Positions 1 through 53,318 of a DNA stretch of 53,318 bases are shown here, one piece after another. Each line of letters opens with the position of its first letter. Positions within the stretch are counted from its first letter, which is position 1. The stretch is from assembly GCA_017517925.1 (NCBI GenBank), contig JAFWXS010000053.1:1-53318 (forward strand), in the 5' to 3' direction. The position numbers and the translations under genes are program-made. The stretch comes from Bacteroidaceae bacterium. GTDB lineage: Bacteria; Bacteroidota; Bacteroidia; Bacteroidales; Bacteroidaceae. The notes beneath the pieces are model-generated. The model saw nothing but the letters and a program-made list of their open reading frames with translations, did not search any database and had not been told where the DNA came from.

Positions 1-1868
1 GATACCACCTCGCCATCCACCTTGAAGGTTACGAGGTAGCTGTTGATAGCGAATGTACCACTGATGATTACATCCTCGGCAGGCATCGTCTCGGGCATCT
101 CGCTCCAGCCACTGAAGGTGTGGCCCTCCTTGACGGGTGAGGCTATAGCTGTCAACTTGCTGCCATAGGCCAAACTCTCGGTCTTGTAAACCTCACCGTC
201 CACCACATAAGTTACGGTATAGCTGTTGATAGCGAATGTTCCGCTGATGGTCACATCCTTGGCAGGCATCGTCTCGGGCATCTCGCTCCATCCGCTGAAG
301 GTGTGGCCCTCCTTGACGGGTGCTTCGGGCATGGTGATTGCAGTGCCGTAGGCTACCGATTCGCTCTGCACCGTCTCGCCATCCACAACAAAGGTCAGCA
401 GATAGGAGTTGACGGAATAGCCGCCCTCGTAAGTCACATCATGAGCAGGAACGGTCTCTGCCACTTCACCCCAACCGGCAAAGGTATGCCCCTCCTTCTC
501 GGGAGCATCGGGAGCAACAATACTTGCGCCATACTCCATAGATTCAGAGGATACCACCTCGCCATCCACCTTGAAGGTTACGAGGTAGCTGTTGATAGCG
601 AATGTACCACTGATGATTACATCCTCGGCAGGCATCGTCTCGGGCATCTCGCTCCAGCCACTGAAGGTGTGACCCTCCTTGACGGGTGAGGCTATAGCTG
701 TCAACTTGCTGCCATAGGCCAAACTCTCGGTCTTGTAAACCTCACCGTCTACCTGATAAGTTACGGTATAACTGTTGATAGCGAATGTACCGCTGATGAT
801 TACATCCTCGGCAGGCATAGTTTCAGGAACCTCGCTCCATCCGCTGAAGGTATAGCCCTCCTTGACGGGTGAGGCGACCAACTCAATTACACCTCCATAT
901 TCTACCATAACGCGACAATACTCCACACCATCAACCATATATATGATAGTATAGGCATTATTCATATAGGAGCCTTCATATATCAAGTCACGTGCAGGCA
1001 TCGTCTCAAGAACCTTTCCCCAACCACTGAAACTAAGTCCTTCTTTTATAGGAACCTTGGGGACTTCGATTGCACTACCATACTGCAAAGTGTACTCTGC
1101 AAGAACGTCACCTTCCAGTACAAAGGTTACAGTATAGGAGTTCACCGTGAAACGACCACTGACCGTGATGTCCTTGGCAGGCATCGTCTCGGGCATCTCG
1201 CTCCATCCGCTGAAGGTATAGCCCTCCTTGACGGGTGAGGCTATAGCTGTCAACTTGCTGCCATAGGCCAAACTCTCGGTCTTGTAAACCTCACCGTCTA
1301 CCTGATAAGTTACGGTATAGCTGTTGATAGCGAATGTTCCGCTGATGGTCACATCCTTGGCAGGCATCGTCTCGGGCATTTCGCTCCAACCGCTGAAGGT
1401 GTGTCCCTCCTTGACGGGTGCTTCGGGCATGGTGATTGCAGTGCCGTAGGCTACCGATTCGCTCTGCACCGTCTCGCCATCCACAACAAAGGTCAGCATG
1501 TAGGAGTTCACCGAGTAACTACCCTCGTAAGTCACATCATGTGCAGGGACGGTCTCGGCCACCTCGCCCCAACCGTCGAAGGTGTATCCCTCCTTCTCGG
1601 GAGCATCGGGTGCCACAATTGCCGTGCCATACGCAAGCGACTTAGAAGAGACCACCACATCACCAATCTTGAAGGTAACAAGATACTTGTTGACGGTGAA
1701 AGAGCCATTAACGGTCACATCCCTTGCAGGCATAGTAGCGGGAAGTCCGCTCCATCCACTGAAGGTGTGGCCCTCTCTGGCCTCGACAACGATACCCTCG
1801 ACCTCACTCTTGTAGAGCACACTCACTCGTTTGTATTCAACGCCATCTATTACATAGATCAAGTTATA
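1..1868 (-). repeat. Tandem 183-bp coding repeats with a 549-bp higher-order period
   Basis: About 10.2 units of 61 codons (183 bp) lie head to tail within the giant surface protein. Three unit types alternate: type A (contains GEVVSSES), type B (GETVQSES), type C (GEVYKTES). The A-B-C order recurs every 549 bp, so bases 1 and 550 begin the same near-identical stretch, and 303 and 1401 differ by exactly 1098 bp. Two diverged units (about 875-1240) interrupt the pattern. The near identity at DNA level points to recent duplication or gene conversion. Confidence 0.9.
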
Positions 1869-2561
1869 TGCATTAGGCGCAAACCGGGCTGTCAAAGTTA
1901 CATGCTCCTTGGCATCGAACGTATAGGGGGTATCTGTACTACCGTCAGACCACTGTTCGAAGTGGTATCCCTCATCGGGGATGGCTTTCAGTGTCACCCT
2001 ATCCCCTTCGACGAAGATGCCACCTCCTTCTACCGAGCCTCCTTCGGTGGCCTCCACCTTTACGGTGTAGCAAGGGATTACCTTCAAGCTTCCCTCTACG
2101 GCATTAACCTCTGCTGTAGTCGTAGCGTCTACAGCCAGACGAATGTTGCTAAATGACACCTCATATTCGCCACTCGCCATATCAGGAGCGGCCTCCAAAG
2201 AGAGCGTACACAACGTACCCTCATTGCCTTTGAGAGGTGACGTAGGCTGGGCATAGAAAAGAATCCTTGCCGCATTGTTCCCTTCCAGCCGATACTCCAA
2301 AGTGTGGGCATTGCTGCGCTCCTCATTCAGCGTCACCTCTTTGACTGTGATTCCTTGAGGCAGGGTCACTGTAAACTGTCCACCGGAGATTTCCACCCCA
2401 TTGGTCAGCATCACGTTTAGCACAGCCTCCTTGCCTTGGACGATATTGGTTGTCTGCGTTGTGAGCGTAGAAGTCTGTGCCTGCATGGCAAGGCCTAAGC
2501 CTGACCATGCCATACAGATACACAGAGCCCTTTTCATGGTATTGTTAAACAGTTTTCTCAT
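1..2561 (-). CDS. Giant secreted repeat protein, N-terminal part (C-terminus beyond the left edge)
   Basis: The reading frame is open from 2561 to base 1, giving 853 residues, so the C-terminus is not visible. It begins with a signal peptide (MRKLFNNTMKRALCICMAWS then GLGLAMQA). Residues about 30-165 look like a cohesin-type beta-sandwich (GGQFTVTLPQGITVKEV). A bacterial repeat domain follows (about 168-231), then about ten tandem units of 61 residues of the InlB-B/Flg_new type, each with a GYTFSGW-like motif followed by ETMPAKDVT. Such repeats form stiff stalks on cell-surface proteins. The chosen ATG at 2559-2561 overlaps the stop of the upstream gene as ATGA; an in-frame ATG at 2537 would give a shorter signal peptide. 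It is the third gene of a surface operon. A T9SS sorting domain at the unseen C-terminus is likely but not shown. Confidence 0.85.
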   Translation of the reverse strand, partial: MRKLFNNTMKRALCICMAWSGLGLAMQAQTSTLTTQTTNIVQGKEAVLNVMLTNGVEISGGQFTVTLPQGITVKEVTLNEERSNAHTLEYRLEGNNAARILFYAQPTSPLKGNEGTLCTLSLEAAPDMASGEYEVSFSNIRLAVDATTTAEVNAVEGSLKVIPCYTVKVEATEGGSVEGGGIFVEGDRVTLKAIPDEGYHFEQWSDGSTDTPYTFDAKEHVTLTARFAPNAYNLIYVIDGVEYKRVSVLYKSEVEGIVVEAREGHTFSGWSGLPATMPARDVTVNGSFTVNKYLVTFKIGDVVVSSKSLAYGTAIVAPDAPEKEGYTFDGWGEVAETVPAHDVTYEGSYSVNSYMLTFVVDGETVQSESVAYGTAITMPEAPVKEGHTFSGWSEMPETMPAKDVTISGTFAINSYTVTYQVDGEVYKTESLAYGSKLTAIASPVKEGYTFSGWSEMPETMPAKDITVSGRFTVNSYTVTFVLEGDVLAEYTLQYGSAIEVPKVPIKEGLSFSGWGKVLETMPARDLIYEGSYMNNAYTIIYMVDGVEYCRVMVEYGGVIELVASPVKEGYTFSGWSEVPETMPAEDVIISGTFAINSYTVTYQVDGEVYKTESLAYGSKLTAIASPVKEGHTFSGWSEMPETMPAEDVIISGTFAINSYLVTFKVDGEVVSSESMEYGASIVAPDAPEKEGHTFAGWGEVAETVPAHDVTYEGGYSVNSYLLTFVVDGETVQSESVAYGTAITMPEAPVKEGHTFSGWSEMPETMPAKDVTISGTFAINSYTVTYVVDGEVYKTESLAYGSKLTAIASPVKEGHTFSGWSEMPETMPAEDVIISGTFAINSYLVTFKVDGEVV

Positions 2562-5377
2562 TTCCATAGGAATTTCACTTTTATGGGTGAATATTCATCT
2601 ACAATCTCAACTACGTAGGTACCGGCAGGCAGTGCGGAGAGAGAAACCAAGCAATCAGCACCAGCAAGTTCCTCGGCCAATACGAGACGTCCGGCAGCAT
2701 CGGTAATCATAGCCACCTTGCCTGCGGCATTCACGATATGCAGTCCAACGGTTTCGACTGTCACTTGTATACTTCCCTCAAACTGTGCCATGCCGGTAGT
2801 CGCTCCTACAAACAGTCTGCTCGAACCGACATTGCATGAGAGCATGTTCATCGATGCATCCACAAGGACAACATTCTCCGGCTCTATGGTATACACACCC
2901 TCGGGCATGTTTATAGGAAGCGTAGCTTTCACTGCGAGTTTTCCAGGCACAGCGCCCAGCGACATGGAGTAGGCAAGCAGCGTATAGGTGTTGTCCTCAG
3001 CATCCGCCTTACGGCCTACGACCAGACCCTTCGTTTCAGAGGTCAGCTCTACGCCTTCGGGCATGGTGACATCAAACTGCACTCCGCTCACGGCCTTTGC
3101 CGCCGAGAGGTCAAAGCGCATCATCACCTCCGAGGTGTTCACCGCATGAGCATCCACACCGGTAAGCGCATTCACAGCACTGATGCGCTGCTGCACACGC
3201 CTCTGCGCTGCTCTGGCTTTAGCTGTAGCCCGATCGCCCAGGATGATACCGCTGACACCCACAACGTCGACTACATTCACTTGCTCGTCGCCATTGATGT
3301 CGGCAGTAGCCAGGGTGTAGGTGGGGAACATACGGCCGTAGATGAGGTCGACCTCGCAGAGGACATCCATCACATCGATCGTCTCGTCCTTGTTCACGTC
3401 GCCCAGCAGCAATGACAATGCTCCGGGTGCGCGCAGCTGCAGTGTGGTCACCGCCTCATTGGTGCATCCGTTATTGTCGGCATACACGTAGCTGAGGCGG
3501 TAGTTGCCTGCTTCATTTCCACCGGGTTGGAACAACTGAGCCTCCACACCATCCACATAGTAGGTACCTCCCTCGGGCATGCCACCCTTGAGTACGACAT
3601 CCTCCTCGCTCGTGTAGAGTGGGAAGTAATGGGCTATAGACACCTCGGGCAACGGAGTCACGCGGATGGTAATCTGCGATGACAGGGCATTGTCGACCGC
3701 CGCACAGGGATTCGATGAGATGACGCGCACCTGCACCTTGTCGTTATCATAGAGGTCGCTTATCATCAGCGTATCCACCGTGGTGATGGCCACCACCTCA
3801 TCATTGACAATCCACTCATACTCGGGATGGTCACCGGCATCTGTGGCCGTAGCCTGTAGGCGTATGGCACTGCCCTCACACATCGTCTTGCTCGATGCGG
3901 CGAGAGTCACCTTCGGCTCGTCGGTAGGCAACACCACGATAGGCACATAGCACGTCGTAGCACAGTCGCCCACGGTCTTCACGCTGAGCGATGCCAGGTA
4001 GGTGCCTGCCTTCGCGTAACTGTATACGAAGGCCTCGCCGGCTTGTGAGTCCTCCGTGCCATCGCCGTCCATATCCCAGCTGTAGGTGGTCGCGTCGGTG
4101 GCTCCTGCGGTCTTGTTGTATACGACAAACTGCTCGCCTACGCATACGGTATCGTTGGAGAATTCGATCTGCGGATCGGCATTCATGCAGAGTTCATACA
4201 TGTAGGTCGCACTCCACATGCCATTGGATGCCAGTGCACGTACATACAGTATATGTGTGCCATAATCTGTGGGAGCATCAATCTCTGCAGCATCCACAAC
4301 CGATGGCGACTGCCCGGTGAAGGGTAGCTCGAAGCCCATGCCATAGCCCGGGTCTTCGTCCCAGTAGCCCTCGATGCGCTCGATGGTGACTACCTCATCA
4401 TCTGCCACCACTACATAGTACCACATGGTGCCCGACCATTGGTCACCCGTAGCAAAACGCATACCCAAGAGATGAAGGCCCTCGCCCAGCGCGTCGGTAG
4501 GCAGCTCCATGCAGGCCATAGCTCCGCCATCGGCCTCTACTATAGCCTGCTGGGTAGCATTGCCCATGCCGGGGTCGGTGTCCCAGAAGTACTCCATCTT
4601 AGTAATATGGCTTATCGACGGGTCGGCCTTCACCAAGGTATACCACATGGTGGGCGAGTAGTACTCTTCACCGCTCCCGGGCTCTTCGCTCATGGCACGT
4701 ACTCCCAAGAGGTGGACACCATAGTCCAACTCCTCGGTAGAGAGCATAAAGGTAGCCTCACCTCCGGCTGCATCCACCATGGTGCCGTTGCCCGCGCCGG
4801 GGTCGGTGTTCAGGAAGTACTCCACCTTGGTAAGCCGGCTTGTCGTCGGGTCGGCCTTCACCAGCGTATACCACATGGTGGGCGAATAGTACTCTTCACC
4901 GCTTCCGTCCTCTTCGCTCATGGCACGTATTCCTAAGAGGTGTATGCCATAGCCCAACTCCTCGGTAGAGAGCATAAAGGTAGCCTCACCTCCGGCTGCA
5001 TCCACCAGGGTGCCGTTGCCCGCACCGGGGTCGGTGTTCCAGAAGTATTCCACTTTTGTGAGCCGGCTTATCGTCGGGTCGGCTTTTACCAGCGTGTACC
5101 ACATGGTAGGCGAATAGATATCTCTATCCTCCTCGTTGTGTTCACTAATGGCCCGTATTCCCAGCATGTGGACACCATAGCCCAGCGCCTCGGTGGAGAG
5201 CGTAAAGGTCGCCTCGCCACCTGCAGCTGCTACCATGGAGCCGTTACCCATGCCGGGGTCGGTGTTCCAGAAGTATTCAAACTTGTCCTGTGCCCGCGTT
5301 GCGACACAGAGCATGAGGGTCAAACACATCATCCACCACCGGGCACTATGCTTCGGGGTTGGATGTGTGTTATTCAT
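2558..5377 (-). CDS. T9SS-secreted multidomain surface protein with dockerin-like and cohesin-like regions
   Basis: This 939-aa protein has a signal peptide (residues 1-30, ending VATRAQ). Next come four tandem 76-residue units starting EYFWNTDPG (residues about 34, 110, 186, 262), then a weaker fifth unit. A PKD domain follows (about 405-490, YSWDMDGDGTEDS), then two Ig-like segments. At about 655-715 are two calcium-loop repeats of dockerin type (GDVNKDETIDVMDVL and ADINGDEQVNVVDVV). A cohesin-like segment (about 745-855) precedes a C-terminal T9SS type-A sorting domain (about 865-939, GLHIVNAAGKVAMI, LPAGTYVVEI). It overlaps the upstream beta-helix gene by 8 bp and the downstream giant gene by 4 bp, so the three are translationally coupled. 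Domain names are read by eye; the ligand is unknown. Confidence 0.88.
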   Translation of the reverse strand: MNNTHPTPKHSARWWMMCLTLMLCVATRAQDKFEYFWNTDPGMGNGSMVAAAGGEATFTLSTEALGYGVHMLGIRAISEHNEEDRDIYSPTMWYTLVKADPTISRLTKVEYFWNTDPGAGNGTLVDAAGGEATFMLSTEELGYGIHLLGIRAMSEEDGSGEEYYSPTMWYTLVKADPTTSRLTKVEYFLNTDPGAGNGTMVDAAGGEATFMLSTEELDYGVHLLGVRAMSEEPGSGEEYYSPTMWYTLVKADPSISHITKMEYFWDTDPGMGNATQQAIVEADGGAMACMELPTDALGEGLHLLGMRFATGDQWSGTMWYYVVVADDEVVTIERIEGYWDEDPGYGMGFELPFTGQSPSVVDAAEIDAPTDYGTHILYVRALASNGMWSATYMYELCMNADPQIEFSNDTVCVGEQFVVYNKTAGATDATTYSWDMDGDGTEDSQAGEAFVYSYAKAGTYLASLSVKTVGDCATTCYVPIVVLPTDEPKVTLAASSKTMCEGSAIRLQATATDAGDHPEYEWIVNDEVVAITTVDTLMISDLYDNDKVQVRVISSNPCAAVDNALSSQITIRVTPLPEVSIAHYFPLYTSEEDVVLKGGMPEGGTYYVDGVEAQLFQPGGNEAGNYRLSYVYADNNGCTNEAVTTLQLRAPGALSLLLGDVNKDETIDVMDVLCEVDLIYGRMFPTYTLATADINGDEQVNVVDVVGVSGIILGDRATAKARAAQRRVQQRISAVNALTGVDAHAVNTSEVMMRFDLSAAKAVSGVQFDVTMPEGVELTSETKGLVVGRKADAEDNTYTLLAYSMSLGAVPGKLAVKATLPINMPEGVYTIEPENVVLVDASMNMLSCNVGSSRLFVGATTGMAQFEGSIQVTVETVGLHIVNAAGKVAMITDAAGRLVLAEELAGADCLVSLSALPAGTYVVEIVDEYSPIKVKFLWK
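4567..5270 (-). repeat. 228-bp tandem coding repeats (76-aa EYFWNTDPG units)
   Basis: Near-identical DNA blocks recur every 228 bp within the 939-aa surface protein. For example the stretch TACCACATGG starts at 4641, 4869 and 5097. Each block encodes one 76-residue EYFxNTDPGxGN unit. The low divergence suggests recent duplication and a chance of copy-number change by recombination. Confidence 0.85.
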
Positions 5378-6362
5378 TTTGGTTCTTTGCTTTTACGGTT
5401 ACAGTAATCTTATTGTCGGTCGGATGATTGGGAACAATAGCATCATAGATGTAGGGGATGTTCTTGGGGCGGCACGACATCACGTAAGGATAGTATCCGG
5501 CGAAAGGGCCACAGTCGTTACCACCGTAACCGGCACCCTTGGCAGGGCTGTCCTCCTTCAGGCGGTAGCGCTCATCATACATGCCTTCGTTAACAAACAC
5601 ATCAGCTACAGTAGCACCGACGTATGCGTTTGAAGGGTGATTGGCATATGCATGCTCGGCATCGGTGCTCAAGATATTACCCTTGATGTCGTTACCGTAG
5701 GATGGATCAGTATTGTCTAAGGTATTATTTACGTCTTCTGGATAGTAGTCATATGTATTTATGATGATGTTGTCAATAATAGTGCATCGAGTAGCGACAA
5801 CCATCCTATTACCAGAGTATCTGGGCGCACCAACGATGGCGTTGTTTCTCATGATTCCACCTTGACCCATGCCAACCGCACCCAATATGATATTATTGTA
5901 TAGACGAGCATTGTATCCCAAATTAACACCTGAAGTTATATAACAACTGGCAACAAGCATGGGAGCACTGGCACTGATGGAACCAATTTTACAGCGCACA
6001 ACCTCTACGTTTTTGTAGATATCCCTACTTGCGTAAAGGGTGTTTTGAATATGCACACCCGTCAACACCACATCGCTACATAGTATTTCTATATTTTGTA
6101 CCGACGACTCCATCTCACTGCCCCCCAAGTTAAAGCCAGTACCGATGATGGTAACACCCTTGGAGACACTCTGGGTTCCTGTCAGGTGACACCCAGGGTC
6201 GAGATAGAGAACGTCGCCATCCTTCACATCGGCACTCGCCGTAGCATCGGTGATGCTGGGGAAGTCCGCCTTGGCTTCGGGGATACTGTTGATACGCCAG
6301 TTTCTTGCCTGCATGGCACCACTGAGCAGCACTGCGGCTGCGAGAAAGAATAGCTTTTTCAT
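5370..6362 (-). CDS. Secreted beta-helix (pectate-lyase-like fold) protein
   Basis: 330 aa with a clean signal peptide (MKKLFFLAAAVLLSGAMQA). The mature part carries repeating hydrophobic rungs such as GDVLYLDPGCHLTG, KGVTIIGTGFNLGG, NVEVVRCKIGS and NARLYNNIILGA, typical of a right-handed parallel beta-helix. No catalytic residues of a known lyase or hydrolase family can be assigned, so a binding or structural role is as likely as an enzymatic one. There is no T9SS sorting domain at the C-terminus (ends KITVTVKAKNQNE), so it may stay periplasmic or be retained by partners. It is the first gene of the surface operon, 104 bp after the terminator-like hairpin of the leader RNA, and overlaps the next gene by 8 bp. 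Confidence 0.8.
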   Translation of the reverse strand: MKKLFFLAAAVLLSGAMQARNWRINSIPEAKADFPSITDATASADVKDGDVLYLDPGCHLTGTQSVSKGVTIIGTGFNLGGSEMESSVQNIEILCSDVVLTGVHIQNTLYASRDIYKNVEVVRCKIGSISASAPMLVASCYITSGVNLGYNARLYNNIILGAVGMGQGGIMRNNAIVGAPRYSGNRMVVATRCTIIDNIIINTYDYYPEDVNNTLDNTDPSYGNDIKGNILSTDAEHAYANHPSNAYVGATVADVFVNEGMYDERYRLKEDSPAKGAGYGGNDCGPFAGYYPYVMSCRPKNIPYIYDAIVPNHPTDNKITVTVKAKNQNE

Positions 6363-6465
6363 AACTTTACAGATTTTAGTTAGACATAGTATTTAATTGT
6401 AAAACATTTCTTTTCTTTCATGCTCGCATGCTCGTTCGTTTCCCCTGACAGACACTGGAAGACAT

Positions 6466-6559
6466 AAAAAAAGACGCGGGAAAAACCTCCTTGCTTATCC
6501 CACATGTTAGGCTCTCCATTGCCTTTACTCTAAGGATAAGCAACGCATTAGCCCACGCC
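6466..6559 (-). terminator. Terminator-like hairpin with U7 tract inside the leader
   Basis: The 8-bp outer stem (6552-6559 with 6473-6480) and the perfect 10-bp inner stem are followed on the minus strand by seven T (6466-6472). This could end transcription before the surface operon and so act as an attenuator. Confidence 0.6.
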
Positions 6560-6757
6560 GTGTGTATATACGATGACACTACGCACTGGCCTCACAGCCA
6601 ATAAGGTAGCAGTATAATACACCCGAAGTGAACGTTTCGTTGCCGTATCTTCTTAGAGTAGTCAAATTTGCGAGATTTAACATGTAGAAGATTACGTCCG
6701 TAAACGTCCTTTCCAAAATGTCTTGACCCACCCGCCCATAACGTGGCTAATGAGTCG
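6466..6757 (-). ncRNA. Structured leader RNA or small RNA upstream of the surface operon
   Basis: A consensus promoter at 6762-6792 faces the surface operon, but the first start codon is about 395 bp downstream. The transcript can form two adjacent hairpins. Hairpin 1: GTGTATTATAC (6612-6622) pairs with GTATATACAC (6562-6571) with one bulged U, and encloses smaller stems CUAC/GUAG and UGGCU/GGCCA with a GUGA loop. Hairpin 2: GGCGTGGG (6552-6559) pairs with CCCGCGTC (6473-6480) through G-U pairs that exist only on this strand; inside are a perfect 10-bp stem TTGCTTATCC/GGATAAGCAA (6534-6543, 6491-6500) and AGGC/GCCT. Seven U residues follow. This fits an attenuator or riboswitch-like leader, or an independent small RNA. 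I could not match it to cobalamin riboswitch, tmRNA, SRP RNA or RNase P; 6S RNA is not excluded. Confidence 0.6.
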
Positions 6758-6761
6758 GCAA

Positions 6762-6792
6762 CAAAGATACAACAAGCCGAGCGGAGAACAAA
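6762..6792 (-). promoter_or_regulatory. Promoter of the surface operon and its leader RNA
   Basis: On the minus strand TTTG (6789-6792), 19 bp, TATCTTTG (6762-6769). This is the full Bacteroidota -33/-7 consensus with ideal spacing. No second promoter is visible between it and the start codon at 6362. Confidence 0.8.
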
Positions 6793-6854
6793 ATAATTCT
6801 AATTATTTTTTATCCCGAGGCGCAGTGTATCTTCTGTTTGCGCAGGATTTATTC

Positions 6855-6937
6855 GCCACGGAGGGCCCTCCGTGGCTCGTGGGTAGACCCTCTAAACTTC
6901 GTGGGGTCACTTAATAATTTTATTGGGTATACCCAAT
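6855..6937. repeat. Two perfect palindromes in non-coding DNA
   Basis: A 22-bp perfect palindrome (6855-6876, arms GCCACGGAGGG and CCCTCCGTGGC) and a 16-bp perfect palindrome (6922-6937, ATTGGGTATACCCAAT) lie about 45 bp apart, behind the surface-operon promoter. They may be binding sites for dimeric proteins or cruciform-forming sequences. No gene is visible between 6793 and 7358. Confidence 0.75.
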
Positions 6938-6944
6938 CTCCGCG

Positions 6945-7165
6945 GTGCATGATTTTTATTTTTGGGCTGCACGGTGCTATATACCATTACATTTTGGTTG
7001 GCCGGCAGTTTTTTATCCTTCGGCAATCAAGGTCAACGCATACTGCTATAAACAAGATAGATACAAAGGAATGCGTGTACAATAATCCACCTTAAAAAAC
7101 ATGCCAGAGGGCAAAAAAGTAATGGCATAGCACCGTGCCAAGCCAAAAATTAAAATCACGTGCAC
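6945..7165. repeat. Long imperfect inverted repeat (MITE-like)
   Basis: The arm 6945-6990 and the arm 7119-7165 are about 85% complementary over about 46 bp; both contain GCACGGTGCTAT and a CCATTAC end. The 221-bp element encodes no protein and encloses one copy of an 80-bp dispersed repeat. It may be a non-autonomous mobile element or a very stable cruciform. No target-site duplication is evident. Confidence 0.55.
7037..7116 (-). repeat. Dispersed non-coding repeat, copy A
   Basis: Read on the minus strand, this stretch matches 52687-52766 on the plus strand at roughly 85% identity. Shared blocks include GGATTATTGTACACGCA, CTTGTTTATAGCA and TGGCATGTTTTTT. There is no coding potential in either copy. 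Confidence 0.7.
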
Positions 7166-7235
7166 AGCAAAATGCCTAATAATTCCACCATGAGCTCAAT
7201 ATAGATATAGAAAAGAGCACTTGCTATAGAGTGTT

Positions 7236-7301
7236 GTCGAGCCTGCTATAAAGATTTGTCGAGCCTGCTATAAAGATTTGTCGCACCTGCCATAAAAATT
7301 T
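7236..7301. repeat. 22-bp direct repeat, three copies
   Basis: Unit GTCGAGCCTGCTATAAAGA plus TTT occurs at 7236-7257 and 7258-7279 exactly, and as a variant at 7280-7301 (GTCGCACCTGCCATAAAAA plus TTT). A weaker copy may precede at about 7219. There are no spacers, so it is not a CRISPR array. Confidence 0.75.
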
Positions 7302-7358
7302 ATAGCCTCGGCGACAGCATGGGGAAGAACCTTTTTTGTTGAAAATGAAGAAAGCGAA

Positions 7359-7383
7359 CAGCCACCCCGAAGTGGAGTGGCTG
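7359..7383 (-). terminator. Possible terminator of the acyl-CoA synthetase gene
   Basis: CAGCCACTCC pairs with GGGGTGGCTG around an ACTTCG loop, 31 bp past the stop codon. The following tract is T-rich but interrupted, so efficiency is uncertain. Confidence 0.5.
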
Positions 7384-7414
7384 CATGGTTTTCCTGAAAA
7401 GATGTTTTTGCCGC

Positions 7415-9316
7415 TTATGCCAGTGACTCGAGGTTCTTGGCATTGAGGCAGCTCTTGCCTTCGGGGGTGTAGAGGGCCTCGATGCGGTCGGCATAGGCCT
7501 TCTCAATCTTACCACGGACAATCTTCATAGTACTGTTCATCATACCGTTCTGCTCGGTGAACGCCTCGGGCAATACGGCGAAGGTGCTGGGCAACCAACG
7601 GTCGGGGAAGAGCTCAGCCAAGTCGCCACCCTTCTTGAAGCGAGCGATGTCGGCATCGATGAGCTGCACACCAGCCTTGCGACCTTCTTCAGTGGTAAGG
7701 TCGAGACCCTGCTCCTTGAGACGGGCGCGGATATTGTCCTTGTTGGGCACGAGCAGTGCGATGGTGTAGGGCGACTGGTTGTTGTAGAGGATTACCTGGT
7801 CTACGGTGGGCAGATGCTCCACGAATGCCTCCTCGATGCCTTCGGGGCTGTACTTCTCGCCGTCGCTCGAGATGAGGAGGCTCTTGAAACGGCCCTTCAC
7901 ATAAAGAAGGTTCTCTTCGGACATATAACCGAGGTCACCGGTATAGAGCCAGCCGTCACGTACGGTGTCGGCGGTCGACTCGGGGTTCTTCCAGTAGCCC
8001 TTCATCACGTTCTCACCCTTAACGACGATCTCACCGAGCTCGCCTGTGGGCAGTTCCTTGCCTTCGCTATCGCAGATCTTCACCTCGATGGGCTTCACTA
8101 ACTTACCGCTCGAACCGAAGCGATAGAGGTCGGGACCATTGGATGAGATAACGGGAGTAGCCTCTGACAAGCCATAGCCTTGGAACATAGGCATACGAAC
8201 TCCGATGTAGAACTTCTGCAAGTCCTTGTCGAGCAAGGCACCGCCACCGATGAAGAAGCGGATCTCGCCACCGAATCCTTCGCGCACCTTAGAGAAGATG
8301 ACTTTGTCGAACAGCCATACGAGCGGCTTGAGCAACGCACGTAAGCCTTTGTTGTCGAGGTTGCTGTCGCCATAGTAGCACTGGTTGATGGCCATACCCC
8401 AGCGGAAGAGGCGCATGGTCAGGGCACCCTTCTTCTTGATGTTGCCTTCGATGTTCTTCTTGAAGGTCTTGGCCAATGAGGGTACGCTGAGGATAAAGTG
8501 AGGACGCACCTCCTTGATATTGAGCGGTATGTTGCGCAGGGTCTCGGCGCCGGTGCGGCCTACCTGCACGGTAGCGGCTGTGGTGCCTGTGGCCATCATG
8601 ATGTAGAAGCCTACGACATGGGCGAAGCAGTGGTCGAGGGGCAGGATGATGAGGGTGCGCCATGTCTCGTCGATATGTACGAGCGTGCGTGCCTGCTCCA
8701 CGTTGGAGGTGTAGTTGCGGTGGGTGAGCACTACGCCCTTGGGGTCGGCAGTGGTACCGCTGGTGTAGGTGATGGTGGCGATATCGTCGTTCTGGAGCGA
8801 CTGGCCTACAGCCAGAAACTCCTCCATTGTATGCTCCTTGAGCCACTTGTCACCCATCTCTTGCACCTCAGAAAGAGCAATCTCGCGCTCTTCGTACTTG
8901 TCCTGTGCATCGAATACGATAATCTTTTCCACTGCGGGAAGCTTGTCTTTGATAAGGCGAATCTTCTTGAGCTGTGTGCCCGATACCATGATATACTTAG
9001 CGTCACCATGGAGGAGGCGGAACATCAGGTCATTGCTCTCTTCGAGTTTGATTGACAAAGGTACGTTAGCAGCACCGGCATAGAACATAGCCAGCTCACC
9101 GATAACCCACATGTTGCGTCCTTCACTGAGAAGAGCCATGTTGTCGCCCTTCTTCACGCCAAGCGCTTGCAGTCCGGCACCAAGTTGGTATACCTTCTCT
9201 TTCACTTGTGCATAGGTGGTAGGTTCAAATACCTTGTCCGTCTTCTCCAACAAGAATGTATTGTTGGGATACTTGCGGACTGATTCTTCAAACAAATCAA
9301 CTAAAGTTTTTTTCAT
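7415..9316 (-). CDS. Long-chain acyl-CoA synthetase (AMP-forming)
   Basis: 633 aa, matching the usual size of long-chain fatty acid-CoA ligases. It activates fatty acids with ATP and CoA through an acyl-adenylate. Visible motifs: the P-loop-like YTSGTTADPKGV (about residue 184), GYGLSEATPV (about 380), YTGDLGY (about 457) and KSLLISSDGEKYSPEG (about 485), and a late lysine in NSTMKIVRGK near the C-terminus. The start at 9314-9316 (MKKTLVDLFEESV) is chosen because the longer frame up to 9487 runs through the promoter at 9373-9404 and encodes an unlikely extension. The gene is transcribed from its own promoter 50-60 bp upstream, just downstream of the TPR gene. It is probably cytoplasmic or membrane-associated. 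Confidence 0.9.
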   Translation of the reverse strand: MKKTLVDLFEESVRKYPNNTFLLEKTDKVFEPTTYAQVKEKVYQLGAGLQALGVKKGDNMALLSEGRNMWVIGELAMFYAGAANVPLSIKLEESNDLMFRLLHGDAKYIMVSGTQLKKIRLIKDKLPAVEKIIVFDAQDKYEEREIALSEVQEMGDKWLKEHTMEEFLAVGQSLQNDDIATITYTSGTTADPKGVVLTHRNYTSNVEQARTLVHIDETWRTLIILPLDHCFAHVVGFYIMMATGTTAATVQVGRTGAETLRNIPLNIKEVRPHFILSVPSLAKTFKKNIEGNIKKKGALTMRLFRWGMAINQCYYGDSNLDNKGLRALLKPLVWLFDKVIFSKVREGFGGEIRFFIGGGALLDKDLQKFYIGVRMPMFQGYGLSEATPVISSNGPDLYRFGSSGKLVKPIEVKICDSEGKELPTGELGEIVVKGENVMKGYWKNPESTADTVRDGWLYTGDLGYMSEENLLYVKGRFKSLLISSDGEKYSPEGIEEAFVEHLPTVDQVILYNNQSPYTIALLVPNKDNIRARLKEQGLDLTTEEGRKAGVQLIDADIARFKKGGDLAELFPDRWLPSTFAVLPEAFTEQNGMMNSTMKIVRGKIEKAYADRIEALYTPEGKSCLNAKNLESLA

Positions 9317-9372
9317 AAAAAAATTCTTTATATGGGGCATGACCATAATCCACCCCATCGGTTTACAGGGTG

Positions 9373-9404
9373 CAAAGATACATCTAACCCCTTGCAGTTG
9401 CAAA
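9373..9404 (-). promoter_or_regulatory. Promoter of the acyl-CoA synthetase gene
   Basis: TTTG (9401-9404), 20 bp, TATCTTTG (9373-9380) on the minus strand. It lies downstream of the TPR stop codon and gives a leader of about 50 nt. It also decides the start codon at 9316. Confidence 0.8.
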
Positions 9405-9490
9405 AATATCTTAAGAAAAGTGGCGAATGACACGAATAAAGCGACCAAAAACGACTGTTCCCGCAAGATTCTATCCCCGAAAGTCAAGGT

Positions 9491-11518
9491 TTACTCAGCA
9501 AAACGCTTGATAAGGTTGTAGGCACTATACAGTCCCAACTCCCCCGCCTTGCTGAGGTCGGCCACACCACGGGCATTCTCGCCGAGGAAGATATAGGTGA
9601 GACCACGGTTGTAGTAGGCCTCGGCCAAGTTGGGCTCAAGATCTATGGCCTCGTTGTAGTTTACGATGGCGGCACGGTAGTCCTTCAATTGGGACAGTAT
9701 GTTGCCTCTGTTATAATAGGTATAAGCAAAGTCGGGCGCAAGGTCTACGGCTTTATTGAGGTCGGCGAGGATGAGCTGAAAGTCGTTGAGGCGGGCATCG
9801 ACCATAAAGTCGACAGGCGACGAAGAAACGTGTCCCGCACTACTCTCGTTGTCGGCATGCTCCATTTCCACCTGCTTGTAGCGCACTACAGCACGCGCAT
9901 AGTATGAGAGCCACAAGGTGCCGTCGGCAATGATGGCCTGCGTGAAATCATTGATAGCGGCATCATGGTCCTGTACCAAGTAGAAGTCGATACCACGGGT
10001 AAAGTAGCCGATGGCCTCTTCCCTATCTGTAGAGAACTTAGCCGTCTGCACATCGATGTCGCGGAAGTGGAAGGCTATCTGTTCCTCGTCGAGAGCCTGC
10101 TCCGATGCGGTGACAATGAGTGGCAGCGGCAGCTCGCGACTGCGGTTGATGCTCTCCAAGTAACGGTGATAGTGGACGATACGCCCCACCTCGCTATCCT
10201 TCTTATAATAGGTGAGGGCAAAGAGAGGCTGCAGAGTCACATACACGTTACGGTTCTGCACCTTGCCACGATAGGCCGAGGAGAATTCACTCTCCCCTAC
10301 CGCATCGTCGGCCACCACCAAGCGACGGTATTTGCGGATGTTCTTGTCTGATTCCTTGCGGGTGTCCGACGCCTCCTCCTCATCGGTTTCTTCATCGGCG
10401 GCTACACCGGAGGTTCCTGCCAACAGGCGGTTCTGCTCCTCCATCTGTGCACGCAGTACCACCAGCTCGTCGGCTTCAGCTTCCTTCAGACGCCCCTGTT
10501 TGCGATACACATCGGCACGGCACTCGTAACCGTAGAGAAACTTGGGATACTCCTCGAGCACACGGTCGAGATCGGCTTCGGCTCCGTCGAGGTCGCCCGT
10601 CTGCATCAGCAGCAGAGCACGGTTGAAGACGGCCATCGTATTATCCGGTTCGTATTCGATGACCACGCTGAAATCCTCGATGGCGCGGTTGTCGTCGCCC
10701 ACTTGAGCACGAAGCAAGCCGCGATTATAATGTCCGAGGACATTGTCAGGCTCGAGGTCGATAGCCAGATCATAGTCGCTCATGGCACCGCGCAGCTCCT
10801 GACGGTAGTAACGTGTGAGAGCGCGGTTGATGTAGTAGTGGCTCTTGGGATTGAGGTGAATGGCGTAGGTGAGGTCATCCTCGGCATCCTCGTAACGCTC
10901 TTGCTGCAGGTAGACAAGGGCTCGGGTAGCATACACCTCAGAGTCGTACCGGTTTATCTTGAGCGAAGCCTCAAGGTCGGTCAATGCCGCCACGGTATCC
11001 TCCTGCTGAATGTGCACCTGGGCACGCATGTTGAGTGCCGGAGCATAGCCCGGCACAATACGCAGCATAGTGTCGAGCACACCTACAGCAGCATCATAGT
11101 CCTTAAGATTGGCATAGCAGAGTGCCAGATTGTGCCACAGGCCTTCGTGCTCGGGAGCATGGCGCAGGGCATTGCGATAGTCGTCCACCGCCTCGGAAAA
11201 CTTGCCCAGACTTACCCGAGCAAGACCGCGCAGCTGATAGCAGTCTACCACAAAAGGATTGCGGCTGATGGCCTCGGAGCAATCGGCCTCGGCACCCGTA
11301 TAGTCATCAAGGTAATATTTGGCCAGCCCACGAAAGAAATAGGGCTCGTAAAGATAGGGCTTGGCGCTCACCACCTGATTGAAGTACTGTATGGAGAGCA
11401 CATAATCGCTGTAGTAAAGTGCATTCCTTCCGACCCGCATCATGTGATCGGTGTTCACCTGCGCCTTTGCTGCGAAAAGGGAACAAAGAAGCAGAGCGGT
11501 ATGCAACAGACGTTTCAT
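9491..11518 (-). CDS. Secreted tetratricopeptide-repeat protein
   Basis: 675 aa with a signal peptide (MKRLLHTALLLCSLFAAKAQ). Residues about 20-370 are a long array of TPR helices (for example YEPYFFRGLAKYYLDDYTGA, GHYNRGLLRAQVGDDNRAIE). An acidic, charged linker follows (about 372-395, DEETDEEEASD), then a middle segment without clear repeats, and more TPRs from about 505 to the end (YYNRGNILSQLKDYRAAI). TPR proteins mediate protein contacts; here in the periplasm or at the outer membrane. It starts 22 bp after the deformylase stop, so the two are probably co-transcribed. As I recall, a yqgF-def-TPR order is common in Bacteroidales. Its partners are unknown. Confidence 0.85.
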   Translation of the reverse strand: MKRLLHTALLLCSLFAAKAQVNTDHMMRVGRNALYYSDYVLSIQYFNQVVSAKPYLYEPYFFRGLAKYYLDDYTGAEADCSEAISRNPFVVDCYQLRGLARVSLGKFSEAVDDYRNALRHAPEHEGLWHNLALCYANLKDYDAAVGVLDTMLRIVPGYAPALNMRAQVHIQQEDTVAALTDLEASLKINRYDSEVYATRALVYLQQERYEDAEDDLTYAIHLNPKSHYYINRALTRYYRQELRGAMSDYDLAIDLEPDNVLGHYNRGLLRAQVGDDNRAIEDFSVVIEYEPDNTMAVFNRALLLMQTGDLDGAEADLDRVLEEYPKFLYGYECRADVYRKQGRLKEAEADELVVLRAQMEEQNRLLAGTSGVAADEETDEEEASDTRKESDKNIRKYRRLVVADDAVGESEFSSAYRGKVQNRNVYVTLQPLFALTYYKKDSEVGRIVHYHRYLESINRSRELPLPLIVTASEQALDEEQIAFHFRDIDVQTAKFSTDREEAIGYFTRGIDFYLVQDHDAAINDFTQAIIADGTLWLSYYARAVVRYKQVEMEHADNESSAGHVSSSPVDFMVDARLNDFQLILADLNKAVDLAPDFAYTYYNRGNILSQLKDYRAAIVNYNEAIDLEPNLAEAYYNRGLTYIFLGENARGVADLSKAGELGLYSAYNLIKRFAE

Positions 11519-11540
11519 CCTACATACAGCCTATTGACAA

Positions 11541-12098
11541 TTATTTCTTCGCCACCTTCACCTTGTAGTCGCAGCGCACCTTGCCTGAAAGCAGGGCGTT
11601 GAACTTGCCCTTATTCATCTGACGGCGGAGCGGAGAAATGCGGTCGGTGAACACCTTACCTTCGAGGTGGTCGAACTCATGCTGGATGACACGGGCCAAG
11701 AATCCCTCGACCCACTCATCGTGTTCCACGAAGTCCTCGTCGACGTACTGTATGCGCACCTTCTCGGCACGAGGCACCTTCTCGTGGATACCAGGCAGGC
11801 TGAGGCAGCCCTCGTCCATAAGCAGAGTCTCGCCATCCTCCTCTACGATGTAGCCATTGATATAGGCACGCTTGAAGTCGGCATACTCCGGATAATCCTC
11901 GGCCAAGGGACGGAGGTCTACAATCACCACGCGGATGGGCAGGCCAACCTGCGGAGCAGCCAAGCCCACACCGTCGGCACGCTCATTGGTCTCAAACATG
12001 TTCTGAACCAACTCTTTTAACTCGGGATAATCGGGGGTGATGTCCTCAGCCTCTTTTCTGAGTACGGGTTGTCCGTAAGTATAAATCGGTAATATCAT
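11541..12098 (-). CDS. def: Peptide deformylase
   Basis: 185 aa. It removes the formyl group from the N-terminal methionine of new proteins. All three family motifs are present: GVGLAAPQ (43-50), EGCLSLP (96-102) and HEFDH (140-144), giving the Cys and two His metal ligands and the catalytic Glu. The C-terminal tail is slightly longer than in many family members ([13 protein letters not shown]). It lies between ruvX and the TPR gene on the same strand. The 165-bp gap to ruvX holds a tandem-word repeat (12123-12282). Confidence 0.96.
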
Positions 12099-12122
12099 AT
12101 CGTTGAATTGAAAATTAACCTA

Positions 12123-12282
12123 AAAAACAGCGACGAGCAATGAGCGATGAGCTGCTATCTGGAGGGCAGGCTCACTTCTCAAAACTCAAGGCTCAAAGCA
12201 AAAAAAAATAACTCTAAACACTAAAACCCAAAACTCTAAACACTAAACTCTAAACACTAAACACTAAACTCTAAACCTACGG
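12123..12282 (-). repeat. Tandem-word intergenic repeat (family S) between ruvX and def
   Basis: On the minus strand, runs of the words TTTAGAGTTTAGTG and then TTGAGCCTTGAG precede a centre with CCTGCCCTCCAGATAGCAG, then CTCATCGCTCATTGCTC. The same plan of tandem words around a short core recurs between other genes in this window. It overlaps the last few codons of ruvX (stop at 12264). Confidence 0.6.
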
Positions 12283-12686
12283 CTATCCATATAGCTCTGC
12301 AAGATAATCGTAGCGCTGATCTCGTCCACGAGTTCCTTACGCTGGCGGTCCTTCTTCTTCAGCCCACCATCGAGCATGGCCTGATGGGCCAATACTGAGG
12401 TGAAGCGCTCGTCGACATACTCTACGGGGATGTTGGGGAGTACCTTGCGCAAACGGTTCACAAAAGGCTCGATACGCACCATATTCTCCGAGGGTTGGTT
12501 GTTCATCTGCTTGGGCAGCCCCACCACGATACGTTCTACGGGTTCGCGCTTCACATAGTCGAGGATATAGTCCATCAACGTATGCGTAGGCACCGTGGTG
12601 AGTCCGTTTGCAATAATCTGCAATACATCGGTCACCGCCAGTCCCGTGCGTTTCTTTCCGTAGTCAATCGCGAGTATACGTGCCAT
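12264..12686 (-). CDS. ruvX: Putative pre-16S rRNA nuclease / Holliday-junction resolvase-like YqgF (RuvX)
   Basis: 140 aa, the normal length of the YqgF/RuvX family, with an RNase H-like fold. It starts with the typical strand-loop ILAIDYGKKRTGLAV (residues 4-18) holding the first catalytic Asp. VVGLPKQMNNQPSENM and the C-terminal DEISATIILQSYM carry further conserved acidic positions. Family members process pre-16S rRNA 5' ends. The start is fixed because the conserved motif begins at residue 4. The promoter -7 element is only 8 bp upstream, so the mRNA should be nearly leaderless. Confidence 0.93.
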   Translation of the reverse strand: MARILAIDYGKKRTGLAVTDVLQIIANGLTTVPTHTLMDYILDYVKREPVERIVVGLPKQMNNQPSENMVRIEPFVNRLRKVLPNIPVEYVDERFTSVLAHQAMLDGGLKKKDRQRKELVDEISATIILQSYMDSRRFRV

Positions 12687-12694
12687 AGCGTCTG

Positions 12695-12702
12695 CAAAGA
12701 TA
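12695..12702 (-). promoter_or_regulatory. -7 element right next to the ruvX start codon
   Basis: TATCTTTG on the minus strand, separated from the ATG (12684-12686) by 8 bp. The -33 part is weak (no TTTG at 19-21 bp). If used, transcription would begin 0-4 nt before the ATG. Confidence 0.55.
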
Positions 12703-12752
12703 GAGCAATAAAAACAAAAACCGTTGATTAGCTGTTATAAAAAACCATAATA

Positions 12753-12776
12753 AAGGGCGACCGCATGGTCACCCTT
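12753..12776 (-). terminator. Terminator of the SPOR lipoprotein gene
   Basis: AAGGGTGACC and GGTCGCCCTT form a 10-bp stem with a 4-nt loop, followed by a T-rich stretch ending in six T. It lies 23 bp after the stop codon at 12799. Confidence 0.65.
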
Positions 12777-12798
12777 CAGCTATAAGTGAATATACCGT

Positions 12799-13281
12799 TT
12801 ACTTGTTCAAGAGAATCCAAGAACCCTGGAAATCGGCACGGCTCGGATATTTAATCTTGAAAGCCTCACGTGCTTTCGCAGCTTCAGGCTTGGTGTCGTA
12901 CGAACCGATGATTACACGGAACATATTCTTCTGTACATTCTTGACAATACCTGCAGCATATCCCTCTCCTAAAAGATATTCCTTCAGATTCTGTGCATTG
13001 GCTTGCAATGAAAAGCTACCACAAACTACGCTGTATGGTTTCAAATCACCGCTAACTGACACTACAGCCACCTGTTCCTGACGTACAGGAGCAGCCTCAT
13101 AGTCACTTTCTACAGAAGTAGTCTCAACAGGAGTTACCTGCATAGGAGCATTTACTTGGACGTCTGTGGTCTCTTGCGCTTTTGCCTTCTCGTAGGCCAG
13201 CTTATAGGCACTCTCTTTAGATTTACATGAAGAGAATACAAGCAATATGCCCAATAATCCGAACAATACATTTTTATTCAT
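12799..13281 (-). CDS. SPOR-domain lipoprotein
   Basis: 160 aa. The N-terminus MNKNVLFGLLGILLVFSSC is a lipoprotein signal with the acylated Cys at position 19. A short linker (about 20-75, rich in V, T and E) leads to a SPOR domain (about 80-158, KPYSVVCGSFSLQANAQNL and FRVIIGSYDTKPEA). SPOR domains bind denuded septal peptidoglycan, so a role at the division site or cell wall is likely. The start at 13281 is preferred over one 20 codons upstream because only it gives a proper signal peptide and lies downstream of the -7 element (13328-13335). It is monocistronic, with a terminator behind it. Confidence 0.88.
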   Translation of the reverse strand: MNKNVLFGLLGILLVFSSCKSKESAYKLAYEKAKAQETTDVQVNAPMQVTPVETTSVESDYEAAPVRQEQVAVVSVSGDLKPYSVVCGSFSLQANAQNLKEYLLGEGYAAGIVKNVQKNMFRVIIGSYDTKPEAAKAREAFKIKYPSRADFQGSWILLNK

Positions 13282-13327
13282 ATCCAAATCTATTTTAATT
13301 TTTCTATTCTTATTTATAAAAACGCCA

Positions 13328-13335
13328 CAAAGATA
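13328..13335 (-). promoter_or_regulatory. -7 promoter element of the SPOR gene
   Basis: TATCTTTG on the minus strand, 46 bp before the chosen ATG at 13281. No clear TTTG is seen at the -33 position. Confidence 0.5.
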
Positions 13336-13416
13336 ATACATTTTTTCCTAACTCTCGGCCTCTTACAGATTTATTTGCAACATATCACATAATTTAGCAC
13401 ATGTAAGATTGCATTG

Positions 13417-14364
13417 CTATTTCATCATATAGGAATTCATATCTTTTAACGAACCATTGAAGACATTCAAGTCAACATTGACACCGATACCAGGAACAGT
13501 ACCATAGTCGGTATGCTGCCAGAACTGCCATTTGCCTTCATACGAAAGCATATCTACATAGTAATGAGCTATCCAGAAAGGATAAGTGTCAAACTCTGAC
13601 GCATCAAGATAGCGAGTCTTATACTTAAAGGAGGTATAGATAATTGGCTTCACACCATAATGCTGCTCCAATCGATTGAGAAACGTCTTCAGATCGGCCT
13701 GTAGCTGTTCCTTGTCGCGTGGTTTTCGTTCAATATCAAGTACGGGAACGAGGTCTCCTTTTTGCAGTTTTACCTGCGAGATGAAGAAGTCGGCCTGACG
13801 TATGGGGTCGGTGTGAGGGTTGTAGAAGTGGTATGCTCCACGGATGAGTCCCACTTCACCAGCTCTGCGGAAGTTCTCGGCGAAGCGACGATCCTTGTAG
13901 TCACCTCCTTCCGTAGCTTTTATAAAAGCAAATCGGATGGGAAATTCCTGTTTTTCGGTAGCCTTGACCGCAGTCCAGTCGATTTCACCTTGGTGGTGAG
14001 ACACGTCGATGCCATGTACCTTGTAGTTTACGGGGAGGCATACACCATAGCCTTTGCTGCCATAGCAGGGTTTCCAACGATAGCTATAAGGACGAATAAA
14101 AACGTTGTAGAAAAAAAACAAGAATATTGCAGCCACAATGCCGGTGAGCAGCCAATGTACAGTATTTGATTGCCGTATACGTATCCATAGGCGCATACGT
14201 GCTTTCTTGCGCAATGCTTTGCGCTTTGCCAGCTCACGTGCTTTGGCTTTGGCCGCAGCTCGCTTGAGCTTCTCCTTCTCGGATAAGGGCTTACGCTTAG
14301 CCGCAGTCTTTTTCTTGGGCTTGGCGCTGTTTATCCTGATGGTGGTGGTACGTACGGTGCTCAT
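13417..14364 (-). CDS. Membrane-anchored GH25 muramidase-like protein
   Basis: 315 aa. Residues 1-65 are cytoplasmic and rich in Lys, Ala and Arg. A membrane segment (about 70-90, LLTGIVAAIFLFFFYNVFI) is followed by a GH25 domain (about 117-300). Catalytic-type residues are present: Asp120 in GIDVSHHQGEIDW, and Asp210 and Glu212 in VPVLDIE. GH25 enzymes cut the MurNAc-GlcNAc bond of peptidoglycan; the anchor places this one in the periplasm on the inner membrane. It lies downstream of pfp on the same strand, separated by 263 bp of repeats. Confidence 0.9.
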   Translation of the reverse strand: MSTVRTTTIRINSAKPKKKTAAKRKPLSEKEKLKRAAAKAKARELAKRKALRKKARMRLWIRIRQSNTVHWLLTGIVAAIFLFFFYNVFIRPYSYRWKPCYGSKGYGVCLPVNYKVHGIDVSHHQGEIDWTAVKATEKQEFPIRFAFIKATEGGDYKDRRFAENFRRAGEVGLIRGAYHFYNPHTDPIRQADFFISQVKLQKGDLVPVLDIERKPRDKEQLQADLKTFLNRLEQHYGVKPIIYTSFKYKTRYLDASEFDTYPFWIAHYYVDMLSYEGKWQFWQHTDYGTVPGIGVNVDLNVFNGSLKDMNSYMMK

Positions 14365-14367
14365 TGA

Positions 14368-14632
14368 GAGTGGAAAGATGAAAGTGGAAAGATGAAAGTT
14401 CGAGCAAGCGAGCGAGATGCAAGTGTACTTGCAGTCTCTCAGCGAGCGCAGCCGAAGTTCTGCGAAAGTTCGAGCAAGCGAGCGAGATGCAAGTGTACTT
14501 GCAATCTCTCAGCGAGCGCAGCCGAAGTTCAATGAAGTCAAAGTGGAAAATGAAAAGATGAAAGATGAAAGTCACCATCCGGATGGCAACAACTTTCATC
14601 TTTCATCTTTCAACTTTCCACTAAATATTAGA
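14368..14632. repeat. Composite hairpin: family S arms with two tandem family P units
   Basis: The S element has arms built from GATGAAAG words and their complement TTTCATCTTTCATC, flanking the core CACCATCCGGATGG (about 14572-14586). On the other side lie two copies of a 70-bp unit (from 14401 and from 14471), each with the 16-bp palindrome TGCAAGTGTACTTGCA and arms starting CGAGCAAGCG and ending GCGCAGCCGAAGTTC. Further GAAAG words close the block at 14370-14399. It lies between pfp and the GH25 gene. Confidence 0.75.
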
Positions 14633-16274
14633 GGTCACCCAGCTCGTAACGGAGGGTCATAGTGGGCTGGTCGCACACCTCGCGGGGACCATAGTACTGG
14701 ATGGGGCCGGGGAATACATACTCGGTCTCCATCGCCCACTGGTCACGCTTGGCAGCAAATGCCTGGAAGGGCGCACCATCGAGCTTCACGAGAGCCTTCT
14801 TGATAACGGGCTTCATCTGACCGTGACGACGCTCCATGTTCATCATCATGGTGATGGGGATACCACCGGTCATCCACTCCTCGGCAGGACGTGTGGTCTG
14901 ACGGATTGAAGGCATGTAACCGGTCTTGCCATCGGCGATGAGCAATGATGCGGCATAACCGAGTGAATAGCAGTAGTCGGCATCGTAGTTAGAGGGAGCA
15001 GCGCAACGGCCTTCGTAACCGAAGAAGTGGTGCTGAGCGGCAAACTTACCGTTGTACTTGCCCTCGGCCTTCCACTCGTCGAGTTTGTTGCCTACCATCT
15101 CAGAGAGCAACTTCTCGGTCTCGATGAGCGATACCTGTACGTTGCCGTGGGGGTCGCGGTCGAGCGAGAGCTGACGTGCTACGCCTTCGGGCAGACTTGC
15201 GTATACCTTGGCATTGGCCTCAGAGAGGTGGTCGATGATGTACTGACGCTGCTCGTCCTCAGCCACAGCGGCAAACTCGGCTGCGTTGTGAGCGAGGAAG
15301 TCGTTGAGCTCGCTGATGAGCGACTTGATCTCGGGGATGAACTCGATGAGACCCTCGGGGATGAGCACGGTACCGAAGTTGTTGCCGTTAGCGGCACGCT
15401 TAGCCACTACCTCAGCGATGTAGGTCACTACGTCGTCGAGTGACTGGTTCTTAGCCTCTACCTCCTCAGAGATGATACAGATGTTGGGCTGTACCTGAAG
15501 AGCTACCTCAAGAGCGATGTGTGAAGCTGAGCGACCCATCAACTTGATGAAGTGGTAGTACTTACGAGCCGAGTCGCAGTCGCGCTCGATGTTACCTACG
15601 ACCTCAGCATATACCTTACATGCGGTGTCGAAACCGAATGAAGTCTCGATCATCTCATTCTTCAAGTCACCGTCAATGGTCTTGGGACAACCGATAACCT
15701 GTACGCCAGCGTTGATTGATGCGTAGTACTCAGCGAGTACGCAAGCGTTGGTGTTAGAGTCGTCGCCACCGATGATTACGAGGGCGCTGATGCCGAGTTG
15801 CTTGAGGATCTCAAGACCCTTGTCATACTGCTCCTTAGTCTCGAGCTTGGTACGGCCCGAACCGATCATGTCGAAACCACCGGTGTTGCGGTACTCGTCG
15901 ATAACGTCAGCGGTGAGCTCACGATAGTTGTGCTTTACGAGACCGTCGGGACCCATGAGGAAACCGAAGAGGCGGCTCTCAGCGTTGAGCATCTTGAGAC
16001 CGTCGAAGAGACCAGAGATCACGTTGTGACCACCAGGAGCCTGACCACCAGAGAGGATTACACCCACGTTGATGGGCTTGCTCTCCATCTTCTCGGCGGG
16101 AACGAACTTCAACATCGGGGTACCATAGGTGTTGGGGAACAACTCCTTGATAGCCTCCTGGTCAGCAACAGACTGTGTGGGAGCACCCTCCTCGATTCTT
16201 ACAGCACCTCTCAATACTTGGGGCAACTTGGGCTGATACGATGATCTAGCCATCTGCAATGCGCTTTTCTTCAT
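14628..16274 (-). CDS. pfp: Pyrophosphate-dependent phosphofructokinase
   Basis: 548 aa, typical of the long (plant beta-subunit-like) PPi-PFK. It phosphorylates fructose 6-phosphate with pyrophosphate, reversibly, in glycolysis and gluconeogenesis. Motifs: GGQAPGGHN (76-84), GGDDSNTNA (169-177), where the second Asp marks PPi rather than ATP use, and [10 protein letters not shown] (197-206). It has 254 bp of upstream non-coding DNA with no clean TAnnTTTG box; TTACTTTG at about 16346-16352 (minus strand) is a possible variant. Downstream lie the repeats and the GH25 gene. Confidence 0.95.
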
Positions 16275-16416
16275 TGTAATTTATTTATTAAAGTGAATTA
16301 AATGTCGTTTTTATAACAATTCGTAGCTACCATATAGACATATTACAAAGTAACATGACGCAAAATTTGCAAATTTTTATGAGATTATCAAATTTCCACG
16401 TAAAATTTCGCTATCG

Positions 16417-16448
16417 TTTGGCATATTAAGTTTTATTGTCTACCTTTA
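16417..16448 (+). promoter_or_regulatory. Promoter of the 87-aa conserved gene
   Basis: TTTG (16417-16420), 20 bp, TACCTTTA (16441-16448): seven of eight positions of the -7 motif match. The predicted leader is about 75 nt. Confidence 0.6.
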
Positions 16449-16528
16449 CACCACAATCGGGCAAGGGATTGCAATTTGCACGTTACACTTACCGATTGGA
16501 TTATTTATCAAACTAAACTATAGGCGCT

Positions 16529-16792
16529 ATGGCAAACAAAAGAGATCTTAAGAAGGGTATCAACTATGTAGTAAGCGAGTTGTTCTTGGAGTGCATCGTA
16601 TTGAAGCAGATAAAAAAGGCTGATTCCACTAAGGTGGATGAGATCTTGGCCGACATCCTCTACTTGCAGAATGAGTTTTTGGCCCGTGCCGGTCATCCCG
16701 AACCCGGTTGCGTGAAGGCATACTACCGCAAGCTCAACGAGGACTTCGCCACTGAGGTAGAGAATATCTTCCGCCGCATGCAGGCGATGTAA
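16529..16792 (+). CDS. Small conserved protein of unknown function
   Basis: 87 aa, predicted mostly helical, charged and soluble (MANKRDLKKGINYVVSELF at the start; EVENIFRRMQAM at the end). It has one conserved-looking Cys in FLECIVLK and another in PEPGCVKAYY. I do not recognise the family beyond recalling similar short proteins in Bacteroidales. It has its own promoter and a very strong terminator 20 bp behind the stop, so it is monocistronic and likely well expressed. Confidence 0.8.
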   Translation: MANKRDLKKGINYVVSELFLECIVLKQIKKADSTKVDEILADILYLQNEFLARAGHPEPGCVKAYYRKLNEDFATEVENIFRRMQAM

Positions 16793-16812
16793 GGGGATAC
16801 CTTGTAATGAAT

Positions 16813-16850
16813 AAAGAAAAGAGACTGCCATGTAGCAGTCTCTTTTCTTT
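16813..16850. terminator. Bidirectional terminator, 16-bp perfect stem
   Basis: AAAGAAAAGAGACTGC (16813-16828) pairs perfectly with 16835-16850 around a 6-nt loop, with T-rich flanks on both strands. It sits between the convergent 87-aa gene and the DUF5103 gene. Confidence 0.9.
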
Positions 16851-16854
16851 TGTT

Positions 16855-18270
16855 TTACTCCTGTGCGAACTTCACCTGCTGTGCCGCCACCAGTCGGTCG
16901 TAGCGTCCTCCGAAGGGGCGGTGGTAGATGTAGACCTGATACTCGTTTTCGGCTTCGTAGAAATTGCCCTCGGCAGGCCCCGTCTGCCCCACTCCACTGC
17001 CATCGGGCACCCAGAGGTACATGAAGTCGTAGGCACCCTGCTTGAGCAGCACGGTGGCCTCGTAGGCTTGCGAGTCTTCATTGTAGGTTGCTTGATAGGC
17101 TGGAGTAAAGTCATTGTAGGTAAACTCTCCCGTCAGGTAGAAGTTGCCCCCCGTGCGGCGTGGCATGTCGAGCGTGAAGTGCACGAAAAGGTAATCGGCC
17201 TCGATGTCGGCATCCTCGGCCAGGTTGTAGCGGATGAGGTAACGGCCGTCGTGGTCGACATCGAAACTATAGTTGCGGCGCGGAGCATCGGGAAGGAGCG
17301 TGGCGTGATAGTAGGGTGCAAAATACTCCACTTTGTCTACCCCCTGCGTGGCGTAGTGCATATTGATGACCTCGAAACGGCGATACTCGTTGCCGGCAGG
17401 AAAGATGAGTGCACGATTATGGGTATATTCCGAGTGCCCGGGACTTACGTAGGTAGGCTTCACGAGTGCTACGGCATTGTCGGTGCGGTTGTTCTGATAC
17501 ACGTAGGACTTTATCTCCGTCGCGGGGTCCATCACCTCGCTGGGGGGATAGTTAAGGGTGAACTCCACCTGCTGGTGGCTCAAGTTGGTGTCAATGTCGG
17601 TATTGCTCGTCACCGCCACATTGAGCCCCATGCGCGGCTCTACGATGCGGAAGCAGGCAACGGCAACCAAGGGTTGGGTTGCTCTTGGCTCTTGGCTCTT
17701 GGCTCTTGGCTCTTGGCCATTAACCTTTAACCCTTTACCTTTAACCTGCAGCTCTGCTGCATCCTCTTCGTCATCGTTATCTCTGGAACCAACAGCCAAT
17801 GGCCAATGCCCAACAGCCTGCAGCTCCGCTGCATCTTCTTCTTCCAAATAAATCTCCACCCTATAGTTGCCCGAGGCCTTGAACTGGATGTTGTCGTTGG
17901 GAAGGTCGAGGCGGTAGTGGGTATAGAGCATCGTCGTGTTGAGCGAGTTCTCGTAGTCCTCGATGGGCTGGTCGTTGAAGCCATCCATATAGTCCACCTC
18001 GAAGAGGTCCGAGGGGGTCCAGTCGGCATTGCAATGGACGATCCTGTAGGTGAAGCGGTGGTAGTCGTGGGTGAAGTGGTCGAACGAGATGGTCACCCAG
18101 TCATCGGTCCCTAAGGTGATGACATCATCGTGCAGCCAGTCGTCATTGACTATCGTCTGCAGGGTATGTATCATCGGGTGATACACCTTGTTCGACTGGG
18201 CATACCCTACCCTTGTTGCGCCGAATAACAGGAACAATATACCTATATATATGTATAATAGTCGTTTCAC
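16855..18270 (-). CDS. DUF5103 protein, T9SS plug-like, with an in-frame repeat insertion
   Basis: 471 aa with a signal peptide (ending RVGYAQ). The conserved parts (YHPMIHTLQTIVNDDWLHDD; FTYRIVHCNADWTPSDLFEVDYMDGF; FPAGNEYRRFEVINMHYA) match the DUF5103 family, related to the Plug protein of the T9SS translocon. It is probably periplasmic, on the inner face of the outer membrane. Residues about 144-195 are foreign to the family: two copies of EEDAAELQ, each followed by low-complexity sequence (GHWPLAVGS; VKGKGLKVNGQEPRAKSQEP). At DNA level these are tandem words like those of the intergenic repeats, inserted without breaking the frame. It follows the lipoprotein and nitroreductase genes, probably in one operon. 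Confidence 0.85.
   Translation of the reverse strand: MKRLLYIYIGILFLLFGATRVGYAQSNKVYHPMIHTLQTIVNDDWLHDDVITLGTDDWVTISFDHFTHDYHRFTYRIVHCNADWTPSDLFEVDYMDGFNDQPIEDYENSLNTTMLYTHYRLDLPNDNIQFKASGNYRVEIYLEEEDAAELQAVGHWPLAVGSRDNDDEEDAAELQVKGKGLKVNGQEPRAKSQEPRATQPLVAVACFRIVEPRMGLNVAVTSNTDIDTNLSHQQVEFTLNYPPSEVMDPATEIKSYVYQNNRTDNAVALVKPTYVSPGHSEYTHNRALIFPAGNEYRRFEVINMHYATQGVDKVEYFAPYYHATLLPDAPRRNYSFDVDHDGRYLIRYNLAEDADIEADYLFVHFTLDMPRRTGGNFYLTGEFTYNDFTPAYQATYNEDSQAYEATVLLKQGAYDFMYLWVPDGSGVGQTGPAEGNFYEAENEYQVYIYHRPFGGRYDRLVAAQQVKFAQE
17683..17845 (-). repeat. Family S tandem-word repeat inside the DUF5103 coding sequence
   Basis: On the minus strand, words such as CCAAGAG repeated five times, GGTTAAAGGTAAAGG and GGCATTGGCCATTGG are inserted in frame. 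Both blocks are preceded by a copy of a 24-bp stretch containing GATGCAGCnGAGCTGCAG, so that stretch is duplicated. TAACGATGACGA between them matches words found between other genes. Confidence 0.75.
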
Positions 18271-18304
18271 ACCGCGAAGATAACAAATTGTGTATCTTGT
18301 CTGT

Positions 18305-18817
18305 TTACTTTACAGTCAACACACCATATACGGAGCTCTTGTCTTCGTAACCGTGGCTGCCCGAGCTGGTGGGGTAACCTCCATAGATGACACCACTCTC
18401 GGTAGATGCCGAGTAGTTGTATGTAGCCCTGAAGTAAATTTCGTATCGGCCGGCCGAGTCGGGGGCTTCGAAGGTCCACTTCGGAGGGAGGGCAGTCTCA
18501 TCGCAGGGAGCTATCTGCACGATAGTCTTAGGACCCAACTTGTCACTATTGGAGGTCCATTTATATGTAGCTTTGTAAATGTTGACTCCGGTATAGGCAG
18601 TAGGGAGGTATACGGTTACCGAATCTCCCGCGCGACACTCCTTCACGTTCCTTATATTGTTCTGGTTGCTGAAGGTCACCGTCTCGGGTTTGTCGAGGGT
18701 AAAGAGAAGCGGTTTCTTGTACTCGGGAGGATAGCTATAGACGGGGTCGGGAGCACATGAGTGCAGAGCGAGACCTACCACTACTAAAGCTGTCAGGAAA
18801 ATTGATTTATTGCGCAT
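18305..18817 (-). CDS. Lipoprotein of unknown function
   Basis: 170 aa. MRNKSIFLTALVVVGLALHSC is a lipoprotein signal with Cys21 as the acylation site. The mature part is beta-rich and polar, ending in a Gly/Ser/Tyr-rich stretch (GYPTSSGSHGYEDKSSVYG). I considered GldH, but the expected sequence features are absent, and I do not recognise the family. It lies 34 bp upstream of the DUF5103 gene and 24 bp downstream of the nitroreductase gene, so it may serve the same envelope system. Confidence 0.75.
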   Translation of the reverse strand: MRNKSIFLTALVVVGLALHSCAPDPVYSYPPEYKKPLLFTLDKPETVTFSNQNNIRNVKECRAGDSVTVYLPTAYTGVNIYKATYKWTSNSDKLGPKTIVQIAPCDETALPPKWTFEAPDSAGRYEIYFRATYNYSASTESGVIYGGYPTSSGSHGYEDKSSVYGVLTVK

Positions 18818-18841
18818 CGCAGTTAGAGTTTAGTCGTTAGA

Positions 18842-19354
18842 TTACAAGTTTACAAACACTTCGTCCATGGGCTTGCGGTTCTTCTCTCCGGGTTCGTTCA
18901 CCATGGGATAGCCTATGGGGATGAGCACTGCGGGCTCAAGGGGCTCAGCGATGTCGAAGAGCTCGCGGCAGAGGGTGACATCGAAATTGCATACCCAACA
19001 GGTGCCCAAGCCCTGCTCGGCAGCAGCGAGACAGAGGTGCTCGACGGCAATACTAATATCGATGTCGGCATGGTCCTTGGGCTCGGAGCGACGGCGCTTC
19101 CATGACTCCTCGTGATTGGAGCAGGCAATGATATACATGGGGGCTTCACCAAACCAGTCGCGGTGGTAGCACTGGCGTATCTTGGCGCAGTCCTCAGGCT
19201 TGGTCACTACGAAGAATTTCCAGGGCTGGAGGTTCACAGCTGATGGAGCCAGACGGGTACACTCCATCACATAATTCAACTTCTCGGGTTCGATAGCACG
19301 CTGGTCATATGAGCGCACCGAATAGCGGGCTTTTGATAATTCAAGAAAATTCAT
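18842..19354 (-). CDS. Nitroreductase-family flavoprotein
   Basis: 170 aa, a short member of the family. Typical N-terminal motif SKARYSVRSYDQRAIEPEKL, then APSAVNLQPWKFFVV (FMN-binding) and GLGTCWVCNFD (flavin/substrate loop). Such enzymes reduce nitro compounds or quinones with NAD(P)H and FMN; the true substrate is unknown. It lies between the ClC gene (170-bp gap holding a dispersed inverted repeat) and the lipoprotein gene. Confidence 0.9.
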   Translation of the reverse strand: MNFLELSKARYSVRSYDQRAIEPEKLNYVMECTRLAPSAVNLQPWKFFVVTKPEDCAKIRQCYHRDWFGEAPMYIIACSNHEESWKRRRSEPKDHADIDISIAVEHLCLAAAEQGLGTCWVCNFDVTLCRELFDIAEPLEPAVLIPIGYPMVNEPGEKNRKPMDEVFVNL

Positions 19355-19382
19355 ATTGTTTTAATTTCTATTTTTAGTTTCT

Positions 19383-19487
19383 GCGTCATCCTGAACGGAG
19401 TGAACCTTTAGGCTGAAGTCAAGGATCTCGCAAATTCTTTCGGCATAGTCCCTACGCGAGATTTTTCGCTACGCTCAAAACGACACG
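19383..19487. repeat. Dispersed inverted repeat, GTCATCCTGA type
   Basis: The left arm GTCATCCTGAACGGAGTGAA and the right arm (read in reverse complement GTGTCGTTTTGAGCGTAGCG) are similar, with inner GGATCTCGC/GCGAGAT pairing. A second, shorter member lies at 50698-50765. This pattern is common in Bacteroidota intergenic DNA, to my recollection. Confidence 0.65.
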
Positions 19488-19524
19488 GCTAATATCTTAG
19501 TTAAACTTTAACATCTATCACTCA

Positions 19525-21324
19525 TCATTCATCCGAGTAGTCGAGCATTATCTTGCGGTACTCGTTGAATATCTTCGAACGCGACACGAAACCGAGGTAA
19601 CGGCCGTCCTCATCCTCTACGGGAAGGTTCCAGGCCCGGGTTTCGTCAAACTTGCGCATCACCACATCCATAGCGTCATTGACCGAGATGCGGGCTACGG
19701 GGTCGCGCATGAACTTGTCCACCGTATAGCGGTGGTAGAGCTCACTGCGGAACATATAGTGGCGCACATCGTCGAGCTGCACGATACCCACCAAGCGGTT
19801 GTCCTTGTTGAGTACAGGGAAGAGGTTGCGGTGGCTCTCCGAGATGACCGTGATGAAGCGTCCCAGCTCCGTATCGGCCGTGGTAGGCTTGAAGTCCTTC
19901 TCGATTACATGTTCGGTGCGCATGAGCGTAAGGATGGACTGGTCTTTGTGGTGAGTCAGCAGCTCTCCCTTCTTGGCTAAGCGCATGGAGTAGATGCTGT
20001 GGCTCTGGAAGATACGGATGGTGAGGTACGAGAAGGCCGACGTAATCATCAGCGGAAGGAAGAGGTCGTAGCCGCCCGTAAGCTCGGCAATGAGGAAGAT
20101 GCCTGTGAGCGGAGCGTGCATCACGCCACTCATGAGACCAGCCATACCGAAGAGGGCGAAGTTGTTCTCAGGCAGATAGACCGAGCCGCCCATCGCATTG
20201 CTGAAGTGCGAGAAGATGAACCCTGTGACACAACCCAAGAAAAGACTGGGCGCGAAGATACCGCCACAGCCACCGCCGGCATTGGTTGCCGTTGTGGCAA
20301 ACACCTTGAAGAGCACCACGAGAGCTAAGTATATAAGCAACATACGCGAGTGACCATAGAAGAAGGAGTTGTCCATCGCTGCCCCCCACTCTGCCGAAGT
20401 GCTACCGTTGAGCAACAGCTCTATGGTGTCGTATCCCTCACCATAGAGCGAGGGGAAGAGGAAGATAAGCAAACTGAGGGTTATGCCACCGATGACAAAC
20501 TTCACATAGGGATTCTTGTAGCGGCGGAAGAAGTCTTCCAACTTGTTCATCGTCTCGGAGAAGTAGAGCGACACGAAGCCGCACGTAATACCCAGGAGTA
20601 TCACATAGGGGATGCGCTGCATGGTGAACGAGTTGGCCATGGTGAAGTGGAACATCGATTCCGTACCCGTAGCAATATATGATACCGTGGCAGCCGTGAT
20701 ACTCGATATCAGCAAGGGCATGAGCGACGACATGGTGAGGTCGATGAGCAACACCTCGATGGTGAACACCAGTCCGGCGATAGGTGCCTTGAAGATACCT
20801 GCCACAGCACCGGCTGCGCCACAGCCCACGAGGAGCATCATCGTGCGCCCATCCACACGGAACAACTTGCCCAGATTGGAACCTATGGCCGAACCCGTCA
20901 ACACGATAGGCGCCTCGGCACCCACCGAACCACCGAAACCGATGGTGATGGAGCTGGCCACAACCGATGAGTACATGTTATGGGGACGTATACGCGCCTG
21001 CTTGCGTGAGATGGCATAGAGAATCTTGGTGACACCATGCCCTATGTCGTCGCGCACGATGTAGCGGATGAAAAGTCCGGCAAGGAAGATACCCACCACC
21101 GGATACAGCAGGTATAGATAGTTGGCCTCGTTGATGTGGAAATTTTCCGTGAGGAAGTGCTGAATGAAGTGGATGAGCGTCTTCAATACGAGTGCCGCAA
21201 AGGCCGAGCATAGGCCTACAAGCACAGCAAGCACCAACGTAAAGTTCTTGGCGCTGATATGCCGCTCGCGCCACTGGGTGAAGCGAACAAGCCATGAGGT
21301 ATTTTGACTTTGCGTATATTCCAT
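19525..21324 (-). CDS. ClC-family chloride channel or H+/Cl- antiporter with CBS domains
   Basis: 599 aa with about ten membrane segments. Selectivity regions are visible: DDIGHGVTKILYA (place of GSGIP), GGSVGAEAPIV with the gating Glu, and GGIFAPSLFLG (GGxFxP). The C-terminus has two CBS domains (RTEHVIEKDFKPTTADTEL and MRDPVARISVNDAMDVV), which usually sense nucleotides or ionic state. The start at 21322-21324 (MEYTQSQNTSW) is chosen because the promoter at 21347-21378 lies just upstream; the longer frame to 21540 overlaps the pyrB promoter. It is divergent from pyrB. Confidence 0.92.
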   Translation of the reverse strand: MEYTQSQNTSWLVRFTQWRERHISAKNFTLVLAVLVGLCSAFAALVLKTLIHFIQHFLTENFHINEANYLYLLYPVVGIFLAGLFIRYIVRDDIGHGVTKILYAISRKQARIRPHNMYSSVVASSITIGFGGSVGAEAPIVLTGSAIGSNLGKLFRVDGRTMMLLVGCGAAGAVAGIFKAPIAGLVFTIEVLLIDLTMSSLMPLLISSITAATVSYIATGTESMFHFTMANSFTMQRIPYVILLGITCGFVSLYFSETMNKLEDFFRRYKNPYVKFVIGGITLSLLIFLFPSLYGEGYDTIELLLNGSTSAEWGAAMDNSFFYGHSRMLLIYLALVVLFKVFATTATNAGGGCGGIFAPSLFLGCVTGFIFSHFSNAMGGSVYLPENNFALFGMAGLMSGVMHAPLTGIFLIAELTGGYDLFLPLMITSAFSYLTIRIFQSHSIYSMRLAKKGELLTHHKDQSILTLMRTEHVIEKDFKPTTADTELGRFITVISESHRNLFPVLNKDNRLVGIVQLDDVRHYMFRSELYHRYTVDKFMRDPVARISVNDAMDVVMRKFDETRAWNLPVEDEDGRYLGFVSRSKIFNEYRKIMLDYSDE

Positions 21325-21346
21325 ATTACATACAAGCAATAAAACG

Positions 21347-21378
21347 CAAATGTAACGCAAATAATCCTTATTGCCAAA
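21347..21378 (-). promoter_or_regulatory. Promoter of the ClC gene
   Basis: TTTG (21375-21378), 20 bp, TACATTTG (21347-21354) on the minus strand. It predicts a short leader of about 15-20 nt and fixes the start at 21324. Confidence 0.75.
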
Positions 21379-21435
21379 CATTACTCCGTTTTTAATATTT
21401 CGCGGTGGAGTTATCCCAAAAAAGCAGAAATAGAT

Positions 21436-21466
21436 TTGCTTTTTATTAGAGCTTTGAGTAATTTTG
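21436..21466 (+). promoter_or_regulatory. Promoter of pyrB-pyrI
   Basis: TTTG (21436-21439), 19 bp, TAATTTTG (21459-21466). Leader about 70 nt. It lies back to back with the ClC promoter. Confidence 0.75.
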
Positions 21467-21543
21467 CCGATAGTGTGAATAGTCACAGGCACGTCTTCCC
21501 AAAAGAAACAGACAAGAGCATATAACAACTTAAACGACATATC

Positions 21544-22458
21544 ATGACTAAAAGCTTCGTAACCATTGCCGATCTGAGCAAAGAGAAAATCATGAGCCTG
21601 CTCGAAGCAGCGGCCCGATTTGAAGCCAACCCCAACCGCAAGACACTGGATGGAAAGGTTATTGCCACCCTATTTTTCGAACCCTCAACACGTACCCGAC
21701 TAAGTTTCGAGACAGCTGTAAACCGCCTTGGTGGCCGCGTCATCGGATTCAGTGATGCCGCCACATCGAGCTCGTCGAAGGGTGAAAGCCTCAAGGATAC
21801 CATCATGATGGTGAGCAACTATGCCGACCTCATCGTGATGCGCCACCACCTCGAAGGTGCCGCACGCTATGCCAGCGAGGTATCGCCTGTGCCCATCATC
21901 AATGCCGGTGACGGTGCCAACCAGCACCCCTCGCAGACGATGCTCGACCTATATTCCATATATAAGACACAGGGCACATTAGAGAACCTCAACATCTATC
22001 TCGTGGGTGACCTCAAATATGGCCGTACGGTACATTCACTCTTGATGGCCATGCGCCACTTCAACCCGCAGTTCCATTTCATCGCGCCCAAGGAACTCGC
22101 CATGCCCAACGAATACAAACTCTACTGCAAGGAGCATGGCATCAAGTATGTGGAGCACACAGACTTCACCGAGGAGACCATTGCCGATGCCGACATCCTC
22201 TATATGACCCGTGTGCAGCGCGAGCGCTTCACTGACCTCATGGAATATGAGCGTGTGAAGGACGTGTACATCCTCAAGGCCGACATGCTCAAGGGTACGC
22301 GCGACAACCTGCGCATCCTCCATCCGCTGCCCCGCGTGAACGAGATTGCCTACGATGTAGACGAAAGTCCCAAGGCATACTACTTCCAGCAAGCCAAGAA
22401 CGGACTCTACATACGCGAAGCACTCATCTGCGACTGCCTTAATATAATTGAAAGTTGA
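21544..22458 (+). CDS. pyrB: Aspartate carbamoyltransferase, catalytic subunit
   Basis: 304 aa. It joins carbamoyl phosphate and aspartate in pyrimidine synthesis. The carbamoyl-phosphate site [15 protein letters not shown] (about residues 46-60) is complete. [12 protein letters not shown], and [10 protein letters not shown] near the C-terminus, are also typical. The regulatory subunit gene pyrI follows 70 bp later, separated by an S-type hairpin repeat. Confidence 0.97.
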
Positions 22459-22515
22459 AAGTTGAAAAATGAGAGTTAGCCTTCCGGCTGGATGTTTTCG
22501 TTTTCGTCATCGTTA
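22446..22515 (+). repeat. Family S hairpin repeat between pyrB and pyrI
   Basis: GAAAGTTGAAAGTTGAAAAA words overlap the last codons of pyrB, then comes the core GCCTTCCGGCTGGATG, then GTTTTCGTTTTCGTCATCG. The structure follows the family plan, though the flanking words are less complementary here. Confidence 0.6.
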
Positions 22516-22528
22516 AAAATCACCCATT

Positions 22529-22990
22529 ATGAACAACAATAAGACCTCACTGCTCGTAGCCGCCCTCGAGAACGGCACAGTAATAGACCACATCCCCTCA
22601 GAGCTCGTATTCACTATCGCCCAATTGCTCCAGCTTGAGAAACTCGGTTCAAGTGTCACCATCGGGTACAACCTCAACAGTAAGAAATTGGGCAAGAAGG
22701 GCATCATCAAAGTAGCCGACAAGTACTTCTCCGATGAAGAGATAAGCCGTCTCTCGGTAGTGGCCCCTAATGTAGTGCTCAACATCATCAAAGATTTCGA
22801 TGTGGTGGAAAAGAAAGAGGTAATCATCCCCGACGAACTGCACGGCATAGTGCGTTGCAGCAACCCCAAGTGCATCACCAACAACGAACCCATGACTACC
22901 TATTTCCACGTAGTGGACAAACAGGAAGGCACACTCAAATGCCACTATTGCGAGAAGGAGCAGAACAAAAGCAACGTGAAACTCGTTTGA
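22529..22990 (+). CDS. pyrI: Aspartate carbamoyltransferase, regulatory subunit
   Basis: 153 aa, the size of E. coli PyrI. The C-terminal zinc site is complete: Cys110, Cys115, Cys138 and Cys141 (VRCSNPKC and LKCHYCEKE). The N-terminal domain binds nucleotide effectors (ATP, CTP) in the known holoenzyme. With pyrB it should form the class B dodecamer and make the pathway allosterically controlled. Confidence 0.96.
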
Positions 22991-23130
22991 AACAACGAAC
23001 GATAGACAACAGACAACTGGCTACAGCCACCATCCGGAAGCAGACCGTTGTCTGTTGTCCGTTGACAAATAAAAAAACAAAAGCCACCACCCGGAGGCAG
23101 ACCATTGTCTGTTGTCCGTTGTCTATAAAC
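22991..23130 (+). repeat. Family S double hairpin repeat between pyrI and the flavin reductase gene
   Basis: GATAGACAACAGACAACTGG is followed by the core CCACCATCCGGAAGCAGACC, complementary words GTTGTCTGTTGTCCGTTG, then a second core CCACCACCCGGAGGCAGACC and another word run. The two cores differ at only a few positions. Confidence 0.75.
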
Positions 23131-23139
23131 CATCCCCCC

Positions 23140-23721
23140 ATGAAAGTAAACTGGAAACCCGGCACGATGATTTATCCCCTACCCGCTGTGATGGTATCAT
23201 GCGGGGCAAGTGAGGAAGAATACAACATCATCACCGTCTCGTGGACTGGTACCATCTGTACCAATCCACCCATGTGCTACATTTCGGTGCGCCCAGAGCG
23301 CCACTCGGCAGCCATCATCAAGAAGCACATGGAGTTTGTCATCAACCTCACCGATGCCTCCACGGCCTTTGCCACCGACTGGTGTGGCGTGCGCTCGGGC
23401 CGTGACCACAACAAGTTTGAGGAAATGGGGCTCACCCCCGGCAAAGCAACCATCGTGCAGGCTCCCATCATTGAGGAGGCCCCTTTGAGCATCGAGTGCC
23501 ACGTGAAGGAAATTATTCCCCTCGGCACCCACGAGATGTACATTGCCGAAGTGGTGAACGTGATTGCCGAAGACAAATATATAGACAAAGAGACCGACAA
23601 GTTTGAACTCGCAGACTGTGATCCTTTGGTATACCTCCACGGCGGCTACTACCACTTGGGCGAGAAGATAGGCAAGTTCGGATGGTCAGTAGAGAAGAAA
23701 GACAAGAAAAGGAAGAAATAA
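23140..23721 (+). CDS. Flavin reductase-like (FMN-binding split barrel) protein
   Basis: 193 aa. The sequence MVSCGASEEEYNIITVSWTG, then CYISVRPERHSAAIIKKHMEFVINL and DWCGVRSGRDHNKFEEMGL, matches the flavoredoxin/flavin-reductase-like family that binds FMN. Substrate unknown. The start at 23140 (MKVNWKPGTMIYPLP) matches the usual family N-terminus; a longer frame reaches back into pyrI and the repeat and is rejected. The C-terminus is Lys-rich (EKKDKKRKK). Confidence 0.88.
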   Translation: MKVNWKPGTMIYPLPAVMVSCGASEEEYNIITVSWTGTICTNPPMCYISVRPERHSAAIIKKHMEFVINLTDASTAFATDWCGVRSGRDHNKFEEMGLTPGKATIVQAPIIEEAPLSIECHVKEIIPLGTHEMYIAEVVNVIAEDKYIDKETDKFELADCDPLVYLHGGYYHLGEKIGKFGWSVEKKDKKRKK

Positions 23722-23741
23722 CCCCAACTCCCCACACTCTT

Positions 23742-24446
23742 ATGATACGCCGGGCAGTTATCATCCTCAGTTTATGTATCTACTGCGCATTCACATTTGC
23801 CCAGCAAGGAAGAGATGCGCTCATCAACTACGGTGTGAAGGGAGGATTCAGCAGCACCATCTACGAGGTACACGATCTTACCGTAGCCGGACAGCCCATC
23901 AACAACTACATGGCCAAGTCCGAAATCAGTTCGTTCTATACCGCCTTTGCCCGCGTCAACATCAAGCGTCACTATCTGCAAACAGAGGTCAGCTACAACA
24001 TCAGCAACTACTCCATCGACTTCAGCAGCGACCAGTGGAACACCTCAGCACAACCGCAAAACCAATCCACTATCAGCACCAAAATCATCGGTCTCGAAGT
24101 TCCCTTGTACTACGGCTACCACATCCTCAAAGAGGGTCCCTATGGGCTGTCGCTCTACATAGGACCCAAAGCCAAGTTCATCCTTACCGACTACAGTAGC
24201 CACACATTCAACAATTTTCCCTACACCCATATCGAAGAGCACATACATCCCATCAACTTCAGTCTTATGATAGGCTTGGGCATCAACATCTCTCGTGTAT
24301 TCTTCGACTTCTCCTTCGAGTATGGCCTGCACAACATATCCAATGGTTTCACCACCATCGATATCGAAGAGAATACAAGCCCCGACAATCTTATTTTCAA
24401 TCGCCGCAAGAACGTCTTCAGCTTCTCCATCGGCTTTATGTTCTAA
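23742..24446 (+). CDS. Outer-membrane beta-barrel protein (PorT-like family)
   Basis: 234 aa with signal peptide MIRRAVIILSLCIYCAFTFAQ. The mature chain has alternating hydrophobic strands (YGVKGGFSSTIYEV, RHYLQTEVSYNISNYSI, GLSLYIGPKAKFILTD, SLMIGLGINISRVFFDFSFEY) and ends in Phe (FSFSIGFMF), as expected for a barrel inserted by BamA. The start is placed at the signal peptide, 20 bp after the flavin reductase stop. Function unknown; one of two such barrels in the window. Confidence 0.85.
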   Translation: MIRRAVIILSLCIYCAFTFAQQGRDALINYGVKGGFSSTIYEVHDLTVAGQPINNYMAKSEISSFYTAFARVNIKRHYLQTEVSYNISNYSIDFSSDQWNTSAQPQNQSTISTKIIGLEVPLYYGYHILKEGPYGLSLYIGPKAKFILTDYSSHTFNNFPYTHIEEHIHPINFSLMIGLGINISRVFFDFSFEYGLHNISNGFTTIDIEENTSPDNLIFNRRKNVFSFSIGFMF

Positions 24447-24483
24447 ATAATACAATCATCAGCACTTTAACACGCAAGCAAAT

Positions 24484-26502
24484 ATGAAACGAACCACACT
24501 GCTACTCTGCACACTGTTGTCGCTGGCATTGCCAACCATTTCACAAGAACAACCGGCAACGCCAACGCATAGCATCGCGCAGACCTTCACCATCCCTACC
24601 CCAAACTACAAACTAAGTCCCTATACGGGACTTGACCGTCAGGGATGGATTGATGCAGCCGAGTGGCTGCTCAGCGGTGCATTCACCTACATCCGCTCCA
24701 TTGACGATCCGATGTATTTTCCCAAGCAGCACGACAAGACCTATCCGCATGGTGATAGCGACGTACCTACAGCCAAGCTTGAAGGATTCTGCCGCACCCT
24801 CTTCGTAGCCGCACCACTACTGAAGGAGAAGCCCGACCTCACCCTCAACGGTATCCGCGTGGCCGACTACTACCGCCACCAGCTGCTATGCCTCACCAAC
24901 CCCGAGAGTCCGAGCTACATCAAGCACCGCGCTCCCAACGGAGGGCCCAGTCAGATACTTGTCGAGTTCGGTGCTCTGGCCATCTCGCTCTCTACCGCCA
25001 AAGAGGTATTGTGGGATCCTCTATCACAGGAGCAGAAAGATGAGCTCGCCGCCACCATGCTCAGTTATGGCAATGGCCCCACCATCACCAGCAACTGGAT
25101 GTTCTTCAACGTCTTCGTCATCAGCTTCTTCAAGGAACAAGGCTACGAGGTCAACGACTGGCGCCTCGAAGATTGCCTGAAGAAGCTCCTCGAACGCTAC
25201 CGTGGCGAGGGATGGTACAACGACGATCCCGCCTACGACTATTACAGCATGTGGGCCTTCCAAATGTATGGCCCCATCTGGGCACAGATGTACGGACACT
25301 TCTACCCCGAATATGCCGAGCAGTTCATGAGAAACCAGCTCGACCTCGTGGACAACTATCCCTATATGTTCAGTGCCGATGGCCGCATGAACATGTGGGG
25401 ACGTAGCATCCCCTACCGCTACGGTTCGGTAATACCTCTTGCCCTACTCGGCTACCACACCGACAAGGATATCAACTTCGGTTGGATGCGGCGCATAGCC
25501 TCGTCTACCCTGCTGCAGTTCATACAGCATCCCAACTTCTTAGAAGACAACGTACCCACTCTCGGATTCTACGGCCCTTTCGAACCTGCCGTACAGATCT
25601 ACAGTTGTCGCGGTAGCGTATATTGGTGCGGCAAGGCTTTCCTCGCCTTGTTGCTCCCCGAGGACAATCCTTTCTGGACGGTCAAAGAGAACAACGGTCC
25701 ATGGGGCAAGGAACTGAAGAAGAAGCATGTATACAACAAGTTCCAACCTGCCACCAACCTCCTCATCACCGACTACCCGAGTGTGGGCGGTGCCGAGATG
25801 CGCTCATGGTGTCATGAAACTGTAGCCGGTGACTGGCAGAAGTTCCGCAGTTCGGAGAACTACAATAAGCTGGCCTACCACACCGAGTTCCCTTGGATGG
25901 CCGACGGAAGGAACGGTGAAGTATCAATGAATTACGCCACGAAGAACGACCGCGGGCAATGGGAGGTTTTGCGCCTCTACACTTTCAAGAGTTTTGAAGA
26001 GGGTATCTACCGCCGTGATGCCGTACTCGAGACCAACCGCGAAGTGAAGTACTGCCTTGCCGACATCCCCTTACCTCACGGTGTGCTCCGCATCGACAAG
26101 GTATCAGTACCCACAGCTACTACCATCCGCCTCGGTCACTATTCATTGCCCAAGATTGACGACAAGCCCTTCAGCATAGAGGAGTGCCCTCAAGTGCCCC
26201 AAGCCACCATCATCGGCAACGGCGAATACAAACTCGCTACTGTCCCCCTCTATGGCTGGGACAAGACCTCGGTACACTACCCTACCGGTGTACACCCCAT
26301 GAGTGAAGAGTGTAGCCTCATCGTAAATGAGAAGTTCGTAGAAAGTGAGCACATCATGGTGACCCTACACCTGTGGAAAAAGGGCAATAAACCCTTCACC
26401 AAGAAAGAACTCAGCCCCGTCAAAAACATCACCGTAACCGACGATCTCGGCTGTGTAGAAGTAACATTGTCTGACAATACTGTAAAGCAAGTGAAATTTT
26501 AG
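24484..26502 (+). CDS. DUF2264 / GH154-like secreted enzyme
   Basis: 672 aa with a signal peptide (ending LPTISQ). Residues about 45-400 form an alpha-helical barrel-type region with the DUF2264 pattern: [20 protein letters not shown]-like [46 protein letters not shown]. The remaining third is beta-rich. DUF2264 proteins are linked to family GH154, which includes beta-glucuronidases acting on plant or host glycans; the substrate here is an inference. It is the last gene of the plus-strand series from pyrB, 37 bp after the beta-barrel gene, and is followed by a strong terminator. Confidence 0.82.
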
Positions 26503-26519
26503 GCAGAATCTTTACATTC

Positions 26520-26565
26520 AAATGAATAAAGAGAGCTACACAAATACAGCTCTCTTATTTCATTT
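26520..26565. terminator. Bidirectional terminator
   Basis: AAATGAATAAAGAGAGCT (26520-26537) pairs with AGCTCTCTTATTTCATTT (26548-26565), nearly perfectly. It sits between the convergent GH154-like and YigZ genes. Confidence 0.88.
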
Positions 26566-26580
26566 GAAAAAGTAATATTG

Positions 26581-27195
26581 CTATTCCTCCTTATTTCCTA
26601 AACGTATACGTCCAGTTTCGAGAGCAAGTTGCTCGTAGCGTTCTCGCAAACGAGGCATACGTGAAGCACGTATGGAAAGACGTATACGGCAGTCCATTTG
26701 GAAATCCTGCTCCACCACAACGGGAGCTTCTTCCTTGACGATACGCATAACTTCGTTCATCATTGGGTATTCGAAATATACATCAAGCGTGAGGTCTACA
26801 GTTTTTTCCACCACTTCAGCAACATCAAGTGCCTCGGCGGCAGCTGCCTTGTAGGCTACAATAAGTCCACCTGTTCCGAGTTTGATTCCACCAAAGTAAC
26901 GCACCACGACAACGAGTATATCCGTCAGTTCGCGACTGTTTATCGCACCGAGAATGGGACGTCCTGCCGTGCCCGAAGGTTCACCGTTGTCGTTTGCGCG
27001 GAAATTGGTGCGCTCATGGCCGAGCATATAGGCATAGCATATATGACGGGCATCGAAGTATTTCTTTTGACACACAGCAAGATGCTCTTTGATTTCATCG
27101 AGCGTAGTCACAGGAAACGCCATGGCTATGAATTTGCTGCGCTTCTCGGTGAACACCCCTTCACAGGGGAACGCTATGGTTTTGAATGTGTCCAT
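26581..27195 (-). CDS. YigZ / IMPACT family protein
   Basis: 204 aa, usual length. N-terminal EGVFTEKRSKFIAMAFPV, then YFDARHICYAYMLG, DNGEPSGTAGRPIL and VVVRYFGGIKLGTGGLI are the family signatures. The C-terminal ferredoxin-like half (YPMMNEVMRIVKEEAPVVV) resembles part of EF-G. The role in bacteria is unclear; the eukaryotic homologue regulates translation. The start at 27193-27195 is preferred because the promoter -7 element is 7 bp upstream and the longer frame would overlap it. The mRNA should therefore be almost leaderless. Confidence 0.9.
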   Translation of the reverse strand: MDTFKTIAFPCEGVFTEKRSKFIAMAFPVTTLDEIKEHLAVCQKKYFDARHICYAYMLGHERTNFRANDNGEPSGTAGRPILGAINSRELTDILVVVVRYFGGIKLGTGGLIVAYKAAAAEALDVAEVVEKTVDLTLDVYFEYPMMNEVMRIVKEEAPVVVEQDFQMDCRIRLSIRASRMPRLRERYEQLALETGRIRLGNKEE

Positions 27196-27202
27196 TTGAA
27201 TG

Positions 27203-27234
27203 CAAAGATACAACAAGCCAAGAGAAAAGCCAAA
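27203..27234 (-). promoter_or_regulatory. Promoter abutting the YigZ start codon
   Basis: TTTG (27231-27234), 20 bp, TATCTTTG (27203-27210) on the minus strand: full consensus. Only 7 bp separate it from the ATG. Confidence 0.75.
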
Positions 27235-27288
27235 CAACAGTTGCTTTTTTCCTAATCGCAGTGTTCTTTCGTAAGACAGTCACTAAAA

Positions 27289-27319
27289 AAAGAGGCCCTC
27301 CATGACAGAACGCCTCTTT
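27289..27319 (-). terminator. Terminator of the META lipoprotein gene
   Basis: AAAGAGGC (27312-27319 region) pairs with GCCTCTTT (27289-27296), followed by further T on the minus strand. It begins 27 bp past the stop codon. Confidence 0.8.
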
Positions 27320-27345
27320 ATCTCTCTGTATTTGTTACGAAAATC

Positions 27346-27756
27346 TTATCGTTTCACCAAGGACACCACTGTATTCCCCTCGGCATTGAGAAGATAGAGA
27401 TTGTTGCCCTCAACCTTGAAGTCTACCACTTGACCCAATGCAGGAAGCAGAGCATCCTCTACGGTCATATCGGTACACATCATACGAGTGCTTCCCATAG
27501 CAGCAAACATAGGAACTTCGGGACTCACCTCAGCAGGCAATGCACCTGTCAGCTGGTTACATCCGGTGCAGCCGTATACCAATTGTTCTGCAATATCAAA
27601 ACCAAGGAAGGCATCTACAGAGTCTGGAACTACCAATTCGCCTACCGACACGACATTCCACTCACCATTAAGTGCATTGAAACTCTTTTTACCCGCACAA
27701 CTTACCATCACAACAACAGCCATCAAGGCTACAAACAAATTTGTTACTTTTTTCAT
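27346..27756 (-). CDS. META-domain lipoprotein (HslJ-like)
   Basis: 136 aa. MKKVTNLFVALMAVVVMVSC is a lipoprotein signal with Cys20. The rest is a single META domain: LNGEWNVVSVG, GCTGCNQLTGALP, and FAAMGSTRMMC with TVEDALLPAL. META proteins of the HslJ type are envelope proteins sometimes tied to stress or novobiocin resistance in E. coli; function here is unknown. It has its own promoter and terminator. Confidence 0.9.
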   Translation of the reverse strand: MKKVTNLFVALMAVVVMVSCAGKKSFNALNGEWNVVSVGELVVPDSVDAFLGFDIAEQLVYGCTGCNQLTGALPAEVSPEVPMFAAMGSTRMMCTDMTVEDALLPALGQVVDFKVEGNNLYLLNAEGNTVVSLVKR

Positions 27757-27806
27757 CTTCTTACTTTCTATTATACATTACTACTAAAAAGGTTCTGTTC
27801 ACTGTG

Positions 27807-27839
27807 CGAAGATACAAACTATTTTTGAAAAACCACAAA
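27807..27839 (-). promoter_or_regulatory. Promoter of the META lipoprotein gene
   Basis: TTTG (27836-27839), 21 bp, TATCTTCG (27807-27814) on the minus strand; one mismatch in the -7 motif. Confidence 0.55.
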
Positions 27840-27877
27840 ATAATGGAACAATCCGTCGGGCTTACACATTTTTTTTC

Positions 27878-27885
27878 TACTTTTG
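27878..27885 (+). promoter_or_regulatory. -7 element upstream of the glycosyltransferase gene
   Basis: TACTTTTG, 21 bp before the ATG at 27907. No clear TTTG at the -33 position. Confidence 0.5.
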
Positions 27886-27906
27886 TAAAATCAACAATCC
27901 CGCATT

Positions 27907-29328
27907 ATGAAACACACCATTGACTGCTTCGTACCAAGCATAAGCCATGCAGCAACACACAGCGAACTTACCGCATGCACAGCAATAAACAACGTGCAAA
28001 CCTTAGAGACCGAGTTCCCGTTCATTCCTATGGAGCGCAACCTCTCGACTTCAACTCTGCAAAGTATTGCGGTGCAGAGTACGGGTGACTACACACTCCT
28101 CTACACTCATGCCGGCGACTTGCGTATAGGCTATCGCGCCATAGAGCGCATGCTGCGCACCGCTGTAGAGAGTAGGGCCGACTGGGTATATAGCCATCGC
28201 CATGTGGTAAAGCAAGGCGAGACCATTGCCGTACCTACCAACGAATATCAAGAAGGCAGCGTGCGCGATGACTTCGACTTCGGGCCTATAGTGCTGATAC
28301 GTACCGAGATTCTGCGCCAATACCTCTCTACCCACCCCGAACCTATGCAGCATGCTGCACTCTACCAACTGCGCCTCTACATTAGCCGTGTGGGACGCCT
28401 CGTACATATCAACGAATACCTCTACACCGAGCACGAACATGACACACGCACCTCGGGCGAAAAGCAGTTTGACTATGTAGACCCGCGCAACCGTCAGATA
28501 CAGTTAGAGATGGAAAAGTCATGCACTGCACACTTGAAAGCGATTGGTGCCTTCGTGAACTATCACAACCTGCAAAGAATAAATATCAATGCAGGTACTT
28601 TCCCCTACGAAGCAACCGTCATAATCCCTGTAAAGAATCGCGTTAAGACCATCGGTGATGCTATTCGTTCGGTGTTGGAACAGAAGACCGACTTCCCCTT
28701 CAACCTCATCGTGGTGGACAATCATTCCACAGACGGGACATCGGAGATTATAGAGGGTCTAAGTGGTTCAGTCCCCATCATCCACCTCATCCCTGAGCGT
28801 ACCGACCTCGGTATCGGAGGTTGCTGGGACCTTGCCATACGCCACCCACAGTGTGGACGCTATGCTGTGCAGCTCGACAGCGATGACCTGTACAGTGACC
28901 CGCATACACTACAGAGAATTGCCGACACCTTCTGCCGCGAACAGTGCGCCATGGTAGTGGGAAGTTACCGCCTGTGCAACTTTGCCCTGGATACATTGCC
29001 TCCTGGCATCATCGACCACCGCGAGTGGACCGAGGAGAATGGTATGAACAATGCTCTGCGCATCAATGGTCTCGGTGCTCCACGTGCCTTCTACACTCCT
29101 ATTATCCGTGAAATAGGGTTTCCCAATGTGAGCTACGGCGAAGACTATGCCGCGGGCATTGCTATCAGCCGACAATATCGCTTGGGACGTATCTACGAAC
29201 CTATCTATCTCTGTCGTCGCTGGGAGGGTAATAGCGATTCGGCTCTCAGCCCCGAGCGCGTGGCTACACACAACCACTACAAAGACAGTCTTCGCACACA
29301 GGAGATACGGGCAAGAAAGAGGAATTAA
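27907..29328 (+). CDS. Glycosyltransferase family 2 protein with N-terminal extension
   Basis: 473 aa. The GT-A domain lies at about residues 238-440: [35 protein letters not shown], and the metal-binding [12 protein letters not shown] (DxD type). The first 235 residues contain a second, degenerate GT-like half ([25 protein letters not shown]). There is no membrane segment, so it is cytosolic. Donor and acceptor are unknown. It is followed after 84 bp (holding an S repeat) by the nitroreductase-like gene. Confidence 0.86.
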
Positions 29329-29334
29329 AAGTAA

Positions 29335-29411
29335 GAGGTTAACGATAACGTTGACGATAACTTCCATCCGGAGGACAACTTTAAATTTTCAATTTTCAAC
29401 TTTCAATTTAA
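29335..29411 (+). repeat. Family S hairpin repeat upstream of the second nitroreductase gene
   Basis: TTAACGATAACGTTGACG words, then the core CTTCCATCCGGAGGACAAC, then TTTTCAATTTTCAACTTTC words ending 2 bp before the next ATG. Confidence 0.7.
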
Positions 29412-29412
29412 G

Positions 29413-30045
29413 ATGGCTGACAACTATTTAGAGAAGAAAATGGAGGAGTACCGCTCACGCATCACAGTATCCAAGAGCACCTCTGCTATACCCTTCAACC
29501 GCCTGTTGCTGCTCAATCGCAGCTACCGCGGATACGACCAACGCCGCACAGTATCCGAGGAGGAGCTACGACGCATCATCAGTGTGAACACCCGCCTTGG
29601 TTCGGCACGCAACCAGCAATGCTTGCGCTTCCGCATGGTGACAGTCAACGAGTCACACAAGGTTTTGCCTTATATCAAGCTCGGAGGCGCATTGTCCGAG
29701 CTTCACCTACCCATCGAAGGAACAGAGCCACAAGCTTTCATCATCGTATGCAGTACAATAGAGGAGAACAAATGGGTGGACATTGATCTGGGTATCTCGG
29801 CGCAGAGCATGATGCTGAAAGCTACCGAGATGGGGCTGAACGGCATCTGCATCGGAACGTTCAACGCGCAAGCCATCACCGAAGCCTTCTCGCTCCCCTA
29901 CACTCCCCTACTCATCGTAGCCATTGGCAAAGGAGCCGAACAGATACAGCTTACCGAGATTGCCGAGACAGATAGTCATACCTACTACCGTACCGAGGGA
30001 ATACACTATGTACCCAAAGTGAAACTTGAAGATTTAATACTATGA
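29413..30045 (+). CDS. Nitroreductase-family protein
   Basis: 210 aa. The stretch LLLNRSYRGYDQRRTVSEEEL and NTRLGSARNQQCLRFRMVTV match the FMN-binding part; DLGISAQSMMLKATEMGLNGICIGTF matches the central helix and loop. The substrate is unknown. It overlaps rlmH by 4 bp (ATGA), so the two are translationally coupled. Confidence 0.88.
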   Translation: MADNYLEKKMEEYRSRITVSKSTSAIPFNRLLLLNRSYRGYDQRRTVSEEELRRIISVNTRLGSARNQQCLRFRMVTVNESHKVLPYIKLGGALSELHLPIEGTEPQAFIIVCSTIEENKWVDIDLGISAQSMMLKATEMGLNGICIGTFNAQAITEAFSLPYTPLLIVAIGKGAEQIQLTEIAETDSHTYYRTEGIHYVPKVKLEDLIL

Positions 30046-30515
30046 AAACCCTGCTCATCGCCATCGGAAAGACTGACAACAAGTACCTCACCGCCGCCTT
30101 GGACGACTACCTGGGACGCGCCAATCACTATGCTCCCATAGAAATGAAGATTATCCCCGACATACGGGATGTGAAGAATCTCTCACAGGAACAGCAGAAA
30201 GTGCGTGAAGGCGAACTGATACTGAAGAACATACAGCCCGGTGACCATGTGATATTACTCGACGAGGGTGGCAAGGAGTTCACCTCGGTAGGCTTTTCTG
30301 ACTGGCTGCAACAGCGCATGAATACCGTGTCGCGCCGCTTGGTTTTCGTCATCGGTGGTCCCTACGGTTTCTCTGAGGCAGTGTATAGTGCCGCACAGGG
30401 CAAGATATCGCTTTCGCGCATGACCTTCTCGCATCAGATGGTACGCGTCATCTTCGCTGAACAGTTCTACCGGGCGCTTTCGATACTGAATAATCTACCT
30501 TATCATCATGTATGA
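30042..30515 (+). CDS. rlmH: 23S rRNA (pseudouridine1915-N3)-methyltransferase
   Basis: 157 aa, standard for RlmH. It methylates pseudouridine 1915 in helix 69 of 23S rRNA using SAM. Signatures: LLDEGGKEFTSVGFSDWL, FVIGGPYGFSEAVYSAAQGK and LSRMTFSHQMVRVIFAEQFYRA with the C-terminal YHHV. The trefoil-knot SAM site is complete. Confidence 0.96.
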   Translation: MKTLLIAIGKTDNKYLTAALDDYLGRANHYAPIEMKIIPDIRDVKNLSQEQQKVREGELILKNIQPGDHVILLDEGGKEFTSVGFSDWLQQRMNTVSRRLVFVIGGPYGFSEAVYSAAQGKISLSRMTFSHQMVRVIFAEQFYRALSILNNLPYHHV

Positions 30516-30607
30516 ATGCATGTCACCTAAGTCGAGCCATACTCACACTGGCTGTTAAATGGAGATTCTAATCAATGAACATCACTCTATAAATACAGAC
30601 CAAACTC

Positions 30608-31147
30608 ATGAATACAGTAGTACAAGTAAAGGATAAAAAATTTGCCTTATACATACCAGAAAATGCAATCAAGGCCCGGGTGAAGGAGATAGCCACAAAG
30701 ATTGATGAAGACCTGAGGAAGAAGAATCCCCTATTTCTTGTCATCCTCAACGGTTCGTTCGTCTTTGCAGCTGACCTTCTCCGCAATCTCAACTTCCCCT
30801 GTGAAATCACGTTCGTCCGTCTGTCATCATATGAGGGCGACCACAGCACAGGCGATGTAAAACAACTCATCGGATTGAAGGAGAATGTTGAGGGACGTAC
30901 CGTCGTCATCATCGAAGACATCATCGAATCGGGCTACACCATGAAGGAGATGCTCCATATCCTTGACGAGAAGAACCCCAAGGAGGTGTACATCACATCA
31001 CTCTTCGTAAAGCCAGAATGCCTGAAAGTAGACTTGAAGATAGACTACCGTTGCTTCGACATCGAGAATGACTTTATTGTGGGATATGGACTCGATTATG
31101 ACCATGAGGGACGCAATCTCCCCCACATCTACCAAGTGATAGAGTAA
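30608..31147 (+). CDS. hpt: Hypoxanthine phosphoribosyltransferase
   Basis: 179 aa. It salvages hypoxanthine and guanine with PRPP. The PRPP-binding loop is RTVVIIEDIIESGYTM; LNGSFVFAADLLRNL and FIVGYGLDYDHEGRNLPHIY (purine-binding end) are also present. It lies 92 bp downstream of rlmH and is closed by a terminator. Confidence 0.95.
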   Translation: MNTVVQVKDKKFALYIPENAIKARVKEIATKIDEDLRKKNPLFLVILNGSFVFAADLLRNLNFPCEITFVRLSSYEGDHSTGDVKQLIGLKENVEGRTVVIIEDIIESGYTMKEMLHILDEKNPKEVYITSLFVKPECLKVDLKIDYRCFDIENDFIVGYGLDYDHEGRNLPHIYQVIE

Positions 31148-31161
31148 TCTTGCTACTCCAT

Positions 31162-31200
31162 GTGTGTGTGTCAAAACTATCGACACACACACTCTTTTTT
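31162..31200 (+). terminator. Terminator of hpt
   Basis: GTGTGTGTGTC (31162-31172) pairs perfectly with 31182-31192, followed by TCTTTTTT. It starts 15 bp after the stop codon. Confidence 0.9.
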
Positions 31201-31241
31201 ACAATCTTTATAAAGATTTGCGTGATGCACTGCGAATTAAC

Positions 31242-31273
31242 ATTGCTTATTCGCTCGTTTCTTCGTATCTTTG
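31242..31273 (+). promoter_or_regulatory. Promoter of the MFS-trmO-ispE group
   Basis: ATTG (31242-31245), 20 bp, TATCTTTG (31266-31273). The spacer TTCGCTCGTTTCTTCG closely matches the spacer in the 84-bp tandem promoter units at 34595-34770. Confidence 0.65.
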
Positions 31274-31327
31274 CATTCTATACTGAATTCATGTACTATC
31301 CAATAAACTAAAACAACAAAAAAAACA

Positions 31328-32866
31328 ATGACACAACAACTGCAACAAACCTTGCGCGATTCGAAGGCGGCCCGCTGGACGGCGCTCATCATCGTGTCGC
31401 TCACCATGATGATGGCCTATTTCTTTACCGATGTGATGGGTCCCCTCGAGGCTCCGCTCACTACGAAAGGTCGGCTGGTATATTTCGATGACGGCACCTA
31501 CCTTGCTGCCGACTCGCTGGCCAAGATAAGCCTCACACCCATTCTCAACGAGGAGGATATCGTTGTGGGCAATACTTACTGCATGGAGTATGCCGACAGC
31601 GAGGGTGTCACCGTAACTAAGGAGGCTACCGTGACCTCCACCATCAAGGGGCTCGGCTGGGGTAGTGATGACTACGGTATCTTCTCAGGTTCCTACGGGT
31701 ATATCAACGTGTTCTTATTCATGCTCTTCTTCGGCGGTCTCATCCTCGACAAAATGGGTGTGCGCTTCACGGGTATCATGAGCACGGGACTCATGTTTGT
31801 TGGTGCTGCTATCAAGTGGTATGCTGTGGACAATAGTTTCAGCGGTGAAGTCTTCGGACTTCCTACTCAGGTGGCTGTTGCCTGCCTCGGTTTTGCTATC
31901 TATGGCATGGGTGCAGAGATCGCGGGCATCACCGTGACGAAGGTGATTGCCAAGTGGTTCAAGGGGCATGAGATGGCTCTTGCCATGGGGCTACAGGTAG
32001 CACTTGCGCGTGTAGGTACCGCCTTTGCGCTGTTCTTCGCGCTGCCTATAGCGCAGCGTTACGGTCTGGTGTCATCGCCCGTCATGCTTGGTGCGTCGGC
32101 CCTGTGCATCGGTTTGCTCTCCTACATTGTCTATTGTGTCATGGATAAACGTCTCGACACCTCCCTTGCCGGTCAGGACGATGAGGCCGATGCTGAGGAG
32201 CAGTTTAGGTTCAGTGACCTGAAATATATCTTCTGCAACAAGGGTTTCTGGCTTATTACTCTGCTGTGTCTCATCTTCTACTCGGCAGTGTTCCCTTTCC
32301 TCAAGTTTGCCACCAACTTGATGATTATCAAGTATGGTGTCAGCCCCAGCCTTGCCGGCATGATTCCGGGACTGCTGCCCTTCGGTACCATCTTGCTCAC
32401 TCCGTTGTTCGGCTCTATGTATGACAAGATGGGCAAGGGTGCCACGCTCATGATTATTGGCTCGGTGCTACTTACCGTGGTTCATGTGCTGTTTGCACTG
32501 CCAGTGTTGGGTGTGTGGTGGTTTGCCGTCATCGTAATGATACTGTTGGGTATTGCCTTCTCGCTTGTCCCCTCAGCCATGTGGCCTTCGGTGCCTAAGA
32601 TTATCCCGATGAAGCAGTTGGGCTCGGCCTATGCCATCATATTCTATATTCAGAATATCGGTCTCTCCATGGTGCCCGTGCTCATCGGCAAGGTCATTGC
32701 TGCCAGCACCGCTAATGGCACTACCGACTACACGTGGCCTATGTCTATCTTTGCCACTTTTGGTGCCGTCGCCATTGTTATCTCTGTGCTGCTCAAGATG
32801 GCCGACAAGAAGCATGGCTACGGTCTTGAGAATAGTAATATCAAGGATAATGATAGAGTAGAGTAA
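31328..32866 (+). CDS. MFS transporter with a large extracytoplasmic insert
   Basis: 512 aa with about 12 membrane helices. Between helix 1 (WTALIIVSLTMMMAYFFTDV) and helix 2 (YINVFLFMLFFGGLILDKMG) is a non-membrane loop of about 70 residues (LTTKGRLVYFDDGTYLAADS to GWGSDDYGIFSG) that faces the periplasm. The motif ILDKMGVRFTG resembles the MFS motif A. A likely substrate is small and organic, but cannot be told from sequence. The stop overlaps the trmO start by 1 bp, so they are coupled. Confidence 0.88.
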   Translation: MTQQLQQTLRDSKAARWTALIIVSLTMMMAYFFTDVMGPLEAPLTTKGRLVYFDDGTYLAADSLAKISLTPILNEEDIVVGNTYCMEYADSEGVTVTKEATVTSTIKGLGWGSDDYGIFSGSYGYINVFLFMLFFGGLILDKMGVRFTGIMSTGLMFVGAAIKWYAVDNSFSGEVFGLPTQVAVACLGFAIYGMGAEIAGITVTKVIAKWFKGHEMALAMGLQVALARVGTAFALFFALPIAQRYGLVSSPVMLGASALCIGLLSYIVYCVMDKRLDTSLAGQDDEADAEEQFRFSDLKYIFCNKGFWLITLLCLIFYSAVFPFLKFATNLMIIKYGVSPSLAGMIPGLLPFGTILLTPLFGSMYDKMGKGATLMIIGSVLLTVVHVLFALPVLGVWWFAVIVMILLGIAFSLVPSAMWPSVPKIIPMKQLGSAYAIIFYIQNIGLSMVPVLIGKVIAASTANGTTDYTWPMSIFATFGAVAIVISVLLKMADKKHGYGLENSNIKDNDRVE

Positions 32867-33573
32867 TGGAGATAACCCCCATCGCCCATTTTCGTAGCGC
32901 CTTCCCTACCAAGTTCGGCATACCGCGTCAGAGCGGTATCGTAAACGAACTGCGAGGGAGTATCGTCTTCGAGCCTGCCTACCGCAATGCCGATGCCTTG
33001 CGTGGACTCGAGGGTTTCGACTACGTGTGGATTGTATGGGAGTTCTCGGCCAACAAGAGCGTCGAAGAGCGCGGAATCGCCACGTGGCAGCCCACCGTGC
33101 GGCCGCCCTTGCTCGGTGGCAACACACAGATGGGTGTCTTCGCCACCCGCTCTCCCTACCGCCCCAACCCTCTGGGACTGTCATCGGTAAAGATTGAGCG
33201 TATAGAACCGGGCGGTAAGGAGGGACCCACCATCCACGTACTCGGTGCCGACCTCATGGACGGCACGCCCATCTACGACATCAAGCCCTACGTGACCTAT
33301 GCCGACAGCCACCCCGAGGCACGCAGCGGATTTGTAGACGGACGCCGTTGGCAGGAACTGCAAGTCGAGTTCCCCGAACATCTACAGGAATACTTCACCC
33401 CCAAGAGCCTTGCAGCCCTCACCCGAGTGCTCGCCCTCGACCCGCGTCCTCAGTATCAGGACAATCCTGAGAAGATATACGGTATGCCCTACGAGGGGTA
33501 CGACATTCGCTTTCGTGTGGCCGACGGAGTGCTCACGGTAGTGAGTGTTGAACGTTTAACGATTAAGGATTAA
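32866..33573 (+). CDS. trmO: tRNA (N6-threonylcarbamoyladenosine37-N6)-methyltransferase
   Basis: 235 aa, TsaA/TrmO family. It adds a methyl group to t6A37 in some tRNAs, using SAM. Signatures: PIAHFRSAFPTKFGIPRQSG, LEGFDYVWIVWEFSAN, and TRSPYRPNPLGLSSVKIERI, then DLMDGTPIYDIKPYV. The C-terminal extension (LTRVLALDPRPQYQ; YGMPYEGYDIRFRV) is the usual second subdomain. Confidence 0.94.
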   Translation: MEITPIAHFRSAFPTKFGIPRQSGIVNELRGSIVFEPAYRNADALRGLEGFDYVWIVWEFSANKSVEERGIATWQPTVRPPLLGGNTQMGVFATRSPYRPNPLGLSSVKIERIEPGGKEGPTIHVLGADLMDGTPIYDIKPYVTYADSHPEARSGFVDGRRWQELQVEFPEHLQEYFTPKSLAALTRVLALDPRPQYQDNPEKIYGMPYEGYDIRFRVADGVLTVVSVERLTIKD

Positions 33574-33612
33574 TGAGAACTACCATTCGGAGACAACTTT
33601 TATTTTTCTACT
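33560..33612 (+). repeat. Short family S repeat before ispE
   Basis: TTTAACGATTAAGGATTAAT overlaps the trmO stop, followed by the core ACTACCATTCGGAGACAAC and a T-rich end. It is the most reduced copy of the family. Confidence 0.5.
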
Positions 33613-33622
33613 TCAAAAAGTT

Positions 33623-34450
33623 ATGATTACCTTTCCCCACGCCAAGATCAACATCGGCTTGCAAGTGACTGAGCGCCGCCCCGACGGGTATCACAACCTC
33701 GACACCGTGTTCTACCCCATCCCCATCCACGATGCCTTAGAGGTGATAGTGGCCGAGGGAGCCGACTATGACTGCCGTCTCCACATCAGCGGCATAGAGA
33801 TTGCAGGCGACCCCGACACCAACCTCGTGGTGCGTGCCTACCGCCTCCTTGCTGCCGACTACTCCCTACCCTCGGTAGATATCTATCTGCACAAGCATAT
33901 CCCCACAGGAGCAGGCTTGGGTGGCGGCTCTGCTGATGCCGGCTTCATGCTGCGCCTGCTCAATGAGATGTTCGCGCTGGGTATCACCACCGAGCAACTC
34001 GAAGCCTACGCCGCGAAGCTTGGGGCCGACTGCCCTTTCTTCATCACCGGCTGCCCCGTATATGCTACAGGCATCGGTAATGAATTTCACCCTATCGGTC
34101 TCGACCTCAGCGCATGGCACATCGTCGTGGTGAAGCCCGATGTCTTTGTATCAACCAAGGAGGCCTACTCCATGGTACATCCCGAGAAGCCCGTGGTGAC
34201 GCTCGACAAGAAAATCACCCAACCCATCGCCGAGTGGAAGGACACCATCAGCAACGACTTCGAGAAGGGCATCTTTGCCCTGCATCCCGAACTGGCCGAC
34301 ATCAAGGCAAAGCTCTACTCATTGGGTGCCAAGTATGCCGCTATGAGCGGATCGGGCTCCGCCCTATTCGGCCTCTTCGAAGCGCCTATAGCAGGCATAG
34401 AGCAACACTTCGAAGGGTGTTTCTGCGAGCAACAGAAGTTGGCGGTGTAA
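33623..34450 (+). CDS. ispE: 4-(cytidine 5'-diphospho)-2-C-methyl-D-erythritol kinase
   Basis: 275 aa, GHMP kinase of the MEP isoprenoid pathway. Signatures: FPHAKINIGLQVTERRPDGYH (first Lys of the family), the ATP loop PTGAGLGGGSADAG, and the C-terminal YAAMSGSGSALFGLF. The length is slightly under the E. coli enzyme. It lies 49 bp after trmO. Confidence 0.96.
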   Translation: MITFPHAKINIGLQVTERRPDGYHNLDTVFYPIPIHDALEVIVAEGADYDCRLHISGIEIAGDPDTNLVVRAYRLLAADYSLPSVDIYLHKHIPTGAGLGGGSADAGFMLRLLNEMFALGITTEQLEAYAAKLGADCPFFITGCPVYATGIGNEFHPIGLDLSAWHIVVVKPDVFVSTKEAYSMVHPEKPVVTLDKKITQPIAEWKDTISNDFEKGIFALHPELADIKAKLYSLGAKYAAMSGSGSALFGLFEAPIAGIEQHFEGCFCEQQKLAV

Positions 34451-34594
34451 CGGACCACCTTGAGCTAACGTATACAACAATAAATTAAGAGGGGGCTTCG
34501 TCAATTGACAGGTTTAGTGCAAAGGAACAAAAGTCGTCGTTCATGATTTGTTTTGTTTGTTTTTTCCCACTTTCTCCATTCAACGAAATTTTTA

Positions 34595-34770
34595 TATCTT
34601 TGAGGTAAACCGCGAAGATACTTCCACTCTCAGTGATAAATATTCAAGCAAGCTTGATATTTCTCGTTCGTTTATTAGTATCTTTGAGGTAACCTTCGAA
34701 GATACTTGCACTCGCTGGGAAAAATACTGAAGTGAACTTCGTATTTTTCGCTCGTTTATTCGTATCTTTG
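34595..34770 (+). promoter_or_regulatory. Tandem 84-bp promoter units upstream of a glycosyltransferase gene
   Basis: TATCTTTG occurs at 34595-34602, 34679-34686 and 34763-34770, exactly 84 bp apart. Two full units and a partial third lie head to tail. Each full unit also has TATCTT facing an AAGATA 20 bp later, and an inverted repeat in the middle (AAGCAAGCTTGATATTT; GAAGTGAACTTCGTATTTTT). The third box is 19 bp before the ATG at 34790. No TTTG is seen at -33; TTCGCTCGTTTATTCG precedes the last box. The remainder of 34451-34594 shows no gene. Confidence 0.7.
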
Positions 34771-34789
34771 TGATTAAATTCAGAAAAGG

Positions 34790-35950
34790 ATGGAACTCAC
34801 TATTGCAGAATACATCATAGGAGGAGGCGTCGGATTGCTCACACTCGTCCAATTGCTCTACCTATTTATTATATACAACGCACCACACCGTCGCTGTGTG
34901 GCCGAACGGAAAGGGGAATCCGCCCCGTCGGGTCATCCCGGCCTATCGGTGGTGATTTCCGCCTCGGACCAGGAGACATTGCTGGCCAAGCATCTGCCAC
35001 GTATCCTCGAACAGAACTATCCTGACTTTGAGGTTATCGTGGTAGACGATAACTCAAAAGACGACACCAAGGAGCTGCTCGAACGTCTTGCCAAGCAGTA
35101 TCCACACCTCTACATGACGCATACCTCGGACAGCATACGCTACATCAGCCACAAGAAACTGGCACTCACGCTCGGCATCAAGGCTGCCAAGAAGGAGTGG
35201 GTGGTGTTCATCGAGCCCGACTGCTATCCCATAAGCAATCAGTGGCTGGCCCGACTGGCACGCCATTGCACCGACTCGGTTGATGTGGTATTGGCCTACA
35301 GCAACTATGAGCGCAAGCCAGGATTCGCCAACCTTTGCTACATGTACGACACCCTATTGCAACAACTGCGTATACTCGGACTCACCCTGCGTGGCAAGGG
35401 ATACATGGGCATAGGACGCAACATGGCATACCGTCGCGAACTGTTCTTCACCCATAAGGGATACAGCCGCCACCTCGACCTCGAGCGTGGCGAGGACGAC
35501 CTCTTCATCAACGAGCACGTACCCGCACACCGCATCACAGCCGACATCAATGCTGAGTCGGTAGTGCGCTGCACCTCCACAAGCGGCCGTACATGGAGAA
35601 ACGACAAGCTGATACGCCTCTTCATCCGCCAAAAAATACACGGCATAGCTCCCTATCTGCTCGGAGGAGACACCTTCACGCGTGTACTATTATATATAGC
35701 CACCTGGGCAGGTGTTGCCACGGGCATCATCAGGCAGGCATGGTGGCTCGTAGCCACAGCTGCTGTGCTATGGCTGTTGGTGCTCGGACTACGCATCCTC
35801 GTACTGCACCGTACAGCACATGACCTCGGCGAGCGCAGATACAATGTATCACTCGTCCTGTTCGACCTAATACAACCCTGTTGGGAACTCTACTTCCGCC
35901 TGCGATTGAGGCTCATGCCCAAAGATATGCACATGAGACGCAAGGTATGA
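34790..35950 (+). CDS. Membrane-anchored glycosyltransferase family 2
   Basis: 386 aa. An N-terminal membrane segment (GGGVGLLTLVQLLYLFIIY) precedes a GT-A domain: LSVVISASDQETLLAKHLP, VIVVDDNSKDDTKELLERL, FIEPDCYPIS (DxD-like) and LERGEDDLFINEHV (acceptor-site ED). Two membrane helices follow near 300-345 (VLLYIATWAGVATGIIRQAW; LVATAAVLWLLVLGLRIL). It probably transfers sugars at the inner membrane for envelope glycan synthesis. trmD follows after 48 bp. Confidence 0.88.
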   Translation: MELTIAEYIIGGGVGLLTLVQLLYLFIIYNAPHRRCVAERKGESAPSGHPGLSVVISASDQETLLAKHLPRILEQNYPDFEVIVVDDNSKDDTKELLERLAKQYPHLYMTHTSDSIRYISHKKLALTLGIKAAKKEWVVFIEPDCYPISNQWLARLARHCTDSVDVVLAYSNYERKPGFANLCYMYDTLLQQLRILGLTLRGKGYMGIGRNMAYRRELFFTHKGYSRHLDLERGEDDLFINEHVPAHRITADINAESVVRCTSTSGRTWRNDKLIRLFIRQKIHGIAPYLLGGDTFTRVLLYIATWAGVATGIIRQAWWLVATAAVLWLLVLGLRILVLHRTAHDLGERRYNVSLVLFDLIQPCWELYFRLRLRLMPKDMHMRRKV

Positions 35951-35998
35951 AGAGAATGAAGAGTGAAAATTCATAAATAATAAATCATTAACAAGCCT

Positions 35999-36679
35999 AT
36001 GCGCATCGACATACTCACCGTACTACCCGAAATGATTGAAGGCTTCTTCAACTGTTCCATCATGTCACGTGCCAAAAAGAAGGGACTGGCCGATATCGTC
36101 ATCCACAACATACGCGACTACACCACCGACAAACACCGCCGTACCGATGACTACCCCTTCGGAGGATGTGCCGGCATGGTGATGAAGATAGAGCCCATCG
36201 ACAACCTCATCACCAAGCTCAAGAACGAACGCCACTACGATGAAGTCATCTACACCTCTCCCGACGGTGAGCAGTGGAACCAGAAGATGGCCAACAGCAT
36301 GTCGATGTATGAGAACATCATCATCCTCTGCGGACACTTCAAGGGCATCGACTATCGCATACGAGAGCATCTCATCACCAAGGAGGTGAGTATAGGCGAC
36401 TACGTGCTCACAGGAGGCGAACTGGCTGCCGCTGTTATGGCCGACAGTTTGGTACGCATCATCCCCGGCGTCATCGGTGATGAACAATCGGCTCTCTCCG
36501 ACTCGTTCCAGGACAACCTGCTGGCTCCGCCCGTATACACCCGCCCCGCCGAATACAAAGGTTGGCGCGTACCCGATGTTCTGCTCTCGGGACACGAAGC
36601 CAAAATCCGTGAATGGGAGTTCCAACAATCATTGGAACGCACCCAACGTTTGAGACCCGACCTACTGGAAGAGATATAA
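35999..36679 (+). CDS. trmD: tRNA (guanine37-N1)-methyltransferase
   Basis: 226 aa. It makes m1G37 in tRNAs reading CNN codons and prevents frameshifting. Signatures: [60 protein letters not shown] and ALSDSF. All knot residues that bind SAM are present. A short MITE-like element begins within its stop codon. Confidence 0.97.
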
Positions 36680-36931
36680 GAAGTTGTTTGGATTCTACCG
36701 CTAATAGGTTTTTGTTGTACTTTTACCTTTAGTGAAGTTGCTACGCTCTGCAGAGCCAGCAAGCAGTCTTTGCTCTCGCTTAATCGCAACTTTCTGTTTA
36801 TTTGATGCTCTTTTTGCCACCTTTACACTCTTTGTTCTTACAAATAAACCACTATTTGCTGCGAACAAACAGTGCAAATCTACTCAAAAACAGTTCTCAA
36901 CTAAACTTGAAATGAAATCCAAACAACTTCT
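36679..36931. mobile_element. MITE-like element with 16-bp perfect terminal inverted repeats
   Basis: AGAAGTTGTTTGGATT (36679-36694) is repeated in inverted form at 36916-36931. The 253-bp interior has no gene and contains a family P copy in reverse orientation (36728-36796). There is no obvious target-site duplication. It fills the gap between trmD and the Fur-family gene. Confidence 0.5.
36728..36796 (-). repeat. Family P palindromic repeat, reverse-oriented copy
   Basis: On the minus strand it reads AAGTTGCGATTAAGCGAGAG, then AAAGACTGCTTGC, then CTCTGCAGAGCGTAGCAACTTC. It matches 41284-41362 closely. Confidence 0.7.
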
Positions 36932-36946
36932 AAGAGAATACCGACC

Positions 36947-37357
36947 TTACAGTTCCCGTTTTGCACATTCGGGGCATAGTCCTTTCATCACTAAGCTTGA
37001 TTCTTTGACGACAAACCCTTCGGGGTGCGGAACGATCGAAGTATCAATGTCTTTTATGCAGAATGTCTGTCCGCACAAAGTACAGGTAAAGTGAATATGA
37101 GAGGTGTGCATCGAAGCACATTCACACTTGCAATAAATCCTTGAGCCGCTCCCATTATCCACATCATGCAGGAGCTTGCGCTCCAGAAACAGTGTCAAAG
37201 TACGGAAGAGAGTCGATTTGTCCACTGTCGCCAGCCAGCCTTCCATATCGGCAAGCGTAAAGGGATGATTATAGGCAATAATCTCTCTCATCACCATAAT
37301 CCTTATGGCTGTGGGCTTGATTCCTGCACCTGCAAGCATATTCTCTATTTGTTCCAT
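36947..37357 (-). CDS. Fur-family transcriptional regulator
   Basis: 136 aa. The winged-helix region (about 1-80) includes KPTAIRIMVMREIIAYNHPF and VDKSTLFRTLTLFLERKLL. The C-terminal half has HIHFTCTLCGQTFC and LCPECAKREL, two CxxC pairs forming the structural zinc site. The HxH metal-sensing region is reduced compared with Fur proper (MHTSHIHF only), so Zur- or PerR-like specificity cannot be told. The start at 37357 is 4 bp from a -7 element; a second Met (residue 7) is a possible alternative start. Confidence 0.9.
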   Translation of the reverse strand: MEQIENMLAGAGIKPTAIRIMVMREIIAYNHPFTLADMEGWLATVDKSTLFRTLTLFLERKLLHDVDNGSGSRIYCKCECASMHTSHIHFTCTLCGQTFCIKDIDTSIVPHPEGFVVKESSLVMKGLCPECAKREL

Positions 37358-37361
37358 ACTG

Positions 37362-37369
37362 CAAAGATA
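37362..37369 (-). promoter_or_regulatory. -7 element adjoining the Fur-family start codon
   Basis: TATCTTTG on the minus strand, 4 bp from the ATG at 37355-37357. No clear -33 TTTG. Confidence 0.5.
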
Positions 37370-37405
37370 GGTTATTTTATTGATTTGACTGCTTCCATCG
37401 CAAGC

Positions 37406-37620
37406 TTAATTATCGGCGATGATGCGTGCATTATCCACCTCTTGACCTTTTTCGATCAGGGTGATGTTGTATACACCCGATGCGGTCGGTAGTTACGGGC
37501 ACAGAGGTTTGGCCAACCTCTACCAGGCGGTGGCCGATGGCGCGACCGTTACTGTCGGTGATGATGAATTCGCCACCGTTCTTTGCAATCTCGGCATTGA
37601 GGGTTAGACTGTGTCAGGAC
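37406..37620 (-). pseudogene. Relic of a T9SS C-terminal sorting domain, frameshifted
   Basis: On the minus strand one frame reads LTLNAEIAKNGGEFIITDSN, GRAIGHRLVEVGQTSVPVTT, DRIG; after a one-base shift the next frame continues VYNITLIEKGQEVDNARIIA, DN, stop (37406-37408). The order matches the end of a T9SS type-A sorting domain (a GxFxIxDxxGR turn, then a VYxITL final strand). In-frame stops upstream show that the rest of the gene is gone. It is a decayed end of a former secreted protein. Confidence 0.65.
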
Positions 37621-37717
37621 CCCACGTTGGGCATACGCTCCAGGACAGAAGGCAGGGAAGGTGTATATAAAAAGGTAAAAACTCGGAGCCAAGCACTTGT
37701 GTGTTGCATTTTTTTTG

Positions 37718-37725
37718 TAATTTTG
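37718..37725 (+). promoter_or_regulatory. -7 element of the LysM gene
   Basis: TAATTTTG, 33 bp before the ATG. CTTG at 37696-37699 (18 bp upstream) is a weak -33 candidate. Confidence 0.5.
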
Positions 37726-37758
37726 CAACTTAGTACATATAACTATATCACATAGCGT

Positions 37759-39630
37759 ATGAACAGATTATTCAGACACATCTTACCGATACTCCTCATG
37801 GCCGTCATGGCACAGGGAGCCATGGCACAGAGCGAAGGGCATTTTTACCACACCGTTACCAAGGGGCAGGGCCTCTACTCCATCTCACGCATGTATGGAG
37901 TGACCGAGGCGGACATCATCGCGCTGAACCCGGGAAGCGAAACGGTAATCAAGGTGGGACAGCAGTTGCGCATACCGCAGACGAAGCAGACAAGTACGAC
38001 CCATGTACAGCAGGCACAAGCAGGCGGCGAGCGATTCCACACCATCAAGACGGGCGAGACGCTATACCGCCTCACCGTAATCTACGGGCTCACGGCACGC
38101 GAGATATGCAACGCCAACCCCGGGCTGAGTGCCGAGAACTTCAAGGTGGGACAGGTAATCGTCATCCCTGAGAAGAAGGAATCCGCCCAGCAACCTTTGC
38201 AGCCCAAAGAGGTGACCGAGCCCAACCCCATAGCTACACAAGCCGTGCAGAGCACGCAGCAGAGCACCGGCAAGGATGACAACTGCAAGACCACGCACTT
38301 GGTGAAGCGCAAGGAGAACATCTACCGCATCAGCCGCATCTACGGCATCACCGAGCTGGAGTTGGTGAACGCCAACCCGCAGCTGCGTGAGCGCAAAATG
38401 CAGAAGGGCGAGGTGCTGTGCATCCCCTACTCCAAGGCCGAGTTGGCCAAGCGCCCCACAAAGCCCACAAAGCAGGAAGAGGAGGTGCCCGTAGTCACCA
38501 TCCCCACCAACGAGGAGCTGTTTGCCGACTCTCGAAAAGAGGGAGAGCAGATAGAGCAGATTAAAGTCGCCGTGATACTCCCCTTCATGCTGGGCGACAG
38601 CATCACGAGCGACCAGATGAAGATGGTGGAGTTCTACGAAGGCATGCTACTGGCACTCGACAGCCTGAAACGTGAGGGCGTGTCTGTAGACCTGCACATG
38701 TATGACTCGGGCAACAAATGGAAGTCCATCGCCCCTATCCTCTCGCGCCCCGAGATGCAGAAGATGAACCTCATCATAGGTCCCGTATACGACCAGCACA
38801 TCGCCGAGGCTGCCGCCTTTGCCGAAAGCAACGGCATCCGCATGGTCGTTCCCTTTGCCCGACAGGTCGACGCCGTATTCACCAACCCCTACATCTATCA
38901 GGTGAACACTCCGCAGAGCTACTTTTACTCCGAGGTGTACGATCGCTTCTTCATGCAGTTCCCCCACCCCAATGTCATCTTCTTCGAGTCGCCTGAGGAG
39001 AAGGACGATGACCTCATCGGCGGATTCAAGCGCGAACTGAGCTACCGCAACGTGCCCTACACCGTACTGCTGGCCGATACCGCCACCAACAAGGACACCA
39101 TCATGGCCCACCTCGACATAGAGCGGCAGAATATCCTGATGATGACCTCGGAGAAGAGCGGCAGCCTCAACAACATGATCCCCATATTCCAACTCTTGGT
39201 GCGCGATACCGCCTCCACGAAGTACGACAAGCACCTCTTCGGCTACCCGCAGTATCAGGTATACACAAACAACCACCTGGCGTCGTTCTACGAGATAGAC
39301 ACCTACTTTTACTCCTCGTTCTACACCAACAACCTACTGCCCGAGGCCAAGGCCTTCCACCAGAAGTACCGCCGCACCTACAGCAAGGAGATCGTAAACC
39401 GCTACCCCAAATATGCGATACTGGGCTTCGACATCGCCTATTACTTCCTCAAGGCCATGCACCTCTACGGCACAGACATAGACAACCGCATCGGTGAGAT
39501 GAAGTACACTCCCCTACAGACGGGCTTCAAGTTTGAGCGCGTCAACAACTGGGGCGGTTTCATCAACCGCAAGGTATTCTTCGTGCACTTCTCCAAGGAC
39601 TACGAACTGCAAACCATCGACTTCGACTGA
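37759..39630 (+). CDS. Secreted LysM protein with periplasmic-binding-protein-like domain
   Basis: 623 aa with a signal peptide (ending AQGAMAQ). Three LysM modules follow: HTVTKGQGLYSISRMYGVTE (about 31-74), HTIKTGETLYRLTVIYGLTA (about 93-137) and HLVKRKENIYRISRIYGITE (about 180-225). Residues about 270-615 resemble a type-1 periplasmic-binding (ABC amino-acid receptor-like) fold: VAVILPFMLGDSITSDQM, NLIIGPVYDQHIAEAAAFA, ILGFDIAYYFLKAM. LysM should bind peptidoglycan; the ligand of the second domain is unknown. Its stop overlaps the start of the beta-barrel gene by one base. Confidence 0.88.
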   Translation: MNRLFRHILPILLMAVMAQGAMAQSEGHFYHTVTKGQGLYSISRMYGVTEADIIALNPGSETVIKVGQQLRIPQTKQTSTTHVQQAQAGGERFHTIKTGETLYRLTVIYGLTAREICNANPGLSAENFKVGQVIVIPEKKESAQQPLQPKEVTEPNPIATQAVQSTQQSTGKDDNCKTTHLVKRKENIYRISRIYGITELELVNANPQLRERKMQKGEVLCIPYSKAELAKRPTKPTKQEEEVPVVTIPTNEELFADSRKEGEQIEQIKVAVILPFMLGDSITSDQMKMVEFYEGMLLALDSLKREGVSVDLHMYDSGNKWKSIAPILSRPEMQKMNLIIGPVYDQHIAEAAAFAESNGIRMVVPFARQVDAVFTNPYIYQVNTPQSYFYSEVYDRFFMQFPHPNVIFFESPEEKDDDLIGGFKRELSYRNVPYTVLLADTATNKDTIMAHLDIERQNILMMTSEKSGSLNNMIPIFQLLVRDTASTKYDKHLFGYPQYQVYTNNHLASFYEIDTYFYSSFYTNNLLPEAKAFHQKYRRTYSKEIVNRYPKYAILGFDIAYYFLKAMHLYGTDIDNRIGEMKYTPLQTGFKFERVNNWGGFINRKVFFVHFSKDYELQTIDFD

Positions 39631-40328
39631 TGAGACGCCTGCTGATGCCCCTCTTCTGCATGCTGCTGAGTACAGCCGCTGTTGCTCAGGTAGGCGAACT
39701 GCGCAGCAACCTCGCCATAGGCTTCAACGGAGGCTACAACCTGAGCAAGGTGGACTTCAGCCCCACCATCAAGCAGAACCTGCAACCCGGACTCACGGGC
39801 GGATTCACCGTGCGCTACACTACCGAGAAGTACTTTGCACTCATCTGTGCCGCACAACTTGAAGTCAACTTCGCACAGCGTGGATGGAACGAACTCATTG
39901 ATGACGGCAGCAACAACACCTACACCCGCACCACCAACTACGTGGAAATACCCTTCTTCGCCCACCTCGGATGGGGTAAGGAGGAGCGCGGGCTACAGTT
40001 CTTCGTCAATGCGGGTCCACAGTTCGGACTCTTCCTCGACGATGAGGAGCACTACGGCTACTCCGGGGAGCACCCCTGGGACGAGAGCCACCGCCCCAAC
40101 AACATCATCGAGCAGTACGGCAAGGAGGTAGAGAACACCCTCGAATACGGTATCGCCGGAGGCCTCGGCATGGAACTGAAGACTGGCATCGGCAACTTCA
40201 TCATCGAAGGCCGCTACTTCTTCGGACTCTCCGACATGTTCGGCAACGCCAAAGCCGATCCCTTCGGTCGTTCGGCTAACACTACGATTACAGGAAAGAT
40301 ATCGTACCTAATAGACATTACCAAATAA
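39630..40328 (+). CDS. Outer-membrane beta-barrel protein (PorT-like family)
   Basis: 232 aa with a signal peptide (MRRLLMPLFCMLLSTAAVAQ). Strands such as LAIGFNGGYNLSKVDFSP, PGLTGGFTVRYTTEKYFALI, YVEIPFFAHLGWG and FFVNAGPQFGLFLDDEE fit an 8-stranded barrel. Directly coupled to the LysM gene (1-bp overlap), which suggests the two work as an envelope pair. Function unknown. Confidence 0.88.
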   Translation: MRRLLMPLFCMLLSTAAVAQVGELRSNLAIGFNGGYNLSKVDFSPTIKQNLQPGLTGGFTVRYTTEKYFALICAAQLEVNFAQRGWNELIDDGSNNTYTRTTNYVEIPFFAHLGWGKEERGLQFFVNAGPQFGLFLDDEEHYGYSGEHPWDESHRPNNIIEQYGKEVENTLEYGIAGGLGMELKTGIGNFIIEGRYFFGLSDMFGNAKADPFGRSANTTITGKISYLIDITK

Positions 40329-40357
40329 TGTTCATAAGATAACACCCAACATACAAT

Positions 40358-41272
40358 ATGAGAAGCAACAAACGCCACGGCAAAAAGGGTCCCAACCAGA
40401 TATTCCACTACTCACCTGTAGAAGACACCACCCTGCTGCCTTTCCTCTACACCATACTTGCTCCCAAGAGCAAGAGCGACATCAAGTCGATGCTCGCCCA
40501 CAATCATGTGGCAGTCAACGGACAGCCTCTCACGCAGTTCGACACCCCGCTCACACCACGCGACAAGGTTTCGGTTAACTTTACCCGCCCCTTCGCTGTA
40601 CTGCGCGGCGGACAGCTCCACATCATCTACGAAGACAAATATCTTGTTGTGGTAGAGAAAGCTGCCGGATTGCTCTCCATGGGACGCGACACCAATAAAA
40701 AAACCGCCCATAGCCTGCTCACCGACTACCTGAAACAGAAGGACTCACGCGCTACAGCCTACATCTGCCATCGACTGGATCAGTATACCTCGGGCATCAT
40801 CATCTTTGCCAAGGACCCCGACACACAGCGTGAGCTGCGCTACAACTGGGACAACTATATCCGTGAGCGCTCCTACACTGCCGTCGTAGAGGGATGCCCC
40901 GAAGAGGAACGCCAAGAACTGCGCCATTACCTCGTGGAGAACAACAATAATATGATGGTATACGTAGCACGCAAACCCGACGAGGGACGCCTTGCCGTAA
41001 CACGCTACCACGTAGTACAGGCCAATGCCTATCACGCCCTGCTCGACGTGCAGATATTCACCGGACGTAAGAACCAGATACGCGTACAACTGGCCGACAT
41101 CGGACATCCCGTAGCCGGTGACCGCAAGTATGGCGGACGTACCAACCCCATTGGCCGTCTCATGCTGCACAACCACCGCCTTGCACTCGTACATCCGGTC
41201 ACGGGCGAACTGCTCCGCTTCGAGGCTCCCATACCCACAAGTTTCCGCAAGGTAGTGCAGAGCAACGAGTAA
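40358..41272 (+). CDS. RluA-family pseudouridine synthase with S4 domain
   Basis: 304 aa. An S4-like RNA-binding part (about 20-75, LPFLYTILAPKSKSDIKSML, HNHVAVNGQPLTQFD) precedes the RluA catalytic domain. The catalytic Asp is in ICHRLDQYTSGIIIFAKDP; FTGRKNQIRVQLADIGHPVAGDRKYG is the second signature. It makes pseudouridine in 23S rRNA or another RNA; the exact site cannot be told. 29 bp downstream of the beta-barrel gene. Confidence 0.92.
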   Translation: MRSNKRHGKKGPNQIFHYSPVEDTTLLPFLYTILAPKSKSDIKSMLAHNHVAVNGQPLTQFDTPLTPRDKVSVNFTRPFAVLRGGQLHIIYEDKYLVVVEKAAGLLSMGRDTNKKTAHSLLTDYLKQKDSRATAYICHRLDQYTSGIIIFAKDPDTQRELRYNWDNYIRERSYTAVVEGCPEEERQELRHYLVENNNNMMVYVARKPDEGRLAVTRYHVVQANAYHALLDVQIFTGRKNQIRVQLADIGHPVAGDRKYGGRTNPIGRLMLHNHRLALVHPVTGELLRFEAPIPTSFRKVVQSNE

Positions 41273-41283
41273 GCCACTTTCAC

Positions 41284-41362
41284 CTTTCAGAGTCGCAACT
41301 AAGCGAGAGCAAAGATTGTCTGCAAACTCTGCCGAGCGATGCGACTTCAACGAAGTTAACCA
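41284..41362 (+). repeat. Family P palindromic repeat upstream of pyrC
   Basis: AGTCGCAACTAAGCGAGAGC, then AAAGATTGTCTGC, then CTCTGCCGAGCGATGCGACTTC and AACGAAGTTAACC. Its arms pair, and it matches the copies at 36728-36796 (reversed) and 45318-45444. Confidence 0.75.
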
Positions 41363-41381
41363 TCACCTTTCAACTGTACTC

Positions 41382-42722
41382 ATGACCACACTCATACACC
41401 AAGCCACTATCGTAAACGAAGGCGAACAATACATCGGTAGCGTACTCATAGAAGATCAACGCATAGCGGCCATCATCCGCGACACCGACATCACCGGCCT
41501 CACCGCCGACCATATCATCAATGCCGAGGGGCAATACCTCATCCCCGGCTGCATCGACGACCACGTGCACTTCCGCGACCCGGGACTGACACAGAAGGCC
41601 GACATGCACACCGAAAGCCGTGCCGCAGCACGTGGCGGAGTGACCTCCGTGATGGACATGCCCAACTGCAACCCACAAACTACGACGATAGAGACTTTGG
41701 AAGCCAAGTTTGCCGATGCCAAGAAGAAGTGCTTGGTGAATCACTCTTTCTACCTCGGCGCTACCACAAGCAACATTGAGGAGATACGTTGCGTAAACCC
41801 TCAGACGGTATGTGGCGTGAAGCTCTTCATGGGCAGTAGCACAGGCGGCATGCTCGTCGATGTGGATGAGCGCATCGAACAGATTTTCCGCGAGTCGCCC
41901 ACCCTCATCGCCCTGCACTGTGAGGACCAGAACATCATCTCGGCCAACACCGCCAAATATAAGGAAGAGACCGCAAGTGATGATCCCGACGTATCGTACC
42001 ACCCCCTCATCCGCAGCACCGAGGCCTGCTACCGCTCTACCGCCAAGGCCGTGGAGCTGGCACGCAAGACAGGCGCCAAGATACACATCATGCACATCAG
42101 CACAGCCCGCGAACTGGAGCTGCTACAGCAAGGCAACCTCAGCGACAAGCATATCACTGCCGAGGTATGCTTGCCTCACCTCTACTACACCGATGCCGAC
42201 TATGCCACCTATGGCACTCGCATCAAGTGCAACCCAGCCGTGAAGACGGCCGACGACCGCAATGCACTGCGTGAGGCATTGCGCACAGGTCTCGTCGATG
42301 TTATCGGTACCGACCATGCACCTCACCTCCCTACCGACAAGGTAGGAGGTTCACTGAAAGCCGCATCGGGCATACCCACCATACAGTACGTATTGCCCGC
42401 CATGCTCGAACTGGCCGACGAGGGCATCATCACCCTCCCCGAGGTAGTCGAGAAGATGGCCCACAACCCTGCTATATTATATAAAGTAAAGGAGCGCGGC
42501 TTCATCCGCGAAGGCTACCACGCCGACCTCGTGCTCGTGCGTCCCGATGCGCCCCACACCGTCACCACCGGGGAGATAGAAAGCAAGTGCGCTTGGAGTC
42601 CCTTCGAGGGCCATACCTTCCGTTGGGACATCACCCATACCTGGGTCAACGGCCACGCCGTATATGCCGACGGAGCGTTCGATGAGAGCAAGAAAGGCCA
42701 GCGTCTTGAGTTCTGCCGATGA
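41382..42722 (+). CDS. pyrC: Dihydroorotase
   Basis: 446 aa, class I dihydroorotase. It closes carbamoyl aspartate to dihydroorotate. The zinc motif is DDHVHFRDPG (about residues 59-68); GVKLFMGSSTGGM, HIMHISTARELE and DVIGTDHAPHLPTDK carry the other metal-site residues. The start at 41382 (MTTLIHQATIVNEG) is preferred; the longer frame runs through a repeat. The stop is in the 4-bp overlap with the MetH-activation gene, so the two are coupled. pyrB and pyrI lie 20 kb away in the same window. Confidence 0.94.
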   Translation: MTTLIHQATIVNEGEQYIGSVLIEDQRIAAIIRDTDITGLTADHIINAEGQYLIPGCIDDHVHFRDPGLTQKADMHTESRAAARGGVTSVMDMPNCNPQTTTIETLEAKFADAKKKCLVNHSFYLGATTSNIEEIRCVNPQTVCGVKLFMGSSTGGMLVDVDERIEQIFRESPTLIALHCEDQNIISANTAKYKEETASDDPDVSYHPLIRSTEACYRSTAKAVELARKTGAKIHIMHISTARELELLQQGNLSDKHITAEVCLPHLYYTDADYATYGTRIKCNPAVKTADDRNALREALRTGLVDVIGTDHAPHLPTDKVGGSLKAASGIPTIQYVLPAMLELADEGIITLPEVVEKMAHNPAILYKVKERGFIREGYHADLVLVRPDAPHTVTTGEIESKCAWSPFEGHTFRWDITHTWVNGHAVYADGAFDESKKGQRLEFCR

Positions 42723-43624
42723 GACGAGCACTCACCTACACCGTCCGCGAAGTAGCCCCCTACATCAACTGGCTGTACTATTTCCACACCTGGGGTATGG
42801 AGCCGCGCTTTGCCTCCGTAGCCGACGTACACAATTGTCCTTCGTGCCGCGCCACATGGATAGCCGCCTTTCCTTCCGAGGAGCAAGCCAAGGCCCGCGA
42901 GGCCATGAAGCTCTACGACGAAGCCATGGAGTTGCTGCGCCAATGGGCCGACGAGCCTATCTGTCATGCCCTGTTCCTCCTTTCCGAAGCCTATAGCGAG
43001 GGCGACGACATCGTCATCGACGGCACTATACGCATCCCCTTCCTACGCCAGCAGCATGCCGGCAAGAAGGGCTACACCCTTTGCTTGAGCGACTTCATAA
43101 GAGAAACGTCACCCCTACCCGAACAAAACGATAGAGACATCACCAATACCATAGGCATATTTGCCACCACGGTGTCGCATCCGTCCAACTTTCATCTTTC
43201 ATCTTTCAATTTTCAACTTTCAATTTTAACAGACCGCCTTGCCGAGGCTACTGCCGAGAAACTGCACGAGGAGGTGCGCAAGCACTATTGGGGCTACGCC
43301 CCCGACGAGCGGTTCACCATGCGTGAACTGCACGAAGAGCGTTTCCAGGGCATACGTCCCGCCATAGGCTACCCCAGCCTGCCCGACCAGTCGATAAACT
43401 TTCTGATTGATCAATTGCTACATCTCAGCGACATAGGTGTCACCCTCTCCGAGAACGGAGCCATGCACCCACACAGCACGGTCTCGGGCTTCATGTTTGC
43501 CCACCCCAAGGCACAATATTTTTCAGTAGGTAACATTAGCGAGGAGCAACTCACCGACTACGCCAAGCGACGAGGCATCGACATCCTTCAAACTAAAAAA
43601 TTTCTAACAGCCATCATTACTTAG
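42719..43624 (+). CDS. Stand-alone MetH reactivation-domain protein, with an in-frame repeat insertion
   Basis: 301 aa. The C-terminal two thirds match the AdoMet-dependent activation domain of B12-dependent methionine synthase: EEVRKHYWGYAPDERFTM, RFQGIRPAIGYPSLPDQS, LSENGAMHPHSTVSGFMFAH and YFSVGNISEEQLTDYAKRRG. In MetH this domain re-methylates oxidised cobalamin. Residues about 156-170 (SNFHLSSFNFQLSI) interrupt the domain before LTDRLAEATAE and are encoded by the S-type tandem words. The gene overlaps pyrC by 4 bp. It would work with a MetH lacking this domain; that gene is not in the window. Confidence 0.82.
   Translation: MRRALTYTVREVAPYINWLYYFHTWGMEPRFASVADVHNCPSCRATWIAAFPSEEQAKAREAMKLYDEAMELLRQWADEPICHALFLLSEAYSEGDDIVIDGTIRIPFLRQQHAGKKGYTLCLSDFIRETSPLPEQNDRDITNTIGIFATTVSHPSNFHLSSFNFQLSILTDRLAEATAEKLHEEVRKHYWGYAPDERFTMRELHEERFQGIRPAIGYPSLPDQSINFLIDQLLHLSDIGVTLSENGAMHPHSTVSGFMFAHPKAQYFSVGNISEEQLTDYAKRRGIDILQTKKFLTAIIT
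43183..43233 (+). repeat. Family S tandem words inside the MetH-activation gene
   Basis: GCATCCGTCCAACTTTCATC, then TTTCATCTTTCAATTTTCAA and further CTTTCAATTTT words. It reads in frame as a polar insertion. The same words stand between other genes, for example at 29376-29411. Confidence 0.8.
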
Positions 43625-43730
43625 CCTTAATCCTGCTAACCTAATCAGGGTTTTAATAGTTAACGTGAATTCTATTTAATTTTAGAATAGTCCACTCATG
43701 AGCAAGTTTTTTGTAAAAAAAAACTTTATC

Positions 43731-43762
43731 TTTCGTTATTACAAGAAAAAGAATTACTTTTG
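43731..43762 (+). promoter_or_regulatory. Promoter of the hydrogenase gene
   Basis: TTTC (43731-43734), 20 bp, TACTTTTG (43755-43762). It lies in an AT-rich 227-bp gap, about 90 bp before the ATG. Confidence 0.6.
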
Positions 43763-43851
43763 TTGTTAAAACTAATAAAAATTAAAAATAAGAGAAAAAA
43801 ATTATATTACTATATTCCCTTTTGCTTCATTAAACACACAACACATACCGT

Positions 43852-45300
43852 ATGGCTATCAAGAATAATGTAATGATTGTGCGTCAGAAACTGCTGACGA
43901 GACTGGTGAGCCTTTGGAACGAGGGTGAGTTTGTAGAGAATATCGACCGCGTTCCCCTCGAGTTTGTACCTCGCAGTTCGAAGCACAGCGGACGTTGCTG
44001 CATCCACAAGAAGCGTGCCGTATTGAAGTACAAGTCGCTACCGCTCCTGGGTTACGACATGACCGATGAGACAGATGAGTTGACCCCCTTGGCTGACTAT
44101 GCAAAAATGGCGCTCAATCGCGACAAGATAAAGGACAACATCATGTGTGTCATCGACGAAGCCTGTTCATCGTGCGTACGCACCAACTATGCCATCACCA
44201 ACCTCTGTCGCGGCTGCGAGGCCCGTGCCTGCGAACATGCCTGTCCCAAAAATGCGATTGAGTTTGACCCCGAGACCTCGCAGGGACGAATCAACCACTC
44301 GATGTGTATCAGCTGCGGAAAGTGCTACGCTGCATGCCCCTACCACGCCATCGTGTACATTCCCGTACCTTGCGAAGAGGCTTGCCCCGTGGGTGCCATT
44401 TCCAAGGATGAGTATGGTGTAGAGCATATCGACGAGACCAAGTGCATCTATTGCGGCAAGTGCATGAACGCCTGCCCCTTTGGTGCCATCTTTGAGATTT
44501 CTCAGGTGTTTGACGTATTGCAGGCCATACGCCGTGGCGAAGAGGTAGTTGCCATGGTTGCTCCCTCTATCCTGTCACAGTACAACGCTCCCATCGAGCA
44601 GGTATACGGGGCCATCAAGGCCATCGGTTTCAAGGATGTCATCGAGGTAGCCCGCGGTGCCGAAGTGACCACCGAGAAGGAGGCCCACGAGTTTGCCGAG
44701 AAGATGCAGGAGGGCCAGCCCTTCATGACCACCTCGTGCTGTCCCTCGTATATAGAGATGACGCGTAAGCACGCGCCCGACCTACAGAAGTACGTATCAT
44801 CGACCTACTCGCCCATGATCTATACGGCCGATATTGCCCGCGAACAGTACCCCAATGCCAAGCTCGTCTTCGTAGGTCCCTGTATCGCCAAGCGCAAGGA
44901 GGCACGACGCGAAGACCTTGAGGGCAAGGTAAACTTCGTACTCACCTTCGAGGAAATCCACGCCATATTTGCCGGCATGAACATCGAGCTCGGTACCAGC
45001 AACGTACATTCCGTTGACTGTTCATCGTGCCGCGCCGCCCACGGCTTTGCACAGAATGGCGGTGTCACCGGTGCCGTGAAAGAGTTTGTAGGCGACAAGT
45101 TTAACTTCACCGACCTGCAGATTGCCGGCCTCAACAAGAAGAGCGTAGCCCTGCTCAAGGCCTATGGCAAGACCGGCAAGTGCCCGGCCCAATTCATCGA
45201 GGTCATGGCATGTGAGGGCGGTTGCATCTCAGGCCCGAGCGTACACACCGCCTATGGCGATGGCAAGAAGACCTTCGATGCGGAGTTAAAGAAGCGTTAG
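43852..45300 (+). CDS. hydA: [FeFe] hydrogenase with ferredoxin-like clusters
   Basis: 482 aa. The N-terminal half has Cys-rich 4Fe-4S motifs: CSSCVRTNYAITNLCRGCEA (105-124), ACEHACP, CISCGKCYAACP (152-162) and CIYCGKCMNACP (198-209). The H-cluster region has L1 TSCCPSY (294-300), L2 GPCIAKRKE (342-350) and L3 EVMACEGGC (450-458), so the four cluster cysteines are present. L1 has Tyr where many enzymes have Trp, and L2 has Gly where catalytic enzymes have Met; this fits the less studied group B. It may evolve or take up H2 during fermentation. hydE follows; hydF and hydG are not in the window. Confidence 0.92.
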   Translation: MAIKNNVMIVRQKLLTRLVSLWNEGEFVENIDRVPLEFVPRSSKHSGRCCIHKKRAVLKYKSLPLLGYDMTDETDELTPLADYAKMALNRDKIKDNIMCVIDEACSSCVRTNYAITNLCRGCEARACEHACPKNAIEFDPETSQGRINHSMCISCGKCYAACPYHAIVYIPVPCEEACPVGAISKDEYGVEHIDETKCIYCGKCMNACPFGAIFEISQVFDVLQAIRRGEEVVAMVAPSILSQYNAPIEQVYGAIKAIGFKDVIEVARGAEVTTEKEAHEFAEKMQEGQPFMTTSCCPSYIEMTRKHAPDLQKYVSSTYSPMIYTADIAREQYPNAKLVFVGPCIAKRKEARREDLEGKVNFVLTFEEIHAIFAGMNIELGTSNVHSVDCSSCRAAHGFAQNGGVTGAVKEFVGDKFNFTDLQIAGLNKKSVALLKAYGKTGKCPAQFIEVMACEGGCISGPSVHTAYGDGKKTFDAELKKR

Positions 45301-45317
45301 TTCTTTTTTAAGACGAC

Positions 45318-45444
45318 TGACAAAGTTGCGATTGAGTGCCGACGCGGAGTATTAGCGTCGGTTGCGACGACTGAGCCTTTAGGCTCGTAAAGGAGTACTG
45401 CTTGCAGGCTCTGCCGAGCGTAGCAACTTCAACGAAGTTAACGG
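45318..45444 (+). repeat. Family P palindromic repeat between hydA and hydE
   Basis: Arms AAAGTTGCGATTGAG and GAGCGTAGCAACTTC, with inner hairpins CCGACGC/GCGTCGG and a second GAGCCTTTAGGCTC palindrome. It ends with AACGAAGTTAACG as in the copy at 41284. Confidence 0.75.
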
Positions 45445-45505
45445 ACAATGGACGATAGGCTTTCATCCGAACGGTGACTTTAATCTGTTGTCCGTTGTCC
45501 ATAGA
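45441..45505 (+). repeat. Family S hairpin repeat upstream of hydE
   Basis: GGACAATGGACGATAGG, the core TTTCATCCGAACGGTGAC, then TGTTGTCCGTTGTCC words, partly complementary to the left side. Confidence 0.7.
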
Positions 45506-45517
45506 CTAAAAAAAAGC

Positions 45518-46561
45518 ATGAAGGAACTGATAGAGCGGTTAGCATCCCAGCATAAACTCGAAACCACAGCAATGGCACAGTTGCTGCACAGCGCAGCTAA
45601 CGACGATGCCACGCTCACGCTCCTTCGCGACACAGCCGTCCGGACTGCCCGTGAGCAGTTCGGACGTGGTGTATACATACGCGGCCTCATCGAGCTGTCG
45701 AGCTACTGCCACCGCGACTGCCTCTACTGCGGTCTTCGCCGCAGCAACCGCAGTGCCGAGCGCTACCGCCTCACCCAAGAAGAGGTGCTCGCCTGCTGTG
45801 CCGAGGGCTACCGCCTCGGCTTTCACACCTTCGTGCTGCAAGGTGGCGAAGATGCTACTCACACCGATGAATGGCTCGTACCGCTCATCCGCCAGATACG
45901 CACCCTCTACCCCGATGTTGCCATCACCCTCTCATTGGGCGAGCGCAGCGAGGAGTCTTATAATAGATTACGCGAGGCCGGTGCCAACCGCTACCTCTTG
46001 CGCCACGAAGCCGCCAATGCCGAACTTTACGACTCGCTCCACCCCCATGGCCGTGGGCAGCATCACCGTCTCGCCTGTGCCGAAGCGCTGCACCGTGCCG
46101 GCTACCAGGTAGGATTGGGCATGATGGTAGGTGTCAAGGGACAGACCATCGGGCACCTCGTGGAAGACTTGGAACTGATGGCCACAATGCGCCCCGAGAT
46201 GGTAGGCATAGGTCCTTTCATCCCCCACCACTCTACCCCATTGGGTATCGAGCCCGCAGGCGACTTGCACCTCACGCTCGCCACCATCGCCATTGCCCGA
46301 CTGCTATTGCCGGGTGCCCTCATCCCCTCCACCACAGCCCTCGCCACCCTATCGTCCACGGGCCGTATAGAAGGCATCCTCTCGGGCGCCAACGTGGTGA
46401 TGCCCAACCTTTCGCCCTCTGACGTGAGAGCCAAGTATGCCATCTACGAGAACAAAGCCGCATGGGCCGCCGAAGCCGCCGAGGGACTGTCTGCATTAGA
46501 GAGCGAGCTACACGCCATCGGCTACCACATCGACTACGGGCGGGGAGACTACTATGATTAG
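45518..46561 (+). CDS. hydE: [FeFe] hydrogenase maturation radical SAM enzyme HydE
   Basis: 347 aa. Radical SAM motif Cys64-x3-Cys68-x2-Cys71 (SSYCHRDCLYCGLRR). FVLQGGEDATHTDEWLVPLI, LGMMVGVKGQTIGHLVEDL and GPFIPHHSTPLG match HydE and the related BioB-like fold. It takes part in assembling the dithiomethylamine-bearing 2Fe subcluster of the H-cluster, so its place next to hydA makes sense. The start at 45518 (MKELIERLASQHK) is chosen over 45488, which lies in the repeat. It converges with the nucleotidyltransferase gene, 7 bp away. Confidence 0.94.
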   Translation: MKELIERLASQHKLETTAMAQLLHSAANDDATLTLLRDTAVRTAREQFGRGVYIRGLIELSSYCHRDCLYCGLRRSNRSAERYRLTQEEVLACCAEGYRLGFHTFVLQGGEDATHTDEWLVPLIRQIRTLYPDVAITLSLGERSEESYNRLREAGANRYLLRHEAANAELYDSLHPHGRGQHHRLACAEALHRAGYQVGLGMMVGVKGQTIGHLVEDLELMATMRPEMVGIGPFIPHHSTPLGIEPAGDLHLTLATIAIARLLLPGALIPSTTALATLSSTGRIEGILSGANVVMPNLSPSDVRAKYAIYENKAAWAAEAAEGLSALESELHAIGYHIDYGRGDYYD

Positions 46562-46568
46562 TTTCTAT

Positions 46569-47342
46569 TCAGACATCCCAACATTCCACTATCCCTGCAG
46601 CGACAGACAACATTTCCGGTTTGCCAGCATCCACCCAACGGAAATTTCCGGGGGCCTCTACGCAGCGAATATGGTGCTTGGGGGAATGTTGCCAATAGAA
46701 GTTGGTAATGGAGAATATCTCTCCCTGTTGTTCCAGTAGAGGGAAGAGGGACGAAGAAATGACGTGTATGCCAGCAAAAGCACGCAAGCGGCACACCCCG
46801 TTATCTTCGTTGAGCCTTTCGAGCGTGGCTTGCAAACCGTCAAACGCGGTGCGCACCTCTCCTGTCTGCATGTTCTTCCACCCCACAAGATTGTCTTCAT
46901 TATCAAAAACGAAGTAGCGAGAGGTGTTGCGCTGACTCACGAGAAGCGAGGCATCAGCCTCGTTTTCTATGTGGTCGGCATAGAGTGAGGCGAGGTCTGC
47001 ATTGGAGAAGATGTCTACGTTATGTATTAACACAGGGCTGTCGGTGTTAAAGAGCAGCAAAGCCTTTCGTATTCCTCCCCCTGTATCAAGCAACTGGCCT
47101 CGCTCGTCAGAAAAAGCGACATCAAGCCCGAAGCCGCTGTTGGCCGTCACGTAGTCGATAATCTGCTCGGCATAGTGATGCACGTTGATGACTACGCGGT
47201 CGAAACCAGCTTTCTGTAGCTTCAGCAGCTGGTGTGCTATCATGGGGCGACCCGCCACCTCTACCATTGCCTTGGGGCAGTGGTCGGTATAGGGCTTGAG
47301 CCGTGTGCCGAGGCCCGCGGCGAATATCATTGCTTGTTTCAT
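46569..47342 (-). CDS. Sugar nucleotidyltransferase, MurU-like
   Basis: 257 aa. The nucleotide-binding start MIFAAGLGTRLKPYTDHCPK AMVEV and VINVHHYAEQIIDYV, then LLDTGGGIRKAL and VLIHNVDIFSNADL, match NTP-transferases such as MurU or mannose-1-phosphate guanylyltransferase. It overlaps the AmpG-like permease gene by 4 bp (ATGA). This pairing suggests UDP-MurNAc formation in peptidoglycan recycling; that is an inference. The kinase partner AmgK is not in the window. Confidence 0.82.
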   Translation of the reverse strand: MKQAMIFAAGLGTRLKPYTDHCPKAMVEVAGRPMIAHQLLKLQKAGFDRVVINVHHYAEQIIDYVTANSGFGLDVAFSDERGQLLDTGGGIRKALLLFNTDSPVLIHNVDIFSNADLASLYADHIENEADASLLVSQRNTSRYFVFDNEDNLVGWKNMQTGEVRTAFDGLQATLERLNEDNGVCRLRAFAGIHVISSSLFPLLEQQGEIFSITNFYWQHSPKHHIRCVEAPGNFRWVDAGKPEMLSVAAGIVECWDV

Positions 47343-48613
47343 TGTTTCTTTCCAAAGTCTTTGTCAATCTTCAAGAATGCCGACACTACGAAGGTCACTA
47401 TGCAGCATGCCATAATCCAGAGGAAGAATCTCTGATATCCCATCCGCTCTTGCAAGCTACCCGAAAGCATGCCGGGTAGCATCATACCCGCCGCCATGAA
47501 GGCTGTGGCAATGGCATAGTGGGCCGTCTCGTGTGTGCCTCGCGCATAATAAATGAGGAATAGCATGTAGGCCGTGAATCCGAATCCGTAGCCCAATTGT
47601 TCGATAAAGAGGCATGCAGAGATAATGATGAGATTGTCGGGCTGCATGTAACTGAGGTATACATACACAATGTCGGGCAGAGAAATAGCCCACACCATAG
47701 GCCACAGCCAGCGCTTCAGTCCGTCGCGTGAGATGCATATACCGCCGAAGATACCACCGAGAGTCAAACCTATGGGACCTAACGTGCCTTGTATAATACC
47801 TATCTGTTCGAGAGTGAGGCCTAATCCGCCCTCTGTGGGAGGATCCATGAGGAAGGGAATGCTCATCTTGCCCAACTGCGCCTCAGGAAAACGGAAGAAC
47901 AGCATGAAGAGCAATGCCGGTGCTACACCTTTCTTTTGAAAAAAGGTAACGAAGGTGTGGGCGAACTCGTTCAATAGGTCACGCGCTGCAAAGTCGCGCA
48001 ATTTGTCGTTCTGTGGACGGGGCAACATCCATGCATGGTAGGTTCCCACGGCAATAAAGAATGCTGCCACCGAATAAAATGCTTGTACCCAGGCTCGCTC
48101 GGTGTTGCCGTCATAGAACTTTGTCATCCAGTCCACCACGATGAGCAGTCCGCCCTGACCAGCCAGTGTGGCCAAACGGTAGAAAGTACTGCGCCAACCC
48201 ACGAAAAATGACTGCTCGCCCTCGTTGAGTGCCATCATATAGAACCCGTCGGCAGCGACATCGTGTGTGGCCGAACTGAAAGCCATGAGCCAGAAGATGG
48301 CCAATGTCCACTGTAGATAATTTGCCATGGGCAGGGTGAAGGCGATGCCTGCCATGCCTGCCCCCATGAGGAGTTGCATGGCGACTATCCACCAGCGTTT
48401 GGTCTTGAGCAAGTCTACAAACGGGCTCCACAGCGGTTTGATGAGCCACGGCAGGTAGAACCATCCCGTGTAGTAGGCTACCTCGGCATTGCCTAACCCC
48501 AACTGTTTATACATCACTACCGAGAGGGTGATAACAATAATATAGGGTAATCCTTCGGCAAAGTAGAGCGAAGGTATCCATGCCCAAGGATTGCGGCGTG
48601 TGGACTGTTGCAT
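47339..48613 (-). CDS. AmpG-like muropeptide permease (MFS)
   Basis: 424 aa, about 12 membrane helices. SLYFAEGLPYIIVITLSVVM, WLIKPLWSPFVDLLKTKRWW and SSATHDVAADGFYM are typical of AmpG, which imports GlcNAc-anhydroMurNAc peptides. VGWRSTFYRLATLAGQGGLL follows in the second half. It forms a coupled pair with the MurU-like gene. The promoter lies 20 bp upstream. Confidence 0.87.
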   Translation of the reverse strand: MQQSTRRNPWAWIPSLYFAEGLPYIIVITLSVVMYKQLGLGNAEVAYYTGWFYLPWLIKPLWSPFVDLLKTKRWWIVAMQLLMGAGMAGIAFTLPMANYLQWTLAIFWLMAFSSATHDVAADGFYMMALNEGEQSFFVGWRSTFYRLATLAGQGGLLIVVDWMTKFYDGNTERAWVQAFYSVAAFFIAVGTYHAWMLPRPQNDKLRDFAARDLLNEFAHTFVTFFQKKGVAPALLFMLFFRFPEAQLGKMSIPFLMDPPTEGGLGLTLEQIGIIQGTLGPIGLTLGGIFGGICISRDGLKRWLWPMVWAISLPDIVYVYLSYMQPDNLIIISACLFIEQLGYGFGFTAYMLFLIYYARGTHETAHYAIATAFMAAGMMLPGMLSGSLQERMGYQRFFLWIMACCIVTFVVSAFLKIDKDFGKKQ

Positions 48614-48633
48614 AGCTTATTCTTTTTCTAAGG

Positions 48634-48665
48634 CAAAGGTAGCGCAAAGCGAGAGAAAAAGCAAA
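48634..48665 (-). promoter_or_regulatory. Promoter of the AmpG-MurU pair
   Basis: TTTG (48662-48665), 20 bp, TACCTTTG (48634-48641) on the minus strand: complete consensus, with about 15-18 nt of leader. Confidence 0.75.
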
Positions 48666-48771
48666 CTTGTTTGCATTTTTTCGAGCCACCGCCTACCTTC
48701 TGCTTATTGGCATAAGCTAAAGGTAGCGCATTTTTTTCAACCATTCGTATACATCTTTACAAAATAAATAC

Positions 48772-48779
48772 TACTTTTG
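48772..48779 (+). promoter_or_regulatory. -7 element of the RelA/SpoT gene
   Basis: TACTTTTG, 27 bp before the ATG at 48807. The -33 box is unclear. Confidence 0.5.
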
Positions 48780-48806
48780 TCTCTATCATTCTAAAAACAT
48801 ACGACA

Positions 48807-50687
48807 ATGGCAGATTATGACAAGATGGTGGCTGATGCGCGGGATGAGCTGTTTGCCTGCGTGGAGCAACGCAGATTTAGCAAAGAGGAGATAGACCGCG
48901 TTCACGGAGCCTATGCACTGGCCGAGGAGGCACACCGCCCGCAGCGCCGCAAGAGCGGAGAGCCCTACATCCTGCACCCCATTGCGGTGGCGATGATCGT
49001 GGCCAATGAAATAGGTCTTGGAGCCGGTCCCATCTGTGCTGCGCTATTGCACGATGTTGTAGAAGATACCGACCACACGGTGAAAGAGCTGCGCGAGATG
49101 TTCGGCGAGGATGTGGCCACGCTGGTCAACGTGGTGACCAAGAAGAAGAAAAAACATTACGAGACATCGCTGCAGGTCGACAACTACAAGCAGATGCTGC
49201 AATCTATCCATTACGACATACGCGCCCTGCTGCTCAAGTTGGCCGACCGCCTGCACAACATGCGCACATTGACCTCGATGCTACCCCACAAGCAGTTGAA
49301 GATTGCTTCGGAGACCGACTACTTCTATGCACCTTTGGCCAATCGTCTCGGGCTGTATCAGGTGAAGACCGAACTGGAGAACCTCTCGTTCCGCTACCGC
49401 CAGCCCAATGAGTATGATGAGGTGAAAAACTATATCACACACTATGTCGAGGAACATACTGCCGCTGTCGAGGAGTGGATGGAGCCCATCCGCAAGGTTC
49501 TGGCATTGCGTGGCATCAATGCAACCGTGAGATGTGAACCCCGCTCGGCACACTCCATCTGGGCCAAAATGCGCGAAGACCATATCTCATTGCAAGAAGT
49601 GGAACACATACGTATCGTACATATCAACTACGACAACTGGAAGGAGATGGAGATGACCGAGAAGGAGATGGCACTGTTCATCTACTCGCTCATCACGAAC
49701 CTCTATTCCGAGAAGCCCGGCAGCATGAATAGCTACCTCGACGTGCCGAAAGACAACAACTACCGCAGCCTGCACTGCAAAATCATGGGTAACGAAGGGC
49801 GCTGGATGGAGGTACACATCGCCTCTACGAAGATGATGGAGATTTCAAATCATGGTTGCCTCGTCGGTCGTGAACGTAATGTAGACCGTTGGATTGACAA
49901 TTTCCGTCACGTACTGAAGGAGCTGGCCGAGCAGGGCAAGAGCGGAGTCTTCATGGAGGACGTGCGCTCGGCCTTCTATGAAGATGACATCTATGTCTTC
50001 ACACCTCAAGGTAAGATGGTGGTGCTTCCCAAGGGCGCTACGGCTATTGACTTTGCCTTCGAGATACACAACAAGTTGGGCGAGCAGATGAAGTTTGCTG
50101 TCATCAACGATAAACTCTGTTCCGTGAAGACCATCCTGCAGAAGGGCGACCGTGTGCGTATCGGCACCGATGACATACCCTCTATCGACGCTTCGTGGCT
50201 CGACCATGTCATCACCTACAAGGCACGGGCCGGCATACGCCGTTACCTCCACCGCAACCCCGTCAAGACGGGCAACCTCGTACTCTGTCCCAACTGCAAG
50301 CCCATCTCGGGCGATGAAGTCATCGGGTTCCGTCTCCCCGACGGACGTATCGAGGTGCACCAGTGTCATTGCCGCACGGCCATCTCGATGGCGGCGGAGG
50401 CCGGTGACAGCATCCAGGAGAAGGTCGATATGCGTGAGTTTGAGCAGATGGTGTTTCCCGTGCAGTTCCATGTGGAGTCGGTCAACAAAAATCAGTTGCT
50501 GCTCACCATCGTGTCGCTCGTGTCACAGAAGATGGGGCTCAGCCTCGGCAACCTGCACTCCACAATTGAAGACGACATTGTATCGACCGACTTCGAAGTC
50601 TACGTACATTCGCACGACGAGATACGCAGCCTGAAAGATGCCATAGCCGCTCTCCCCCACGTGTATGGACTGAGAAACGAAGGATAA
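48807..50687 (+). CDS. RelA/SpoT homologue with intact hydrolase and degenerate synthetase
   Basis: 626 aa, shorter than typical Rel enzymes. The HD hydrolase is complete: His57 (ILHPIAVA), HD 82-83 and ED 86-87 (LLHDVVEDTD), and KLADRLHNMRT (144-154). The synthetase (about 225-380) has lost key residues: the RFKDY loop is SMNSY, the DxxGxR segment is VEHIRIVHINYDN, and VEIQIRT is MEVHIAS. NNYRSLHC keeps the Tyr of NGYQSLHT. A TGS domain (about 390-455, DIYVFTPQGKMVVLPKGATA), a CPNC/CHC zinc-finger-like part and a C-terminal ACT domain follow. It probably degrades (p)ppGpp but cannot make it. It is followed by the DUF3256 gene. Confidence 0.9.
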   Translation: MADYDKMVADARDELFACVEQRRFSKEEIDRVHGAYALAEEAHRPQRRKSGEPYILHPIAVAMIVANEIGLGAGPICAALLHDVVEDTDHTVKELREMFGEDVATLVNVVTKKKKKHYETSLQVDNYKQMLQSIHYDIRALLLKLADRLHNMRTLTSMLPHKQLKIASETDYFYAPLANRLGLYQVKTELENLSFRYRQPNEYDEVKNYITHYVEEHTAAVEEWMEPIRKVLALRGINATVRCEPRSAHSIWAKMREDHISLQEVEHIRIVHINYDNWKEMEMTEKEMALFIYSLITNLYSEKPGSMNSYLDVPKDNNYRSLHCKIMGNEGRWMEVHIASTKMMEISNHGCLVGRERNVDRWIDNFRHVLKELAEQGKSGVFMEDVRSAFYEDDIYVFTPQGKMVVLPKGATAIDFAFEIHNKLGEQMKFAVINDKLCSVKTILQKGDRVRIGTDDIPSIDASWLDHVITYKARAGIRRYLHRNPVKTGNLVLCPNCKPISGDEVIGFRLPDGRIEVHQCHCRTAISMAAEAGDSIQEKVDMREFEQMVFPVQFHVESVNKNQLLLTIVSLVSQKMGLSLGNLHSTIEDDIVSTDFEVYVHSHDEIRSLKDAIAALPHVYGLRNEG

Positions 50688-50697
50688 GATAATAAAC

Positions 50698-50765
50698 GTC
50701 ATTCTGAGTACAGCTAAGAATCTCTTATAAGAATGCAGATTCCTTAGCGTTGCCCAAGATGACAG
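50698..50765. repeat. Dispersed inverted repeat, GTCATTCTGA type
   Basis: GTCATTCTGAGTACAGCTAA and AGAATCT pair with AGATTCCTTAGCGTTGCCCA and AGATGACAG. It is the second copy of the family at 19383-19487. Confidence 0.65.
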
Positions 50766-50781
50766 AAATCAGAAACGAAGA

Positions 50782-51438
50782 ATGAGAATCCGAATATTCA
50801 TCATCTGTATATTGCTGTTTATGGCAATAATACCCTCTTTTTCTCAATCCCCCTCGCGCACCCCCATCCGCAATTGGCTCGTAGCCATGCCCGACTCGGT
50901 GATGCCGTTACTCACCAAGAACAACCGTTTAGACTTTATCGACTTCGACGATGCCGGTATGGAAGCTGTGGTGACCAATCGCATGGAGGGCAAGTCGCGC
51001 CTTGACACCTTGACCGACGACTTCCTCCGCATCAACTACACGAAGAGCACCGATGTGGCGATGAAGCTCTTGCCGGTCAACGATACCACCGACGTACTCT
51101 GCATGGTGACCACCGTGAAGGCCTCGGCCGATGACAGCCGCATCGCTTTCTACGACGCCCGGTGGCAACCGTTGGACGCAGCATCCTATATCCATGAACC
51201 AAGCCTCGTGGATTTCCGTTCTACCCAGCAGGGCGACTCAGCCTCTTGGGCATGGAGCAAGATAGACATCTTCTTACGCACCTATCACCTCTCTGCCGAA
51301 GATGCAGATCTCAGGTGCGTGCTCACCACAACTGACTACCTTTCTGTAGAGGACAAGCAAGCGGTCGAGCCCTATGTGCGCCGGGAACCGATAACCTACC
51401 GTTGGACCGATGGTAAGTTTGTACGCAATGAACAATAG
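50782..51438 (+). CDS. DUF3256 protein, secreted
   Basis: 218 aa with signal peptide ([20 protein letters not shown] then SQ). The stretch [20 protein letters not shown] and [20 protein letters not shown] is the family hallmark. DUF3256 is restricted to Bacteroidales as far as I recall and has no known function. It lies 94 bp after the RelA/SpoT gene and overlaps mnmA by 11 bp. Confidence 0.88.
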
Positions 51439-52537
51439 GCGGGTACTCATCGGCATGAGTGGCGGCATCGACAGCACCGCCGCCTGTCTCATGCTACAGG
51501 AGCAGGGCTACGAGGTCATAGGCCTCACGATGCGCGTCTTCGATGTCGCCTCACAGCTCGATGCCGACGGCACCCCCCGTTTCATCCGCGAGGCCCGCGA
51601 GGTGGCCAGTCGCTTAGGCATTGAGCACCATGTGGCCGATGAACGCGAGGGCTTCCGCGACAAGATCGTGGGCCACTTCATCGACGAATACCTGCAGGGT
51701 CGTACGCCCAACCCCTGCGTCATGTGCAACCCCCTCTTCAAGTTCCGCCTGCTCTCCGAATGGGCCGACCGTCTTGATTGCGCCTACATCGCCACCGGAC
51801 ACTACGTGCAGACCGTGTGCGAGCACGGCCACCACTATATCGTCACCGGCGACGATGCCCAGAAAGACCAGAGCTACTTCCTCTGGCACCTCAGCGAGGA
51901 GGTGCTCTCGCGCTGCCTCTTCCCCCTCGGCGGATGGCAGAAGCCCGCAGTACGCCAATACCTTGCCGACCGCGGTTTCACCCTCAAGGCCCGTGAGGGC
52001 GAGAGCATGGAAGTATGCTTCATCGAGGGCGACTACCGCGACTTCCTGCGCCAGCACTGCCCCGAGATAGACAGCCGTATAGGGCAGGGTAAGTTTGTAG
52101 ACACTGCAGGGCGCACCTTAGGCACCCATCAGGGCTACCCCTACTATACCATAGGTCAGCGCAAGGGCCTCGGCATAGCCCTCGGCAAGCCCGCCTACGT
52201 CTTGAAGCTCAACCCCGAGAAGAACACCGTGATGCTGGGCGATGCCGATCAGCTGCTCACACGCTACATGCTCGTGAATCGCCTTCGCGCCGTCGATGCC
52301 GACCGCTTCTTTACCGGAGGGAACCTCTCGGTGCGCATCCGTTACCGCAGCCGTGCCGTGCCCTGCGAGGTAATGCGCGAAGTAGAGCCGGGCAGGTGGC
52401 TCATCCGCTTCGACGAAGAGGTATCGGCCGTCACCCCCGGCCAGTCCGCCGTGTTCTACGTGGGCAACCGCCTCGTAGGCGGAGCCTTCATCGCCTCGCA
52501 GCGTGGCATAGGACAATGGATAGCCCCTGCAGAGTGA
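51428..52537 (+). CDS. mnmA: tRNA-specific 2-thiouridylase MnmA
   Basis: 369 aa. It puts sulfur on U34 of tRNAs for Lys, Glu and Gln. The ATP pyrophosphatase loop is [11 protein letters not shown] (9-19). Catalytic cysteines fit Cys97 or Cys100 (TPNPCVMCN) and Cys197 (GESMEVCF). [13 protein letters not shown] and [13 protein letters not shown] are also typical. The start at 51428 ([13 protein letters not shown]) is chosen; it overlaps the end of the DUF3256 gene by 11 bp. Confidence 0.94.
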
Positions 52538-52594
52538 GCAAAAAGAAGTTTCATTTTGGCCTGGCATGAAGCCGTGATACCGATTCCAGGTGAT

Positions 52595-52655
52595 AAAAGT
52601 TCATAAATGGGTTGGCTGTGGCAGATTGCCAATGCCAACCCATTTATGAACTTTT
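52595..52655. repeat. 61-bp near-perfect palindrome downstream of mnmA
   Basis: A 22-bp arm (52595-52616, starting AAAAGTTCATAAATGGG) is perfectly repeated in inverted form at 52634-52655. The 17-bp loop holds a nested hairpin GGCA/TGCC. There is no clean T-run, so it is not a standard terminator, but it could still stop transcription or act as a recombination or protein site. Confidence 0.8.
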
Positions 52656-52686
52656 ACATATAGAAAACACCCTGAGACAATTACAA

Positions 52687-52766
52687 TTTTGCCCCCTGGC
52701 ATGTTTTTTTATGTGGATTATTGTACACGCACGCCTCTGTATATTCCTTGTTTATAGCATTATGCT
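52687..52766 (+). repeat. Dispersed non-coding repeat, copy B
   Basis: Matches 7037-7116 in reverse orientation at roughly 85% identity. It lies in a 780-bp region without an intact gene. Nearby, TTATCGCTTCGGCGATAA (52859-52876) makes a hairpin with a UUCG loop. Confidence 0.7.
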
Positions 52767-52984
52767 GGGTTTACCCTTCGAGTCACGGTTGCCGACCGAC
52801 ACCTCAGCAAGAAACAGCGGCAGGTGTGATATACTTTTATCGCTTCGGCTCCCGCAACTTATCGCTTCGGCGATAAATTGTTGCCGCAGGTGCGATAACT
52901 CTCGGGCGAGCCTGCGAAAAATAAAGTTTGCTTTATTGTTTGCCAATTCTCAATTTATGTTTACTTTTGCAATGTTCGCGCTAA

Positions 52985-53161
52985 ATCCCTACCATTGTTG
53001 AGGAGAAAGCATGGACAAGACATATTGAAAAGCGTTTACTACGCTTTAGTTTTGACGGTCTCTATCGCTTGGATTGCCGATCGTATCCGTTGGGTACCAA
53101 ACGCTTGGGTGGGGATATGATTTCAGGTTGTAATAATTCGATTGTTTATGAAAAGAAATGA
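52985..53161 (+). pseudogene. C-terminal fragment of an unidentified protein
   Basis: An open stretch reads IPTIVEEKAWTRHIEKRLLR, FSFDGLYRLDCRSYPLGTKR, LGGDMISGCNNSIVYEKK, then stop. It has normal codon composition but no start codon and an in-frame stop immediately upstream (52982-52984). It overlaps the start of the next fragment as ATGAAAAGAAATGA, the way neighbouring genes overlap. Not recognised. Confidence 0.45.
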
Positions 53162-53195
53162 TTATATTGACTTCATCAAAGGAGTGGCTACCTAA
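53148..53195 (+). pseudogene. First 15 codons of an acyltransferase-3 gene, truncated
   Basis: MKRNDYIDFIKGVAT then stop. RxxYIDxIKGxA is the typical N-terminus of acyltransferase family 3 membrane proteins (O-acetylation of envelope glycans). The homology breaks after GVA, so the gene was cut by a deletion or insertion. Confidence 0.45.
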
Positions 53196-53222
53196 GTTCA
53201 AGATAGAAGTGCAAAATCCGTA

Positions 53223-53318
53223 GTGTGGCGCAAGCCTTAAAATCATGAAAAACACTGTGGAGGTTTGCCTGAGCGGCAGGAGGCGCAAAGCCTCCTGAGA
53301 GCGGACCTAGTGAAGAGA
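53223..53318 (+). other. Possible 5' end of a group II intron
   Basis: GTGTG (53223-53227) fits the intron 5' consensus GUGYG and lies 27 bp after the truncated acyltransferase. A strong hairpin CAGGAGGC/GCCTCCTG (53276-53296) and GAGCGGACCTAGTGAAG follow, of the kind seen in intron domain I. The window ends before any reverse transcriptase could be seen, so this is tentative. Confidence 0.3.

Follow-up and report, generated by a model that had tools for sequence, protein, structure and literature searches.

Differing tandem words around a shared palindromic core in genomes of the Bacteroidaceae

At several places in a stretch of DNA from an uncultured gut member of the Bacteroidaceae, short words are repeated in tandem on either side of a similar centre, and the words differ from place to place. 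This raises the question of what kind of process could keep the plan of a repeat while exchanging its sequence. The window analysed here is a whole contig of 53,318 bp, from a MAG-like genome (G000) of 2.36 Mb in 156 contigs that is 76.6% complete. Its nearest named relatives are seven contigs with pyrB 95-97% identical, from uncultured Bacteroidaceae or Bacteroidales MAGs, six of the seven from ruminant gut.

Elements of the window and their anatomy

TRF finds many period-7 arrays in the window, with differing words. The copy at 14542-14622 is an inverted repeat of heptamer words, with 31-nt arms that are 90% complementary and centred on ACCATCCGGATG, bearing out the inverted plan that the sequence-only reading had described at 14540-14632. 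The features are as follows.

14542..14572: left arm, words GTGGAAA / GATGAAA; inverted repeat I1, 90% complementary; TRF period 7
14575..14586: palindromic core CCATCCGGATGG, exact match
14592..14622: right arm, words CTTTCAT / CTTTCAA / CTTTCCA; inverted repeat, TRF
14365..14399: additional heptamer array without a core of its own, GTGGAAA GATGAAA about twice; TRF
12129..12276: degenerate copy; AGCGATG words, core-like CTATCTGGAGGG at about 12155-12166, CTCAAAA words, then a CTAAACA array; TRF; weak RNA fold, z -2.1
22448..22514: copy at the pyrB-pyrI junction; TTGAAAG words, core CCTTCCGGCTGG at 22480-22491, right arm of TTTTCG 6-mers, arms unmatched; TRF; RNA fold z -1.1
23005..23064: copy 3' of pyrI; GACAACA words, core at 23030-23041, CCGTTGT words; inverted repeat I8; RNA fold z -5.3
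23086..23125: second half-copy after pyrI; core ACCACCCGGAGG and GTTGTCC words; TRF; RNA fold z -1.6
29338..29409: copy with unmatched arms; left AACGAT 6-mers, core at 29364-29375, right CAATTTT words; TRF; RNA fold z -1.5
33547..33622: degenerate copy at the 3' end of the trmO frame; AACGATT words, core-like CCATTCGGAGAC; TRF; RNA fold z +1.2
45440..45500: copy with degenerate core; GGACAAT words, CATCCGAACGGT at 45464-45475, GTTGTCC words; RNA fold z -5.3
43189..43227, + strand: coreless heptamer array, in frame in the ORF at 42719-43624
17681..17747, - strand: coreless GCTCTTG and TTAACCT arrays, in frame in the ORF at 16855-18270; TRF

Judged by eye, the cores near 12155, 33583 and 45464 are degenerate, with about two to three mismatches. 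Between the heptamer array at 14365-14399 and those of the 14542-14622 copy lies a 70-bp direct repeat (14394-14530; two copies, 98% identical), each copy of which appears palindromic by eye (GAACTTCGGCTGCGCTCGCTG...), with similar stretches, also by eye, in locus L002. Longer tandem repeats were found by TRF at 37-1420 (183 bp), 4560-5275 (228 bp) and 34595-34770 (84 bp).

Across loci of the same genus, many of them fetched for the core, 86 unique core sites were compiled: arrays stand on both sides of 37 of them, on a single side of 22 and on neither side of 27. The consensus from 59 core sites is TTG-CCATCCGGATGG-CAA, in which the centre was fixed by selection at no more than two mismatches, and only the TTG and CAA flanks (0.48-0.67) are free of that rule. 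The elements have a strict polarity, with words left of the core and words of reverse-complement type right of it. The 28 elements with 7-mer arrays on both sides supply 56 arms. In 47 of these the words are purine-rich (left words, and right words read on the other strand), and a single word class, AGGAGTT, occurs in both senses (3 versus 1). The two arms of an element resemble each other more than arms paired anew do (word identity averages 4.79 versus 4.10 of 7 letters, a value reached by one of 5000 re-pairings), although 12 of the 28 arm pairs share no more than four of seven letters. By eye, another module, resembling ACATCGCGAAGCC or its complement, also recurs in some copies, where it separates the core from an arm (L188, L069, L333, L365, L379).

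When folded as RNA, three of the eight window copies (14538, 22996 and 45430) reach z -5 or below and the other five lie between -2.1 and +1.2, while one of three copies outside the window folds well and the other two do not go beyond z -2.1. Hence the hairpin is common but not needed. The sequence-only reading, of hairpins of one plan standing between genes, is therefore partly confirmed: the tandem-word pattern around a core is real, and 'hairpin' is half right. Its single plan can be seen at every place that it listed, although some copies are degenerate and their arms are often non-complementary, and intergenic copies do exist, although further copies lie in frame inside conserved proteins. 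The CTTGGCT-type array (17681-17717) has no core and lies inside a coding frame. With so many copies failing to fold, the case for a role in capping transcripts is weakened.

Enrichment, vocabulary and spread

The palindromic core, about TTGCCATCCGGATGGCAA, stands between tandem arrays of 6-, 7- or 9-nt words, and its enrichment depends on the length that is counted. Genome-wide in G000, the bare 10-mer ACCATCCGGA is not enriched by count (8 occurrences versus 7), a figure that says little by itself; six of the eight lie between word arrays. The 17-nt core ACCATCCGGANGGCAAC, with up to three mismatches, has 55 strand-wise matches in G000 versus 15 for the reversed control, the 55 corresponding to 49 places because a palindromic core is partly counted on both strands. 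Equivalent counts on both strands are 86 versus 27 in G002 and 118 versus 23 in G014, and enrichment is about 1.6- to 5-fold in 12 close genomes and about 1.5- to 2.6-fold in seven more distant genomes of the same genus. Within the window, the 12-mer core with up to two mismatches has 27 matches, compared to a shuffle mean of 13.96, and one of 100 shuffles reached 27. Rfam gives no match at gathering score in the window. The genome-wide enrichment expected from the sequence-only reading thus holds for the longer core and not for the bare 10-mer, and its view that no known family explains the words agrees with the Rfam result; since the longer core is enriched and no Rfam family matches at gathering score, that reading is not overturned on either point. 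A reversed control of the CTTTCAN pattern was set aside, because this word is nearly identical when read backwards and the control is not independent.

Period 7 exceeds the other periods among intergenic arrays, as expected of heptanucleotide simple sequence repeats. A 483-kb sample of G000, of which 19.7 kb is N and which includes the window and six contigs chosen for holding the core, has 23 arrays of period 7, 15 of the harmonic period 14, and 0-8 for each other period from 4 to 13 and for 15. An 850-kb sample of G002 has 55 of period 7 and 0-9 for other periods from 4 to 15, except the harmonic 14. Since the choice of several stretches had rested on matches to the core or to words, the main counts were repeated on unselected stretches: 25 other readable pieces of G000 (309 kb) have 12 arrays of period 7, eight of the harmonic 14 and 0-7 of others (seven of period 9), and the G002 stretches not picked for core or words have 30 of period 7 and 0-4 of others apart from 14.

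The link between core and arrays was assessed by asking how often a core with no more than one mismatch neighbours a 6-, 7- or 9-nt array, with three 12-mers as controls. This was so for 9 of 28 cores in G000 and 20 of 35 in G002 (controls 0/13 and 0/38), and in unselected stretches for 1 of 10 and 8 of 15 (controls 0/10 and 0/22), making the link clear in G002 and weak in G000. The array background, recomputed by length for intergenic sequence, is 19/528 and 25/642; the overall G000 value of 0.0472 is inflated by N runs. The probabilities assigned to the explanations below were unchanged by the unselected recount, because the in-place swaps and the longer-core enrichment are independent of the picked stretches.

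The words themselves form a recurring vocabulary. The 44 arrays of G000 fall into 29 word classes and the 101 of G002 into 32, with 14 classes in common (null mean 1.9, maximum 6), and the proportion of classes with a neighbour at Hamming distance 1 is 0.90 in G000 and 1.00 in G002 (null means 0.57 and 0.61, maxima 0.79 and 0.81). In unselected stretches, G002 has nine of the 17 G000 classes (null mean 1.0, maximum 5), and its own 60 arrays there represent 27 classes, compared with 55.7 expected from shuffled letters. Common descent may account for part of the vocabulary that G000 and G002 share; the recurrence of words within G002 is not between orthologs. With other genera, four of 18 classes overlap (null mean 1.3, maximum 5), so that no excess is demonstrated there. 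Half-elements also recur: the right half GGANGGCAAC-TCCTAAC is present at four G002 loci (L349, L351, L361, L362) with differing left sides, and one G002 element matches an element with 9-nt words in its right half and not in its left. Words that return at many loci, and half-elements that return beside different partners, speak for the copying of arrays already present and against free synthesis.

Among 399 Bacteroidaceae genomes, the 18-mer core (up to three mismatches) reaches high counts in individual species of some genera, while most of their relatives stay close to background. Examples of counts against the control are 51 versus 0 and 49 versus 0 in genus g20, 39 versus 1 and 33 versus 1 in g22, and 39 versus 2 in G014. 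In two g20 genomes the core is present in seven of eight fetched loci, with words such as GCGTTA, GTGAAGC and AACGAA, and in the g22 genome G101 in three of four, with ATTTACT-type words on one side and a GC-rich inverted repeat on the other; the two remaining g20 and g22 loci are not centred on the match. One further genome with 42 core matches (G131) was set aside, as three of its four fetched loci hold another repeat (TTGCCATGCGGATGGCAA) and the fourth is off-centre.

Exchange of words at orthologous sites

Arrays are found in frame in IlvD, MetH (two sites), GlgA, NadD and the C-terminal end of AroA, among others, and the G000 and G002 samples hold 41 arrays inside ORFs of at least 150 aa and more than 15 codons from the ORF ends, the coding calls being mechanical ORFs. 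For IlvD, the alignment with the best PDB match stops before the insert and restarts after it. Because whole-window synteny in sister species is too poor for a comparison junction by junction, protein-anchored sites were used, aligning same-genus orthologs of four proteins chosen for an array in G000 or G007, each genome being a single MAG assembly. All four (IlvD, MetH, GlgA and MazG) have orthologs both with and without an in-frame palindromic element. Of the 12 close genomes, 11 have sequence at the IlvD site, with GATGAAA-type words in four, GACAACA with TTGTCAA in two, and TTGTCAA, GTCAACA, TCAGAAT, an unclear sequence and no array in one each, and seven distant genomes of the same genus have no array there. 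The MazG element is present in two of 10 close genomes with sequence at the site. In GlgA, heptamer words are present in seven of 10 such genomes; in two others the site holds a GC-rich inverted repeat that is unrelated, and in the last a short spacer. In the MetH and GlgA orthologs of G009, G010 and G012 (L254, L257, L295, L299), in-frame GC-rich inverted repeats, CCCCCTCCC...GGGGGAGG, occupy the codons that hold heptamer words in sister species.

The words at one site can differ between genomes whose flanks are nearly the same. In IlvD, G002 differs from G006 and G014 over nearly the whole element, within flanks of about 210 nt that are 96-98% identical, and the letters adjoining the element's edges are the same in G002 and G006. 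The right-arm words of GlgA are CTCTCAA in G000, G005 and G007, TTGTCAA in G002, G006 and G018, and TTTTCAA in G014, having changed in phase in most or all copies, with single-word variants; the flanks of G006 and G014 are 97/98% identical. At the second MetH site the words of G006 and G014 differ within flanks 92/95% identical. Gain is seen in a second GlgA copy of G006, which replaces about 20-30 nt of native codons present in G002, G014 and G018, with no target duplication seen in flanks that are 93-98% identical. Altogether, in 19 array-by-pair comparisons of G002, G006, G014 and G018, some sites being counted in several pairs, seven arrays were unchanged or nearly so (for instance 32/32, 26/26 and 24/24 letters) and 12 were changed or missing. 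By eye, the spacer between pyrI and flavoredoxin also has some inverted structure with differing words in the 12 close genomes, except G004, which has only 9 nt.

Sister species carrying different words at identical spots suggest that the repeats are rewritten in place, by copying and slippage. The claim that the architecture is conserved and not the sequence holds well, with different words and the same plan at the IlvD, GlgA and MetH codons and at the pyrI junction, and comparison of sister species shows a gained copy, missing arrays and changed words, the flanks of swapped pairs being 92-98% identical. Of the templated or slippage-based process then suggested, a slippage-like one is supported by the in-phase GlgA changes; the recurring words and half-elements point to copying of existing arrays rather than to a templated machine that writes new ones. 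As a whole, that interpretation is partly supported.

Origin of the elements

We regard these elements as modular palindromic repeats, with arms replaced by copying between loci, homogenised by slippage and under weak selection, an account to which we give about an even chance of being right. The family is best read as working like REP, RPE and MITE elements combined with heptanucleotide repeats. Its unit would be a half-element in which tandem words of 6, 7 or 9 nt run up to one half of the core, and two such units would meet head to head at the palindrome. If an array suffered a break or a stalled fork, repair could copy a similar array from elsewhere and so bring in new words, either through ectopic gene conversion or through template switching at the palindrome; template switching at quasi-palindromes is a known process. 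Whole-word slippage would then homogenise the array, and fold-back copying across the core might sometimes match one arm to the other. Copies would persist as nearly neutral sequence in spacers, or in frame in permissive protein linkers, rather than as needed RNA hairpins. It counts against this copying model that the donor array was not caught for any individual swap, that seven of the 19 compared arrays stayed the same or nearly so, that one of ten core-like sites in unselected G000 stretches adjoins an array, and that the 9-nt-word form seems to be moved by a transposase. A similar core in other genera also suggests a protein that recognises it, something the copying model does not require.

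Alternatively, the elements could be miniature elements of MITE or REPIN type, in which the core is the recognition site of a transposase, IS200-like or of another kind, that inserts whole elements, and the words are decayed cargo. We consider this unlikely, although at least one carrier of the core probably transposes. This is the form with 9-nt words (L366 ~15873-16105; L363 ~3627-3857; L230 centre), which has the same core, spans roughly 230 bp between 19-bp inverted ends, CAGGGAAAACGCATTATAA (by eye), is 97% identical (227/233) at two G002 loci, and is flanked by a 10-bp duplication, ACAAACCATT, at one of them (L366). Inverted ends and target duplication suggest that a transposase moves at least this form; a related copy in G000 is ambiguous, since the GTGGGGGTAG that borders it on each side belongs to a longer direct repeat. 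A separate 143-bp element of G002, with 10-nt words TTTAACTCCA and another core, TTCGCGCGAA (L367 18637-18781, compared with L302 and L300), has an 8-bp duplication, TTATTATT, and clean empty sites in G006 and G018. A transposase would also be consistent with the patchy occurrence of the core across the family, and candidates exist. Y1_Tnp matches occur in seven of 19 genomes of the genus, a G004 protein scores above the NCBIfam cut-off for REP-associated tyrosine transposase (121.2 bits versus 80), and a longer Y1-like protein falls under it in G002 (43.7 bits) and G000 (31.2 bits), with relatives in G012 and G014. The G000 protein (L378 412-1911) carries a long low-complexity Asn/Thr/Ala insertion that is absent from the G002 and G014 orthologs.

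Four observations argue against transposition of the heptamer elements. Firstly, the heptamer gain in GlgA came with loss of native codons and no duplication. Secondly, of 19 G002 core sites only the 9-nt-word form is near-identical over its full length, whereas heptamer elements match partly or at 74-86%. Thirdly, of eight fetched Y1 loci seven lack a core element, and in the remaining one, from G012, the element and the gene are about 1.1 kb apart and separated by an ORF; the flanks fetched for the G004 gene above the cut-off (about 1.5 kb or less) have none, and the loci of G004, G006 and G014 have short coreless arrays. Fourthly, an in-phase change of all words of an arm would not be a signature of transposition.

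A dedicated process anchored on the core, writing or swapping the flanking word arrays, could also give in-place rewriting in several Bacteroidaceae genera at a few percent divergence, and seems clearly unlikely.

Less probable still are selected RNA hairpins between the genes of operons, acting as stabilisers, processing sites or terminator-like structures, in which only pairing matters and words drift. The placement of arrays would suit them, being in 45 of 404 co-directional, seven of 102 convergent and four of 116 divergent spacers (24/263, 2/66 and 3/80 in unselected stretches), as would the strong folding of some copies (z -5 to -10) and the inverted structure kept with different words between pyrI and flavoredoxin. 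However, most window copies and two of the three further copies fold poorly, many arm pairs are dissimilar, copies lie inside proteins, and G004 does with 9 nt at the pyrI-flavoredoxin spacer.

Pure local replication slippage, with each array arising from local sequence and 7 as the favoured step, would suit the in-phase word changes and the report that heptanucleotides are the commonest long simple repeats in most surveyed genomes, for which slippage was proposed (Mrazek et al. 2007, as cited in PMC4679880), yet is very improbable, because words and half-elements recur and the elements have one core and a strict polarity in common. Introgression of short orthologous tracts between sister species, bringing words along with homologous DNA, would suit mosaic genes (the IlvD left flank of G018 is 79-80% and the right 91-93% identical to G002, G006 and G014), but has little chance of being correct, as the flanks of swapped IlvD and GlgA pairs, about 210 nt to either side, agree at 93-98% and the IlvD edge letters of G002 and G006 are the same.

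The modular repeats favoured here share features with several known systems. REP and REPIN sequences, according to PMC3733652 and PMC3116915, are short imperfect palindromes of high copy number, mostly extragenic, scarce between divergent genes and often in head-to-head pairs, with some inside genes. The elements described here are likewise short palindromes, often paired head to head and sometimes intragenic. Their core is enriched and their arrays are biased to co-directional spacers, with convergent and divergent ones alike in unselected stretches. Unlike REPs, which bear a GTAG or CGTC tag at one end of a 20-40 bp palindrome, their consensus has no such tag (59 sites, centre fixed by the selection rule), their arms are tandem words that vary between copies, and none of the eight Y1 loci, with flanks of about 1.5 kb or less, has a transposase gene flanked by copies. 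Rickettsia palindromic elements, reviewed in PMC10969869, are about 150 bp, form ten families and lie in frame in unrelated metabolic proteins with a conserved encoded peptide; a palindromic element in frame in conserved proteins is common to both, whereas here species differ at one site in the arms and therefore in most of the encoded peptide. The same source's MITEs resemble the 9-nt-word form, with its inverted ends and clear duplication at one locus, and not the resolvable heptamer gain, which has neither. The TAACTGA heptamer arrays of Beggiatoaceae, Cyanobacteria and some Bacteroidetes (PMC4679880) and the 49 GGGACCG elements of Geobacter metallireducens, also within genes (PMC2700814), share period 7, a largely intergenic location and a patchy distribution; each of those families has one fixed word, whereas here dozens of words related by single steps share one core, polarity and plan. 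Within full-text literature, in which subscription papers mostly do not figure, the searches listed no paper whose title or abstract opening deals with Bacteroidaceae arrays that exchange words about a shared core. Mazel et al. reportedly treated cyanobacterial heptamers, and Elhai et al. small dispersed repeats.

Hence the plan of a repeat is kept while its sequence is exchanged in place, even in conserved enzymes, which neither plain transposition nor microsatellite slippage explains. Because the swaps can be dated against flanks that differ by a few percent, it becomes testable how the excess of 7-nt repeats noted in bacteria arose. Such exchange would supply these bacteria with a natural and fast source of new in-frame peptide linkers.
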